Shown here: positions 1-64,000 of the stretch, piece by piece
How the letters are laid out: each line of letters starts with the position of its first letter
Position numbering within the stretch: position 1 is the first letter of the stretch
Notes under the pieces: model-generated
Databases searched by the model: none
The model's input: the letters and a program-made list of their open reading frames with translations, nothing else
What the model was told of the DNA's origin: nothing
Translations under genes and position numbers: made by a program
Assembly (NCBI RefSeq): GCF_003987355.1
Contig: NZ_PIPR01000001.1
Location: 806,001 to 870,000 of the forward strand
DNA from: Pseudidiomarina aestuarii
Lineage (GTDB): Bacteria > Pseudomonadota > Gammaproteobacteria > Enterobacterales > Alteromonadaceae
Length of the DNA stretch: 64,000 nt
Reading direction: 5' to 3'

Positions 1-3000
1 GCTGCCGGAATTTACGGTTGGCCAACCTACTCCACTCATTGCGATCATGATGGATCGCTCTGCGGATATGCTGGTCGCTATATTAGCGGTACTGAAAGCA
101 GGTGCAGCTTATGTCCCCGTCGACCCTGCGTATCCGCCGCAACGTATTCGCTATATGTTGCAAGATTCCAAAGCGGTATTCGTTTTAACTCAACGCCAGT
201 TACTCAGTTCGGCCACCACCCTGTCAGAGCTCGATTTAGCAGTGTATTACATGGATGAGCAACAGCATCTGACGGCACCCAAAAGCAATCCAAAAGTACC
301 CGAAAACCAACATCGATTGGCAAATGTGATCTATACGTCAGGCACGACAGGCCGACCTAAAGGGGTGATGATTCCGCAAGCTGCTATCGTTAATCTGGCC
401 AGTGCGCAACACCAGCTGTTGGATCTGGTGAAAGAAGATAAAGTGCTGCAATTTGCGTCCTTTAGTTTTGATGCTGCCACTTGGGAAATATTTGCCACCT
501 TGCTGCAAGGCAGTACGCTAGTCATTTGTCCGAATGCTTACAAAGAAAATGTTGGCGCTTTACTCAGTCTGCTGGAACAAGAGCAGATCAGTGTCGCCAC
601 CTTGCCTCCGGCATTATTGAACGTCATGGACGCAGCCCTACTACCCAAACTGCGACTGCTAGTCGTTGCGGGTGAAGCCACTCCTTTAGCAACCATGCAG
701 CGCTGGTCCAAAGGCCGCCGTTTAATCAATGCTTATGGCCCGACTGAAACGACCGTCTGCACCAGCTTACATGTCTATCAGGATGGTGATTTAGCAACCA
801 CCATTGGCAAGCCGCTTGCTAACCTGAAATGTTATGTCCTCGACGCTCACTTACAACCTGTGCCGTGCGGTGTCCCAGGAGAACTGTACGTCTCTGGTGC
901 CGGGGTTGCGGCTGGTTATCTACATCAGACAGAACTCAGTAGCCAGCGTTTTATTGCCAATCCATATGGCAAAAATCTGGGCTCGGCGCACCAACGGTTG
1001 TATCGCACTGGGGACAGTGTCCGCAGACTACTCAACGGTGATCTAGATTATCTCGGCCGAGTTGATCATCAAGTGAAAATAAGGGGCAACAGAGTAGAAC
1101 TCGCTGAGATTGAAGCCGTATTGACAGAGTTTCCTGCTATCAAACAAGCCACTGCTATCATCCGTGAACGCGAAGGACAAAGCTACATAGCCGCCTATTT
1201 TACTTCTCAATCGTTAGGTCAGTCTGATGATGTATCTCTGGTAGCAGACTGGAATAAAATCTACGAGAGCGAATACGGCAAAAAATCGGCTGACGACTTT
1301 AATCCAGCTGATTTCGACGGTTGGAATAGTTCCTATGATGGCAAGCCTATTGCACACGAAAGCATGCTGGAATGGCGTGACGAGACCTTAGAACGTATTT
1401 TACAACTCAAACCCAAACGTATACTGGAAATAGGCAGCGGCGCTGGTTTATTGTTTTATCCGCTGTTGCCGCACTGCGACCATTACTTTGCCACAGACTT
1501 TTCAGCTGAGGCCTTAGCCAAATTGAAGTTTGGTGCAACTGTTCTCGATGTTGAGCATAAAACTCAGTTCGCCTTGTGTGACGCAGCTTCCATAGCAGAG
1601 ACTGTTGGCGACTATCAGCCGGATTTGATCATTATCAACTCGGTAATCCAGTACTTCCCTTCCTGTGAGTATCTGTTGGAGGTCTGTCAACAAGCCATGA
1701 CCCTACTAAACGGGCAGGGTCAGCTATTTATTGGTGATATTAGAGATGCTCGCTTGCTGGATATTATGCATTACGATATCCAAAAGTATTTGCAGCCTGA
1801 TGCCTCTTTTACAAGCTTAGTGGAAGCTACAAAACAAGCCAGAGTGCAGGACAAAGAACTGTTGGTATGCCCAGACTTTTTCCTGAGATTTGCTCAAGAA
1901 TTTAAAGATAGGAATGGCGAGGGTAAGAATCACATACCTATCGATCTGCTGCTCAAGGCAGGCCGCTACAGCAATGAAATGTTGAATTACCGCTATGACG
2001 TGATTGTGGATTGTAGTACTGGTGCTGCCCCACAAGCATTAGCTCAAGTGGAAACCGAGTTCCACTTCTCTGCTGACTTTGCTGTTGAGCAGTGCTGCCA
2101 GCAAAACTTAACCAGCTTTGTGATCCGCAACTATCCCAATAGTCGAGTTTATCAAAACTACATTGAGTTTCATAATTTACCCAGCAGATTGGCTGCAAAC
2201 CAACTACTGAGTTACCAGCAATTGGCTGATATTGCCAACACCTATGGCTATCAATTTAAAGCCAGTGTGCAACCTGACGACCCGGCCTTGTTAACGCTGA
2301 TTTTCCAGCGTATTGATCAACCCAGTTCCTCATTGCACGCTCAGCTCGTCAGCTCACAATTGGTCAGCGCCCGGCCAAGACCACTGGCTTATGCCGTGCG
2401 CGAACCATTAATACCGCTAAACACCAAGGAGCTGCGCTCTTATCTCGAACAAAGATTACCTGCTTTTATGCTGCCTAATATGCTAGTGCAGTTAGAGGCA
2501 ATGCCACTCACCCCGAATGGCAAACTGGATCGCAACGCCCTACCAGAGCCTGAACAGGACCAGCGCAATTATGTCGCACCAAGAAATGAACTAGAACAAG
2601 CTTTGTGCCTGATTTGGCAAGATATCCTCGGCATTACCCGAGTGGGCGTGCACGACGACTTCTTCCAGCTAGGCGGTAACTCGATATTAGCCATTTCATT
2701 GAGCCACAGAATATCAATCGTGCTACAACGTGAAGTGAGTTTGGCCAGCTTATTCAGACATAAAACCATAGCTCAGCTCACAGAGCATGGCTTAAGTAAA
2801 GAAGCCGTGCTCATCGAGCCAGCTACTGAGGCAGAGAAACCGCTGTCTTATGCACAAAATCGGCTGTGGTTTTTGCAGCAGTATGAACAAGACTCTAGCG
2901 CTTATCATATTCCCCTGCTGCTCAAACTAAACGCCAGTGACACAACGTGGTTGCCGCCTGCATTGCACGCTATATTGGAACGCCATCAGGTGTTACGTAG

Positions 3001-6000
3001 TGTTTATCAGCAGTTGGATGACACCACAGAGTTACAACTAAAGAACGCAAGTGATCTTAGCATCGAGCAGCATGATTGTGCCTCGTTAGAATTTGATCCG
3101 CTCCTGCAGGAACAAATCAATAGGCCTTTTGATTTGAACCAACAGTTGCCCATCCGCGCCAGCCTGATTGATACAGAACAGGACCATTACTTGCTACTGG
3201 TTATCCACCATATTGCTTTTGATGGCTGGAGTGTGGATTTGCTACTCAATGAATTGACGATGTACCAGCAACATTATGTGTCAGAGCAGCCACTGCAATT
3301 ACCTGAACTGCCGGTGCAATACAGCGACTTTGCCATCTGGCAACGCCAATTCTTAGCGGAAGATGAGTTAGAACGTCAATTAGACTATTGGCAACAACAA
3401 CTGCAAGGGTTTGAGCCACTGCAATTGCCTGAGTCCAACCCACGGCCAAAAGCGTTTGATTACAAAGGTGAGAACTTACAGCTAACGCTTACCAATGATT
3501 TGAGCTTGCAGTTGAAAAAACTGGCAAGACAACAACAAATTACGTTAAACAGTCTGCTATTAGCTGCCTTTAATCTACTGCTATCTAAATACTGCAATCA
3601 GAACGACATCGTCGTCGGTTGTCCTGTTGCCAATCGTCATTATCAAGGTACTGAAGCCTTGATGGGCTTTTTCGTGAACGCCTTAGCGGTGCGCAATCAG
3701 ATCAATCCAGAACAGCATTTCAATGCTTTTGCTATGGCTGTGCATCAAGGAATAGTCGCGGCTCAGGGCCATCAAGATGTGCCTTTTGAGCTGATAGTCG
3801 ACAGAATGCAGGTTGAAAGAGATAGTAGTCGACATCCGATATTTCAGGTCATGTTTTCAGTCCAGAGTTTTGGCCAAACCCAGCAGCAGTGGTGTGAGCT
3901 GCAAAGCGTGGATCAGCTTTATCCGGTGGCTAAACATGATTTAACCTGTTTTGTCACGGAACACCAGCATCATCTTACACTGGATCTAAACTACGCCAGC
4001 TCCCTATTTAGCCCTGATTTTATCGCTCAAATGGCGGAATCCTTCCAGAGCATTCTGCTGCAATTGCTTCAGCAACCTGAGGCCAAACTCAGCAGTTTTG
4101 AAGTGATCAGCGAGACACAACGGCACTGGCTATTGTATGAAAACAATCAACACCAGCAGCAGCTCGAATTCGGTCATTTAGCGGAATACTGGCGCCATTC
4201 TGTGGCGAATAAAGGCACAGAGTCAGCATTACGTTGTAATGGTATAACACTAAGTTATCAGCAACTTGATCAATTATCCGATCAGTTAGCTGGCTTTATC
4301 CATGACCAGCAGTATTTGTCCGAGCAGCCAGTGATTGCAATCGTACTGGACCGTTCCATTGAGCTTTTTGTCTCACTATTAGCCAGTATCAAGTTGGGTG
4401 CGGCCTATCTCCCCATTGACAGCGCGACTCCAGCAGATCGCATAGCTTTCATGGTAGAGGACAGTCAAGCCGACTTGGTGATTAGTAGCCAAACCTTGTG
4501 TAATCTAATCCCGCGCCAACTGCAGGTGTTAGATCTGAGCCTGTTGGAGCTGTCAGCCCTTCCTGTTGAGGCCCCGACCGTTAAGCCATCGCCACAAGAC
4601 CCAGCTTATATTATCTACACGTCAGGAACGACTGGCTTGCCTAAAGGTGTTTTAATTACGCACCGTTCCGTCGTCAATTACATTGCGAATGTAGGCAACG
4701 GCAATATGCCTCAAGGTTCCGTGGTGGATTTCTCGTCGAGCATAGCCTTTGACCTGAGCGTGACGACCACTTTAGTGCCTTTAATGCTGGGCTGCGAAAT
4801 CGTTATTTTTACCGAAACGCTCAAAGATCTCGATGCTTATCGCCAGCATCTACTTACTGAGCGGGTCACTTTTGCCAAACTGGTTCCTAGTCTCGCAGAA
4901 CAAGTATTTTTGGACGACAACCGCATCCACTTAACTACATTGATGGTTGGCGGCGAAAAGCTCAAACTTCAGCAAAAATCACTGCTGTTACAGAACTGTG
5001 ACCGACTTTTGGATGAATATGGTCCGACTGAAACCACCGTGGGCGCTTGTCTAGCCGATGTAGCAGAGGATCAGGGTATCGGTCGTGCTTACGCCAATTA
5101 CAAACTTTATGTACTGGATGCAGCACAAAAACCGGTACCGGTAGGCGTATGGGGAGAGCTTTATATTGCAGGGTTTGGCGTGGCTTCAGGCTATTTGAAC
5201 CGACCTGAATTAACAGCCGAACGTTTTGTTACCAACCCCTTTGACTCGAATTCAGACTATCAACGCCTCTATCGTACCGGCGACACAGTGCGCTGGTTAC
5301 CCAGTGGTGAGCTGGAATACTTAGCCCGCAATGACAATCAGGTGAAACTCCGAGGTTACCGCATTGAATGTGGTGAAGTCGAAGCTGCAGTAGAGCAGCT
5401 GGAACAGGTCCAGCAGTCTGTTGTTGTGCTGAAACAGGTGGGGCAACAACCCGCGCTAGTCGCTTATTATGTTGCTGCTGAAAAACTCGATGAAGATCTG
5501 CTTCGAGATACAGTCGCTGGGTTCCTACCCGACTATATGCAACCGGCTTATTATCAGTGGATGTCCGCATTACCCTTAACGAATAACGGCAAACTGGACC
5601 ATAAACAATTACCCGACCCTGAAATCCAGCAACAGCAATTCGAGCAGGCAGAAGACCCACTTGAACAACAATTACTGAGCATCTGGCAACCTCTACTGGC
5701 CGTCGAGAAACTCGGTGTCCACGACGACTTCTTCCGCAGTGGTGGCGACTCTATCTTATCGATTCAGTTGGTATCACGTTTGCGCAAAGCGGGTCTCAGT
5801 TTGTCGGTAAAAGATCTATTTGAACACCGAACTGTACGAACTTTAGCCAGACATTTGCAGTCAGTCACGACCGCTCGACCCGGGGTTGAGCCAGGTTTGG
5901 CACAAGGTCAGTTTGGATTGCTACCGATACAACAGAATTTTTTCCGGCAACTTGAGCAAGGACAAATTTCGCAACCAAATCACTGGAATCAGAGCTTTTT

Positions 6001-9000
6001 TATTGCTGTGCCGAAGCTTGAAATCAAACCACTGCAGCAGGCCTGGGCGGCATTAATTCAGCGCCATGATATTCTGCGCTGTGTCTTTGTCTTTGACCAA
6101 GGTCAGTGGCAACATGAATATAGGGCTCAACCCGTTCCGGAAGTGCAACTGATCGATGCACGAACTTTCGATGAAAACGAACTCGCGCAGCAATTAACGA
6201 ACCTACAACAAAGTCTAAATATTGAAACGGGTCCTTTGTACGGGCTGGCTTATCTGATCGATTCTGAGCAACAAGGCAGGATTTTTATCTATTGCCATCA
6301 TTTGCTAATCGACGTCGTCTCTTGGCGTATCCTGCTGGAAGATTTGCATGCACTTTATCAAGGCAAGGCTGCAGCACAGAGCACCAGCAGCTACCAGCAA
6401 TGGGTCAGTTATGTAGACAGCTACCCTGCTCTGTTTGCTGGGGAGCGCAGCTACTGGCAAAACACTGCACAACAACAAATCGATTACTCGACGTTAGCAG
6501 TGATGCAGCCTGACACTGGAAAGCACTGCCAACGTATTGAGTTTTCAGCAGAGCTAACACACCAATTACTGAAACAAGCCAACAAGGCCTATGACACTGA
6601 GATTAATGACTTACTACTGACCGCTCTTGCCCGAGCTTTGCAGCAACTTTTTGAATTACCGTCTGTCACTGTCAGTTTGGAAGGTCATGGCCGCCAGCCA
6701 CAAGACAACCAGTTGGATTTAAGCCATAGCATTGGCTGGTTTACCAGCCAATATCCTGTCAATTTACAAGCAGCAGACGAGCCAGGTCTGGCTATTCGCC
6801 AGATCAAACAACAACTGCGACAGGTTCCAAATAAAGGCTTGGGTTTTGGCGCATTTGCCGAACAGCTACAGCTCCATTTACCTGCGATCCAATTTAACTA
6901 CCTCGGTGTCTTGAATGCAGATGACTCAGACGAATGGGTCATTCAATTAGATGAGCTGTCTTGTGGTATTGCGCCCAGCAATCAGCAATCTTGGTTGTTG
7001 GATATCAACGGTGCTGTCGAACACGGCCGGTTATTCTTTGATGTTAGTAGTAACCTATGCACTGCACAGAGCAACCAGTTTGCCTCTCTATTTGAACAGC
7101 AAATAACGGCTTTAACTGGACATTGTGTGGCGTTACCGGACGCTGGCTCCAGAGAAAAAACGCCAGCAGATTTTGGTGTGCCGCTGACGCTCGAATACTA
7201 TGACCAACTGATGCAGCAACATCAACTGGATGCCATTTATTCTGCAACGTCCCTACAAAAAGGCTTCTTGTCACATGCGTTAATGCATCCAGACGATGAT
7301 GCCTACCGAGTGCAGTTTGTTATTGATTATTACCAACAGCTTGATGTGTCTTTATACCGTCAGGCTTGGCAACTGGCCGTACAAAGTTTCCCAGCGCTCA
7401 GAACCAGTTTTGACTGGACGGAGCACCCGGTACAATTGGTTCACAGCTCGGCCCAGCTTGAACTGGTGGAACTGGACTATAGCCAGTCGGATAATGCAGA
7501 GCAGCAGGTACAAGAACTGCAACAACAGGATCGTAAACGCGCCTTCGACTTGAGACAGCCCTGCTTATTGCGACTTTATCTGATTAAACTCTCTGAAGAT
7601 CATTACTGTCTGTTGCGCAGTGAACACCATTCCATTTCGGATGGCTGGAGTGGTCCACAACTGATGAAAACCGTACATGGTTTTTATCAGGCACTATTGA
7701 GCGGTAATAAACCCTCTGTGATTAATCAGCAAAGCTACTTGCAGGCACAAAGTTATTATCATTATCACCAGCAAAGTTGTCAGGCTTACTGGCAACAACA
7801 ACTGGCCGAAATGACAACAGTGAACGATTTATCACCACTTTTTGACCTACCCTTCACAAGAAAAGAGGCAGAACAGCACTTGGTCACCCAAGCAGGCCAG
7901 GTTTTTTGTCAAACCTCTGTATCAGCTTTTGCAGGGCTAACTCAGCAACACGGGATCACCTTAAGTACTCTGTTGCAATTTGTCTGGCATAAGTTAATAA
8001 CGAGTTATACCTTTGCTCCACAAACCTTAGCTGGTACTACGATCTCCGGACGTGCTCTACCTATCGAAGGGATAGAGGAAAGCGTCGGACTCTATATCAA
8101 CACCTTACCACTGCTAGTGAACTGGGATAATTCCAATACAGTTCTGCAGCAGTTGCAGCAGATCAGCAAGGCTATTAATTCCATGAACCATTTTTCTTTT
8201 GCTGATTTGGCTGACCTACAGCGTGGTCGTGGTTCGTTGTTCCAGTCTATTGTGGTGTTCGAAAACTACCCATCGGCAGAAGAACAACAAGACATACAGT
8301 ATCAGTATCGTGAAGCGTTCGAGAAGGTTAATTATCCGCTGGTACTGGTGGCGTATCAGCAAGGCGATAGTCTGCATTATGGTCTGAAATACGATGCAAC
8401 CCACTTATCGGACCGGGGCGCCAGCCAGCTTTTGTCGCAATTGAATTCATTGCTTACAGAACTACCTGAAGCTTTGCTGAGACCCCATTCAGAGCTGTGC
8501 ATCAAGCAAGCAAGCACGGAGTCATGGTGTCTAGAAGGACCCAGTCGAACTCTACCAGCAACTGATGTCATCCAGTGGTTTGAAAAAACGGTCGACCTCT
8601 ATCCAGAGCACAAGGCAATCTACTTTGAGGGCGACTATCTAAGCTACCGTCAATTACAGCAACTGAGTGATCAATTGGCGGGTAAACTCATTACTCAATT
8701 ACGGCCCGATCCTGATGCCGTGATTGCACTTTGCCTACACAAATCTGCTGCTATGATTGTTGCGATGTTAGCGGTGATGAAAGCAGGTGCTGCTTACCTG
8801 CCAATTGCCCCAGATGCTCCTGAGGAGCGCACTGCTTTCATGCTCAGCGATAGCAAGGCGTTATTGGTGCTTACCGATGCAGATACCCAGCAATCTATCA
8901 GTACACTCAGTCCGTGCCCAACTATCGTGCTGAATCTGCAAAAAATGCAGTCTGAAGCCGAAGCAACCACAGCAAACAAACCGAGTTGGACCTTAGCCAG

Positions 9001-10309
9001 TAACCAATTGGCTTACTTGATTTACACCTCCGGCACCACAGGACAACCGAAAGCAGTGATGACAGAGCATCAAGGGCTGATAAATATTACTCAGTCTCAG
9101 CAATTGTTACTCGCGCACCAGCCAGGCGATAAAGTGTTGCAGTTTTCTAACTATGTATTTGATGCCTCGGTCTTTGAAATCTTCCCTGTCTTAACCAGCG
9201 GTGCTTGCCTATACGTACTCCCGCAACCGCTGCAAAATGATGTAACTGGACTCGTAGATTATCTCTGTACGCATCAAATCATCACAGCGTTTATCAGTAC
9301 CGCAGTCATTAAGCATCTCCACGGACTGGAGCGAACCAAATTGCAGCAGCTCTATACTGGCGGCGAATCTTTGGATGGCTTGCAGCAATTGCCACCCTGT
9401 ACTTTATGGAATCAATATGGTCCCACCGAAACCAGTGTTTGTGCCACACAAAGCCAAGTGCTGGACGTCGACAACATTGCCATAGGCAGGCCAGTGCAAA
9501 ATATGCGCGCTTATTTACTGGATCAATGGGGTTTACCTGCGGTACCCGGAGCGATTGCTGAACTTTGTCTGAGTGGTATCGGCTTAGCACGAGGTTATCT
9601 GGGTAAAATTGAACTGACTGCAGAAAAATTCACAAGCAACCCCTACAGTGCTGAGCCCGGTTTTGAACGTTTGTATCACTCGGGCGATTTAGTTCGTCTT
9701 GGTACTGACGGTCAGATGTATTATGTGGGTCGCCGTGATCAGCAAGTGAAAATTAGAGGCTATCGGGTTGAATTGGCAGAAATTGAACACGCCATACTGC
9801 AACATCCAGCCGTTGAACAGGTGCTGGTGATGCAGCGTCAACAGGACGAGCAACTGCTCCTGGTGGCATATTATCTGTCGCGCCAGCAGGCAGACAGCAA
9901 AACACTGCAATCTCACCTCAAGCCTTTGCTACCAGACTACATGCAACCTCAAGCATGGGTGCTATTAGAGAAAATGCCGTTGGCTGCTAGTGGCAAAATT
10001 GATCGAAGCGCTCTACCCGATGCCGAATTTGTCACAGGGTCAGTCAAAGCCAGTACCGAAACTGAGCGCAAATTAGCGCAACTTTGGCAACAAAGCCTAG
10101 GGGTTCGTGAGCCGGGAATAGAGGATGATTTTTATCAACTCGGTGGAGATTCTATTCTGGCGATTAGTCTGAGTCAGCAAATTGCCTCTGCTTTTAATTG
10201 TCAACTCTCCGTCAGCGATTTTATCCGAGCTAAAACTATAGCCGCTATAGCTCAGATCATTGATCAACAGATACTGCAGCAAACCAGCTTTGATAGCGGA
10301 GAAATTTAA
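1..10309 (+). CDS. Non-ribosomal peptide synthetase, 5'-truncated (three modules)
   Basis: Open reading frame running from the left window edge (frame of base 2) to a TAA at 10307; more than 3,420 residues, start codon outside the window. NRPS enzymes activate amino acids as adenylates, load them on the phosphopantetheine of carrier (T) domains and condense them in the cytoplasm. Visible order: A (entered at core A1/A2, LKAGAAYVPVDP) with an inserted methyltransferase, T, C, A, T, E, C, A, T. Core motifs are intact: YTSGTTGxPK in each A domain, GGNS/GGDS phosphopantetheine serines, HHxxxDGWS in C domains, HHLLIDVVSW in the E domain. The protein is strongly Gln-rich. It ends right after a T domain without TE, so the chain must pass to the next gene, which starts 2 bp downstream and has its GGAG ribosome site inside this gene's end. 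No frameshift seen. Confidence 0.97.
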   Translation, partial: LPEFTVGQPTPLIAIMMDRSADMLVAILAVLKAGAAYVPVDPAYPPQRIRYMLQDSKAVFVLTQRQLLSSATTLSELDLAVYYMDEQQHLTAPKSNPKVPENQHRLANVIYTSGTTGRPKGVMIPQAAIVNLASAQHQLLDLVKEDKVLQFASFSFDAATWEIFATLLQGSTLVICPNAYKENVGALLSLLEQEQISVATLPPALLNVMDAALLPKLRLLVVAGEATPLATMQRWSKGRRLINAYGPTETTVCTSLHVYQDGDLATTIGKPLANLKCYVLDAHLQPVPCGVPGELYVSGAGVAAGYLHQTELSSQRFIANPYGKNLGSAHQRLYRTGDSVRRLLNGDLDYLGRVDHQVKIRGNRVELAEIEAVLTEFPAIKQATAIIREREGQSYIAAYFTSQSLGQSDDVSLVADWNKIYESEYGKKSADDFNPADFDGWNSSYDGKPIAHESMLEWRDETLERILQLKPKRILEIGSGAGLLFYPLLPHCDHYFATDFSAEALAKLKFGATVLDVEHKTQFALCDAASIAETVGDYQPDLIIINSVIQYFPSCEYLLEVCQQAMTLLNGQGQLFIGDIRDARLLDIMHYDIQKYLQPDASFTSLVEATKQARVQDKELLVCPDFFLRFAQEFKDRNGEGKNHIPIDLLLKAGRYSNEMLNYRYDVIVDCSTGAAPQALAQVETEFHFSADFAVEQCCQQNLTSFVIRNYPNSRVYQNYIEFHNLPSRLAANQLLSYQQLADIANTYGYQFKASVQPDDPALLTLIFQRIDQPSSSLHAQLVSSQLVSARPRPLAYAVREPLIPLNTKELRSYLEQRLPAFMLPNMLVQLEAMPLTPNGKLDRNALPEPEQDQRNYVAPRNELEQALCLIWQDILGITRVGVHDDFFQLGGNSILAISLSHRISIVLQREVSLASLFRHKTIAQLTEHGLSKEAVLIEPATEAEKPLSYAQNRLWFLQQYEQDSSAYHIPLLLKLNASDTTWLPPALHAILERHQVLRSVYQQLDDTTELQLKNASDLSIEQHDCASLEFDPLLQEQINRPFDLNQQLPIRASLIDTEQDHYLLLVIHHIAFDGWSVDLLLNELTMYQQHYVSEQPLQLPELPVQYSDFAIWQRQFLAEDELERQLDYWQQQLQGFEPLQLPESNPRPKAFDYKGENLQLTLTNDLSLQLKKLARQQQITLNSLLLAAFNLLLSKYCNQNDIVVGCPVANRHYQGTEALMGFFVNALAVRNQINPEQHFNAFAMAVHQGIVAAQGHQDVPFELIVDRMQVERDSSRHPIFQVMFSVQSFGQTQQQWCELQSVDQLYPVAKHDLTCFVTEHQHHLTLDLNYASSLFSPDFIAQMAESFQSILLQLLQQPEAKLSSFEVISETQRHWLLYENNQHQQQLEFGHLAEYWRHSVANKGTESALRCNGITLSYQQLDQLSDQLAGFIHDQQYLSEQPVIAIVLDRSIELFVSLLASIKLGAAYLPIDSATPADRIAFMVEDSQADLVISSQTLCNLIPRQLQVLDLSLLELSALPVEAPTVKPSPQDPAYIIYTSGTTGLPKGVLITHRSVVNYIANVGNGNMPQGSVVDFSSSIAFDLSVTTTLVPLMLGCEIVIFTETLKDLDAYRQHLLTERVTFAKLVPSLAEQVFLDDNRIHLTTLMVGGEKLKLQQKSLLLQNCDRLLDEYGPTETTVGACLADVAEDQGIGRAYANYKLYVLDAAQKPVPVGVWGELYIAGFGVASGYLNRPELTAERFVTNPFDSNSDYQRLYRTGDTVRWLPSGELEYLARNDNQVKLRGYRIECGEVEAAVEQLEQVQQSVVVLKQVGQQPALVAYYVAAEKLDEDLLRDTVAGFLPDYMQPAYYQWMSALPLTNNGKLDHKQLPDPEIQQQQFEQAEDPLEQQLLSIWQPLLAVEKLGVHDDFFRSGGDSILSIQLVSRLRKAGLSLSVKDLFEHRTVRTLARHLQSVTTARPGVEPGLAQGQFGLLPIQQNFFRQLEQGQISQPNHWNQSFFIAVPKLEIKPLQQAWAALIQRHDILRCVFVFDQGQWQHEYRAQPVPEVQLIDARTFDENELAQQLTNLQQSLNIETGPLYGLAYLIDSEQQGRIFIYCHHLLIDVVSWRILLEDLHALYQGKAAAQSTSSYQQWVSYVDSYPALFAGERSYWQNTAQQQIDYSTLAVMQPDTGKHCQRIEFSAELTHQLLKQANKAYDTEINDLLLTALARALQQLFELPSVTVSLEGHGRQPQDNQLDLSHSIGWFTSQYPVNLQAADEPGLAIRQIKQQLRQVPNKGLGFGAFAEQLQLHLPAIQFNYLGVLNADDSDEWVIQLDELSCGIAPSNQQSWLLDINGAVEHGRLFFDVSSNLCTAQSNQFASLFEQQITALTGHCVALPDAGSREKTPADFGVPLTLEYYDQLMQQHQLDAIYSATSLQKGFLSHALMHPDDDAYRVQFVIDYYQQLDVSLYRQAWQLAVQSFPALRTSFDWTEHPVQLVHSSAQLELVELDYSQSDNAEQQVQELQQQDRKRAFDLRQPCLLRLYLIKLSEDHYCLLRSEHHSISDGWSGPQLMKTVHGFYQALLSGNKPSVINQQSYLQAQSYYHYHQQSCQAYWQQQLAEMTTVNDLSPLFDLPFTRKEAEQHLVTQAGQVFCQTSVSAFAGLTQQHGITLSTLLQFVWHKLITSYTFAPQTLAGTTISGRALPIEGIEESVGLYINTLPLLVNWDNSNTVLQQLQQISKAINSMNHFSFADLADLQRGRGSLFQSIVVFENYPSAEEQQDIQYQYREAFEKVNYPLVLVAYQQGDSLHYGLKYDATHLSDRGASQLLSQLNSLLTELPEALLRPHSELCIKQASTESWCLEGPSRTLPATDVIQWFEKTVDLYPEHKAIYFEGDYLSYRQLQQLSDQLAGKLITQLRPDPDAVIALCLHKSAAMIVAMLAVMKAGAAYLPIAPDAPEERTAFMLSDSKALLVLTDADTQQSISTLSPCPTIVLNLQKMQSEAEATTANKPSWTLASNQLAYLIYTSGTTGQPKAVMTEHQGLINITQSQQLLLAHQPGDKVLQFSNYVFDASVFEIFPVLTSGACLYVLPQPLQNDVTGLVDYLCTHQIITAFISTAVIKHLHGLERTKLQQLYTGGESLDGLQQLPPCTLWNQYGPTETSVCATQSQVLDVDNIAIGRPVQNMRAYLLDQWGLPAVPGAIAELCLSGIGLARGYLGKIELTAEKFTSNPYSAEPGFERLYHSGDLVRLGTDGQMYYVGRRDQQVKIRGYRVELAEIEHAILQHPAVEQVLVMQRQQDEQLLLVAYYLSRQQADSKTLQSHLKPLLPDYMQPQAWVLLEKMPLAASGKIDRSALPDAEFVTGSVKASTETERKLAQLWQQSLGVREPGIEDDFYQLGGDSILAISLSQQIASAFNCQLSVSDFIRAKTIAAIAQIIDQQILQQTSFDSGEI
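2..2800 (+). other. NRPS module: A(Phe)-N-methyltransferase-T
   Basis: The A-domain pocket residues, aligned by eye to GrsA, read DAWTVAAVCK (FDAATWE, then ATLPP, VVAGEA, NAYGPTETTVC, final Lys in NGKLDR). This is the known phenylalanine-type code. Between cores A8 and A10 (about 1240-2390) sits an inserted methyltransferase with SAM motif I ILEIGSGAGLL (about 1420-1450) and the upstream GWNSSYDGKPI block typical of NRPS N-methyltransferases. The carrier serine codon is at 2681. Predicted unit: N-methyl-phenylalanine. Domain identity is seen; the substrate is inference from the code. Confidence 0.8.
2835..7170 (+). other. NRPS module: C-A(Asn)-T-E
   Basis: The C domain (about 2835-4130) has [10 protein letters not shown] and HHIAFDGWS and looks LCL-type. 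The A domain (about 4150-5620) has pocket residues DLTKMGEVGK, one residue from the classical asparagine code DLTKLGEVGK. The T domain has GGDS with its serine codon at 5750. The epimerisation domain (about 5910-7150) shows LLPIQQ, CHHLLIDVVSWRIL, EGHGR and FNYLG. Predicted unit: D-asparagine. The next C domain is of the different, DCL-like sequence type expected after an E domain. Confidence 0.82.
7180..10290 (+). other. NRPS module: C(DCL-like)-A(hydrophobic?)-T
   Basis: The C domain has HHSISDGWSG and an atypical N-terminus (YSATSLQKGFLSHAL), as in condensation domains that accept a D-configured donor. The A-domain pocket reads approximately DAFFYGQVCK (FDASVFE, AFISTAV, LYTGGE, NQYGPTETSVC). 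The first four residues resemble aliphatic (Ile/Val-type) codes, but the whole string matches none that I recall, so the substrate is left open. The T-domain GGDS serine codon is at 10151. The C-terminal tail after the T domain is short and acidic at its end (SFDSGEI). Confidence 0.7.
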
Positions 10310-10311
10310 CC

Positions 10312-13300
10312 ATGCAGCTAACAGAGCTTTTATATCAAGTGAATGAACGCGGCATTTTCTTATGGGTTGAGCAGCAAACGGATGGTGAAGACAAACTGAA
10401 GTTTTCGATTCGACAGCCGCTGGACGATAGAGAACAGTGGCTGGCTAAAATCAAACCTCATAAAACTGACTTGATTAAACTGTTAAAACGCGCAGGGGTT
10501 ATGTCGGAAAGCCTACAACTACCGATTATTTATCCGAGCGATGTGCAACCGTTTCCGTTGTCTTTTGCGCAAAAAAGGTTGTGGTTTTTACAACAGTTTG
10601 AACCGGATAGTGCCGCCTATAATGTGCCCTTGATATTAGAGCTGCACAACAGCAACACAGAACAAAGTATCACTGCTGCTGAACAAGCATTGCTGGCCGT
10701 ATTGGAGCGCCACCAGGTATTGCGTACTGTGCTGGTAAGGCATGATGCTGAACCTGTAGGTCTATTAAAACCAGCTACAGAATTGCAATTTGACCATCAG
10801 CTGCTTGACGCAGAAATCGATCAGCACGCTTTACATAATGAGTTACGGCAGGAACTATCTCGGCCTTTTCTGTTGGATCAACAATTGCCAGTGCGTGCTC
10901 ATTATTTTCAGCGCCCCAATCATCCATCGATTTTTCTTATCACATTGCACCATATTGCGGTCGATGGGTGGAGTCTGCCTTGTTTATTGCACGAGTTTCA
11001 GCAGTTTTATCTGCACTTCAGCCAAGGCATGACAGTCGAGTTACCTTCTCTCGTTCTCCAATATCAGGATTTTGCCTATTGGCAGCAGCACTTGCTTCGC
11101 GGCAAACTGCAACAGGAGCAATGGCAATTCTGGCAAGCAGAACTTTGCGACGCGCAACCCTTAGAGTTACCTCTGGATCGCAGCAGACCAAACAGTTTTG
11201 ATCCGCGAGGCGATACTGAAAAGTTGCAACTAGATACCAAAACCTCTAAAGGTCTGCATGAATTGGCTCGCTCTTTAGGCTGTAGCTTTTATACCTTAAC
11301 TTTATCGGCTTACTTTGCGTTATTGCACAAATACAGTCAGCAAGATGACTTACTGATTGGCACAGCCGCCGCGAACCGTCATTACCCCGGCACTAAAGAT
11401 ATGATTGGCTTTTTCGTCAACAGTTTGCCTATTCGTTGCCGAACCAACCCCAATCTGAGTCTGACCGAATTAGTACGCTCTGTGCATGAGAGTCTGATTT
11501 CAGCTCAGCAATATCAAGATATGCCGTTCGATTTACTCGTAGAAAAACTGCAGTTACCAAGAGATCCAAGCTGTCATCCGCTATTTCAGGTGTTCTTTAC
11601 CCTGCAACAAGCTGATGAACAGGCTCAACAGCAAGATTTCACTTTACTGAGCCCAGACGGCCTGTATCAGATTGCCAAATATGATTTATCGCTCTTTGTT
11701 ACAGAAGAAAAATATAACGTCACGTTAGAGCTGAACTATGCCACAGCTTTATTTGATCAGAGCACTGTGGCGCAAATGCTGGCTCATTACAAAACCATAT
11801 TACAGCAGTTGCTCGAAAAACCTGGGGTTAAGCTCAATCAACTGCAGCTATTGAGTGCACAGCAACAGCAGCATTTAGTGCTGGAACTCAATGATACTGC
11901 CAGAGCATTGCCTGATGTATCCAGTGTAACGGCATTGTTTAGCCGTCAGGTGTCATTGACACCTCACCAAGCCGCCCTGAGTTTTGGTTCACAAAGCCTA
12001 AGCTATCAAGAGCTGGACCAACGCAGTACGGAGTTGGCACTGCAACTATTACCCGTGCTTGAGGCTTCACCATCAAAGTTAGTCGCGTTGCTGATGGAGC
12101 GCTCGCTCGAGTTGATTGTCGCTATTCTGGCTATTCACAAAGCTGGTGGCGCTTACGTGCCGATAGCAACTAAATTTCCACCACAGCGTCAAAATTTTAT
12201 ATTGGCGGATACTCAAGCAGCAGCTTTGGTGAGCCATCAGTTGCTAAAACACGACGTCGCAGCGCTGTCCGGGTCAACTCAGGTGCTCTGGGCCGATTCT
12301 GGATTATGGCAAGACCCAGTGCCAGTGAACACTGCACCACCAAGCCCATTGCCTGAGCTAATAAACCGGGACCAACTTGCTTATATTATTTACACCTCTG
12401 GTACCACAGGAAATCCCAAAGGCGTGATGCTGGAACATCAGCATCTGCTGAACCGTATTGACTGGATGCAAAACACCTACCCACTGACCGCAACAGATAA
12501 AGTGCTACAGAAAACACCTTATAACTTTGATGTGTCAGTTTGGGAATTGTTATGGGCAAACGCTTATGGTGCGGAGATTGTCGTAGCAGAGCCGGAAGGC
12601 CATAAAGATCCGGATTATTTGTACCAGCTCATTGAGCAACAGCAAATCACTGTTCTACATTTTGTGCCGACCATGTTTCAGGCTTTCTTGGATGACTTGC
12701 AACGCCGTGGTCGCCTGGTGCCTTCCTGTTTACGTTATATTTTCTGTTCAGGTGAAGCACTTTCTCTCGCCACAGTGCAGAAATTTCAGCAATTGAATCC
12801 GAATCAACGGACTCAGTTGCATAATTTGTATGGCCCTACAGAAACGGCGATAGACTCTAGTTATTTCTATTGTCACGGCGACCTTCGTTCTATACCGATT
12901 GGTAAACCCATCCAGAACACTCAGTTATATATCCTTGATACCGACCAACAACTGGTGCCCAAAGGCGTAGCCGGCGAACTTTATATTGCAGGTCATGGTG
13001 TAGCTCGTGGTTATCTAAATTTGCCAGAGTTAACTGCAGAGCGGTTTTTACCGAATCCTTTCTACCATGTAACACAGAATGCCTCAGCCGGTCGACGCAT
13101 GTATAAGACTGGTGACCGAGTCCGAATGCGTGCTGATGGAAATATCGAATATCTCGGCCGCAATGACTTTCAGGTTAAGCTACGAGGTTTTCGTATTGAG
13201 TTGGGTGAAATAGAGGCAGCGCTGTGTGTTTTACCGCACATCAGCCAGGCTTTAGTCATGGTTAAACAAGCCGCCGGTCAAGACAGGCTGATCGCATATT

Positions 13301-13700
13301 GCCAAACCGACACGATGCCAGAGCCTGAGCAACTGCGAGCATTATTATTACAAAAATTACCCGATTATATGGTGCCCGAGCATTTTATTGGTCTGAGCCG
13401 CTTCCCGGTCAATGTAAACGGCAAGCTTGATCGCAATGCTTTACCCGAACCAGAACTAAAAACAGATCACTATGTAGCACCAAAAACGGAGCAAGAAAAG
13501 CAGTTAGTGGCGTTGTGGCAACGCTATTTAAAAATCGACAAAGTAGGTATTGAAGATGACTTCTTCCGTCTCGGTGGTAACTCGATATTAGCCATCAGTG
13601 TGTCTCATGCGATGGCAGAGTTGTTGCAAACTCATTACCCGGTAGCCCGACTTTTTGCGGATAAAAACATCCGCAATGCGTTGGTTAATTTAAATCAGAA
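10312..13700 (+). other. NRPS module: docking-C-A(Ser)-T
   Basis: The first roughly 65 residues match the TubC N-terminal docking fold known from hybrid PKS/NRPS lines, which binds the C-terminus of the upstream synthetase. The C domain spans about 10540-11880. A-domain pocket residues DVWHFSLIDK ([31 protein letters not shown]) match the serine code of EntF-type domains apart from one conservative change. The T-domain motif is LGGNS. Predicted unit: L-serine. Confidence 0.82.
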
Positions 13701-16700
13701 TTTGAACCCAGCAAACGAACATCAGGCTATACAGACCTGTACGCTGGCCGAGCCGCCATTGTCTTTTGCCCAGCAACGCCTGTGGTTTTTACAGCAATAT
13801 GATGCGACCAATACTGCCTACAACATTCCTATAGCTCTCAAAGTGCAAGCGGGTTCAGCCAAACAACTGCAACAAAGCTTGCTGCTATTGGTTGAACGAC
13901 ATCATGTTTTGCGTTCTTCGACCAAGCAAAATAGTGAACAAGCCCGCTCCATACTCCAGCCAACAGACAGCTTTCAACTGGAAACAATAGCGATCATTGA
14001 TGAAGACTTTGACGAAACCTTTCATCGCTGCGTGAATTATTGCTTCAATTTGCAACAGGATATTCCGCTCAAAGCTTGGTATTTTGAACTGATCCCAAGC
14101 CAAACCACAGTGCTCCTGATCAACATCCACCACAGTGCATTTGACGGCTGGAGCCATGGCCTTTTTATGGCAGAGCTAGAACAAGCGATGCAGCATTTTT
14201 GCGATGGTCAGCCCCTGCAGTTGGAACCACTACCACTGCAATATCAGGACTATAGCCACTGGCAACGTGAGGCCTTTACTGCGGGGCAGTTTGATCAGCA
14301 GTTAAACTACTGGCAACAACAACTGCAACAACTAAGTCCGCTACAAATGCCGTTGGACAAACCTCGACCTGCCAAATTGAGCTATGCCGGTGATAACTTA
14401 CTGTTTCACTTTCCGGCTACTTTAACGGCTCAGTTAAAAGCTCTGGCATCCACTCGCGGTTGTACCTTGTATAGCTTGATGTTGTCAGGTTTTGCTATCT
14501 TGCTGCATAAATACTGCGGTCAACAGGATATCGTCCTCGGCACACCCTTTGCGAATCGTCATCACCAGCACACTGAGCAGCTGATTGGATTTTTTGTAAA
14601 TACACTGCCACTTCGTTTGCACATTCAGCCCGAACAAAGCGCACAGCAGTGGCTGGAGCAAGTAACGAGTACCGTCGCAGAGGCGCAGTTAAATCAGGAC
14701 CTGCCGTTTGAGTATCTGGTTGATTTGCTAAAGCTGCAGCCTGATCCATCCCGTCATCCAGTATTCCAACTGCTGTTTTCGATGGACCAGTTTGCAGATC
14801 CTACTCAGTCGGCCTATTTTTCTGAATTTGATTTAGGTGAAAATTATCAGGTAGCCAAATACGATCTGTCGTTATATATCAAAGATGAAGGCGAACAATT
14901 ACTCGGCGCGCTGAATTTTTCTACTGCGCTTTTTAGTAAAGATACTATGCAGCGCCTGACTGAACGTTATCTGGTTTTAATGCAGCAAATAGCTGCATAT
15001 CCTCAAACCAGGATTGATCAATTACAATGGTTTAGCGCTGCGGATCAACACGTTCTTTCAAACGCTAAATCAGAGCCTGATAACACCAACAGTGCCACCT
15101 TTGCCGAACGGTTTTATCAGCAAGCATCCCTAATGCCAACACAACATGCTTTAGTCTGGCAACACCAAAGCTGGACTTATCAAGAGTTGGATCAAGAATC
15201 GAATCAGCTCGCTCATCAAATACGCCAGCTGGGCTGCGACTCGGGTGATATCGTTGGTTTGCTGTTGCCACGTGGACCAGAGCTTATTCTGTCGATACTG
15301 GCCATCCTCAAAGCCGGTTGCGCATATGTCCCTATCAGCCCAGATTTCCCACTGCAACGCATCCGCTTTATACTGCAAGATGCTAACTGCCGCTTAGTAT
15401 TAACGGACCGATTGGATGTCGATACAGAAGTTCCAGTCTATAACCCTGCTGGCCTTGAGTACCACCAACAACCGAGTGCGCCGTTGTCGCTTGATGTTTG
15501 CGGCACCGATCTGGCTTATGTCATTTATACTTCAGGCACTACAGGCCAACCGAAAGGAGTGATGGTAGAGCAGCACAGTTTTACGGATTTCTTGCTGAAC
15601 TTCCCGCTCTACTTGCCAAAAAATCAACCAGTGCAGCTTTTATCTTTAACCGCGGTCACGTTTGATATTTTTGGTTTGGAATATGGTTTACCACTGCTGC
15701 GTGGCGGCACTTTGTATTTATCCGACCTGCAAAACGCGGTGGCCGATTTGCAGCACCATCCGCAGATTAACCTTATTCAGCAAACCCCTTCGGTGTTGCG
15801 TACTTTACTGGCTATGGATGGTGTTGATTTAAGCTCCATCACGTGTCTGGTTGGTGGCGAAGCCCTAGATAGCGAATTGTTATCTCGGTTGCAACATCAC
15901 TTTGCTCAAGTAGTAAATGTTTATGGCCCCACTGAAACTGTGATTTGGAGCACCTGCCACCTTTACGATAAACATCAGCATCTCAATAACCCTCTGTTGA
16001 TTGGCAACGCTTTGCCGAATGAGCATACGTATGTCCTGGATCCGGACCTTAAATTCCTGCCAGCTGGTGTAGTCGGCGAATTATATATAGGTGGCGCAGG
16101 ATTAGCTCGCGGTTATCTGAATAGACCAGAGCTGACAGCTGAACGTTTTATTATTCATCCGCAGACCCAAGAGCGGCTGTATAAAACCGGCGATCTGGTG
16201 AAACAAACTTTGGATGGGCAGTTGGAATACAAAGGCCGCACTGATTTTCAGGTGAAAATTCGTGGTCATCGTATTGAGCTGGCTGAAATTGAAAGCATAC
16301 TGCAGACACACACTCATATAAGTCAGGCTTTGGTCGTCGCTATCCATCAAGAGCAGCAGAGCGAACCCTATTTAGCTGCTTATTACCAAGCCGATTCAGA
16401 TGTTCCCGCAGATCAACTGACGGCTTTTGTCGCTCAATTTTTACCTGATTATATGTGGCCTGACGTTTTTATCCACATCGAGCAATTTAGTCTGACCGCA
16501 AATGGCAAACTGGACAGAACTGCTCTGCCGCAGCCACATCGTGCTCAGAATGTGGAAGCACAGTATCAGGCACCAACTACGGACTTTGAGCAGCACATCG
16601 TACAGCTGTGGCAACACGTGTTGGGCTTGGAACAGGTGGGCCTGAACGACGACTTTTTCCGTATTGGCGGCAATTCCATCAAGGCACTATTACTCTGTCA

Positions 16701-19700
16701 TAAGATGGCTAAAGACGCTGATTGGCAGGTGGCTGTGGCTGATTTATTTCACCACAGGACCATTGCAGCTTTGTTAAAACATGGTAACAGCGAAGAGCAA
16801 CAAGATCTGCCAGTATCAGAATCTGATAACAATACTGCGCCGCTTTCTTTAGCGCAGAATCGACTGTGGTTTTTATATAACTTAGAGCCTAACAGCACCG
16901 CTTATCATATTCCTATGCTGCTAAAACTAGAGACATTGGACTTAGCCCGATTAGAGCAAGCATTTATCAACCTGATTAATTATCAGCAAGTACTTTGTTC
17001 AGTAATCGAAGAACGTGATGGTCTTGCTTGGCAGCAACAAGTATCTGCTGATCGTTTTCAATTGGACTATCAAAAACTGAGTACCGATCAGTTACCCGCA
17101 CAGATTCAAACTGCAGTGCAGATGCCATTTGTGTTGCAGACTCAATTACCGATTCGTGCCACCGTTTTCGAGCTTGATGATGGCACTTATTATTTATTGA
17201 TCTTAGTGCACCATATCGCCTTTGATGGTTGGAGCATGGACTTGCTATTTAGTCAGCTTGACCAGTTTTACCAACAACCGGAACAAACGTTACCCCCTCT
17301 GGATTACCAATACCGCGACTATGCCCGCTGGCAGCAAAACAAAAACCAATCAATGGCGCAAAATCCCTATTGGAAAAAACTAATCGATGTACCACCGTTA
17401 GACCTGCGCACATGTTACCCCAGGCCGAAAAACTTTGACTATAAAGGCGCCGATCTTGATTTTAGTTTGAGCTTAGATCTATCCACTCAAGTGCAAGCCT
17501 TAGCGCGGCAGCAGAAGGTATCGGTCTATAACCTGTTGCTAGCTGTGTGGAGTTTAACGCTGCACAAACTGACTGGGCAGCAGGATATATTGCTGGGTAC
17601 TCCGATGGCGAACCGCCAATTACCTGGGTCTGATGCCTTAATCGGTTTCTTTGTAAATACGCAGGTGCTGCACCATTATATCGACCCAGAAGCCGATTTT
17701 CTCGCTCTACTGTCCGACATTACCGAGCAGAGCACTGCAGCACAGCGTTATCAGGAACTGCCTTTTGAACAACTGTTGGAACAACTCTCCGTCGATCGGG
17801 ATGCAAGCCGTCACCCGCTCTTTCAAGTGATGTTTTCAGTCCAAACATTTGCAGAAGCTACCACGGATCTCGACTGGCTCAGCCCTGCTCCATTGCCTGC
17901 CGGCGACTGCAATGCCAAGTATGATCTGTCGTTTCAGTTGGAAGTGCGGGATCAACACATCAGCGGTACCCTCAATTATGCCAGCTCGTTATATAGCGAG
18001 CGGCGCATACGACTCATACAACAGGGATTTGTCAATTTACTCCAACACGTAGTCAATGCACCGCAGAGTAAAAACGGACACTTGTCTTTACTTAACTCCG
18101 AGCAAAGAGCGGCTATGTTGGCACTTGGCAACAGGCAACAGCAACACTCAGACACAGCGTATGCAACTACTCTGAATGCATTATTTGCATTGCAAGTCGC
18201 AGACCATCCCGAACAAATCGCTGTACAACTGGATCAGCAACAACTGACCTATCGAGAGTTAGATGATCTGTCGAGCCAATTAGCGCATCAGTTATTGCAG
18301 ATGAGCGACGGTGAACAGCAGCGAATGATTGCTCTTGTGCTGCCGCGCTCTGTTTGGATGATAGTCGCTATCTTGGCGGTACTGAAAACCGGCTCAGCTT
18401 GGGTGCCCATTGAGCCATCCACTCCGCCACATCGCCTACAACATATACTGAGTGACACTCAAGCGAAGCAGGTATTGAGCCTGTCAGAGGTTGACTGCAA
18501 GCCCATGTTACCTGAGCACTGCCAGTTAATTAATTTGGACTTGCTTGATCTCCATCACCAACCCGAAACGGCACCAGATATAGCCGTATCGAAGCGAGAT
18601 TTAGCCTATGTCATCTACACTTCTGGTACTACAGGGATGCCCAAAGGTGTGCTCATTGAGCATCAATCGGTCCTAAATACGATACTGCAACAGCAGCAGA
18701 CCTATCAGATCGACTCCGGCTCTGTGCTCTATCTTGGCTTGTCTTACGCATTTGACGCTGCTGTAGCTGTGATCATGAATGCGCTGCTGTCTGGAGCAAA
18801 GTTGCTCCTCAGCAAAGAGATAGACTTTAGCCAACCCTGCATGAGGAACGTCAGTCACCTGATTCTATCCGGTGCTGTGCTCGACGTACTGCAGCCAACG
18901 CAACTGCCCAATCTCAAGTATCTTATTTATGGCGGCGCCGCTGCCAGCTCTGCAGCTCTGCAGCGCTTTTCTCATGTCGATATTTATGCCGAATATGGTG
19001 TTACTGAAGCGGCTATTACCTCCAGCTTGGCTAAAGTCGATTTAAACCGAAGCTCCACTATTGGATTACCATTGAACAATATCAGTCTATATGTACTGGA
19101 TACTCAATTGGAACCCGTGCCTTTTGAAGTAGCAGGCGAACTCTACATTGGCGGTGTTGCCGTAGCCAGAGGATATCTGAATCAATCCGAGCTGAACGAG
19201 AGTGCTTTTATTCCAAGTCCTTTTATCGCCGGTGATCGATTGTATAAAACTGGGGATCTCGTGCGCTGGCAAAGTGACGATAACGATCTTAGCCAACTAG
19301 TATTTCAGGGCCGGAAAGACAAGCAACTCAAACTCCGGGGTTATCGTATTGAGCTCGCAGAAATAGAGCAGCAATTACTCAACCACAGCAAGGTGCGGCA
19401 AGCAGCGCTGAAGCTGCATCAGATGAATGGTCGCGACCAACTGCTGGCTTATCTAGTTACTCCAGATCCTGAAATAGAACAACTCGTTGCGGAACTAAAG
19501 CCGAGATTAGCCGATTTTATGCAACCCGATCACTGGTTATGGCTCCAGCAATTGCCATTGACCAGCAACGGCAAATTAGATGAAGCAGCTTTACCTTTGC
19601 CACAAATTAACCAAAGTTATCGCAGCCCTGAGACCGCGACCGAGCAACAGCTGGCAACACTGTGGCAGCAACTTCTCGGCGATGTCAATATCGGACGAGA

Positions 19701-21846
19701 TGATGAATTCTTCCTGCTTGGGGGCGACTCAATACTAGTCATGCAGCTTGCGGCATTACTGAAAAAGGCTGGTTGGCACTGCAATGTCAAAGCTCTGATG
19801 CAGCACCGCAGTTTAAAAGCAATGTCCTTACTGCTTGATCAACAACATGAGCAGCACGAGATTGTTGCAGAACAAGGGCTGTTAAGCGGCAGCTTTAACT
19901 TACTGCCGATTCAGCAGTGGTTTTTTGATTTGGTCCAATCCGGTCAGGTGATCAACCAGAACTATTGGAATCAGTCATTTCTCGTCAAAGTTCAACCGCT
20001 GGATCCAGCTTTATTGCAACAAGCCGTCAAACAATTGGTGGCACATCACGATATCTTGAGAGTTAGTTTCTCAAATACCGCTGAAGGCTATCGGCAATCG
20101 TATTCGGCTGAGTTACCACAGTTAATACTAGAAGATCTTGACCGCGCCACCATGACGGATGAGGAGCTCGAGCAACAACTATCTGTTTGGCAGAGCGAAT
20201 TTAATATTGAACAGGGTCCGCTATTTAAGCTGGCATATTTGCACAATTATCCCGATCAGAGCGCGCGTCTATTTTTTGCCTGCCATCACTTGCTGATAGA
20301 TGCGGTAAGCTGGCGTTTGCTAGTAGAAGATTTAAACAGCCTTTACCAACAACAGTCGTCTCGGCACCAACAGCTAGCGGATAAGACCACTAGTTATCGG
20401 CAATGGGTTGCAGCCCAAAGTGCAGCGCCTCAGGTCTATCCGACGCATTATTGGCAAGCGTTTTGTGCAACTTTACCCGAAGTGCAACGACCAACCATAA
20501 CCGCAAGCTCTCAGGCTCAAATGCAATTATCACCAGAGCATTCCAAGTTGCTGATGCAACAAGCACATCAGGCTTATCAAACAGAGATTAATGAATTATT
20601 ACTCTCTGCTTTAGCCTTAGCGTTAAGAGATCTTTGGGGCCATACCAATCAAGCTGTGCTGCTCGAGAGTCATGGTCGTCAAACGAATAACAACAGTCTA
20701 AACCTGAACAGAACCATGGGCTGGTTCACTAGCTTTTACCCTGTAATGTTGGCCGCCACGGACGACCTAGCGCACAATATTCACTATAACAAAGAAACCG
20801 TAAGACAAGCCTCAAGTTATGGTCAGAGTTATATCCGCTCCGGCTGTTATCGGCATAACAAAGCTGAACATCTGGCGGTAAGTTTTAACTATTTGGGACA
20901 AATAAATGCGGGTGGTAGTGCCGATGACTGGCAGATAGTTGCTGAATCTAGTGGCGCCAACTACCCATCTCAACAAAGAGCTTTTGAACCTGTCAGTATT
21001 CTGGCGGTATATCAGGAACGGCAACTACGGTTTTCCTGCACCACCCTGTATGGGCACGAGTTTAGCGACCAGCTCGCCGCTCGTTTACAGCAACGTGTGC
21101 AGCAACTGATTGAGTTTTGTCTGCAACATCAAGTCTCAGTGCGGCAATCGCTATGTGATTATCCGCAGTTCAATCCGTATCAATTACACAACTGCGAGCA
21201 ACCCAACACAGTGTTTGTTTTCCCACCCGGTGAAGGCGATAGTGTCGATTTTTATCAACCATTTATCGAGCGTGCAACGGACACTAGGCTGGTGCTGCTG
21301 AATAACTTCTACCGTTATTTATTAGAGCATTACACCGAGCAGGCGGCTTCATCGAGTTATACTGAACTTGCACAGCAGTTGGTTCCGTTGATTAAACACA
21401 TCCAGCCACAAGGTCCCTGGCATTTTGTTGGCTGGAGTTTTGGGGGCGTACTGGCGCTTGAAGTTTGTCGTTTGTTAGAACAAGAGCAAGAAACGCTTGG
21501 CTCTGTACAACTCATTGATAGTTACTTCAGTCTGCACAAAGCTCGATTGCTCTCCCCAGAACTGGACGCACTGCTAGCCAATGAGGATAGTAGCCAGAAT
21601 ATCAATGCCAACCATCAGCCCTCTACTAAAGTGCAGACAAAAGTTACTTTGTATAAGGCTTCGAGTCCTTCAGGAACCCAAATTGCGGAGAATTTAAGAT
21701 GGTTAGAGCAGGCGTATTTGACGACCCCAGCTAACTTTATTGAAGACTTTGCTGCTCAAGTGGAAATCATCCCTTATCAGAATGGACATTTTGATCCACT
21801 GTCAACTGAACTAACAGACGCTTTGATCTCAGGGTTACGATTTTAA
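10312..21846 (+). CDS. Non-ribosomal peptide synthetase with TubC docking domain and terminal thioesterase
   Basis: 3,844 residues, the second and last synthetase of the line. Order by sequence: TubC_N-type docking domain (residues 1 to about 65, starting [19 protein letters not shown]), C-A-T, C-A-T, C-A-T, E, TE. All C domains keep the His-His active site ([30 protein letters not shown]). All A domains keep the YTSGTTG loop and the A10 lysine. Carrier motifs are GGNS, GGNS and GGDS. The E domain has [14 protein letters not shown]. The thioesterase has nucleophile motif GWSFGG (Ser codon at 21436) and a late His in QNGHFDP. The start is ATG at 10312 with GGAG 10 nt upstream, 2 bp after the previous stop, so the two genes are surely one transcript. 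No terminator is visible before gloA, 67 bp downstream. Confidence 0.97.
13740..16800 (+). other. NRPS module: C-A(Gly)-T
   Basis: The C domain (about 13740-15060) has [10 protein letters not shown] and HHSAFDGWS. The A-domain pocket residues are DILQLGVIWK ([31 protein letters not shown]), one residue from the glycine code DILQLGLIWK. The carrier motif is IGGNS. Predicted unit: glycine, which needs no epimerisation; no E domain follows. Confidence 0.82.
16840..21846 (+). other. NRPS module: C-A(unassigned)-T-E-TE, termination module
   Basis: The C domain has [10 protein letters not shown] and HHIAFDGWS. The A domain is divergent: FDAAVAV where WE is usual, YGVTE instead of YGPTE at core A5, and a pocket reading about DAA?IGEITK that I cannot match. 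T domain (LGGDS), E domain (about 19870-21130; [21 protein letters not shown]) and TE (about 21170-21846) follow. The TE has FPPGEGD where FPPAGG is commoner, then GWSFGG. The last residue is therefore predicted to be D-configured at release. Hydrolysis and cyclisation cannot be told apart from sequence. Confidence 0.75.
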
Positions 21847-21913
21847 ATATGGTAATATCTCTACCCATTCGACGAATTTAAAGAAAAACCTCAGACGAGT
21901 AAGGATTGAACTC

Positions 21914-22303
21914 ATGCGTTTATTACATACCATGCTTCGTGTCGGTGATTTACAACGGTCTATCGACTTCTATACGCAAGCACTCGGCATGAAATTACTG
22001 CGAACCTCTGAAAATGAAGCTTACAAATACTCGCTCGCTTTTGTCGGCTATGGTGATGAGCGCGATCACAGCGTCCTTGAATTAACCTACAACTGGGGCG
22101 TGAGTGAATATGAACATGGCGAAGCATTTGGACACTTGGCGATTGGTGTTGAAGATATTTACGCAACGTGCGACCAATTGCGTGCGGCAGGAGCCGATGT
22201 ATATCGCGAGCCAGGCCCAGTCAAAGGTGGCTCGACTGTCATTGCATTTGTTCGTGACCCCGATGGTTATGCCATCGAATTAATCGAGCGTAAACCTGCT
22301 TAA
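21914..22303 (+). CDS. gloA: Lactoylglutathione lyase (glyoxalase I)
   Basis: 129 residues, the usual GloA length. It isomerises the hemithioacetal of methylglyoxal and glutathione to S-lactoylglutathione in the cytosol. The four metal ligands of the E. coli-type Ni enzyme are in place: His5, Glu56, His74 and Glu122. AAGGA lies 9 nt before the ATG. It is followed 25 bp later by rnt, the same pair as in E. coli. The large NRPS gene ends only 67 bp upstream with no visible terminator, so gloA may receive read-through. Confidence 0.95.
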
Positions 22304-22328
22304 TTTTCGCAACTGAGAGCACTGAAAC

Positions 22329-22982
22329 ATGGCAACTGACGAACGTATGAAACAACGATTTCGTGGCTATTTGCCAGTCGTGATTGATGTTGAAACAGCA
22401 GGATTTAACTCGAAAACGGATGCGCTGCTAGAAATTGCTGCGGTCACCCTAAAGTTCAATGATGTCAATGAAGTGGAACTCGATCAAACCTTTCACTTTC
22501 ACGTCGAGCCCTTTGCAGGCGCAAATATCGAGCAAGCGGCGATCGAGTTTAATGGCATCGATCCCCATTCCCCTTTGCGCGGTGCGATAGCTGAAAATGA
22601 GGCATTGAAAGAAGTATTCAAAGGACTTCGTAAAGCGCAAAAGGACGCTGGGTGCCAACGTTGCGTCCTCGTCGGTCACAACGCCACATTTGACCATAAC
22701 TTCGTCATGGCAGCAGCCGAGCGCGCCGAGCTGAAGCGTAATCCTTTTCACCCTTTCGTCACCTTTGACACAGCTGCTTTAGCTGCTCTCACGCTTGGAC
22801 AAACTGTGCTAGTGAAGGCCTGTCAGGCAGCAGGCATTGAATTCGACAGCAAACAAGCGCATTCTGCTTTGTACGATACCGAGCGCACCGCCGAGCTATT
22901 TTGCTGGATGGTCAATCGCTATCAAGCATTAGGCGGTTGGCCGCTCGCATCTCAGACGGATGATTCGTCTGCTGCTGAGTAG
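22329..22982 (+). CDS. rnt: Ribonuclease T
   Basis: 217 residues. RNase T is a DEDDh 3'-5' exoribonuclease that trims the 3' ends of tRNA, 5S and 23S rRNA and works as a dimer. The first acidic motif is in [10 protein letters not shown], followed by LLEIAAV. The second is [11 protein letters not shown] and the last [14 protein letters not shown], giving the D-E-D-D-H set. The start was chosen at the first ATG ([11 protein letters not shown]). The ribosome site GAGAG lies about 12 nt upstream, which is loose; the second Met six codons on lacks one. It sits directly after gloA as in enterobacteria. Confidence 0.95.
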
Positions 22983-23015
22983 CTCGCTGAACAATTTATT
23001 CAGAAGAGTACGTTT

Positions 23016-23606
23016 ATGAAGCATTATTTCCCACAAGGATTGGCACTGGGGTTATTACTGTTGATGGTATGGTCGGTGATCAATCCAGCCATGTTCGATG
23101 TTTGGATCGCTGAAATGATTCCCGTCATAGGCATCTATTTGTTACTTGTATTCACCTACCCTAAATTTCAATTCAGTAACACCAGCTATGCATTGATGTC
23201 GATATGGCTGATTATGCACACCATAGGCGCCCATTATACGTTCGCGAATGTGCCGTTCGATTGGTTCACCGAATGGTGGGGTGGTGAGCGTAACCATTTC
23301 GACCGTATTGCGCATTTTTCGGTGGGTTTTTATGCTTACCCCATGGTTGAGCTGCTCCTGAAGAAAAAATGGGCTGCTCCGGTCGCTGCAGGCTTTTTCG
23401 GACTCTTTATGATTATGAGTGTCGCTGCAGGCTATGAAATTATTGAGTGGTGGTATGCAGACCTTGCTGGTGGGGATGCCGGGATCGAATTTTTAGGCTC
23501 GCAAGGTGATATCTGGGATGCGCAAAAGGATATGTTGGCCGACACACTCGGTGCCATTGCTGCCTTAATTCTATATTTCTTCAAGCGTCCCGACCGTCGC
23601 GCATAG
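23016..23606 (+). CDS. DUF2238 inner membrane protein (YjdF-like)
   Basis: 196 residues with about five or six hydrophobic segments spread over the whole length and an H-F-D-R-I-A-H-F block near residue 95. This pattern recalls the DUF2238/YjdF family of inner membrane proteins. The family has no established function that I can name. It lies 33 bp after rnt on the same strand and is closed by a strong bidirectional terminator. In E. coli the position downstream of rnt is held by lhr, so this gene is a lineage-specific replacement or insertion. Confidence 0.8.
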   Translation: MKHYFPQGLALGLLLLMVWSVINPAMFDVWIAEMIPVIGIYLLLVFTYPKFQFSNTSYALMSIWLIMHTIGAHYTFANVPFDWFTEWWGGERNHFDRIAHFSVGFYAYPMVELLLKKKWAAPVAAGFFGLFMIMSVAAGYEIIEWWYADLAGGDAGIEFLGSQGDIWDAQKDMLADTLGAIAALILYFFKRPDRRA

Positions 23607-23620
23607 GATGAGTCATTCAT

Positions 23621-23660
23621 AAAAAAGGCCGTTCTCAGCATGACTGACAACGGCCTTTTC
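23621..23660. terminator. Bidirectional rho-independent terminator
   Basis: Perfect inverted repeat AAAAGGCCGTT (23623-23633) / AACGGCCTTTT (23649-23659) with a 15-nt loop. An A-run on one side and a T-run on the other serve the converging DUF2238 gene (+) and peroxiredoxin gene (-). Confidence 0.9.
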
Positions 23661-23677
23661 ATTACCTATAAACTGGA

Positions 23678-24295
23678 TTAAGAAACTTTTTTCAGTTTAT
23701 CAAAGTTCTTCGAAAGATAATCAGCAACGCCTTTTGCATCTGCTTTCATGCCTTCATCACCTTCTTTCCAACCCGCTGGGCATACTTCGCCATGCTCTTG
23801 GTGGAAATTCAGCGCGTCAACCATGCGCAGCATTTCATCAATGTTACGCCCCAGCGGTAAGTCATTGACGACTTGATGGCGCACAACGCCCTCTTCATCG
23901 ATCAAGAATGACGCTCGGAAAGCAACCCCAGCTTCTGGGTGCTCGACGTCGTAAGCTCGGCAAATGCTGTGCTTCACGTCTGCAACGAGTGAATAGTTTA
24001 CTTCACCAATACCACCGTTCTCGACGGCAGTATTGCGCCACGCATTGTGGCTGAACTGTGAGTCAATTGAAACGCCGATTACTTCAACGCCACGCGCTTC
24101 AAAATCAGCTAAACGCTGATCAAAAGCGATCAATTCTGACGGACAAACAAACGTAAAGTCGAGCGGATAAAAGAACAGTACCGCCTTCTTACCTTTGATT
24201 TGCTGGTGAAAGTTAAAGTCTTCAACGATTTGGCCAGAACCTAAAACTGCTGCAGCAGTAAAGTTAGGAGCCCTACGGCCAACCAATACACCCAT
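23678..24295 (-). CDS. Typical 2-Cys peroxiredoxin (AhpC/Prx1 type)
   Basis: 205 residues. Reduces hydrogen peroxide and alkyl peroxides. The peroxidatic Cys is in DFTFVCPSE and the resolving Cys in EVCPAGW, the typical 2-Cys arrangement. Start set at MGVLVGRRAPNF (24295) because GGAG lies about 9 nt upstream. An ATG four codons earlier has no ribosome site and in fact contains that GGAG. It is preceded on the same strand by grxD, a plausible functional neighbour in redox defence, and faces the terminator at 23621. Confidence 0.93.
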   Translation of the reverse strand: MGVLVGRRAPNFTAAAVLGSGQIVEDFNFHQQIKGKKAVLFFYPLDFTFVCPSELIAFDQRLADFEARGVEVIGVSIDSQFSHNAWRNTAVENGGIGEVNYSLVADVKHSICRAYDVEHPEAGVAFRASFLIDEEGVVRHQVVNDLPLGRNIDEMLRMVDALNFHQEHGEVCPAGWKEGDEGMKADAKGVADYLSKNFDKLKKVS

Positions 24296-24356
24296 TATTT
24301 TCTCCATTTTCAGTTAGTGAACAAATATCCTTGCGCACCCGACATCAGTTTTTATT

Positions 24357-24695
24357 TTACTCAGCACTTGGCTGTGGATGCCGTTCTGCGACTTCGTTAA
24401 TCAAGCTTTGTAATTCACCTTTCTGGAACATTTCCAGAATAATGTCGCAACCACCCACCAACTCACCTTCGACCCACAATTGTGGGAACGTTGGCCAGTC
24501 AGCAAACTTTGGCAGTTCCGCGCGAATATCTGGATTCTGCAGAATGTCAACATAGGCAAAAGCTTGTCCACAAGACATTAACGCTTGTGAAGCTTGCGAT
24601 GAAAACCCGCAGCTAGGCAGCTTCGGTGAACCTTTCATGTACAACAACACCGGATGTTCGGCAATTTGTTGCTTAATCTTGTCTACAGTTTCCAT
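24357..24695 (-). CDS. grxD: Monothiol glutaredoxin (Grx4 type)
   Basis: 112 residues with the monothiol active site CGFS (Cys29) and the glutathione-binding WPTFPQLW and GGCD blocks. These proteins carry a bridging [2Fe-2S] cluster and move Fe-S clusters in the cytosol. Start at METVDKIKQQ (24695), matching E. coli GrxD in length; a longer reading adds 13 unrelated residues. GAGG lies rather far (13 nt) upstream. The grxD-sodB neighbourhood is conserved with E. coli. Confidence 0.93.
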   Translation of the reverse strand: METVDKIKQQIAEHPVLLYMKGSPKLPSCGFSSQASQALMSCGQAFAYVDILQNPDIRAELPKFADWPTFPQLWVEGELVGGCDIILEMFQKGELQSLINEVAERHPQPSAE

Positions 24696-24798
24696 AAATG
24701 AATTATCACCTCTTAACGGTAAAAAGCGGGGCATATTTTATCACAAGCTGACTCGGCTCGCAGCATCAGATTTGATCAGAAGAAGTCATCGACTGCCC

Positions 24799-24827
24799 TT
24801 GAAAATAAACTTTTCTGCCACTATCTA
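24799..24827 (+). promoter_or_regulatory. Probable sigma-70 promoter of sodB
   Basis: TTGAAA (24799-24804), 17-nt spacer, TATCTA (24822-24827), about 90 bp before the sodB ATG. Found by eye; it is the best match in the 220-bp gap between the divergent grxD and sodB genes. Confidence 0.5.
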
Positions 24828-24918
24828 GGTATATTGTAACGGTCCTTACAGAATTCAATGTTAAACTGAAGGCCTGTTTGGAATTCTATTCGAACACTCA
24901 GCAACAAGGAGAGTCCAC

Positions 24919-25503
24919 ATGGCTTTTGAATTACCAGCACTACCTTATGAAAAAAATGCTCTAGAGCCTCATATTTCGGCCGAAACGCTCGAGTATCACT
25001 ACGGCAAGCACCACGCTGCCTATGTAACCAAATTGAATGACGCGGTGAAAGGTACTGACCTTGAAAACAAATCTCTTGAAGAAGTGATCAAGACTGCTTC
25101 AGGTGGCTTGTTTAACAATGCTGCGCAGGTTTGGAACCACACCTTCTACTGGCACTGCTTGAGCCCGAATGGTGGCGGCGAGCCAACGGGTGCACTAGCA
25201 GACGCGATCAATAAGAAGTTTGGTTCGTTCGCGAAGTTCAAAGAAGAGTTCAGTGCACAAGCGGCTGGCAACTTCGGTTCTGGTTGGACTTGGTTGGTGA
25301 AAACTGCCGATGGCGGTGTCGACATCACGAATACTGATGACGCTGAAACCCCCATCACCGACAGCAGCATCACGCCAATCTTGACCGTTGATGTGTGGGA
25401 ACATGCCTACTACATCGATTACCGCAATGCTCGTCCAAAATACTTGGATGCATTCTGGAACTTGGTTAATTGGGATTTCGTGGCGAAAAACTTCGCCGGC
25501 TAA
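24919..25503 (+). CDS. sodB: Superoxide dismutase, Fe type
   Basis: 194 residues. Converts superoxide to oxygen and hydrogen peroxide in the cytoplasm. Metal ligands are His27, His74, Asp158 and His162 (DVWEHAYY). The Gln in NNAAQVWNH (Gln70) is the signature of the iron rather than the manganese enzyme. AGGAG sits 7 nt before the ATG. A terminator hairpin follows 17 bp after the stop. Confidence 0.97.
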
Positions 25504-25519
25504 TCATTAGCGATCCATT

Positions 25520-25548
25520 AAAAACGCCGACTGTATGTCGGCGTTTTT
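25520..25548. terminator. Bidirectional terminator between sodB and fadR
   Basis: AAAAACGCCGAC (25520-25531), loop TGTAT, GTCGGCGTTTTT (25537-25548): a perfect 12-bp stem with T-run in both directions, serving sodB (+) and fadR (-). Confidence 0.93.
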
Positions 25549-25566
25549 GTTTGTCTGATAGCTTAT

Positions 25567-26277
25567 TTATTCGACTAAATTCGCTGGAATATCCGCGCGC
25601 ATACTCTGCCAGATTTTACCTGAATCGTAGCCGTACTGACGGACTAACTTCACCGCCTCTTCGTGCGTACCCGCTTCAGCGGTCTGACGTAATTTATGAT
25701 AAAAATCGCGCGCTAACTGACGAGCAGCCGGGTTAGTAAAGTAAAAATTACCGATCCGCGAATACAGCCCCTTGAAACCGTTCAATACCAACACGTAAAT
25801 CGGATTTCCTGAGGCTAGTGCTGCATCATGATTTAATCGATAATCATACTGAGTAAAGGTCTCTGGCGTGTCATCGAGGTCATGCGCGGGCTCTAACAAC
25901 GCCACTACTTTTTCGGGAGCATGGCGAACCGCTGCCCGAATATAGATAGCACTGATATTGGTGCGGGCTGACAGCAATTGATCGACCAATAAAGGCATAC
26001 CGTCCTCATCGAGTCGCGCCAATGTCTCTAAGATATTAAGACCCGATGTTTCCCAGAAATTATTTACCCGCGTCGGTTTTCCATGTTGTATGGTTAACCA
26101 GCCATCTCGCGCTAAGCGCTGCAACACTTCACGTAACGTGGTTCGCGTTACGCCAATCAACTCGGACAGTTCACGCTCGGCCGGAAGAATAGTACCGGGG
26201 GCGAAGTGACCGTTCCAAATTGATTTAACGATATATTCTTCTGCAAAGCCTGCTGGACTCTGTGCCTTTATGATCAT
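25567..26277 (-). CDS. fadR: Fatty-acid metabolism transcription regulator FadR
   Basis: 236 residues, the FadR length. N-terminal GntR-type winged helix ([21 protein letters not shown]), then the all-helical acyl-CoA-binding domain with LETLARLD and the C-terminal region of the FadR subfamily. Acyl-CoA-responsive repressor of beta-oxidation genes and activator of unsaturated fatty acid synthesis. It is divergent from dsbB, as in several gammaproteobacteria. A candidate FadR site lies in the shared upstream region, and fadD, a classical target, is only 4 kb away. Confidence 0.95.
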
Positions 26278-26357
26278 GATCGCGCCTGTGTCCTTGATGA
26301 CCGCATAGGATAACGGTTGCTATAGCAAATAAGGTCAGCGATTTTAACAGTCTTTCC

Positions 26358-26374
26358 AATGGTCGGACAAGTAC
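26358..26374. promoter_or_regulatory. Candidate FadR operator upstream of fadR/dsbB
   Basis: AATGGTCGGACAAGTAC, close to the FadR consensus core TGGTCNGACCAGT, with one core mismatch. It lies about 80 bp upstream of the fadR start and 87 bp upstream of dsbB. Autoregulation is the natural reading, but this is a by-eye match. Confidence 0.45.
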
Positions 26375-26460
26375 TGTTGTTTCTCTTGGAATGGCTTTAC
26401 TTTTGTATCGTTTCGTTTCACCATCGCGACAGCGAAAGATAAGAGACAAGGAACACATCG

Positions 26461-26994
26461 ATGCTTGCTACACTGAAACAACTACCGAGCCAACGGGCAG
26501 CATGGGCTGTACTGGCTGCTTCAGCATGGCTATTGGTGGCAGCAGCACTGTATTTCCAATACGGCATGGGCTTAGAGCCCTGTGTGAAATGCATCTATCA
26601 GCGGGTTGCGATCATGGCGATTGGCACGGTTGCACTGGTCCCTCTGGTGGCACCGCGATCACGTATGACTCAATGGTTAGGAACTTTAGGCTGGCTGACT
26701 GCTGCAGTTTGGGGTTACCTGATTGCAGCCGAGCATGTGGCCTTACAGAACAGTACCAACGCATTCTTTATGGTGTGTGATACCTTCCCGAATTTTCCTA
26801 GCTTTATGCCGTTACATGAGTGGTTTCCGGGAGTCTTTGGTGCACCTGGCTTATGCGGTGATATTGACTGGCAATTTGCTGGGTTAAGTATGCCGGGTTG
26901 GATGCAGATCATCTTCGCCGTCTACAGCGTCACTGCAATTCTCGTTGCCGTCACATTGGTTTGGGCTACTCTGAGTCGAACAACGGCCAAGTGA
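26461..26994 (+). CDS. dsbB: Disulfide bond formation protein DsbB
   Basis: 177 residues, four predicted transmembrane helices. Inner-membrane oxidase that transfers electrons from periplasmic DsbA to quinone. Cys41-Cys44 (CVKC) and the second periplasmic pair Cys106 and Cys132 match the four essential cysteines of E. coli DsbB. AAGGA lies 10 nt before the ATG. Its last 29 nt overlap tail-to-tail with ycgN on the other strand. Confidence 0.96.
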
Positions 26995-27433
26995 CGATGC
27001 GCTGCTCGAGGTCTTCGTCGATGTATTTTTCGCCGATAACTCGGTTGACAGCACTGATACCCGCAGCAATCATCGCTCGTTGAGAGCCCTGGTTGCGCAG
27101 CGGATGCCACGACGCTAATCCACGTCCCTCTGCTAAGCGGCGATAGGCGCACGACTGCGGCATGTAAGTTAATTCGTGCACATTATCGCGGTGGATGACA
27201 ACACAATCGGGTACCAAGGATTTCCGTGTGGCGTACTGACTACAGCGCGCCGTTTCGGTGTTCAGTAGTCGGCAAGCTACATCGGTGTAGTGCACGGTTT
27301 CTTCAGGATCATCATCATCAATCAATTTATGCAGACAGCATTTCCCGCAACCATCACACAGAGACTCCCATTCGGCAGCGGACATCTCATCGAGTGATTT
27401 AGTTTCCCAGAACGCAGGTTTGCTATCCGTCAC
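26966..27433 (-). CDS. ycgN: YcgN family protein (UPF0260), putative metal-binding
   Basis: 155 residues when started at GTG 27433, giving [17 protein letters not shown], which lines up with the N-terminus of E. coli YcgN (153 aa). The upstream ATG in frame lies inside ycgM and is unlikely. Cysteine cluster [11 protein letters not shown] plus ACRLLN, RCSQY and PDC suggests a CxxCxxCC-type metal or Fe-S site. Biochemical function is not established. Its start overlaps the ycgM stop by 11 nt, so translation is coupled. Confidence 0.88.
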
Positions 27434-28064
27434 AATGCACGGTTCCAGTCCAAGACCAGTGTTTGTCACCCTGCTGCAACCTGAGTTCCAACTGGTCATT
27501 TGGCGCCAACGCCGCGACTCCTGCAGGAGTGCCTGTAAGCACTACATCACCGGGCAACAGGGTAAATTGTTGGGAAATATCGGCAATTAAGTCGGGAATG
27601 GTGTAAATCATTTCCGCTGAACGACCCGCCTGACGCTGGACTCCGTTTACCGTCAGCGAAAACTCCAGCGGTTGTTCGGCGTCCAGTTCAGTTGCTGGTA
27701 TCCAGTCAGACAACACACAAGAACCGTCAAAAGCCTTTGCGCGCTCCCAAGGATGCCCTGCTGCTTTTAATTCACTCTGTACTTGCCGTAGCGTCAGGTC
27801 TAATCCAAGGCCATAGGCCTGAATGGCTTTGCTTGCTTCAGTTGGCGTGCAACGACGCAGCTGAGTACCAATCTGTACCGCAATTTCGACCTCATGATGG
27901 CATTCACCTTGAGCTCGAGGAATGGTTACCTCAGGTAAGGTTGCGAGTGCCGTGGACGGTTTGATAAATAGGAGCGGTCGACTCGGAGCAACATTATTCA
28001 GTTCAGCAATATGCTCAACATAGTTGCGACCCACGCAGACAATTTTGCTTGGCAACTCGCGCAT
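27423..28064 (-). CDS. ycgM: Fumarylacetoacetate hydrolase family protein YcgM
   Basis: 213 residues. FAH-fold hydrolase/decarboxylase with [11 protein letters not shown], the acidic metal ligands in [11 protein letters not shown], and the late [11 protein letters not shown] motif. E. coli YcgM is the nearest named relative and sits in the same ycgL-ycgM-ycgN set; the family includes acylpyruvases and oxaloacetate decarboxylases, so the substrate is uncertain. AGGAG lies upstream of the ATG. It is co-directional with and overlaps ycgN. Confidence 0.9.
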
Positions 28065-28085
28065 CGTCAGCCTCTCCTATTCGAT

Positions 28086-29078
28086 TTAACGTGGAAACCG
28101 AATGCGATCCGACAAATATCCCACCGCAGCCACAAAATAATGCGAACGGTTCCAACGCATCAGCGCATCGTAATTGGCGTAGGCTAAATAGACACGGCCT
28201 TGCTTGTCGTCAGGAATGACGACCGACGCTTCTAAATCAGAGCGGTTGGGTAGATCATTGCCATCCATTCGACGAATGCCAAGAGCTTGCCATTCCGCTA
28301 AGGTTTTTTTGGTATTCAAACCCGCCAATGATTCGTCAAAATCGCCGGGGATCTGCACCTGTCGTCCCCAGGTTACGTCATCTTGCCAGCCGACACTTTT
28401 CAAATAGTTTGCAGCCGATGCAAAAACATCTCCCATCGAGCCCCAAATATCTTTGCGCCCATCACCGTCATAATCCACCGCATATTGCATAAATGAGCTC
28501 GGCATAAACTGCGTTTGTCCCATGGCACCAGCCCAAGAACCTTGCATTTGTTCTACGTCAATATGGTTTTCCTGTACGATGGTTAGCGCATGCCAGAGTT
28601 GTTTTTTAAAGAACTCTTCACGACGACCTTCAAAAGCCATAGTGGTCAGCGCAGAAATTACATCAAAGCCACCCGTGTAAGAGCCGAAATTGGTCTCAAT
28701 ACCCCACAAAGCGACGATAAACCGCGGTTGAACGCCATATTCAGCACCAATCTTGTCCAGCAAATCCCGATGTTTGGCATACATTTCTACCGCTTTATCC
28801 GCTTTCCACTCCGGTACGGCACGCGGCAAATAAGTATCTAACGTCAGTTTAAATTCGGGTTGATTTTTATCTGCTTCAACCGATTTCTTATAGAATTTCA
28901 CTCCAGCAAACGCGCGATTTAACGTATCTTCGGTATAGCCTGCTGCGCGCGCTTCCGCCTTGATTTTATCTACATAGGCAGGGAAATCAGCCTCATCTGC
29001 GCTACTAGCTAGCGGGCTCCAACTCAACACAACTGCCGCGCCTGTGGCGACAACCCAACCTTGTAATTTCTTCATCAT
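28086..29078 (-). CDS. Lytic murein transglycosylase, MltB-like
   Basis: 330 residues with an N-terminal signal peptide (MMKKLQGWVVATGAAVVLSW, cut near ASSADE); no lipobox, so it is probably soluble in the periplasm, unlike lipoprotein MltB. Catalytic Glu is in LWGIETNFG. Further family blocks are GAMGQTQFMPSS and YDGDGRKDIW. Cleaves the MurNAc-GlcNAc bond of peptidoglycan, leaving 1,6-anhydro-MurNAc. Its start overlaps the ycgL stop (ATGA), so it is embedded in the ycgL-ycgM-ycgN operon. Confidence 0.93.
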   Translation of the reverse strand: MMKKLQGWVVATGAAVVLSWSPLASSADEADFPAYVDKIKAEARAAGYTEDTLNRAFAGVKFYKKSVEADKNQPEFKLTLDTYLPRAVPEWKADKAVEMYAKHRDLLDKIGAEYGVQPRFIVALWGIETNFGSYTGGFDVISALTTMAFEGRREEFFKKQLWHALTIVQENHIDVEQMQGSWAGAMGQTQFMPSSFMQYAVDYDGDGRKDIWGSMGDVFASAANYLKSVGWQDDVTWGRQVQIPGDFDESLAGLNTKKTLAEWQALGIRRMDGNDLPNRSDLEASVVIPDDKQGRVYLAYANYDALMRWNRSHYFVAAVGYLSDRIRFPR

Positions 29079-29338
29079 GAGCGCTTCTCCTGCTGTAATA
29101 GGCTCGTCACCGGTGGTGGTATTTGTAAGTAGTAACCTGGATCCGTGAGATGTTCACGTAATGCTGCCACACTGATTTGCGCAAGCTTACGCTGATCTGT
29201 CAATGCGAAAGTCATGACCTGTATAGGTTGACCAAAATGTTGCCGTAAGGGTTCCGGTAAATCCGAAAAATCAGCGGAATGCGGCAAATAGAGGTAAGTA
29301 TCAGCACGTTTAGCACTGCGAAACACCGTACATAACAT
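29075..29338 (-). CDS. ycgL: YcgL domain protein
   Basis: 87 residues, the YcgL length, with the family pattern CTVFRSAKRADTYLYL near the start and YYLQIPPP near the end. Small cytoplasmic protein of unproven function, conserved in gammaproteobacteria. It lies 4 bp after rnd and overlaps the next gene by ATGA. Confidence 0.93.
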   Translation of the reverse strand: MLCTVFRSAKRADTYLYLPHSADFSDLPEPLRQHFGQPIQVMTFALTDQRKLAQISVAALREHLTDPGYYLQIPPPVTSLLQQEKRS

Positions 29339-29342
29339 CTTG

Positions 29343-30485
29343 CTAATCTCTGGTTAGTAACGACTCGATGGTAGCTTTGAGCTTAGCGCCCCGCCAGCTG
29401 ACTAACAAGTCTGGCGCTGGCAAACGCGACCGATAAGCTGCTGGAATTTGCCAAAACCAATGAATGACATCGTTCAGCTGTCGCCGCGAACCAATCAGTG
29501 ATGGCGTGACGTCGAGCTCCTTCGCGTAAGCATCGACTGCTTTCTTCAATGCATTGAATGCTGGTTTATAGCCTGGCATATCCGTGAGTTTACTCAAACG
29601 CTCCGGTTGTTCCGCCAGTGGCACCGCAAGACCGCGTTGGATTGCGGCTAATAATTCTTTGCCCGCGTAACGCCGAGTTACCGGCGACAAGTCGGTAATG
29701 CTATATAAACCGTCTGCTTTGACCGGATGCTGACGCGCCAGCTCTAGAACCGTGTGATCTTTCGCAACGAAGCTCAACGGAATATCTGCCTCACGAGCGC
29801 GCTCTAAACGCCATTGTAAAACTTCACGCAGTACCGCTAATTGTTGCGGTGTGCATTGCCAAGCATTGCCAAACTGCAAATAGAGCAATTCAGCTGGCCA
29901 CTGTTGCGTGCGTTTTTCTACCTGAAAGGCACTCTCAGCCACCGTTAAATCGAGCTTGAGAGGATTCTCGCTCAAACGACTCAGCAAAGCGGGATAAACC
30001 TGTTGCAGGTAATCTACATCCGCTGCAGCATAATCCAGTTGCTCTGGCGCTAGCGGTCGCTGCAACCAATCGGTGCGTGATTGTGACTTATCCAGCACCA
30101 CACCGGTCAATTGCTCGACCAATGCAGCATAGCCGAGTGCATCACCCAACCCAGCAAAGGCAGCCGCAATTTGCGTGTCAAACACGTTGCGTAACGGTTG
30201 TCCCATTGCTTGAGCGAGAATTTCAAAGTCTTCACCACCGGCGTGGATAACTACTTCTAAATCTTCAGCACGCAGTAATTCCCACAGCGAACTTAAATCA
30301 ATCGCTCCAACCGGATCAATCAGTACAGTATGCTCGCCAGCGCGAACCTGAATCAGTCCGAGGCGGGCGTAGTATGTGCGAACTCGCACAAATTCGGTAT
30401 CGAGGACAATCGAGGAGAATTGCCGAGCATGTTTGCAAAATTCAACAAGCTCGGCGGTTTCTGTAACCAGTTGGTATGTCGACAT
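29343..30485 (-). CDS. rnd: Ribonuclease D
   Basis: 380 residues. DEDDy 3'-5' exoribonuclease acting on tRNA precursors. First acidic motif VLDTEFVRV; second in HAGGEDFEIL; third Y-A-A-A-D-V-D (LDYAAADVDYL); then the HRDC domain (about residues 205-290). It starts immediately after the fadD stop codon, with no separate room for a ribosome site except inside fadD. fadD-rnd is the E. coli order. Confidence 0.95.
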   Translation of the reverse strand: MSTYQLVTETAELVEFCKHARQFSSIVLDTEFVRVRTYYARLGLIQVRAGEHTVLIDPVGAIDLSSLWELLRAEDLEVVIHAGGEDFEILAQAMGQPLRNVFDTQIAAAFAGLGDALGYAALVEQLTGVVLDKSQSRTDWLQRPLAPEQLDYAAADVDYLQQVYPALLSRLSENPLKLDLTVAESAFQVEKRTQQWPAELLYLQFGNAWQCTPQQLAVLREVLQWRLERAREADIPLSFVAKDHTVLELARQHPVKADGLYSITDLSPVTRRYAGKELLAAIQRGLAVPLAEQPERLSKLTDMPGYKPAFNALKKAVDAYAKELDVTPSLIGSRRQLNDVIHWFWQIPAAYRSRLPAPDLLVSWRGAKLKATIESLLTRD

Positions 30486-32174
30486 CTAAGCTTTCGACTT
30501 CTTCTCTTCTTCGTCACGAAGCTCACGACGTAAAATTTTACCGACGTTGGTTTTCGGTAGTTCTTGGCGGAACTCAACGAACTTCGGTACTTTATAACCC
30601 GTTAAATTCTCACGGGCATAGTCCATCAGTTCACGCTCGCTCAACGATTTGTCCTTACGAACGACAAATACTTTCACTGCCTCGCCTGAAGAATCGTGCG
30701 GAACACCCACAGCAGCCACTTCCAGCACCTTCGGATGACCCGCAATGACATCTTCAATTTCGTTTGGATAAACATTAAAACCTGACACTAAAATCATGTC
30801 TTTCTTACGATCAACAATCTTAAAGAAGCCGTCCTCGTCCATCACACCAATATCGCCGGTGCAGAACCATCCGTCTTTCATCACTTTTTCAGTTTCATCA
30901 GGGCGATTGAGATACCCGACCATCACTTGTGGTCCACGAACCTGTATTTCACCTGACTCGCCTTGGGCTACCTCTTCGCCACTATCGACGTCAACCACAC
31001 GTACATCTGTTGACGGCAACGGAATACCAATGGTGCCATTGTACTGTTCAATATCGGTCGGGTTGGTCGTAACCACCGGCGAACACTCGGTCAGCCCATA
31101 ACCCTCTAGTAAACGTGACTTGGTAACGCGCTCCCAATGTTCAGCAACGGAGCGTTGTACCGCCATACCGCCTCCTAGAGCGATTTTTAACGATGAAAAA
31201 TCTAAGTCTTTGAAGCCATCGGTGTGCAAGAGTCCATTAAATAGCGTGTTCACGCCAGAAATCATTGAGAATGGATATTTACCCAACTCTTTCACGAACG
31301 CAGCCATATCGCGCGGATTGGTAATTAAAATATTGCGCCCACCGTGCTTCATGAACGTCAAGCAGTTCGCCGTTAATGCGAAAATATGATACAGCGGGAG
31401 TGCTGTGATAATGGTCTCTTCACCGTCGACGACAAGCGGTGCCACAACAGCAGATACTTGCTCAAGATTGGCAACCATATTGCGGTGCGATAACATCGCC
31501 CCTTTGGCTAAACCAGTGGTTCCACCGGTATATTGTAAAAACGCCAGATCATCCCCACTCATAACCGGACGTTCATAGGACGCTTTTTGCCCCTTAGCCA
31601 AGACAGCTAGAAAGTCGATCGTGCCGGTTAGCTTATAGCTAGGCACCATACGCTTCACGTACTTCACAACAAAATTGACAATCCAGCGCTTCGGTGTCGG
31701 AAGCATATCGCCGATTCGGGTCAATACGACATGGTCAACCTGTACATCGGCTTTCACTTTCTCATAGGTAGCGGCAAAGTTTTCTAGTATCACCAGTGCT
31801 TTCGCGTTGGCATCACTTAGCTGATGCCTCAGTTCGCGAGGGGTGTAAAGAGGGTTAACGTTAACCACCACCATTCCAGCACGCAGCGCACCAAACAGTG
31901 CAATCGGGTATTGCAGTAAGTTAGGCATCATAATCGCAACAGCGTCGCCCTTCTTCAGGCCTTGCGCCTGAAGATAGGCAGCAAACTGTTTGGAGTATTT
32001 ATCGAGGTCGTTAAAAGTCAGCTCATGGTCCATGTTGACGTATGCAACCTTGTCGCCATAAGCCTCGATGCTTTGTTCAAAGATATCGACCAATGAATTG
32101 AAATGTTCCGGATCAATGGTATCTGGAACGCCCGCTGGGTAACGTTTTAACCAAATCTTGTCCACGCGTGTCAT
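30486..32174 (-). CDS. fadD: Long-chain acyl-CoA synthetase
   Basis: 562 residues. Activates exogenous long-chain fatty acids to acyl-CoA at the inner membrane, the entry to beta-oxidation. AMP-binding loop [20 protein letters not shown], and the fatty-acyl-CoA synthetase signature containing GWFCTGDIG and DRKKDMI. The first ATG is preceded by GCAGGAGC. FadR-like sequences lie just upstream. It sits between the alpha/beta hydrolase gene and rnd. Confidence 0.96.
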
Positions 32175-32198
32175 GCTCCTGCGTCAGAGAATCTGTAT

Positions 32199-32228
32199 CT
32201 GGTCGCAATAATGGCATATCCGACCAGT
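32199..32228. promoter_or_regulatory. FadR-like half sites upstream of fadD
   Basis: CTGGTC (32199-32204) and GACCAG (32222-32227) form an inverted pair 25-54 bp before the fadD start. On the minus strand the second reads ACTGGTCGGAT, matching the left arm and centre of the FadR operator TGGTCNGACCA with a degenerate right arm. Binding here would repress fadD when fatty acids are absent. Inference from motif only. Confidence 0.4.
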
Positions 32229-32233
32229 GTTGC

Positions 32234-33154
32234 CTAGTCATTGAGACCGTCGATCATCGTCATCAAGTGGGCAATGACCGCGTTCGGTTGTTCCATATGC
32301 ACATGATGACCTCCACTCAATGCGTGCACCTGCAACTGCCGTACTTCCGCCTGCCACAAGTGTAACGCTTCATGCACACGTTCATGCCCTTCAGTCCCGT
32401 ACAGCAAAGTAAACGGGCATTTGATATGCCGCAGTACGTCACTGATCTGTGCCGCGGTTAATCGCACTGGCGACGCCATCCGCAGTCGCCCATCGGCACG
32501 AAAACAGAAGTCTTCAGGCCCCACTTGCTCGATACCTCGCTCCACCAACAAGTGCGCATATTCGGGAGAGAAATCACCGGCTTGAGCACGCGCAGCGACA
32601 CCCGCAGCAAATGATGGATAGTGATTCCGGCGTTTTTTCTGCATCGCCCAACGACTTTGGAAACCGCTCCGCAAGTTTGCCGTCGTTTCAGCAGTCGGTG
32701 TCGCTAACAGACCGAAAGCCTCAATCGCGAGAACTGCTTGGACTTTTTCGGGTGCAATACCAGCAAGCATGTTGGCAATGAAGGCGCCCATAGAGTGCGC
32801 CAGCAACACCACCGACTGCCAGTTTTCTTGTTCGATGAGTTGCCAACAATCATAGACGTAGTCAATAAACGCATAATAGTTGCCTACCGGACGGTGATCA
32901 GACAGACCATGTCCCGCCCAATCTATGGCGATGAGTTGATGTGTTTGGGCGAGCGGCGACTGCAGAAACACGTCAGCGCAGGGTAAAAAGCTATGCGCAT
33001 TATCCAGCCAGCCATGCCCAGCAAGAATCACTGGCTTATCGTCAGCACCCCAACGCAGACCACGCAGTATGCCCCAGTCAAGCTGAAACGAAACAGGCTC
33101 GGCATGAAGCCGAGCCTGTGGGAATAAAGATGATGTGAATTCGTTATTGATCAT
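32234..33154 (-). CDS. Alpha/beta hydrolase
   Basis: 306 residues from ATG 33154 (MINNEFTSSLFPQ). Alpha/beta-hydrolase fold: oxyanion region LAGHGWLDNAHSF, nucleophile elbow LLAHSMGAF, and a late His in SGGHHVHMEQP. Substrate unknown; similar enzymes are esterases or lipases. The start overlaps the end of slp by 11 nt, indicating coupled translation. A longer frame upstream would run 40 codons into slp and was not used. Lies between slp and fadD, the spot that is empty in E. coli. Confidence 0.87.
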   Translation of the reverse strand: MINNEFTSSLFPQARLHAEPVSFQLDWGILRGLRWGADDKPVILAGHGWLDNAHSFLPCADVFLQSPLAQTHQLIAIDWAGHGLSDHRPVGNYYAFIDYVYDCWQLIEQENWQSVVLLAHSMGAFIANMLAGIAPEKVQAVLAIEAFGLLATPTAETTANLRSGFQSRWAMQKKRRNHYPSFAAGVAARAQAGDFSPEYAHLLVERGIEQVGPEDFCFRADGRLRMASPVRLTAAQISDVLRHIKCPFTLLYGTEGHERVHEALHLWQAEVRQLQVHALSGGHHVHMEQPNAVIAHLMTMIDGLND

Positions 33155-33719
33155 TTCCTGATTGACCCGAATCCCCGGTTGGGGTTGTACGCACAGGTAC
33201 CGGGTAATAAATACGGTACGGTGGTGCGAAATAATGGTGTCGATACCATAACGAACCATAATCAATTTGTACATTGGAAGTTCGCGGTTCGTCCTTCCAA
33301 AGATACTTTGCGGTTACATTTAATGTCGGGAACAGGTAGCGGAACTCATCAATTTTTCCTTCGATTGGCTCACCGACAGTGCCGACAAAAGACACTAAGC
33401 GCCCTTCCTCATAAACAACTGGGTCAACAAATTCAGGCAAAATTGCGCGAAAACGACCTTGGCTCTCATCGCTTGCGACGGGTCGGCCCCAACTCTGCAA
33501 AGCAAAGTTGACCACTTCAATGATAGTCCCATCATCACTGTTACGAACCTCAGCAATAGTACCACCCCAACGTGCTTGTTGGCCTAGCACTTGCTCAGGA
33601 TTAGTTAACGCGGTCTCGTAATTGACAAGGTTCTTCTCATTGGTGACCGCCAGCTCATCCGGAACTGTAGAGCATGCTGCTAAGAACAGTGCTGCGATAC
33701 TCACTAACCAAATTTTCAT
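33144..33719 (-). CDS. slp: Slp family outer-membrane lipoprotein
   Basis: 191 residues from MKIWLVSIAALF (33719), chosen because AAGGAG lies about 8 nt upstream; an ATG 24 nt earlier lacks one. The lipobox LAAC at residues 14-17 gives a lipid-modified Cys followed by Ser, which favours the outer membrane. The body has QARWGGTIAEV and GRFRAILPEF of the Slp/YeaY family (starvation or stationary-phase lipoproteins, role unclear). tsaB-slp-fadD order matches E. coli yeaZ-yeaY-fadD. Confidence 0.9.
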   Translation of the reverse strand: MKIWLVSIAALFLAACSTVPDELAVTNEKNLVNYETALTNPEQVLGQQARWGGTIAEVRNSDDGTIIEVVNFALQSWGRPVASDESQGRFRAILPEFVDPVVYEEGRLVSFVGTVGEPIEGKIDEFRYLFPTLNVTAKYLWKDEPRTSNVQIDYGSLWYRHHYFAPPYRIYYPVPVRTTPTGDSGQSGNDQ

Positions 33720-33834
33720 TCTGAACTCCTTAGGCTGCGTCACAACCTGACTCGAATTGGCGCGCTACCTTTACTTTGATAAGCCTGAATGACCAAAAGT
33801 TCCAGTGCATTTACGCCGTTTTAACTTGGTATCG

Positions 33835-34524
33835 CTACCGGCCAGGTAACTTTTTCCAGGTTACTTCATTACGTACGTACAGAGGCTCAAGTTCAGCGGC
33901 TTGGACCGATTTTGCGTGCGGGTGCAGTGCCAAGCTCAACATATCGCGAGCTTCGGGTAACCAAACATCAGGCAATATTGATACACGTTGTTCTGCATCG
34001 AGTTGCTGCCCATAGGCCTGCCATCCCGTACCAACGCCAACCGGCTCCCCGTCATCCAACCATAGTTCCTTACTGAGCTGCTCGAGCGCCGCCATCTGCG
34101 GCGCTTGTATTGCAATCCAGGCATCATTGCGACGTTGATAACGAGCGATGTAAACCTCATTCATTCTGGCATCAATAGCTGCGATGACATCGGTTGCCTG
34201 ATAACGGCGCCACGCCTGCTCTGCAAGAGCCTCTAAAGTACAGATGGGAGTAACCGGCAAAGTGTGACTGAATGCCAACCCTTGCCCTATCGAAACGCCA
34301 ATCCGAACGCCGGTAAAACTGCCGGGGCCTTGACCAACCACTAAGCGTTCGATGGCATCGAATCCGATATCCAAGTCAGCGAGGACTTCATCAATGAAGC
34401 CCAGAATTTTTTGCGAGTGCTCCCGCGGTGCCAGCGTTTGTCGAGTGACTAGTCGCTCTCCCTTTTGCAGCGCAACCGAACACAACTCGGTACAAGTATC
34501 TAATGCTAAAACAACATTACTCAT
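33835..34524 (-). CDS. tsaB: tRNA threonylcarbamoyladenosine biosynthesis protein TsaB
   Basis: 229 residues. Partner of TsaD in forming the t6A base at position 37 of ANN-decoding tRNAs. ASKHA-type N-terminus LALDTCTELCSVAL and GQGPGSFTGVRIGV are diagnostic. It overlaps the end of yoaA by 8 nt, so both are translated from one message. Confidence 0.95.
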   Translation of the reverse strand: MSNVVLALDTCTELCSVALQKGERLVTRQTLAPREHSQKILGFIDEVLADLDIGFDAIERLVVGQGPGSFTGVRIGVSIGQGLAFSHTLPVTPICTLEALAEQAWRRYQATDVIAAIDARMNEVYIARYQRRNDAWIAIQAPQMAALEQLSKELWLDDGEPVGVGTGWQAYGQQLDAEQRVSILPDVWLPEARDMLSLALHPHAKSVQAAELEPLYVRNEVTWKKLPGR

Positions 34525-36451
34525 GCGACTTTGCCGCCTCCAACTCTGCTAAAAAGTTTAATGCTTCTTGCAAATCTCGAGTTCGCCGCATAGCTGGCAA
34601 ACTCGTCAAAAAGGTTCCGCCGTAGGGCTTACCAACTAACCGCTGATCACAAATGATCAGCACGCCCCGGTCATCTTGGTCCCGAATTAAACGTCCTGCA
34701 CCCTGTTTGAGTGCAATAATAGCTTGCGGTAACTGTACCTGACTAAACGCATCCAGCCCACGCATACGCGCATCCTCAACGCGCGCTTGCAAGAGCGGAT
34801 CATCCGGTGATGCAAAGGGGAGCTTGTCGATCACCACACAACGCAATGCATCCCCGCGCACATCGACCCCTTCCCAAAACGATGAAGTCCCCAATAGAAT
34901 TCCATTGCCAGCCGCCACAAATTGCGCCAGCAGCTCACGTTTGCTGGTGCTGCCTTGCACTAACAATGGCCGTTCCGTACGTTCTGCGAGCGCCGCACCA
35001 ACGCGTTGTAACATCCGGTGACTGGTAAATAGTAAAAAGGTACCACCGGTTTGATTGACGCTTAATACCTGTTCGACGATGTCCAATACCTTCGCGAAAA
35101 ACTCCGGTGCTTGGGGCTGTGGGAGATACCGAGGCAAACATAACAGCGCTTGCTCAGAAAACTGAAATGGGCTCGATAAGCACAGCGTCTGAGCACTACT
35201 CAACCCCAGTTGTTCAGTGAAGTGACTAAAATCTTGACCCACTGCCAATGTCGCCGAAGTGAATACCCATGCCATATCAGCTGCGTCAATATAGGCACCA
35301 AATTTGTCGGCGACGCTGAGGGGCGTTTGATGCAAGGTAATTTGGCGCGGCGTGGTTTCGTACCAAAAACTATAGCCGGTTCGTTCTGTCGCTTGCAGCT
35401 GTTCCCATTTGTGCGCTGCTAAGGTCGCGCGCTCATAGGCTTGATCTAAATCTTTCGAGCGTCCCAAGGCATTTTTCGTAACATCAATCACGAGTTGCAG
35501 CTGCTCGGCAACATCAGCGGCCGCTTCTTTAACACCCGCTCGACGTTGCCAATCACGCCAATTACCACGTTGGGGTTCCACTGGAAACATCAGCCGCCAC
35601 TCACGTAAGGTCATGAGTAGCTTGTCCGCTATTCTATCGAGCTGTTTGAGATCTTTGAGTTCAGTTAAATAAATAACCTTCAAATCTTGCGCGAGTTCTT
35701 GCAATTGGCGACTGGATACCGCTTCGCCAAAATATTGACTCGCAATATCGGGTAATTGATGGGCTTCGTCAAACACGACCGTATCGACCGCCGGAATGAG
35801 TTCACCAAACCCAACGTCTTTTAACGCCATATCGGCAAAGAACAGATGATGATTCACCACGACTAGATCAGCGTCGAGCGCGCGCTTGCGTGCCTTAACA
35901 AGGTAGCATTCTTCGTAATCGGGACAGTCTCGACCTAAACAGTTATCAACCGTACTGGTAACCTGAGGGAGCACTTCCGCATCTTCCGGAAGCACATTCA
36001 ACAACCCTAAATCACCATCTTCTGTGCGCTGTGCCCACTGCCGAACGGTGACGAGTTGAGATTGCACCACTTTCGAAAACTCGCCGCTTTGCGAGCTCGC
36101 CTGCTGCATTCGGTGTAGGCAAAGATAATTACTGCGACCTTTCAACAAGGCGACTTGTTTACCGGGTGCAATTGCATCTCGCAATAGCGGTAGGTCCCGA
36201 AAATAAAGCTGTTCTTGTAATGCTTTCGTGCCTGTTGAGATGATAGCCTTTCCAGTTGCCGTCAATAATGGCACGAGATACGCATAAGTTTTACCGGTTC
36301 CCGTTTCAGCCTCAACTACCAGCGACGCTTTAGCGCGCATCACTTGTGCCACCGCGGTCGCCATTTCGGTTTGCGCAGCACGCGGAACAAAACCAGTCAC
36401 GGTCTTGGCGAGAGAGCTTTGGGGGCTAAAATATTGGGCTACAGCGGTCAT
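34517..36451 (-). CDS. yoaA: DinG-family ATP-dependent DNA helicase YoaA
   Basis: 644 residues. XPD/DinG-type Fe-S helicase. Walker A EAETGTGKT, DEAH box VFDEAHQL, and four cysteines for the cluster in NYLCLHR and CLGRDCPDYEEC. C-terminal helicase motifs include GTSSFWEGVDV and QGAGRLIRDQDD. E. coli YoaA aids repair of replication-blocking damage with the clamp-loader chi subunit. It is the first gene of the yoaA-tsaB-slp-hydrolase-fadD-rnd run and is divergent from the his operon. Confidence 0.95.
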   Translation of the reverse strand: MTAVAQYFSPQSSLAKTVTGFVPRAAQTEMATAVAQVMRAKASLVVEAETGTGKTYAYLVPLLTATGKAIISTGTKALQEQLYFRDLPLLRDAIAPGKQVALLKGRSNYLCLHRMQQASSQSGEFSKVVQSQLVTVRQWAQRTEDGDLGLLNVLPEDAEVLPQVTSTVDNCLGRDCPDYEECYLVKARKRALDADLVVVNHHLFFADMALKDVGFGELIPAVDTVVFDEAHQLPDIASQYFGEAVSSRQLQELAQDLKVIYLTELKDLKQLDRIADKLLMTLREWRLMFPVEPQRGNWRDWQRRAGVKEAAADVAEQLQLVIDVTKNALGRSKDLDQAYERATLAAHKWEQLQATERTGYSFWYETTPRQITLHQTPLSVADKFGAYIDAADMAWVFTSATLAVGQDFSHFTEQLGLSSAQTLCLSSPFQFSEQALLCLPRYLPQPQAPEFFAKVLDIVEQVLSVNQTGGTFLLFTSHRMLQRVGAALAERTERPLLVQGSTSKRELLAQFVAAGNGILLGTSSFWEGVDVRGDALRCVVIDKLPFASPDDPLLQARVEDARMRGLDAFSQVQLPQAIIALKQGAGRLIRDQDDRGVLIICDQRLVGKPYGGTFLTSLPAMRRTRDLQEALNFLAELEAAKSHE

Positions 36452-36585
36452 GCCGATATGCTAGCACAACCCGAAGTTGCCAAGCAGCTAACTTTTACCG
36501 CAAGTTGTTTTTTCTTCTATTGTCGAGTTTATACAACTTACAGACAAGAAATCGACTGAAACCCAGATTTCAAGCAACCTCCTCG

Positions 36586-36614
36586 TTGAATTACCCTTCA
36601 TTTTTCTATACAAT
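36586..36614 (+). promoter_or_regulatory. Promoter of the histidine operon
   Basis: TTGAAT (36586-36591), 17-nt spacer, TACAAT (36609-36614): near-consensus sigma-70 elements about 100 bp before the leader peptide. Confidence 0.7.
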
Positions 36615-36712
36615 CTTCGTCAATGTAATCGTTCAACCATTCACAATTCACGTTTCACTAGTAGCCAGTAACCAAGAGCAACTAGCGAGGAGTGTTTTTG
36701 AGAGAGAGATTT

Positions 36713-36769
36713 ATGCGCACAGCAACTATTATTTGGCACCACCACCATCATCATCGACACCCCGATTAG
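36713..36769 (+). CDS. hisL: his operon leader peptide
   Basis: 18 codons reading MRTATIIWHHHHHHRHPD then TAG. Seven His codons, six consecutive, in front of hairpins and a terminator are the classical histidine attenuator. When charged His-tRNA is scarce, the ribosome stalls here and lets the antiterminator form. A GAGAGAGA purine tract lies just upstream. Too short for normal gene finders. Confidence 0.93.
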   Translation: MRTATIIWHHHHHHRHPD

Positions 36770-36856
36770 CCAAGCGCTGTGCTCAGGCTAATCGTAGCTA
36801 TTACGGTTGCCTTCGAGACAAGACCCCCGGAAGGCATCCTTTACGGGGGTTTTTTC
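36764..36856 (+). terminator. his attenuator (pause, antiterminator and terminator hairpins)
   Basis: Pause hairpin: GATTAGCC (36764-36771) with GGCTAATC (36786-36793), overlapping the leader stop. Antiterminator: TGCCTTC (36808-36814) with GAAGGCA (36830-36836). Terminator: ACCCCCG (36823-36829) with CGGGGGT (36844-36850), followed by a T-run. The last two share bases and exclude each other. Confidence 0.92.
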
Positions 36857-36887
36857 GTATTAGAGTTGTTTAAACATGGAGTTTCAC

Positions 36888-37796
36888 ATGGTCGTCGACA
36901 AGAATTCGCAACGCCTTACAATCGCCATCCAGAAATCTGGCCGTTTGAGTAAAGAATCAATTGCCCTATTGGAAGCGTGTGGCTTTAAATTCAGTTTGCA
37001 CGAAGCGCGTTTACTCGCGCACAGCAGCAACCAACCGGTCGATTTATTGCGGGTACGTGACGATGACATTCCAGGACTGGTGATGGACGGTGTGGTCGAC
37101 TTGGGTTTGGTGGGTGAAAATGTGCTCGAAGAGGCTCGTTTGGAGCGCCAAGCCACACAGCTGCCGGCGAAAATCAATATTTTACGTGCGTTGGACTTTG
37201 GTCAATGCCGCTTGTCCATCGCCGTACCTAAAGAAGATAACTATCGCGGTTTAGCCGATCTTGAAGGCAAGCGTATTGCCACCACTTACCCATTTCTGCT
37301 GCAAAACTATTTGCAGCAACAGGGCATTAAGGCCAGTACCGCTGTATTGACTGGTAGCGTTGAAGTAGCTCCACGCGCTGGCTTAGCGGATGCAATTTGT
37401 GACTTAGTCTCAACGGGGGCGACTTTAGAAGCGAATGGGTTGGTGGAGAAAGAAGTCATTTTCCGTTCCACCGCACAACTCATTCAGCGCCCAGAACCAC
37501 TCACTGCAGCAAAGCAAGCTATTGTTGATCAATTGCTGCCCCGTTTGGACGGTGTGCAAATGGCGCGTGAAAGCAAGTACATCATGCTCCACGCACCGAA
37601 GGCTCGCTTAGAAGAAGTGGTTGCATTGCTGCCTGGCGCTGAACGTCCAACAGTACTGCCGTTGCAACACAGTGATGAGCAAGTTGCCGTGCACGTGGTG
37701 AGTACCGAGAAGTTGTTTTGGGAAACTATGGAAGAACTCAAAGCCATTGGTTGTAGTTCCATCCTAGTATTGCCGATTGAGAAAATGTTGGGTTAG
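36888..37796 (+). CDS. hisG: ATP phosphoribosyltransferase
   Basis: 302 residues from ATG 36888, long-form HisG with the C-terminal His-binding regulatory domain. First step of histidine synthesis: ATP plus PRPP to phosphoribosyl-ATP; feedback-inhibited by histidine. Start chosen at the second ATG because GGAG lies 6 nt upstream of it, while the ATG 12 nt earlier has none. Motifs: [36 protein letters not shown]. Directly downstream of the attenuator. Confidence 0.95.
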
Positions 37797-37798
37797 CC

Positions 37799-39133
37799 AT
37801 GACAACAAACGAGCAAAATCAGATGCAAGCAATCAATTGGGCGTCACTCAGTGATGCCGACCGGGAAAAATTGTTAGCTCGACCCGCCCAAGCGCAGCCA
37901 GAAGTATTGCGCCAGCAGGTTGCCGATATTATTGCAGCCGTACAGCGCGACGGTGATAAGGCTGTATTGGAATATACGCGCCGTTTTGATGCGCCAGAAC
38001 TTGAGCAATTGGCGTATCCAGCGGCTGAGATCGCGGCACAGGCAGCAAAATTGGATGCCGCAACCCAAGCAGCGATTGATACAGCCTACGACACGATTTA
38101 TGCGTTTCACCAAGCTCAGCAACCACAACCTGTGACCGTCGAAACCGCTCCCGGCGTGGTCTGCAGTCAGCGTTATCATGGCTTGAGTGCGGTTGGTCTC
38201 TACATTCCTGGTGGTACTGCGGTGCTACCATCAACAGCATTGATGTTAGGTGTACCGTCACAACTTGCGGGTTGCCAACGTCGAGTTTTGGTGAGCCCGC
38301 CAGCTGCGGATGGAAGCTTGTCGCCAGCACTGATGTATGTCGCGCAGAAGTGCGGTATCACAGAAGTATATCGCTGTGGCGGTGCACAAGCTGTTGCTGC
38401 GTTGGCGTATGGTACTGAGTCTATTGCCCCTGTGGTAAAGATCTTCGGTCCCGGCAACAGTTATGTTACGCAAGCTAAGCAATGGGTCTCGCAAGATCCG
38501 CAAGGTTGTGCCATTGACATGCCAGCAGGGCCTTCCGAGTTGATGGTCATTGCCGATGCCACTGCGAATCCTGATTATGTTGCTGCTGACTTGCTGTCCC
38601 AAGCGGAGCACGGTCCGGATTCGCAAGTTATCTTAGTGTCACCGTCAGCTCAGCTCATTGCAGCAACTGCAGATGCTCTACAATCGCAACTCGTCTCATT
38701 ACCGCGTGCAGCTATTGCTGAACAGGCATTAGCGAGTAGCGCCCTCATTCAAGTCGACTCGCTGGCAACAGCGGTTGAAATCAGTCAGCGCTACGCACCT
38801 GAGCACTTATCGATTCAAGTCGATGATACGGAGACGTTGCTCCCGCAACTCACACACGCGGGCTCGATTTTTGTGGGTCACTACACCCCCGAATCAGGCG
38901 GTGACTATGCGACGGGAACCAATCATGTATTACCGACCTATGGCTTTGCTAAAAATTACAGCAGCCTTGGTTTGCTCGATTTCTATCGTCGTTATACGGT
39001 TCAGGAGGCCACTCGTGAGGGCCTACGTGGGCTAAGTTCGGCCATTATTCAACTGGCTGAAACCGAGGGGTTGAGCGCGCACGCACGCGCCGTCTCCATT
39101 CGTCTTGACGACTCACAAGGAAATGCATCATGA
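37799..39133 (+). CDS. hisD: Histidinol dehydrogenase
   Basis: 444 residues. Zn- and NAD-dependent two-step oxidation of L-histidinol to L-histidine. Family blocks: GLYIPGGTAVLPST, KIFGPGNSYV, DMPAGPSE, DLLSQAEHG (Zn ligands Gln/His) and ATGTNHVLPT. Two base pairs after hisG and overlapping hisC by ATGA. Confidence 0.96.
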   Translation: MTTNEQNQMQAINWASLSDADREKLLARPAQAQPEVLRQQVADIIAAVQRDGDKAVLEYTRRFDAPELEQLAYPAAEIAAQAAKLDAATQAAIDTAYDTIYAFHQAQQPQPVTVETAPGVVCSQRYHGLSAVGLYIPGGTAVLPSTALMLGVPSQLAGCQRRVLVSPPAADGSLSPALMYVAQKCGITEVYRCGGAQAVAALAYGTESIAPVVKIFGPGNSYVTQAKQWVSQDPQGCAIDMPAGPSELMVIADATANPDYVAADLLSQAEHGPDSQVILVSPSAQLIAATADALQSQLVSLPRAAIAEQALASSALIQVDSLATAVEISQRYAPEHLSIQVDDTETLLPQLTHAGSIFVGHYTPESGGDYATGTNHVLPTYGFAKNYSSLGLLDFYRRYTVQEATREGLRGLSSAIIQLAETEGLSAHARAVSIRLDDSQGNAS

Positions 39134-40197
39134 GTATGGTAGAGCGCTTACAGCGCGCCCACTTGCGCAATCTAGTGCCCTACGCCTCAGCGCGACGCAG
39201 TATGAGTGGTGGTTCGGTATGGTTGAATGCCAACGAAGCACCGACTACGCCGGCGCTCGGCAACGACGAACCGGCTTTGAATCGCTACCCTGCGTTCCAG
39301 AGCGATGCTGTCAATCAAGCCTATGCAGATTATGCTGGCGTTCAGGTGGACTCGATTCTGAGTGCTCGTGGCAGTGATGAAATCATTGAGCTCATGATTC
39401 GTGCCTTCTGCGAGCCAGGCCAAGACGCCATTATGATTTGCCCACCCACTTACGGTATGTACGCAATCAGCGCTCAAACCCATGGTGCGCTGGTGCGCGA
39501 AGTACCGCTTATTGAGACACCGGATCTGGGTTTACAACTGGATCTCTCAGCGATGGTGGCACAGTTAGATGGGGTGAAGCTGATTTTTGTCTGTAGCCCA
39601 TCAAATCCCTTAGGGAATAACTTGGCGCTAGGCGACTTACGAAACTTATTAGAAAGTGTTGGCGAACAAGCTTTTGTGATTGTCGATGAAGCCTACATTG
39701 AGTTCACCGATCAACCGAGCGTAGCCACGTGGTTGACGCAGTACCCACAACTGGTGGTGACACGAACCTTATCTAAAGCATTTGGTATGGCGGCCATTCG
39801 TTGCGGATTCGCGTTAGCAGCGCCTGCGCTCATCGATTGTTTGCGTAAAGTGATTGCGCCCTATCCCATGCCGGCATCGAGCCTCAATGATGCACAACGG
39901 GCTTTGGCACCAGCAGCTATTGCCGCCATGCAAAGAGCAGTGACGGAAACTCGAGCGCTCCGCGAACAGTGGCTGCAAAAACTTCAAGCAGCACCGTGGG
40001 TTAAACGCCTCTACCCGTCCGCGACTAATTTCGTGTTGATACAAGTCGACGATGCTGCCGCACTTGTGGCACAGTGCAGCGCTCAAGGTGTTCTGATTCG
40101 CAATCAATCGAGCCAGCGTGGCCTCGATAACTGTGTCCGTATTAGCATCGGCAGCGTCCAAGAAATGCAACAATTAGAGCAGGTACTCCCACAATGA
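39130..40197 (+). CDS. hisC: Histidinol-phosphate aminotransferase
   Basis: 355 residues. PLP-dependent class I/II aminotransferase converting imidazole acetol phosphate to histidinol phosphate. Internal-aldimine Lys in [27 protein letters not shown] and IVDEAYIEF shape the PLP site. AAGGAA precedes the ATG. Overlaps hisD and hisB by four bases each. Confidence 0.96.
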
Positions 40198-41270
40198 CCG
40201 CACAACGTATTTTATTTATTGACCGCGACGGTACCCTGGTTGAAGAGCCTCCGGTCGACAAACAACTGGATAGTATTCAAAAACTGAAATTTGAGCCAGA
40301 TGTCATTCCTGCTCTACTTGCATTTCAGCGCGCTGGTTATCAGCTCGTGATGGTGACCAATCAAGACGGTCTAGGTACAGAGAGCTTTCCGCAAGCTGAC
40401 TTTGATGCACCGCACCAGCTGATGCTGGAAATCTTCGCGTCACAAGGTATTCGGTTTGCAGATATTCTCATCTGTCCACATTTTCCTGATGCCGGCTGCT
40501 CGTGCCGCAAACCAGCGCTAGGTCTGGTCAAAGATTACTTGCAGCAAGGCCGTATCGATTTCACCGACTCGTATGTCATCGGTGACCGTGAGACAGATAT
40601 TCAACTAGCCGAGAATATGGGCATCCGCGGCATTAAATACAGTCCAAGTGAGATGAATTGGCGTGCCATCCAACATCAACTATTGGATCGTCCGCGCACT
40701 GCCACAGTGCACCGTAAAACTCGCGAAACTGACATTCGTATTCAACTCGACTTGGACGCACAGCAACCGTTAAAATTTGCGACTGGAATTGGCTTTTTCG
40801 ACCACATGCTGGAGCAAATTGCGACTCACGCTGGGTTTGCATTAAGTGTCGAAGTACAAGGCGATTTGCACATTGATGAACACCACACAGTAGAAGATAC
40901 AGCTCTGGCGCTTGGCGCCGCATTGCGTCAGGCTTTGGGTGACAAACGTGGAATCGGTCGATTTGGCTTTGCCTTGCCCATGGACGAGTGTCGCGCAGAG
41001 TGCTTGTTAGATTTGTCAGGACGTCCATACCTGCAACTGCAAGCCGATTTTAGCCGCGATAAAGTGGGTGAATTGTCGACCGAGATGGTCGGACATTTCT
41101 TCCGCTCGCTCAGCGACGCCATGGCAGTTTCATTGCACTTATCGACGACCGAGGGCAATAGCCATCATCAGGTTGAGAGCCTCTTCAAAGTATTCGGACG
41201 GGCACTTCGACAGGCTATCGCACGCACTGCAGATGGCGCTTTACCATCGAGTAAAGGGATGCTGGCATGA
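40194..41270 (+). CDS. hisB: Bifunctional histidinol-phosphatase / imidazoleglycerol-phosphate dehydratase
   Basis: 358 residues. N-terminal HAD phosphatase ([12 protein letters not shown], Asp nucleophile; Zn-binding [14 protein letters not shown]) and C-terminal dehydratase ([39 protein letters not shown] with the metal-binding His pairs). Catalyses steps 6 and 8. The fused form is typical of enteric-type gammaproteobacteria. Overlaps both neighbours by ATGA. Confidence 0.97.
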
Positions 41271-41872
41271 CCTCGTTAGTCATTATCGATACGAGTTGTG
41301 CCAACCTAAGTTCGGTCCGCTTTGCATTCGAACGTCTAGGGGTTGAGCCTGTCGTGACCGCATCGCCTACTGTTATCCGTGCTGCTGATCGCGTGGTGCT
41401 ACCAGGCGTCGGAACCGCAGCGGCGGCGATGCGCAATTTGCAGCAACTCGGCTTGGTTGAGGTGATTCAACAACTTGAACAGCCGGTACTCGGTATCTGC
41501 CTGGGAATGCAATTACTCACCGACTATTCAGCCGAAGGGAATGTCGATTGTTTAGGCGTCATTCCTGCACGTACCGAACGCATGATTGCCGCTGGTTTAC
41601 CACTGCCGCACATGGGCTGGAATACGATGACCGACCCCAGTGCTAGTAATCCGCTTTTGCGTGGGGTCGAAAGCCCTGCTTACTGCTACTTCGTGCATAG
41701 TTTTGCCGTGGCGGTTGATCAGTACACGAGTGCGCAATGTACGTACGGACAACCTTTTGCCGCGATGATTCGCTCCAAGAATTTTTTTGGTGCGCAATTT
41801 CATCCCGAGCGCTCCGGCACGGTTGGCGCGCAAATACTGCAGAATTTTTTGGCATTAACTGACGGTGATTAA
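41267..41872 (+). CDS. hisH: Imidazole glycerol phosphate synthase, glutaminase subunit
   Basis: 201 residues. Class I glutamine amidotransferase that feeds ammonia to HisF. Catalytic triad: Cys78 in LGICLGMQ, then His and Glu in FHPERSG. The oxyanion strand PGVG is present. Start overlaps hisB by four bases. Confidence 0.95.
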
Positions 41873-41875
41873 AGC

Positions 41876-42625
41876 ATGTTAATACCCGCTCTCGATCTCA
41901 TTGCAGGCCAAGTTGTACGCCTGCAACAAGGCGATTTTAATCGTCAAACCACCTATGCGTCCGACCCATTGCCTCTGGTTCAGAAGTACCAAGACGCAGG
42001 CGCTGACTGGCTTCATTTGGTCGATCTAGATGGTGCTAAGGACCCACAGCAACGCCAGCTTGCGTTGTTGCAGCGTTTAACGGCAGCCACCTCGATGAAG
42101 GTTCAAGTCGGTGGTGGTATTCGTTCCGTGTCGGATGTCGAAGCACTATTGCAAAGCGGTGTGACCCGTGTAGTCATCGGCTCACTCGCGGTACGTGAAC
42201 CGGAGCTGGTTGAGTCCTGGTTTCAACAATTTGGTGCTGAAGCGATTGTCTTAGCTTTGGATGTACACATTGATGCAGAGGGCATCGCCCGAGTTGCGAC
42301 CCACGGTTGGCAACAAACATCGACAACCACCTTAAACAGTATAATTGAACGATTCCTTGCTTGTGGCCTAAAGCATGTGTTGTGCACAGACATTAGCCGT
42401 GATGGGATGTTGTCAGGCGCAAACACCGAACTCTACGCTGCGTTAAAGCGTGACTATCCGACCATTGAATTGCAGGCGTCGGGAGGCATTGCGACCTTGG
42501 CTGATTTAGAGCAGTTGCAAGCCGTACAGTGCGATAGTGCCATTCTCGGTAAATCATTACTGACTGGGCAATTCACCCTAGAGGAGGCGCTCCTATGTTG
42601 GCCAAACGCATCATCCCCTGCTTAG
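41876..42625 (+). CDS. hisA: ProFAR isomerase (HisA)
   Basis: 249 residues. (beta/alpha)8 barrel that isomerises ProFAR to PRFAR. Starts [19 protein letters not shown] with the catalytic Asp in IPALDL. The second half has [10 protein letters not shown] with the other catalytic Asp and a C-terminal phosphate loop ASGG. Its last 31 nt overlap hisF. Confidence 0.96.
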
Positions 42626-43395
42626 ACGTTCGCAATGGCGAAGTCGTTAAAGGTGTCCAGTTTCGTAATCACGAAGTGATTGGGGCCATTGAGCCGCTCG
42701 CGCAGCGCTATGCAACTGAGGGTGCGGATGAGCTCGTCTTTTACGATATCACTGCATCGTCAGACGACCGAGTCGTCGATAAATCGTGGGTCGAGCGTAT
42801 CGCCCGTGTGATCGATATTCCTTTTACCGTTGCTGGCGGTATCCGCACTATCGCGCAAGCGCAAGAAATTCTCGCAATGGGCGCAGATAAAATTTCCATC
42901 AATTCACCTGCTCTGCGCGACCCCGATCTGATCAACGCTTTAGTGGATGAATTCGGGCAACAATGTATCGTCATCGGTATTGATAGCTTTTATAACCAAG
43001 AACAAAATCGGTATGAAGTCTATCAGTTCACCGGTGACGAGACGCGAACGCAAAAAACGCGTTGGCAAACGCGAGACTGGTTGAACGAAGTGGTAGCGCG
43101 CGGCGCGGGTGAAATTGTTTTAAACTGCATGAACCAAGATGGTGTTCGCCAAGGCTATGATCTTGAACAACTGACCGCATTACGTGCGCACTGTCCGGTA
43201 CCTCTGATTGCCTCGGGTGGCGCTGGTGCCATGGCGCACTTTGCAGATGTCTTTACCACGGCGAACGTAGATGGTGCTCTGGCAGCATCCGTGTTTCATA
43301 AACGTGTCATCGACATGGGTGAGCTCAAGACCTATCTCGCTGCGCAAGGCGTTGCTATTCGGCCTTTCACCACAACGACTCAACAAGGAAGCTAG
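42595..43395 (+). CDS. hisF: Imidazole glycerol phosphate synthase, cyclase subunit
   Basis: 266 residues. Cyclase barrel that uses ammonia from HisH and PRFAR to give IGP and AICAR. Starts [20 protein letters not shown] with the catalytic Asp in [19 protein letters not shown] holds the second. Start fixed by a strong GAGGAGG 8 nt before ATG 42595, inside the hisA end. Length is slightly above the usual 255-258. Confidence 0.96.
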
Positions 43396-43397
43396 TC

Positions 43398-44018
43398 ATG
43401 GAAATCAATTCAAGCACGCGGTCACAGCTCGACTTTAGTAAAGCCAGCGATGGTTTGATTCCAGCCATCGTACAACATGCATTGAGCGGTGAAGTCTTGA
43501 TGCAAGGGTTTATGAATGCTGCCGCCGTTGACAAAACGCTGGAGACTGCCCAAGTTACTTTTTATAGTCGCAGTAAAGAGCGGCTGTGGACGAAAGGCGA
43601 AGCGTCGGGTCATGTGTTGCAATTAGTGAGTTTACATACGGACTGTGATGCCGACAGTTTATTAGCATTGGCTTTGCCGCAAGGGCCCACCTGTCATTTG
43701 GGTACCCGCTCATGCTTTTCCAGTACCTCAGGAGCTGCAGTACCACTGTTACAACAGCTGAATGACACAATAGCGAGTCGTAAATCGGCCGCGCCAGAAT
43801 CGAGCTATACGGCACGTTTATTTGCCGAAGGCACGAAGCGCGCAGCACAAAAGGTCGGGGAAGAAGGTGTTGAAGTTGCACTTGCAGCTTGTGCGGGCGA
43901 TGACCGCGAACTCCTGAATGAGTCCGCTGACCTGCTCTATCATTTACTGGTGGTGTTGGAGAGTCGAGATTTGTCACTGAACCAAGTACTCGAGGTACTG
44001 CGACAACGCCAATCTTAA
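43398..44018 (+). CDS. hisI: Phosphoribosyl-AMP cyclohydrolase / phosphoribosyl-ATP pyrophosphohydrolase
   Basis: 206 residues, the fused HisI-HisE enzyme (steps 2 and 3). N-terminal cyclohydrolase: [30 protein letters not shown], and Zn ligands in DCDADSLL and [10 protein letters not shown]-terminal pyrophosphohydrolase: [18 protein letters not shown] and [13 protein letters not shown]. Last gene of the operon; its stop overlaps by four bases the stop of the convergent MATE gene, with no terminator hairpin seen. Confidence 0.96.
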
Positions 44019-45397
44019 TCTCGAATCGGCGCTGCCAGCTCACGCTCGTAGCGTCGACTCACTCGAATTAACCGCCACGTCAGTAGTACCGCCGCCCCAG
44101 TTAAGCCTGTAATAAAGCCGATCCACATGCCCGCAGCTCCCATTGCTGGAACAATGATGTCCGTGCGCGACAGCAAATAACCGATGGTCAACCCAAATGG
44201 CCAATAGGAAACAAACGTAATGAGCATCACAATGCGAGTGTCTTTATAGCCACGCAAGGTTCCCATAGCAATGGCTTGGAACGAATCCGAAATTGAGAAC
44301 AAAGCAGCGAGGCCCATTAACGTAGCAGCTAATTCAATAACTGCTGCATCGGCTGTATAAAGACTTGCTAACCACCCTCCAGCTAACCATAAAATGGTTG
44401 CGTTCACGATAGCAATGGACATCCCATACACGTTTGCCAATTTATGGCTGAGCATTGCATTGCGTGGATTCCCGGCTCCCAGCGCAAAGCCTACACGCAG
44501 CGTCACTGCCATCGCTATGCTCATTGGCACCATATACACCAACGAGGAAATATTGAGTGCAATTTGGTGACTCGCCACCACAGTAGCGCCCAGTGGGGCG
44601 ATAATAAGCGCCGCTGCCGCAAACAGGCTGACTTCAAAAAACATCGACGTGGCAATTGGAAAACCTAAGCGCACAACATACCAAATGTCGTCCCAGCTTG
44701 GCGCAAACCAACGCCCAAACAAATGGATTTCTTTGTAGCGTTTGGCGACAGCCACATAGACCACCATGCCAAGCGCCATAACCCACAGCACGATAGCCGT
44801 TGCGATACCACAGCCCGCGCCACCCATGGCCGGAATCAAGTCGCCATAACCATAAATAAACAAGTAGTTCGCGGGAATGTTGACGAGTAAGCCAATGACG
44901 CCGATAACCAAAGATGGAATAGTGTTCGACAAGCCTTCACAGAAGTTGCGCAATACCATATAGATCACGATAGCTGGAACCCCCCAAGCAATATAGCCGA
45001 GGTAGTCCAACGTAATACGGCGAAAATCGTCAGCGACGTCCATTTGGTTCAAAATCAACGGCGCACTCGCAATCACTAATAAACTCAGCACTGCGCCGGC
45101 AATAGCCGCATAAAAGCCTTGGTGAACCATATTCGCCACTTGAGTCACTTTACCCGCGCCGTGAAAGTGAGAAATGATCGGCGCCAATGCCAGCGCTAAA
45201 CCAAAGATTAATAGAATCGATGGAAACCAAATACTGCTACCAACGGAGACTGCAGCTAGATCGGTCGGGCTGACGCGACCAGCCATCACCGTATCGACCA
45301 CGCTCATCAGCACTTGAGTGACCTGCGCAATCAATATAGGTACGGTGAGTTTGGCGAGCTTGATGGACTCAGGCCACCATTCGCTTTTCGTTTCCAT
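44015..45397 (-). CDS. MATE family efflux transporter (NorM-like)
   Basis: 460 residues with about twelve transmembrane helices, the size of NorM. MATE proteins export cationic drugs or metabolites by Na+ or H+ antiport. N-terminal [20 protein letters not shown] and [10 protein letters not shown] are typical, and the two halves repeat this pattern. Substrate not predictable. Convergent with hisI, sharing the stop region. Placed 30 bp after the aminotransferase gene on the same strand. Confidence 0.93.
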
Positions 45398-45427
45398 GTT
45401 GTTTCCAATCGATACACTGGTTCAGTG

Positions 45428-46612
45428 TTAGGAAAATAATTCGTAAGCCTCGTCTAGGACTGAGACAAGGCGTTCAAGATGTCGCGGCGTAGTATACGCG
45501 CCAAGAGCAATTCGGACTACTCCTGAATGGCCTAAATACTGCAGTAACGGCTGTGCGCAATGGTGGCCTGCTCGCGCTTCGATACGCTGACTGTCTAAAT
45601 AAGCCGCCAAATCATGTGCATGCACCGAGGAACTCACTAAGCTGAGGGTCGGTGTTTGCATTGGCCCTGCAGGAAGCACCTGTAACCACTCTCTGTGCGT
45701 CAATAAATGACTCAGCTCGGCTCGCTGTGTATCTAAGTAGTGAGATAGGTCCGCGTTCCGATCCAGCCACTCCGTCGCGGTTGCGGCGGCAATCACCGCA
45801 AGTGTATTCGGGGTGCCCGCCTCAAACCGATGCACGTCACTCAGGTATTCCGCATGCTCACGTGTCACCTTGGTGACGATACCTCCACCGACTCGAAATG
45901 GTGATAGCTGATCTGCGAATCGCGGCGCTAACAACAACAGTCCTAGACCGGTGACACCATAGAATTTATGCGCACTACAAACCACGGCATCCGCATCCAG
46001 CAAGCCGAGTTTCTGCGGTTGATGCGGTGCTAATTGGGCAGCATCGACAATCGAAACAACACCGCGCTGACGCGCTGCTCTTAACAATGGGGCGAGTTCG
46101 AAGACAGCACCGGTTACATTGCTGGCAGCGCTGACTGCAACGACCCGTGTCCGCTCGGTCAACAGCAACTCCGGTGTCGCCAAGTCCCCTTCTGGAGTAA
46201 GCTCAATAAACCGCAATTTGAGATCAAAACGCTGTGCGAGTCGCTGCCACGGTAATAAATTGGCATGGTGCTCGGCAATAGAAAGCAAAATTTCGTCGCC
46301 CGCTTGCCACGCAATCGGCACTGCCTGCGCCAGATCATTCAATGCCTGCGTCGTCGAAGCTGAGAACGCCAGTTGATCCGGTTGTATCTGAAACCACTTT
46401 GCTAGTGTTTGTCGTCCCTGCTCGAGCTGTTGCGTTGCCTCGCGACTGCGCGCATAAGAACCACGATGCGCATTGGCATGCGTATCCAACAAGTAACGGT
46501 CAACAGCGTGGCGAACACAGGTTGGCACCAAGCAAGTCGCTGCTGTGTCGAAGTAGGCATAGTCTGGCTCATCGGCTAGCCACGGAAAATCGTCACTCGA
46601 AGGTTGATACAT
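45428..46612 (-). CDS. Cysteine desulfurase-like aminotransferase (SufS/CsdA group)
   Basis: 394 residues. Class V PLP enzyme. PLP-Lys in CSAHKFYGVTG; persulfide Cys in RAGHHCAQPLL; substrate-binding Arg in RVGGGIV and RFEAGTPN. These mark group II cysteine desulfurases that mobilise sulfur from cysteine. No sufE, csdE or other suf gene is next to it, so CsdA-like is the better guess, but the choice is open. It begins 3 bp after the hydrolase gene ends. Confidence 0.88.
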   Translation of the reverse strand: MYQPSSDDFPWLADEPDYAYFDTAATCLVPTCVRHAVDRYLLDTHANAHRGSYARSREATQQLEQGRQTLAKWFQIQPDQLAFSASTTQALNDLAQAVPIAWQAGDEILLSIAEHHANLLPWQRLAQRFDLKLRFIELTPEGDLATPELLLTERTRVVAVSAASNVTGAVFELAPLLRAARQRGVVSIVDAAQLAPHQPQKLGLLDADAVVCSAHKFYGVTGLGLLLLAPRFADQLSPFRVGGGIVTKVTREHAEYLSDVHRFEAGTPNTLAVIAAATATEWLDRNADLSHYLDTQRAELSHLLTHREWLQVLPAGPMQTPTLSLVSSSVHAHDLAAYLDSQRIEARAGHHCAQPLLQYLGHSGVVRIALGAYTTPRHLERLVSVLDEAYELFS

Positions 46613-46615
46613 AAA

Positions 46616-47452
46616 CTAACCTCGAGCCTCCGAGGCTTTCTGTGGTCGCACATCAAGCCCATAAACAGCTGCTAAGAACTCCAGAATTTCGACATTGACA
46701 GCATCGACATGGGTAATCGGCCCCATATGTCCGCACGGCAAGGTTCGACTGATCACAGCGGGCAAAGCTACTTCCAATTTGTGAGCAACAGTCCGCGCAC
46801 TGTTCTGCGTATACTGTCCCTGCAATAATAAGGTAGGTTGGCGAATCGACGCACAATCACGTAGGTCGTACTCCTCACCCATGAGCGCGGCAAAATCACA
46901 CTGTACTTTACCGGCTTGCAACGTCATCGCCTGCTGTATCTTTTCAGGCAATGCCGCGAAATAGCCCGGTTGATTCCAATAGTCCACAAAAGCTGCTGTT
47001 GCGGCTTTTGCATCTTTGTTCACCATCTGACTGGAGATGGATTCAATTTCGAGTCGCGCGGCTTCATTGGCTTCCAACAAATGAAACGCGACCGGTTCAA
47101 AGACAACCAAACTGCGCACATCGATAGATTTCTCGACCGCTAGCTTTAATGCCAGTGCCCCACCATAAGAATGGCCAATGAGCGTCACCGGCTGCTGCCA
47201 GTTCAGTGCCTGAATCGCATTCATAATACGCGGCAGTTCATCACGAAATCGAAACAGATGCGGTTCAGCCGTGCTCACTGCTGGGGCCTTACCATACCCC
47301 AGCAGGTCGACAACGAGACAATCAAAATGGGGCGCTAAGGCATTGAGCAATGCTCGCCATTGACCACCATTACTCTGCGAGCTGTGCAACAACAGAACGG
47401 GGCTTTGCCCCGCCGTGCCAGTGCGATAGAGACCCGGTTGAACTTCAATCAT
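46616..47452 (-). CDS. Alpha/beta hydrolase
   Basis: 278 residues. Alpha/beta-hydrolase fold with LLLHSSQSNGGQW (oxyanion loop), nucleophile LIGHSYGGAL, and CGHMGPITH near the end carrying the His. Substrate unknown. Overlaps the MAPEG gene by four bases (ATGA) and is followed by the desulfurase-like gene, so these form a three-gene run of unclear theme. Confidence 0.87.
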   Translation of the reverse strand: MIEVQPGLYRTGTAGQSPVLLLHSSQSNGGQWRALLNALAPHFDCLVVDLLGYGKAPAVSTAEPHLFRFRDELPRIMNAIQALNWQQPVTLIGHSYGGALALKLAVEKSIDVRSLVVFEPVAFHLLEANEAARLEIESISSQMVNKDAKAATAAFVDYWNQPGYFAALPEKIQQAMTLQAGKVQCDFAALMGEEYDLRDCASIRQPTLLLQGQYTQNSARTVAHKLEVALPAVISRTLPCGHMGPITHVDAVNVEILEFLAAVYGLDVRPQKASEARG

Positions 47453-47859
47453 CCGCCAATTAACCGCCCAACAGAAAAACCAACCATATAACCTGCTTGT
47501 GTGAGCAACACCACGAAAGTCAGCAATACACCAATGGCTCGCGGCGCCGATGTACCAACTGTTTTAGTCAAGCCGATAGCGTGGGCAATACGTGCGATAA
47601 ATAGCGCCGCACCTAAAGCATGCACCAGTTCAGTCGGCCCGCCACTCGCTTCAATCAAAAACAACAACAGTAGGCTCAACGGAACGTATTCAGAAAAATT
47701 CCCATGAATTCGGACAGCAGCTTTTAGATCTTTTGACTCACCGGTGCCGATACCGACCTTATCACGCCAGCGAAGTCGAATAATTCGAACGGAGAGCACA
47801 AAATAAAGCAGGGTTAATAAACCCGCATACAACATGGTGTTATGAAAACTAAATTCCAT
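47449..47859 (-). CDS. MAPEG family membrane protein
   Basis: 136 residues, four hydrophobic helices. MAPEG family (membrane-associated proteins in eicosanoid and glutathione metabolism) pattern, with RIHGNFSEYVPLSLLL in the middle. Bacterial members often have glutathione transferase or peroxidase activity, but this one is unproven. First gene of the run ending in the MATE transporter; lies 88 bp after adk with the adk terminator between. Confidence 0.9.
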   Translation of the reverse strand: MEFSFHNTMLYAGLLTLLYFVLSVRIIRLRWRDKVGIGTGESKDLKAAVRIHGNFSEYVPLSLLLLFLIEASGGPTELVHALGAALFIARIAHAIGLTKTVGTSAPRAIGVLLTFVVLLTQAGYMVGFSVGRLIGG

Positions 47860-47902
47860 GATTCGATCCTTGTTATTATTGATTTAACTCGATAAACACT
47901 CA

Positions 47903-47930
47903 CAAAAAAGCCCACTCCAAGGTGGGCTTT
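47903..47930 (-). terminator. Terminator of adk
   Basis: On the minus strand AAAGCCCAC, 6-nt loop, GTGGGCTTT followed by T residues: a 9-bp perfect stem (47907-47915 / 47922-47930). Confidence 0.9.
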
Positions 47931-47947
47931 GTCGAAGCGGTCACGAA

Positions 47948-48619
<672 letters not shown>

Positions 48620-48632
48620 TTAGCGTATGAAT

Positions 48633-48705
48633 AAGCCCGAACTTTACCTTGCATACACGGGCTTTACAAGTCCGAGGATTGCCCGACTTTGGTCGGACAA
48701 CCCTC
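48633..48705 (-). terminator. Two stem-loops between htpG and adk
   Basis: Hairpin 1: GAGGATTGCCCGAC (48674-48687) pairs with GTCGGACAACCCTC (48692-48705) as a 14-bp stem with two G-U pairs in the transcript and a 4-nt loop. Hairpin 2: AAGCCCG (48633-48639) / CGGGCTT (48658-48664). Neither is followed by a clear T-run, so this may be htpG termination or structure in the adk leader. Confidence 0.5.
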
Positions 48706-48717
48706 GTTAGAGGCAGG

Positions 48718-50625
48718 TTATACGTCGGTTAATTCCAACATCAATTTGTTCAACCGTGAGACAAATTGTGCTGGATCTTTCAAACTGCCGCGCTCAGCTA
48801 GTGTTGCTTGATCCAGAAGGAGTTGTGCCCATTCACCAAAACGCGCTTCGTCGTCCAACCCAACCACGCGCTGTACGAGCGTATGTTCAGGATTGATTTC
48901 GAAAATGTACTTGGTTTCTGGCACTTTCTGGCCGGCAGCTTCCATCAGCTTCGCCATTTGCGTGCTCATATCGTTGCTGTCGGTCACAATGCAAGCGGGG
49001 GATGCGGTGAGACGATTCGTCACACGCACACTTTTGACTTTGTCACCCAGCGCTTTAGCAAAGCGTTCTGTGTGCTCAGCGAAAGCTTTTTCCGCCGCTT
49101 CTTGTTGCTCTTTATCTGCATTGTCTTCGAGCTCACCCAAATCTAAATCGCCACGCGTAACCGCTTGGAATGATTTTTCTTGGTACTCACTGAGATGACT
49201 CATCAGCCATTCATCAATGCGCTCCGATAACAACAGCACTTCAATATTCTTCTTGCGGAAGATTTCTAGCGCAGGGTTATCGCGAGCGGCTTCATAGCTG
49301 TCCGCAACAATGTAATAGATCTTGTCCTGTTTATCTGACATCCGTGCCAGGTAATCATCGAGACTAACCGTTGCTTCACTGGAGTCCTGATGGGTTGATG
49401 CAAACCGCAATAAGCCGGCAATTTTCTCTTGATTGGCTTGGTCTTCAGCTGGCCCCTCTTTCAATACCGTACCAAAAGTGTTCCAGAAATTCTGATAAGT
49501 CTCCGGCTCATCCTTCGCTAGCTTGCTCAGCATGCTTAAGACTTTCTTAGTACTGCCGTTGCGCATTGAACGGGTAATTTTGTTGTCTTGCAAAATTTCG
49601 CGAGACACGTTCAGCGGCAAATCACTGGAATCCATCAAACCGCGCACAAAACGCAAATAGCTCGGCATCAATTGGGTCGCGTCGTCCATAATGAACACGC
49701 GTTTCACATACAGTTTAATGCCATGCTGTTGTTCACGATTCCACAAATCCCAAGGCGCTCGCTTCGGAATATAAAGCAGACTGGTGTATTCCGACGTTCC
49801 CTCTACTTTATTGTGGCTCCACAACAATGGATCTTCGAAATCATGAGCGACGGTTTTGTAGAACTCTTTATATTCATCATCGCTAATATCCGCTTTTTCT
49901 CGCGTCCAGAGTGCTTGTCCAGAATTGACCGCCTCCCACTCAAGCTTTTTGTCTGCGGCTTTTTCTTCCTCGTCGGCAGCCTTTGGCATTTGCACAGGAA
50001 TGCTCAGATGGTCGGAGTATTTAGTGATGATACTTTTCAAACGCCATTCATCGAGATACTCCGCGGCGTCATCGCGAACATGCAAAATAATATCGGTGCC
50101 GCGCTTAGCTTTTTCGATGACTTTTAAATCAAATTCGCCTTCACCGCGTGAGTACCACTCAATCGCCTCATTCGCGGCAGCCCCAGCTGCACGAGTGCGC
50201 ACGGTAACGGCTTCAGCCACAATAAACGCGGAATAAAAGCCAACGCCAAACTGACCAATCAAACGACTATCTTTGGCCTGATCGCCTGACAATTGGCTAA
50301 AAAATTCTGCGGTACCAGACTTAGCAATGGTACCTAGGTTACTCATGACTTCATCTCGAGTCATGCCAATACCGTTGTCGCTAATGGTGATGGTTTTACT
50401 GTCTTTATCCGCACTGACACGGACATAAAGTTCTGCATCGTCGCTCAACAATGAGCTGTCACTCAGCGCCTTGAAACGTAATTTGTCGGCCGCATCCGAT
50501 GCGTTTGAAACCAACTCTCGAAGAAATATTTCTTTATTGGAATAAAGCGAATGAATCATCAAGTGCAGCAATTGCTTCACTTCGGTTTGAAAACCGTGGG
50601 TTTCAGTTTGACGGGTCTCCGCCAT
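48718..50625 (-). CDS. htpG: Molecular chaperone HtpG (Hsp90)
   Basis: 635 residues. ATP-dependent cytosolic chaperone. GHKL ATPase blocks: [17 protein letters not shown] (catalytic Glu and Mg-binding Asn), SDNGIGM, and [11 protein letters not shown]; middle and C-terminal dimerisation domains are complete. AGGAG precedes the ATG. A near-consensus sigma-32 promoter lies directly upstream, within the recR-htpG gap, so heat induction is expected apart from read-through from recR. Confidence 0.97.
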
Positions 50626-50668
50626 AGTGTTTTCTCCTACACATGTGGACTAACGAATGCTGGAGTAA

Positions 50669-50696
50669 ACATGGGGGTATTCGACGCTATTTCAAG
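50669..50696 (-). promoter_or_regulatory. Sigma-32 (heat shock) promoter of htpG
   Basis: On the minus strand CTTGAAA (50696-50690), 13-nt spacer, CCCCATGT (50676-50669), matching the RpoH consensus CTTGAAA-N13-17-CCCCATNT almost perfectly, about 45 bp before the htpG ATG. Confidence 0.9.
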
Positions 50697-50704
50697 CGTA
50701 AATT

Positions 50705-51313
50705 TTAATTATTCTCAATCCATTTACGGCCACTGAATGCATGACCTAACGTGGCTTGATCCACATATTCAAGTTCACCACCGACTGGCACACCATGCGC
50801 AATTCGAGACGTTCGAATTTGGTGGCGGCGCGCAAGATCGGCGATGAAGTGCGCGGTTGCTTCGCCTTCTACCGTAGGGTTGGTCGCCAAAATAATTTCC
50901 GTAATAGATTCTTGTTCGAGTCTTTGTGCAAGGATATCCAAGCCAATTTCATCGGGTCCAATACCGTCTAAGGGTGATAAATGCCCCATCAAGACAAAAT
51001 AGCACCCTTGATACTGTGACGTTTGCTCGATTGCCACAACATCTGCCGGTGATTCGACAATACACAGTAACCCGCTATCACGTCGCAATGTATCGGCGCA
51101 TAGGCCACAAGTTGAATGTTCTGTGAGTGTCCGACAAACACTGCAGTGACCGACCTGTTCAATTGCGGTTTGCAACGCCACAGCCAACCGCTCGCCTCCT
51201 TCACGATGGCGCTCCAGCAGCTGAAACGCCATCCGCTGGGCCGATTTTTGACCCACACCAGGGAGCACCTTTAAGGCCTGTATTAACTCTTCAATAATTG
51301 GACTAAAACGCAC
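50705..51313 (-). CDS. recR: Recombination mediator RecR
   Basis: 202 residues. Part of RecFOR, which loads RecA at gaps. N-terminal helix-hairpin-helix ([14 protein letters not shown]), C4 zinc finger ([16 protein letters not shown]), Toprim ([12 protein letters not shown]) and C-terminal Walker B-like [16 protein letters not shown]. Part of the conserved dnaX-ybaB-recR set. Confidence 0.97.
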
Positions 51314-51323
51314 GGCGGAGTCC

Positions 51324-51653
51324 TTAGAAAGGCATCTTGAAGCCAGGCGGTAGATTCATGCCACCAGTCACTTCAGCCATCTTTTCTTTGCTCGTTTGCT
51401 CAACGCGACGTACCGCATCATTTATAGCCGCAGCCACCAAATCTTCAATCATTTCTGCATCGTCATCACTGAATAAACTCGGATCAATAGTAACCCGGCG
51501 GACGTTATGATTGCCAAGCATGGTCACCTTTACCATCCCTGCGCCGGCTTCACCTGTCACTTCGAGATTGGCAATTTCCTCTTGCGCGCGCTGCATCCGC
51601 TCTTGCATCTGCTGCGCTTGCTTCATCATACCGCTCATACCACCTTTAAACAT
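51324..51653 (-). CDS. ybaB: Nucleoid-associated protein YbaB/EbfC
   Basis: 109 residues. Small dimeric DNA-binding protein with the family pattern [18 protein letters not shown] and VTIDPSL, ending in a flexible Pro/Phe tail. Lies between dnaX (11 bp) and recR (10 bp), the universal order. Confidence 0.96.
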
Positions 51654-51664
51654 ACGGAATTCCT

Positions 51665-53620
51665 CTAACTTGGTTGAATACTGTCTTCAATTAATTGCGC
51701 CTGAAAAGTGTTCTGAAGCGCTTGTGCCAATGGATCATCTTGTAGATTCTGACGCGCTCGAAGGAGCCGCTGGCGGTCAATATCCGCCTGAATTTCCACC
51801 GGAGTCTGTTGTTCTGACGGCGCGACTTCAATACGTACCGTAGACACGTCCAACGACGCTTGCAGCGCGGTCGTCAGCACTTGTACGGGACTGTCGCTTA
51901 ATAAATGGGCCCATTGCTGCCGCAACCGGATGATACACACGCCCTGTCCCGCCAATTCATAAGTACTATTCATCGCCAATTGCCGCGGCAATCCATGCAG
52001 GTCCAAATTGTCGATAATAGCAGCCCAACCGTCCACTTCAGCAGCCTTTCTGACATGACTTGCATAAGCTTCTGGACGGGTTGTCGGCGTCTCTGGTGCT
52101 TGCTCGCTCTCTTGGTCCTGAGATGCTGAGTTGAAATGTGCCTCGAAGTCGGTCTCAGATTCTACTTCAGGTGTTGGTTCAGGATTTGCTCGCGGCGCTG
52201 ATTCAACAGCAGGCGTCGGCTCTTTTACGAATTCTGGCGCGGCTTGGATTGATTGCGGGACTCGTGAGTTATTGTTTTTTTTTTGGTCCAGCGCGTCACG
52301 CGTTGCGATCAATGCTCGCACCGAATCCGCACTACTGCTTGCTGTTGGTTCAGGCTCTGGCTCTGAGCCTAGCTCTGGCTCTAACTCTGGTTCTGGGTGT
52401 GGCTCTGAAGAACGCTCTCGCGAGAATTCTGGCGAGAGTTCTGGCGAAAGTTCCGACGAGAGTTCCGAATGGACTGGCGCCGTCTGCATGGGTTCTTGAC
52501 GAGTGACAGTATCAGGTGACGTCTCCTGGACCTCGATGACTTCTGGGCGAAATGCCAAAAGACGCAAAATAGTCATTTCAACACCCGAACGTGCATCGAC
52601 CGCATAATTTAAATCACGACGACCCAAACTCAGAATATCGTAGAAAATATGCAGCAATTCAGCAGGAATCAACTGCACGAGCTTTTGTTCAGCATCAGTA
52701 AAGGCAAATAGCTCCGCACTCGCAGGCACTTGTTGCACTAGAGCGAGCTGATGCACGAGACGCTGTAATTCTGTCAACAACGAGCCGATATCCGGCACCT
52801 GTCCCGCAACTTTATCGACCAAGTCGAGTGTCTGCTGCGGATGCCCATGAATGACTGCCTGCAATATCGCCGCTAACTCATAACCCGGCACATTGCCTAG
52901 CATTTGTTGCACAGCAGCGTTAGTCACTTTTTGCTCACCTTGCGCTATGGCTTGGTCAGTCAAACTCAATGCATCGCGCAAACTGCCTTGCGCTGCTCGT
53001 GCCAAATGCTGCAAGGCTGGTGCATCATAGGGGATCGATTCAGCCTCCAACACATGCTGGAGATGATCGGCGATCTCCTGCCGCGACAATGCCTTGAGAT
53101 TAAACTGCAAACAACGCGATAGAACGGTGATTGGAAGTTTCTGCGGATCTGTTGTCGCCAGCAAGAATTTGACGTGTTCTGGTGGCTCTTCGAGGGTTTT
53201 CAAAAGTGCGTTAAAGCTGTGGCGCGACAGCATATGAACTTCGTCTATAAGATAGACTTTATAGCGCCCTTGCGTCGGCTTATATTGAACATTATCGAGC
53301 AGTTCACGCGTATCTTCGACCTTGGTTCGAGACGCCGCATCGATTTCGAGCAGGTCAACAAAGCGACCTTCATCGATAGCCTTGCAAGCACCACAAGTGC
53401 CACAGGGTTGTGGAGTAATCCCCTGCTCACAGTTCAAACTCTTCGCCAGGATCCGGGCAATCGTGGTTTTACCTACGCCACGCGTACCGGTCAACAACCA
53501 TGCATGGTGTAGACGTTGTGTAGTCAGTGCATGAGTCAATGGCTTCAGCACATGTTGCTGACCCACTACCTCAGTAAAGGTGTGGGGACGCCATTTACGA
53601 GCTAAAACTTGATAACTCAT
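51665..53620 (-). CDS. dnaX: DNA polymerase III subunits tau and gamma
   Basis: 651 residues (tau) from ATG 53620, [12 protein letters not shown]; a TTG three codons earlier is not used. AAA+ clamp-loader ATPase: Walker [12 protein letters not shown], zinc module with CGTCGAC, Walker B LIDEVHML, sensor ATTDPQKLP. Domain III ends near residue 370. A Ser/Glu/Pro-rich repetitive linker follows (52345-52475), then the tau-specific C-terminal part that binds DnaB and the polymerase. An A10 run at codons 446-449 is placed to yield a 450-residue gamma form by -1 slippage. apt-dnaX-ybaB-recR order conserved. Confidence 0.96.
52269..52285 (-). promoter_or_regulatory. dnaX slippage/frameshift site for gamma subunit
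   Basis: On the minus strand C-A10-C-AATAA. In frame it reads CAA AAA AAA AAC (codons 446-449). Slipping back one base, or adding one A during transcription, gives Lys, Gln, then TAA at 52271-52269, ending the protein at 450 residues, close to E. coli gamma (431). No strong downstream stem-loop was seen, so polymerase slippage on A10, as known for Thermus dnaX, is as likely as ribosomal frameshifting. Confidence 0.72.
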
Positions 53621-53694
53621 GAAACCCAATTCCTCTCTTCACACATACGTGACACCAGCTCTTATCTTCTGCATTACTGACGACCTACGTTACC

Positions 53695-54213
53695 TTAAAA
53701 TCGACAGAGGGTATAGCTTGGAATGTTCGCATCAGCTAGCCGTTGTACACCGGACAAATCATCGAGTTGCACAAGAAAAGCGCATTCCAGAAGCCTTGCC
53801 TGAGTCTGCGCAATTAGTTCAACCGCTGCCAAGACCGTTCCACCGGTTGCCAATAGGTCATCAATAATGACTACGCGGTCGTGAACAGAAAGTGCATCTT
53901 GATGAATCTCCAGAGAATCTTCACCATATTCAAGCTGATAGGAATAGCGATACGTTGCACTCGGTAATTTACCTGGTTTTCTCAACGGTACAAAACCAAC
54001 ACCCAGTTTGTAGGCCAGTGCCGTGGCAAATATAAAGCCCCTTGCTTCAATGCCGACTACATGTGTGAGTTGCTTATCTTGATAACGCTCTGCTAACCGA
54101 TCAATCACCTCTCGAAAACCATCAGCATCGGCTAGCAACGGAGTAATATCCCGAAATAGGATGCCCGGTTTAGGATAATCTGGAATCACGCGAATCAGAT
54201 GTTCGATGGACAT
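53695..54213 (-). CDS. apt: Adenine phosphoribosyltransferase
   Basis: 172 residues from MSIEHLIRVIPDYPKPG (54213). Salvages adenine with PRPP to AMP. Motifs: GILFRDITPLL, GIEARGFIFA, and PRPP-binding VVIIDDLLATGGT. Upstream in-frame codons are inside the response regulator gene and were excluded. Its ATG lies one base after that gene's TGA, so translation is coupled. apt upstream of dnaX is the standard gammaproteobacterial order. Confidence 0.95.
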   Translation of the reverse strand: MSIEHLIRVIPDYPKPGILFRDITPLLADADGFREVIDRLAERYQDKQLTHVVGIEARGFIFATALAYKLGVGFVPLRKPGKLPSATYRYSYQLEYGEDSLEIHQDALSVHDRVVIIDDLLATGGTVLAAVELIAQTQARLLECAFLVQLDDLSGVQRLADANIPSYTLCRF

Positions 54214-54214
54214 C

Positions 54215-54631
54215 TCAACCGACCTGCTGGGAGGACGACGAAAGAGTTTGAGACTGCAGCCGATAGCCTTGGGTAAGATCAGCCAAAATGGTAAGCAGTC
54301 GCTCAGCATCAACCGGCTTAGCAAGACACAAATCTGCGCCTGCTTGTTTCGCTACCGCTTGCACTTCACGAACGTCCTGCGTCGTCAAAAATAATATAGG
54401 GGTATACACATAGCCACCCAACTCACGTAAGTTCTTACATAAAGTTAGGCCATCCATTAATGGCATCTTGTGATCAATCACAACGATATCAAAATGCTGG
54501 TGCTTCGCATGATTTAGACCGTCTAAGCCATCATTGGCTACGGTTACCACAAACTCTGTTTCAGCAAGTATCGCCAATAACATCGCTTGGGTGGCTGGTT
54601 TATCCTCAACCAGCAATAACGACAGTGACAT
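54215..54631 (-). CDS. Single-domain response regulator (CheY-like)
   Basis: 138 residues: one receiver domain, no output domain. Acidic pair Glu9-Asp10, phospho-acceptor Asp53 in VVIDHKMPLMDG, Thr in FLTTQD, and Lys in LAKPVD. The last 20 residues are a Ser/Gln-rich tail. No histidine kinase is in the window. It is co-directional with the upstream bufABC genes and the 41-residue membrane peptide gene and is coupled to apt. Its partner and output are unknown. Confidence 0.9.
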   Translation of the reverse strand: MSLSLLLVEDKPATQAMLLAILAETEFVVTVANDGLDGLNHAKHQHFDIVVIDHKMPLMDGLTLCKNLRELGGYVYTPILFLTTQDVREVQAVAKQAGADLCLAKPVDAERLLTILADLTQGYRLQSQTLSSSSQQVG

Positions 54632-54663
54632 AAGTTTACCCGTTTAATGTGCGCTTCTAATGC

Positions 54664-54789
54664 TTAAGCAGAAATGATTTTTGCCCAAGCTAAGACAGCT
54701 GGCAATAAAGGTACTGCAACGAACAGGATGACGGCAATCCAGCCAACGGCTGACGTCGATTGATCTTTAAAGTTCTCATCATGAGACAT
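54664..54789 (-). CDS. Small single-pass membrane peptide, 41 residues
   Basis: ATG 54789 to TAA 54664. It opens with a charged polar stretch (MSHDENFKDQSTSAVG), has one hydrophobic helix (WIAVILFVAVPLLPAVLAWA) and ends KIISA. GAGG lies 9-10 nt upstream. It sits in the 208-bp gap between bufC (51 bp) and the response regulator (32 bp), same strand. I do not recognise the family. Coding is supported by the ribosome site, the clean helix and the otherwise empty gap. It could belong to the RiPP operon or pair with the regulator. Confidence 0.62.
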   Translation of the reverse strand: MSHDENFKDQSTSAVGWIAVILFVAVPLLPAVLAWAKIISA

Positions 54790-54839
54790 CTGAAATTACC
54801 TCAACAAATTGACGATCGAACGCCGCGGATCATACTTGA

Positions 54840-55595
54840 TCAGGCCTTCACTAACAACACAGAACGTGCTGCAAAGTCTGTGAGAATTTGTCGTAAGCCC
54901 TGCTCAAGTTGCGCGGTCTCAAGCTGTGGTAACAAGGGCTGTAACCGCAGTAATAACTCTCGATAATTTTGCTCTGGGGCTTGTTGCAGGAGCTCTAATA
55001 AGACCGCTGTTAAGGGCGTCAGTTCCAAAAACTGTACCGGCTCTGCGTCTCCCTGCTCCGAATGTGTTCTATAGACAAGAATGAATTGTGGATGCTCTTG
55101 CCGGACCGGCTGTTCGGATGATGAATCAAGCGCAGTGACGCGATAATGAAATTGATCTAAAAACGCCGCTGGACTCACAACCCAACTCTGATCTTCAAAA
55201 CTGTCCATGTCCGCACGTCGCAATTCAGCAGGAATATGCGCAAACATCGCATCGACATCCATTCGCTCATAACGTGCCAATTCTCGCTCGTATTGATCAA
55301 CCTGAAGACACTCCTGCTCCTCCAAAAAGGCGACAAATTCACGCCCGATCTCGGAAAAAAACGGAGAAGTTGACTGATGGGAAGCCAAGAATGCGTCAAT
55401 CCACGATTGCCAAGTAGCAACAGGAGTTCTCGCCTTAAGTATAGGAAAACCACTATTCAGAAAGCTGGCTACGTTATTTCGAATCAGCCGTCGGTAGACC
55501 GCAAGGCGTCTGCCTTCAATAGCGGCTGGTGCTGGATTATTCTGTGGATCCCGTAAATAGGCCACAAATTGCTTTTGGGTATCAATGAAACTCAT
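54840..55595 (-). CDS. bufC: DUF2063 partner protein of MNIO enzyme (BufC/HvfC-like)
   Basis: 251 residues from ATG 55595; the stop of bufB overlaps it as ATGA. The N-terminal DUF2063 domain shows QKQFVAYLRDP, RRLAVYRRLIRNNV and the SPFF...FVAFLE pattern; the rest is a variable domain. In MNIO RiPP systems this protein forms a complex with the DUF692 enzyme and helps bind the precursor. The symbol is used by analogy to bufferin clusters; hvfC is a synonym. Confidence 0.88.
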   Translation of the reverse strand: MSFIDTQKQFVAYLRDPQNNPAPAAIEGRRLAVYRRLIRNNVASFLNSGFPILKARTPVATWQSWIDAFLASHQSTSPFFSEIGREFVAFLEEQECLQVDQYERELARYERMDVDAMFAHIPAELRRADMDSFEDQSWVVSPAAFLDQFHYRVTALDSSSEQPVRQEHPQFILVYRTHSEQGDAEPVQFLELTPLTAVLLELLQQAPEQNYRELLLRLQPLLPQLETAQLEQGLRQILTDFAARSVLLVKA

Positions 55596-56428
55596 ACGGC
55601 GCAATGCTTAGTTTTTGCTTCTTTCTCAATCGCATCCTGAATCCTTTCGATAGCATTGGCTTCACCGAGCAATTGCGGCAGCGGAGGAATATCGAAGTCA
55701 CGCTCCAGTAATGTCGGGAATATACCGTGTTGTTGGTAGGCAAACCTGAGTAAGTCAAAAACTTCAGCACGGATATCTGCGCCATGCGTATCCACTAATA
55801 AGTCGGGAGCCTCTTCGGTATGCCCAGCAATGTGACCATAAACAATTCGCTCACTCGGCAACCCGGCGATAAAATCGTATGGGTCATAGCCATGATTTAC
55901 ACTGTTCACGAATACGTTATTCACGTCTAACAACAATCGGCAGTCTGCTTGCTCAAGTACTGAGCGAATAAACTTAAGTTCCGATATTTCCTGCCCAGGC
56001 GCTGCATAATACGAGACATTTTCAAGGACCAATGGCCGTTCGATGATGTCCTGCACGCGCCGGATGCGCTGTGCCACATAATCGGCCGCTTCATCAGTAA
56101 ATGGGATTGGTAACAAATCGTAGAGGTGACCGTGCCCTGAGCAATAGCTCAAGTGCTCCGAGTACAGGGCAATATCGAAGCGATCTAGAAAATTTTTGAC
56201 CGCAACAACCAACTGCTCATCCAACGGATCAAAACTACCGATGGATAGCGACAAACCGTGCGTGGTTAGCGAATAGCGTTCCCGTATGGCATCGAGTTGT
56301 CGATACGCATCATTACCTCTTGAGAGCCAATTTTCGGGAGCAATTTCCCAAAAACCTACGGCGGGAGTTTCAGCCTCAACTCGCGACAGAAACTCCCTTC
56401 GTAAGCCTATTCCTACGCTGCGCCGCAT
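55592..56428 (-). CDS. bufB: DUF692 multinuclear non-heme iron oxidative enzyme (MNIO; BufB/HvfB-like)
   Basis: 278 residues, TIM-barrel DUF692 family. Starts VGIGLRREFL and FWEIAPENW. Metal-binding blocks are seen as TTHGLSLSIG, YSEHLSY, LENVSYY, LLLDVNNVFVN, YGHIAGH, DTHGADI and LLERD. Family members (MbnB, TglH, bufferin and HvfB enzymes) oxidise Cys or Asp of ribosomal peptides using a di- or tri-iron centre. The ATG lies inside the end of bufA (16-nt overlap), so precursor and enzyme are translationally coupled. Substrate assignment to BufA follows from this context. Confidence 0.92.
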   Translation of the reverse strand: MRRSVGIGLRREFLSRVEAETPAVGFWEIAPENWLSRGNDAYRQLDAIRERYSLTTHGLSLSIGSFDPLDEQLVVAVKNFLDRFDIALYSEHLSYCSGHGHLYDLLPIPFTDEAADYVAQRIRRVQDIIERPLVLENVSYYAAPGQEISELKFIRSVLEQADCRLLLDVNNVFVNSVNHGYDPYDFIAGLPSERIVYGHIAGHTEEAPDLLVDTHGADIRAEVFDLLRFAYQQHGIFPTLLERDFDIPPLPQLLGEANAIERIQDAIEKEAKTKHCAV

Positions 56429-56817
56429 TTACCCTCGCCGCATTTGCCTTCACCACACTTCCCTTCTTTGGCTTTGTCTTTCATTTTATCTTTGTGCTCG
56501 GCACCGCATTTGCCTTCGCCGCATTTACCTTCGCCACACTTCCCTTCTTTGGCTTTGTCCTTCATTTTATCTTTGTGCTCGGCACCGCATTTGCCTTCGC
56601 CACACTTACCTTCGCCACACTTCCCTTCTTTGGCTTTTTCTTTCATCTTTTCCTTATGTTCAGCACCACATTTTGCTTCTTGTTGCTGAGCCTCTTGCTG
56701 ATAACCCGCGGTCAGTACACTGTAACCGAACGGATTCGCTTCGGCCGGAACTGAGGTTGCAGCTGTTGCTAATAGTGCACCCGCTGCAATGGATAATGAT
56801 TTGTTCATGGCTTTCAT
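56413..56817 (-). CDS. bufA: EGKCG-repeat RiPP precursor (bufferin/HvfA-like)
   Basis: 134 residues. Signal peptide (MKAMNKSLSIAAGALLATAA, likely cut after AEA at residue 27), a short linker, then a core with ten cysteines: 50; 67, 72, 77; 94, 99, 104; 121, 126, 131. Nine lie in EGKCG motifs set in three triplets separated by AEHKDKMKDKAK-type spacers. This is the hallmark of the Sec-exported copper-binding MNIO peptides (bufferins/HvfA) whose Cys residues are converted to thiooxazole-type groups. AGGAAA lies 7 nt before the ATG. The family was formerly annotated as low-complexity or DUF2282-like protein. Confidence 0.9.
   Translation of the reverse strand: MKAMNKSLSIAAGALLATAATSVPAEANPFGYSVLTAGYQQEAQQQEAKCGAEHKEKMKEKAKEGKCGEGKCGEGKCGAEHKDKMKDKAKEGKCGEGKCGEGKCGAEHKDKMKDKAKEGKCGEGKCGEGKCGAA
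56428..56670 (-). repeat. Three 81-bp tandem repeats inside bufA
   Basis: Units 56428-56508, 56509-56589 and 56590-56670, each coding 27 residues (EGKCG x3 plus the charged spacer). Units 1 and 2 are nearly identical in DNA; unit 3 is more diverged, most in its spacer. In-frame, so copy number can change without breaking the gene. Confidence 0.93.
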
Positions 56818-56889
56818 GATAATTTCCTTTTTCTGTCCTGCAAAAATAACTTACGCGATTCGCGTTTATTGAGTTTAGTCTACTACAGC

Positions 56890-56922
56890 AGTATAGACGT
56901 TTCTCTTTATTGAGATCTTACA
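56890..56922 (-). promoter_or_regulatory. Candidate promoter of the buf operon
   Basis: On the minus strand TGTAAGA (56922-56916), 16-nt spacer, CGTC (56899-56896), which resembles ECF-sigma promoters. TATACT (56895-56890) next to it could be a sigma-70 -10 without a good -35. About 75-100 bp before bufA. No ECF sigma gene is in the window. Confidence 0.35.
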
Positions 56923-56951
56923 TTGCTCGGCGTGATTGAATCTCAGACATT

Positions 56952-56985
56952 AAAAAACCCCAAGAGTTGCCTCATGGGGTTTTTT
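56952..56985 (-). terminator. Terminator of the exb-tonB-TPR operon
   Basis: AAAAAACCCCA / TGGGGTTTTTT with an inner GAG-TTGC-CTC stem; T-runs on both strands, 16 bp after the TPR stop. Confidence 0.92.
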
Positions 56986-57000
56986 CATTGACTTAGCAAT

Positions 57001-58299
57001 CTACAGGTCAATGCCTTTGTTACTGGCTTTTGAGCGAATGTAGTTTTCCCAACTGCGCGCAGTACGCGCCTGGTTGCTATCTTTCTTCGCTTCGAGCACA
57101 TAACGCAGAGCGTCAGGATATTTCGATTGGTAGAAATACGATTCCGCCAACGACATGTATACTGGGCCTGGTTCTTCGATTCCGAAATCAATCGCTTTCA
57201 AATACGCATCAGCTGCGTTTGAGAACTGCTCAGCACGCAAAAATGCGGTGCCTTGCCGACGATAAAATTTCGCCTTCTCTTCACGCTCTTCTTCTAACTC
57301 AGCTGCTTTACCATACAGTTCAGCGGCTTTCTCGTATTCTTTCGCGATTTCGTAACTACTTGCGCCGCTTTGATAGTTCCGAGCAGTCTTCTCAATATCG
57401 CCAGAATTCAGATGTTTCTCCATCAGCATTCCCGCCTTAAACGGAATTTCGCTGTTTGAGTACAACTGGACTAGCGCTTTGAATTGACTTTCTTTATCAA
57501 AGTAACCAGCTAGATAAGCAATTTCGAGCGTCTGCAGTGCTTTATCGATCTTCTCTTCGAGCATATACAGCATACCTAACTGATTCCACCAAGTCTTTTC
57601 ACCCGGTAAAACCTGCAGACCTTGCTCTAATACGCGAATCGAATCACTATACATTTTCCGCTCATAGTAAGACGCAACCTTCAAGATGTACGGATTTTTG
57701 TTTGGCTCTTCATAATATTGAATTGCCATGTCCGCAGGCTTGATGATCTTGTCATACTGTTGCGTCTCATAGTATGCAGTAGCAATACGTGAAAACACTT
57801 CAGGGTCATATTCGCCAGTAAACTGCAACCACTTACCGTAGTATTGTATCGCGTCTGAATATTTCTCTAACGCGAGTGCGAGATCTGCAGTTAGCTTTAA
57901 TGCTGAGGCTTGATCCGACCACCCGAGGGCATCGTAATCCGCAGCTTCTTTACTGACGCGATAAGCTTCTTCTGTGCGCTCATCTGCCGCATACAAGTTA
58001 CCCAAGAACCGCATTACATAAGCTCGGTCGAACGGATCACGCGGATCCGCTTCTTCTAACTCAGCAATGGCGCCTTTGATATCTTCTTGCTCACTGTACA
58101 GCTCGAAAGCACCCATGATTCGACGACCAACGCGGTCAGAAACCGCTTGATTGCGTCGTGAATCCTTCCGCGCTTGCACTGCTTCAGCAGACGGCAGGTT
58201 GTAATTAACCTCTTGCGCGATGACAGAGATTGACCCCATCATCAACGCGCCACACAAAAGACTTGCACCTATCAGCATGGATAATTTGTTGTGGTTCAT
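57001..58299 (-). CDS. TPR-repeat periplasmic protein of TonB system
   Basis: 432 residues: signal peptide (MNHNKLSMLIGASLLCGALM, cut near VIAQ), then at least eight TPR-like helical pairs through the rest (for example AYRVSKEAADYDALGW, DAIQYYGKWLQFTGEY, ADAYLKAIDFG). Such TPR proteins end the DUF3450-TolQ-exbB-exbD-tonB operons of marine gammaproteobacteria and probably scaffold the TonB complex. Specific role unproven. Last gene before the terminator. Confidence 0.88.
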   Translation of the reverse strand: MNHNKLSMLIGASLLCGALMMGSISVIAQEVNYNLPSAEAVQARKDSRRNQAVSDRVGRRIMGAFELYSEQEDIKGAIAELEEADPRDPFDRAYVMRFLGNLYAADERTEEAYRVSKEAADYDALGWSDQASALKLTADLALALEKYSDAIQYYGKWLQFTGEYDPEVFSRIATAYYETQQYDKIIKPADMAIQYYEEPNKNPYILKVASYYERKMYSDSIRVLEQGLQVLPGEKTWWNQLGMLYMLEEKIDKALQTLEIAYLAGYFDKESQFKALVQLYSNSEIPFKAGMLMEKHLNSGDIEKTARNYQSGASSYEIAKEYEKAAELYGKAAELEEEREEKAKFYRRQGTAFLRAEQFSNAADAYLKAIDFGIEEPGPVYMSLAESYFYQSKYPDALRYVLEAKKDSNQARTARSWENYIRSKASNKGIDL

Positions 58300-58302
58300 C
58301 GG

Positions 58303-58914
58303 TTATTGCTCCTGCTCCAAGTTGAAATCAAGCTGCACCGTCTGACCAGGCTGACGAACGGCCTTGCCATCGACAATCTTCGGCTTGTACTTCCAACGTA
58401 ATAGCGCTCGGCGAGCTTCCTGATCGAATACACGGCGTGGCTCTGAATCGATAACTTCAACATCAGTGACACCACCTGTCTCATCAATCGTGAAACGAAG
58501 TAATACCCAGCCATTAATACCATCGCGAGCTGCAGCTGGCGGATAACGCGGATTGATACGAACAATCGGCGTTGCTTCACCATCCGTCATCATTCCACCG
58601 GCATCAAAGCCAGTTTCCGTACCACCGACATCGACTTCAAAACCCAAATCGAGGTTCATCCCTTCGTTGTCTGCGTTATCCGGCTCATTCGGCGGAGTTT
58701 CCGGCGGTTGAGCTGGTGGCGGCGGCGGAGGTGGTGGCGTCCGACGACGCTGATCCACATCTGACTCAGGCGGATTCGTTACAATCTCGATGACTGCAGA
58801 CGGTGGAGGCGGTGCATTACGCCCGTCTCCCCCGCTGATCAAGAATGCCATGAACGCAAACAGGAGGAACGTAGCTGCAGCACCTAATAGTATTGATACT
58901 ATAAAGCGCACCAT
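58303..58914 (-). CDS. tonB: TonB family energy transducer
   Basis: 203 residues. One N-terminal membrane helix (residues about 4-27), a Pro-rich periplasmic stretch (TPPPPPPPPAQPPETPP), then a C-terminal TonB domain with PRYPPAAARDGINGWVLLRF and ALLRWKYKP. Transmits proton-motive force to outer-membrane TonB-dependent receptors. Very short cytosolic N-terminus, the TonB2-like form. Two bases after exbD. Confidence 0.93.
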   Translation of the reverse strand: MVRFIVSILLGAAATFLLFAFMAFLISGGDGRNAPPPPSAVIEIVTNPPESDVDQRRRTPPPPPPPPAQPPETPPNEPDNADNEGMNLDLGFEVDVGGTETGFDAGGMMTDGEATPIVRINPRYPPAAARDGINGWVLLRFTIDETGGVTDVEVIDSEPRRVFDQEARRALLRWKYKPKIVDGKAVRQPGQTVQLDFNLEQEQ

Positions 58915-58915
58915 A

Positions 58916-59317
58916 TTAATCGTCCTCTGCGGCTATGGATATTTTGTCAATACCCGCTTCCTTGATTTGATCCATGACTTCTACGACAACACCATGTTTG
59001 GCTTCTTTGTCTGCCTGAATCACTACGATATCAGTAGGCTGTTCTGCCAATAGGCGTTCAATGTTCGCGCCTACTCGCTCAACGTCAACCATACGCTTGT
59101 CCATCCACACTTCACCATTCTCACGAATAGCAATAAAGATGTTGGCAGAAGGTTTCTTCTCTGCCTGACTCGCTTCCGGCTTGTTCACGTCAATACCAGC
59201 TTCTTTGACGAAAGAGGTCGTTACGATGAAGAATATCAACATGATGAACACGATATCGAGCATCGGCGTCATATCGATCGCTGCATCTTCCTCTTCACGA
59301 ATACGTTTACTTGCCAT
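58916..59317 (-). CDS. exbD: Biopolymer transport protein ExbD
   Basis: 133 residues. Single helix near the N-terminus with the proton-coupling Asp (IDMTPMLDIVFIMLIFF), then a periplasmic domain. Works with ExbB to energise TonB. 12 bp after exbB. Confidence 0.95.
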   Translation of the reverse strand: MASKRIREEEDAAIDMTPMLDIVFIMLIFFIVTTSFVKEAGIDVNKPEASQAEKKPSANIFIAIRENGEVWMDKRMVDVERVGANIERLLAEQPTDIVVIQADKEAKHGVVVEVMDQIKEAGIDKISIAAEDD

Positions 59318-59329
59318 AATTCTTCTCTC

Positions 59330-59854
59330 TTAATGATGTGGCAAACTGTCGATCAGCTTGTTCTTCGCACGTTTGACCCGCGCTTCAAGGCGTGTTGCGA
59401 AGAACATGCCAGACAGCGCTGCAACCATTCCCGCCATTGTCGGGATTGTCGCCATTGAGATACCAGAAGCCATCAAACGTGGATTACCAGTACCTTGTGT
59501 CGCCATAGTTTCGAATACTGCAATCATACCGGTAACGGTACCGAGCAGTCCGATCAAGGGACATAAAGCGACGCAGGTTTTAATCAAGAAAATACGTGCG
59601 TCTAATTTTTCAGCTGCTTCAGAAATCCATGCATCACGGATTTTGTGCGCGTACCAGGAGGTGGTGTCTTCACGAGCGTTCCATTTAGTGATGATGTCTT
59701 GCTTCACCTTTGGAAATACACCCGTGAGGAACCAAAACCGCTCTACCATGAGTGCCCACATGAGAAAGAGCGTCCCCATGACGATGTACAAGACATCGCC
59801 ACCGGTACCCAGAAAATCCCTGATAGATTCCCAAAGCTCCATCAGGTAAATCAT
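59330..59854 (-). CDS. exbB: Biopolymer transport protein ExbB
   Basis: 174 residues from MIYLMELWESIRDFLG (59854), 4 bp after the previous stop; AGGGG lies upstream. A longer reading would overlap the preceding gene by 77 bp with a basic, non-matching N-terminus. Three membrane helices; the MotA/TolQ/ExbB block is LCPLIGLLGTVTGMIAVF and TIPTMAGMVAAL. Forms the proton channel with ExbD. Confidence 0.94.
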   Translation of the reverse strand: MIYLMELWESIRDFLGTGGDVLYIVMGTLFLMWALMVERFWFLTGVFPKVKQDIITKWNAREDTTSWYAHKIRDAWISEAAEKLDARIFLIKTCVALCPLIGLLGTVTGMIAVFETMATQGTGNPRLMASGISMATIPTMAGMVAALSGMFFATRLEARVKRAKNKLIDSLPHH

Positions 59855-59858
59855 AGGA

Positions 59859-61226
59859 TTACCCCTTCTTCTCCGCGTGCTGGGCAACGATACCCGCAGC
59901 TTGCTCATCGAGGACGTGGAAGATTTTCTTCGCACGGCCGTGCACTAAAGCATGTGCCAAAATCAAAGGAATTGCGGCAATCAGACCCATAGCGGTGGTT
60001 ACCAACGCCATTGAAATGTCACCCGCCATGATCTTCGGATCACCGGTACCGAACAAGGTGATTGATTGGAAGGTACCAATCATACCTACAACCGTACCTA
60101 ATAGACCCAGTAACGGCGCGATAGCAGCAAAGATCTTGATGATGTTTACACCACTTTCGATGGTTGGCGTTTCACGCATGATAGCTTCATCAAGCTTCAG
60201 CTCGAGGTTCTCTACATCAGTGTTCGCGTTCTCTTGGTAAACTTTCAAGATACGGCCTAATGCGTTCTTCTCAGAAGGATTGCCAGTGTTTTTCAGCTGT
60301 GCGCGGATTTTCGCACCTTGCGCGCTGAGTGACACAATCTTGAAGATAGCAATCAACAAACCGATGATCATAACGACAGTGATTACATAACCAACCGTAC
60401 CACCTTGGTGATAACGCTCAGACAAAGTAGCTTTCTGAGTTGCTAGACCAAGAATTTGGCCACGCGCAGGGTCAATGTAAACGCTAGCGAAACCAGAGTC
60501 AGTGCTCAAGAAGTTTTCAGCAGCTGATAAGACGTAACCTTCTGGTTGACGACCTAATGGCTGGATTTCTTCAGCAGTATCGTTGTACACGAAATATTCA
60601 CCGTCAGAAAGCAAGTTGAATACGCCGATACGAGTCACATCACGCATTTCGCTTGAGCCGTCTAGCAAAGTTACTTCTGAGTTGAAAGTGACAACTTTTC
60701 CTGACTCTTTCATCTCGGTTAACCAAGCCAACCACAATTCTTCTAGTTCTTGAATGCGCGGTACTTCGCTCGCTTCAGCGATTGACTCCAACACGTCTTC
60801 ACGGCCTGGATATTGGGCGCTTACGATTGAAGTTGCGATACGACCGATGGTGTCGCCAGCTGCACCACGTGCAACACCAACGATTTCACCTAACGTACCC
60901 AATGCGTTTTGTAGTTCGGTTTCTTTATTTGCTAAAGAGATTTCATTTTCAGCAAACTGCGCCTGAAGACGCTCACCGCGTGCTTTCTCATCAGCTAACT
61001 GACGTTCTGCGCGATTCAACAAAGCTTGCTTATCAGCACGCTCTGAAGTGAATTCGGCTTCACGTTCAGCGTTAATACGCTGTGATGCGGCACGGTTTTG
61101 CTGAACAAGCTCAAGAAGCTCGTCCAAAGACTGTGCTTGTTGCTCTTGTGCATAAACTGCAACTGACGAGCCTGCAGCAAAGGTAAAGGTTGCTGCCACC
61201 AATACGGATTTCAGGAGATGTTTCAT
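59859..61226 (-). CDS. Large MotA/TolQ/ExbB-like protein with periplasmic domain (TtpC-like)
   Basis: 455 residues: signal sequence (to YAQ, residue 27), a periplasmic coiled coil (about 30-120, Glu/Gln/Arg-rich heptads), a globular part, then a membrane domain from residue about 275 with the TolQ/ExbB block IAPLLGLLGTVVGMIGTF. This architecture matches TtpC, required for TonB2-type systems in Vibrio. Overlaps the DUF3450 stop by ATGA and is followed by a conventional small exbB, giving two ExbB homologues in one operon. Confidence 0.92.
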   Translation of the reverse strand: MKHLLKSVLVAATFTFAAGSSVAVYAQEQQAQSLDELLELVQQNRAASQRINAEREAEFTSERADKQALLNRAERQLADEKARGERLQAQFAENEISLANKETELQNALGTLGEIVGVARGAAGDTIGRIATSIVSAQYPGREDVLESIAEASEVPRIQELEELWLAWLTEMKESGKVVTFNSEVTLLDGSSEMRDVTRIGVFNLLSDGEYFVYNDTAEEIQPLGRQPEGYVLSAAENFLSTDSGFASVYIDPARGQILGLATQKATLSERYHQGGTVGYVITVVMIIGLLIAIFKIVSLSAQGAKIRAQLKNTGNPSEKNALGRILKVYQENANTDVENLELKLDEAIMRETPTIESGVNIIKIFAAIAPLLGLLGTVVGMIGTFQSITLFGTGDPKIMAGDISMALVTTAMGLIAAIPLILAHALVHGRAKKIFHVLDEQAAGIVAQHAEKKG

Positions 61227-62005
61227 TCTGCACGCTCCGCTGCAAAGATTGGCAGTTTAATCAGATCAGGGGCGGTTTGCTTACGCGCCATACGAATTGC
61301 TTTAGTTAAGTCGCCTAAATAAGCGTCATCCAAAGCATCCCACTCATTGGTTTCTTTGTTGTAGATCCAGCCGTTCGCTAAATCCAAAGACTGTGCCATC
61401 AATGCAGCACGACCCAAGTGGAAGAAGTCGACTGAGATTTCTTCACCTTCGAAGCTCAGTTTTCCTTCGTATGCAATCAAGCCTGAACCGTAGTCCATTT
61501 CAGCTTGGTATGCTTCTGTGATCTGACGGAATTGCTCAGAAGTCGTGACGTTAGCGTTTTCCATGACGTCGCGAAGACGTTCAACGCGCGCTAAACGACG
61601 CTCTTTATGAATTGGAATATCCAAGTTCACAAATTGCTCGAGCGAGTCGATCATTTTGTACATCAAAGGAACGACGCCTTGCTTCGTTTCTTCGATACCA
61701 TCGATTTGACGCTGCAAAGATGCCAACGAGGCGTTTTGATCATCAACCAAACGCTGCACGTGGTCATTGTAAACTTTTAAGTTTTCATATTCGTCTACAA
61801 CAGCGCGATATTCGTAAAGCAGCTCTTGGCTCTGCTCGTACAAAGAATCGATTTTCGTTTGTGAGCGGACATCAGCCGCATGGATTTTTGCTTCTTCGTT
61901 TTGCAACGTAGAAACGTCTTGAGCGGCAACGCTTGCGCTACCTGCAACCGCGAACATACCAACAAGGGCAGCTGCGACTTTGCTTTTATTGATTACTTTG
62001 GTCAT
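61223..62005 (-). CDS. DUF3450 periplasmic coiled-coil protein
   Basis: 260 residues from ATG 62005 with GGGA upstream (a TTG three codons earlier is not used). Signal peptide ends near VAAQ (about residue 29). Residues about 30-120 form a long coiled coil, then MYKMIDSLEQFVNLDIP and RALMAQSLDLANGWIYNKET, the DUF3450 signature. First gene of the six-gene TonB operon. Function unproven; co-occurrence with TtpC/ExbB/ExbD/TonB points to a structural or regulatory role in that complex. Confidence 0.9.
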   Translation of the reverse strand: MTKVINKSKVAAALVGMFAVAGSASVAAQDVSTLQNEEAKIHAADVRSQTKIDSLYEQSQELLYEYRAVVDEYENLKVYNDHVQRLVDDQNASLASLQRQIDGIEETKQGVVPLMYKMIDSLEQFVNLDIPIHKERRLARVERLRDVMENANVTTSEQFRQITEAYQAEMDYGSGLIAYEGKLSFEGEEISVDFFHLGRAALMAQSLDLANGWIYNKETNEWDALDDAYLGDLTKAIRMARKQTAPDLIKLPIFAAERAE

Positions 62006-62364
62006 AGTTCCCAACCAATTTGACTTAACTTTATGCAGAACGACACTACGTCGTCAGCATCCCAGTTATTTGAGTGACGAAAAGAGTTTAATCAACACTT
62101 GCAGCTATTGCAGCTAATAATAAAGCTGCAATAATGCTTCAATACTCCCACGATTGAACGGAACCTGTCAACAGCCGATATCGTATCCAAACAGACTATT
62201 TTAGCTTACTCAAAAGCTTCACAGATTTATAACAGAGCGTGGATTTACTGGAGCGCTACTGATGCATATTTGAACACTTGTATAGAACAAAGTTCCGCGT
62301 CTTTACAATTTACTGACGGCGGTCGAGAACTCGTTTAAGCTGCGCGCAGTATTGGGAGAAAGTA
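62006..62364. promoter_or_regulatory. Divergent intergenic region with TTGCAGCT repeats
   Basis: 359 bp between DUF3450 (-) and priC (+), no gene found. TTGCAGCT occurs twice directly (62099-62106, 62108-62115), and the second copy forms a 9-bp inverted repeat ATTGCAGCT (62107-62115) / AGCTGCAAT (62124-62132). It lies about 100-125 bp before DUF3450, in a fair position for an operator or transcript hairpin. No convincing Fur box was seen although the operon is of the iron-uptake type. Confidence 0.45.
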
Positions 62365-62658
62365 ATGGCAACAACGATTACGGTAGAGTTAATCCAGCGG
62401 CTTGAGAAAACTCTAGAAGAATTTGAACAACAAATTAACGCGATGCAGATCCATCGCGATAACTTTAGTCCTTGGTTTGACGATAATTTGTTCCACGGTG
62501 ATGCCGAACATCCACTCGATTATCCACGTGAAATACGCCGTCATTTGCAGCGCTTACAACGCACCGAAGATGCAACGCAGCGAGAGTGGCTGGCCACGAA
62601 AATGAGTGACCAAATCACCGCGCTGCATCAAGCATTGAGTCGCAATCAGAAGAAATAG
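62365..62658 (+). CDS. priC: Primosomal replication protein PriC
   Basis: 97 residues, a little short for PriC, all helical. Pattern FSPWFDDNLFH, then LQRLQR, REWLATKMSDQITALHQAL follows the PriC family (wedge helix, then a WLA...Q..AL block). PriC reloads DnaB at stalled forks with gaps. GGGAGAAA lies just before the ATG. In E. coli priC also lies near apt-dnaX, which supports the call. Confidence 0.82.
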   Translation: MATTITVELIQRLEKTLEEFEQQINAMQIHRDNFSPWFDDNLFHGDAEHPLDYPREIRRHLQRLQRTEDATQREWLATKMSDQITALHQALSRNQKK

Positions 62659-62667
62659 CTGTGGCCC

Positions 62668-63762
62668 CTAACGCCGCTTAGTACGGGCAAAACCTAGTTC
62701 GCTGCGCACTGCATTCGGTAAGTCTGGTAAAGCGCTTTTGGGAAGCAAATAAGTTGCCATAGCAAAGAAGTCTTTAAATACCCTGTTTTGCTCAGTTGTG
62801 CGGCGCAAATAATCATGTCCCGAAGAACCACCCGTCCCAATTTTCGTGCCGAGCATTCGCTGCACCATCATGGCGTGCTTATATCGCCAAATCGTCAACT
62901 TTTCATCCAGCTCTGCAAATGCAGTGATGACTTGAAATGCCAATTGAAATGCAGGTTCCTCGCGATATTGAGTAATGAATAGCGCACTCAACATAGCGGA
63001 CTGTGACAATCGGACTGCACCTTCTTTTTGCAAATCTTTATAACGATTGTTATCGAAAAGCGCCTCAAACATGCTTCGATTGGACTGCAAAGTTGCCAAT
63101 TCCTGAGCCAATTGTTCTTCGCTAGCTGAATTTTCTCGAATGATCGCCTCATCACGAGCGAAGGCGTCTGTAACAGCAGCTTGGTAATGTTCCCAAAAGC
63201 GAAAGTCCTCAAACTCGAGGAATGGCATCCGAGCTAACCACGCGTCCACACAATCGAATAAGCTCGGTAATTGTTCGAGTGCCTCGAGATGCTCTTGGTC
63301 AGCAGGTTTCAGTCGGTTGTAAAAAGACTCTTGATCAAAGGCTATCCGCTTGCCGCGCGTGAGTCCCAGAATGATTTCGAGTTCCTTAAATTGCACACTC
63401 TGAAATCCGGATGCTGGTACTAAGTAGTCGCGAAACTCAAGGAATTCCTGCGGCGTCATCGTTTCAATAACACCAACTTGGTCATTCATCAAATCTTGAA
63501 TCGTCAGGACTCGCTGCAACCGGTGTCCAACCATGTATAAATCGGCATCTCCTAGCTCGGGTTGCTGAAACAAACGATGAATCGAACGCAGTTCATGGAG
63601 GACTTGCTTAAACCAGAGCTCATACACTTGATGCACAATAATAAACAACATTTCATCATGCGCTTCAGCACCATAGCGCGGGCTGTGCGGATTCTGCGCA
63701 GTTAATAACTGGTCGAGCGAGAGGTATTCGCCGTAATAGACGGGTTGAGGATTCTTGGGCAT
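62668..63762 (-). CDS. kynA: Tryptophan 2,3-dioxygenase
   Basis: 364 residues from ATG 63762 (MPKNPQPVYYGEYLSLDQLL) with AGGGAAG 8 nt upstream. The open frame continues 22 codons further through a 7-bp repeat array (NNEQRTT), which is not protein-coding sequence. Heme enzyme that opens the indole ring of L-Trp to N-formylkynurenine. Proximal and substrate-binding blocks: EMLFIIVHQVYELWFKQ, YRYKHAMMVQRMLG-like WRYKHAMMVQRMLG, and GTGGSSGHDYLRRT. No other kynurenine-pathway gene is in the window. Tail-to-tail with priC (9 bp). Confidence 0.95.
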   Translation of the reverse strand: MPKNPQPVYYGEYLSLDQLLTAQNPHSPRYGAEAHDEMLFIIVHQVYELWFKQVLHELRSIHRLFQQPELGDADLYMVGHRLQRVLTIQDLMNDQVGVIETMTPQEFLEFRDYLVPASGFQSVQFKELEIILGLTRGKRIAFDQESFYNRLKPADQEHLEALEQLPSLFDCVDAWLARMPFLEFEDFRFWEHYQAAVTDAFARDEAIIRENSASEEQLAQELATLQSNRSMFEALFDNNRYKDLQKEGAVRLSQSAMLSALFITQYREEPAFQLAFQVITAFAELDEKLTIWRYKHAMMVQRMLGTKIGTGGSSGHDYLRRTTEQNRVFKDFFAMATYLLPKSALPDLPNAVRSELGFARTKRR

Positions 63763-63784
63763 AACACACTTCCCTGCTGTGAAC

Positions 63785-63819
63785 TTCGTTGTTCGTTGTT
63801 CGTTATTCGTTGTTCGATT
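63785..63819. repeat. 7-bp tandem repeat array (TTCGTTG)
   Basis: Five units: TTCGTTG at 63785 and 63792, TTCGTTA at 63799, TTCGTTG at 63806, TTCGATT at 63813. A related inverted run CGAATAACGA lies at 63857-63866, exactly complementary to TCGTTATTCG at 63800-63809. Placed between kynA and the 4.5S RNA gene. Its reverse translation (NNEQRTT) is a known source of false N-termini. Confidence 0.9.
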
Positions 63820-63878
63820 CAACAACAATAGTGGAGGAAAGTCGAGGGGGCTTTGTCGAATAACGAGTAACGACAGCG

Positions 63879-63897
63879 AAGCGTTCGAGTAACGCTT
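63879..63897. terminator. Hairpin downstream of the 4.5S RNA gene
   Basis: AAGCGTT-CGAGT-AACGCTT, a perfect 7-bp stem with a 5-nt loop, 13 bp beyond the RNA 3' end. On the minus strand it lacks a T-run; on the plus strand it is followed by a T-rich stretch. Termination role uncertain. Confidence 0.35.
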
Positions 63898-63910
63898 TTG
63901 GTTTTAGATT

Positions 63911-64000
63911 GGGTGGCGGCCCTACCAGCCACACCTCGGCACCCACATCCCCAACTACGGCTGCTCCCTTCCGGGCCTGACCGGGTTCGCTAGTTCGTGT
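63911..64000 (-). ncRNA. ffs: 4.5S signal recognition particle RNA (5' part outside window)
   Basis: The minus strand contains the universally conserved SRP apical region: GGTCAGGCCCGGAAGGGAGC, then AGCC, and a 3' arm ending GGCTGGTAGGGCCGCCACC. It binds Ffh and targets membrane proteins to the translocon. The 3' end is near 63911; the 5' arm lies beyond the window edge. Confidence 0.95.

Follow-up and report, generated by a model that had tools for sequence, protein, structure and literature searches.

A probable captophorin operon with a regularly repeated EGKCG precursor in Pseudidiomarina aestuarii

Three overlapping minus-strand genes, hvfABC, occupy positions 56817 to 54840 of the window, the 64,000-nucleotide stretch of Pseudidiomarina aestuarii DNA that we analyzed. 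Together they very probably form an operon of the captophorin class (EGKCG, 'Lys-Cys' group) whose product would be a Sec-exported, 5-thiooxazole-containing peptide that buffers Cu(I). We describe the gene content, protein families, conserved residues and likely boundaries of the operon. The three genes and their two downstream neighbors are as follows.

56413..56817, minus strand: hvfA, RiPP precursor, 134 amino acids; NF050137, 68.9 bits (cut-off 19.5)
55592..56428, minus strand: hvfB, MNIO (formerly DUF692) peptide maturase, 278 amino acids; PF05114, 337.8 bits; NF003818, 402.3 bits (cut-off 360)
54840..55595, minus strand: hvfC, DUF2063/HvfC partner protein; NF050145, 214.5 bits (cut-off 142); PF09836 and PF22106
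54664..54789, minus strand: 41-amino acid single-span membrane peptide, judged to lie outside the RiPP operon; adjoins apt-dnaX
54215..54631, minus strand: stand-alone receiver-domain response regulator, judged to lie outside the RiPP operon; PF00072, 86.2 bits

Coordinates and reading frames of hvfABC were verified. As the initial annotation of this DNA had described, the precursor gene overlaps the MNIO gene, and the MNIO gene overlaps the DUF2063 gene. The first overlap measures 16 nt. The best hvfC start is the ATG at 55595, which overlaps the hvfB stop codon as ATGA; an alternative, longer hvfC ORF begins at TTG, 55604.

Because the HvfA-family motif model and the models for the MNIO and its partner were all exceeded by a wide margin, the operon is not a chance pattern. 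The motif model, NF050137, is the NCBIfam 'HvfA family oxazolone/thioamide-modified RiPP metallophore'. The precursor did not reach NF050188, the full-length HvfA equivalog (37.6 bits versus 95), and we therefore classify it as an HvfA-family member rather than an HvfA orthologue; this shortfall counts against reading the locus as a functional copper-RiPP operon. Of the 'bufferin/HvfA-type' label given initially, the HvfA-type half holds, as an EGKCG precursor accompanies an MNIO and a DUF2063 partner. Strict bufferin (Buf1, DUF2282) identity was ruled out, since HvfB fell below the BufB equivalog NF050167 (269.5 bits versus 310) and the precursor had no DUF2282 match at E ≤ 0.1. Methanobactin identity was likewise ruled out (MbnB equivalog TIGR04159, 35.7 bits versus 325). 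Searches of the genome gave a single MNIO match, to the HvfB of the window, and with the motif model a single precursor, hvfA.

In the PDB, HvfB matched 3BWW, a Histophilus structure (E = 5.9e-69), and HvfC matched 3DEE (E = 6.9e-9). HvfB carries the motifs DVNN at 168 and DTHG at 213. Replacing N175, D242 or H244 of the characterized HvfB abolished activity (PMC13419390), and by our own mapping through the 3BWW alignment the equivalent residues are kept in the window's protein as N170, D213 and H215. A point against the main reading is that the stretch from HIAGH to DTHG is about 23 residues shorter, by our count on the alignment, than in 3BWW.

The claim that the precursor is an exported peptide with nine EGKCG motifs was borne out by exact counts: nine EGKCG, one EAKCG, ten KCG and ten cysteines, behind an N terminus that, judged by eye, is probably a Sec signal peptide. 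The motifs are arranged in three 27-residue units with three EGKCG in each, plus the one EAKCG, giving Cys-motif spacings of 17,5,5,17,5,5,17,5,5. At the DNA level, hvfA contains 3.1 tandem copies of an 81-bp unit, with 90% matches.

The precursor had also been called unusually regular. It is indeed the most regular of 20 in the genus, which fits its 81-bp repeat and an origin by tandem duplication; L037 has two equal units, and several doublet-type precursors from other taxa are equally periodic. The triplets themselves are not unusual, as runs of at least three EGKCG occur in 18 of the 20 Pseudidiomarina precursors (the window's own counted). Elsewhere such runs were found in 5 of 56 loci, some of which are several loci from one genome; the script count was 6 of 58 before we set aside L137 and L145, which share sequence with L045 and L057 and are second records of loci already counted. 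This survey covered 93 loci, 15 of which were dropped because their precursor was not recognized; the three of 23 genus loci without one comprise two cut by contig ends and the locus of genome G020. Triplets of adjacent EGKCG between charged spacers are thus typical of Pseudidiomarina, with doublets common in other taxa. In PMC12452194, the repeats described are of 17 residues with two motifs each.

We considered whether each unit might bring its three neighboring 5-thiooxazoles together in a multi-copper cluster of its own kind, instead of the published beta-helix of 17-residue repeats. This idea is speculative, and we regard it as doubtful. A precedent for clustered repeats may be found in PMC13097082, where the fragment FonA88-104 lost 12 H, which we read as three modified repeats. 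AlphaFold2 modeling of the precursor (8 sequences) gave a mean pLDDT of 44.8 and a pTM of 0.22. If such clusters did form, copper stoichiometry and affinity would differ from those of the doublet type. A precursor this regular would also be a convenient substrate for asking how MNIOs travel along repeats.

The 81-bp repeat, with its 90% matches, and the variation in motif number among species would also be expected if the operon were decayed and slippage alone maintained the repeats. We consider this extremely unlikely, as each of the three frames is open, they overlap, and EGKCG persists in the 20 congener precursors even though the spacers vary.

For the functional operon that we favor, chemistry, export, copper binding and physiological role would follow those of characterized relatives, and the mechanism we propose is modeled on those of oxazolin, fontiphorin and the Microbulbifer mmr product (PMC13419390, PMC13097082 and PMC12538549). 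The Sec signal peptide of HvfA would double as the leader, and full-length HvfA would be recognized in the cytoplasm by the HvfB-HvfC pair. Using a mixed-valent diiron centre, HvfB would carry out a four-electron oxidation of the cysteine in each EGKCG (-4 Da per Cys) to yield 5-thiooxazole, at up to nine and perhaps ten sites per HvfA; the tenth motif, EAKCG, may be left unmodified. Modified HvfA would then be exported through Sec and lose its signal peptide, and the mature product would act as a copper buffer in the envelope, taking up several Cu(I). EGKCG precursors paired with HvfBC-type enzymes are reported to gain 5-thiooxazoles and to bind copper (PMC13097082), and in mmr every cysteine is reported to have lost 4 H (PMC12538549).

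Alternatively, the peptide could be exported unmodified or serve another metal or stress, such as gold, zinc or oxidants. PMC13097082 calls the metal specificity of EGKCG products unsettled, and the precursor of G020 lies upstream of a same-strand Cation_efflux gene. As the maturase and its partner are complete and conserved, and the EGKCG products characterized in the published accounts bind copper, we think this alternative unlikely.

An alignment of 28 hvfA upstream regions and a consensus scan yielded no recognizable copper-responsive promoter, another point against a copper-RiPP operon. The alignment mainly shows the terminator of the preceding gene. A conserved regulatory motif upstream of hvfA was dropped as a candidate because the scan counts were near expectation (promoter-like sites, 5 versus 4.7 expected; terminator-like sites, 3 versus 3.4 expected).

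Of 59 genomes, own genome counted, 43 have an HvfB relative, and hvfB is present in 22 of 25 congeners (own genome left out). Its absence from three of the 25 implies that the system is dispensable and also weighs against the main reading.

The usual DoxX gene had been reported as lacking. It is indeed absent from the locus, and a genome search at E ≤ 1 gave a single PF07681 match, which lies on another contig (C5), but this absence is not unusual. A DoxX-like gene is a frequent though not required member of HvfABC-type operons. With our own HMM, built from 11 DoxX proteins, we detected DoxX in none of the order's 31 HvfB loci examined (L032-L062; 22 congeners and nine others), on fetched stretches that extend past hvfB by as much as 5 kb on its downstream side, a few of them cut by contig ends. 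A Pfam DoxX search also found none inside these stretches; the nearest on a shared contig was about 18 kb away, in G029. In a second set of 80 named HvfB loci (L116-L195), several of which end at contig ends and some of which, including L116-L134 and L137, repeat loci of the first set, DoxX was present in ten, at a distance of about 4 kb in L154. By our own count from two tables, a DoxX match lay within 2 kb at 11 of 18 places in the order with a lower-identity MNIO (40% or less), for example in G032, G045, G054 and G058. As none lies in the fetched stretches of the 31 EGKCG-type loci, DoxX follows the type of MNIO, and its absence is the rule for EGKCG-type HvfB loci sampled in this order. 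According to PMC12452194, most EGKCG clusters hold core genes 'in various combinations'.

The initial annotation further proposed that the 41-residue peptide and the response regulator follow instead of DoxX. Both genes are there, and the five genes from hvfA to the regulator are collinear with short gaps. The genome search suggested with this proposal, for the operon followed by the peptide, succeeded in that the peptide comes after hvfC in every congener hvf locus (22 of 22), and we first took it for a DoxX replacement or hvf-linked partner. That impression was overturned by order-wide counts and by natural empty sites. Among 394 genomes of the order, the peptide was detected at E ≤ 1e-3 in 124 and HvfB above the cut-off in 103 (own genome counted): 52 have both, always less than 4 kb apart, 72 only the peptide, 51 only HvfB and 219 neither. 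The association exceeds chance (odds ratio 3.1, p 3.7e-6), although the ratio counts related genomes as independent and is inflated by shared ancestry. HvfB above the cut-off is thus missing from 72 of 124 peptide genomes, and the peptide from 51 of 103 HvfB genomes. Among the peptide loci, the best 30 had apt within 1.5 kb more often than hvfC (29 versus 22). We also inspected 15 further hand-picked peptide loci, mostly chosen for having no HvfB (20 fetched stretches minus five that repeat places among the best 30). Nine had apt or dnaX within 3 kb and one had hvfC; in the remaining six we saw no apt, dnaX or hvfC neighbor, and in some of them the peptide match itself is weak.

The empty sites are those of congeners G009, G021 and G025, which have neither HvfB nor, by the motif model, a precursor, and retain the peptide. 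The gene order is tonB-TPR-peptide-regulator-apt-dnaX in G009 and G021 and tonB-TPR-peptide-regulator-dnaX in G025, with no apt match in its fetched stretch; no hvfC match was present in the fetched stretches of the three. The regulator adjoins the small peptide in all three. At these empty sites, the unit gained or lost is hvfABC. Since hvfBC also stands beside apt-dnaX in several other families, the empty sites suggest loss of hvfABC rather than gain.

We considered a longer operon in which hvfABC, the peptide (in place of DoxX) and the regulator act jointly in copper handling or sensing. Such an arrangement would account for the collinearity, the 22 of 22 loci and the co-occurrence above chance. 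It is nevertheless quite unlikely, given the three of three empty sites, the many genomes with one component and not the other, and the closer attachment of the peptide to apt. With both genes kept in all three congeners without HvfB, and the peptide in 72 genomes of the order without it, they are unlikely DoxX stand-ins and are probably neighbors rather than operon members. The empty sites delimit the cassette as hvfABC and guard against counting the adjacent peptide and regulator as parts of it. For a marine genus, the locus also shows a conserved position of what is very probably an EGKCG copper-RiPP cassette.

The Pseudidiomarina locus is another member of the widespread EGKCG copper-RiPP kind, published only recently, which includes oxazolin, fontiphorin and Microbulbifer mmr. 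In nontypeable Haemophilus influenzae, the operon for oxazolin, hvfABC(X), is described as encoding, like the window's operon, a precursor with a Sec leader and repeated EGKCG, the MNIO HvfB and its partner HvfC. Its precursor has three AEGKCGEGKCG motifs (6 Cys), compared with three 27-residue triplet units (9 + 1 Cys) here, and it includes a DoxX-like hvfX that the window's operon does not have; the window's HvfB is also shorter by those roughly 23 residues, in one loop, than 3BWW, a close HvfB relative. Fontiphorin (fonABC of Fontimonas thermophila) and its captophorin class share EGKCG repeats (seven sites) and an MNIO-PME1 pair, as well as 5-thiooxazole and copper binding, both of which we would expect by analogy for the window; as reported, fontiphorin differs in its host and in the number and spacing of its repeats. 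Microbulbifer mmrABC is similar in belonging to marine gammaproteobacteria and in having EGKCG cassettes. The cluster is drawn as ABC, its authors judging the flanking ORFs unlikely to take part, and in the strain studied there are two cysteines per cassette and five to eight overall, unlike the window's triplets. Bufferins (Buf1 DUF2282, Buf2) share the MNIO and DUF2063 partner, an exported Cys precursor and copper buffering, the last presumed by analogy here. They differ in a precursor unrelated by model, in the BufB model that HvfB does not reach, and in having DoxX as a core gene, as described, where the window has none.

The original observation is sound, and the operon is ordinary for its class: the absence of DoxX, the peptide and regulator, and the triplets are not unusual. 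Among the literature matches listed, judged by title and the start of the abstract, we found no paper on this locus. The survey in PMC12452194 collected about 2,000 such precursors, and the window's may well be in its tables.

In G020 (L046, L207), hvfBC keep their usual place, and no precursor separates them from the TPR gene. A precursor with nine KCG is encoded on the same contig at a distance of about 1.77 Mb, where a Cation_efflux gene (PF01545, 130.7 bits; ZT_dimer PF16916) follows it immediately downstream on the same strand. Maturase and substrate have separated in this genome, and the precursor may be co-transcribed with the metal exporter gene. The Cation_efflux family is often linked to zinc.

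The window's copy of the 41-residue peptide matched nothing above cut-off in Pfam or NCBIfam models; weak matches to PsbM and a multidrug exporter, all below cut-off, were discarded. Relatives occur in other families as well. Those collected (L066-L095, L209, L210 and L212) are 38-44 amino acids long in the 19 aligned, most with an LPA-x-L-x-W-like core, and where neighbors were checked the gene is mostly beside apt-dnaX. This small single-span membrane peptide may represent an undescribed small-protein family.
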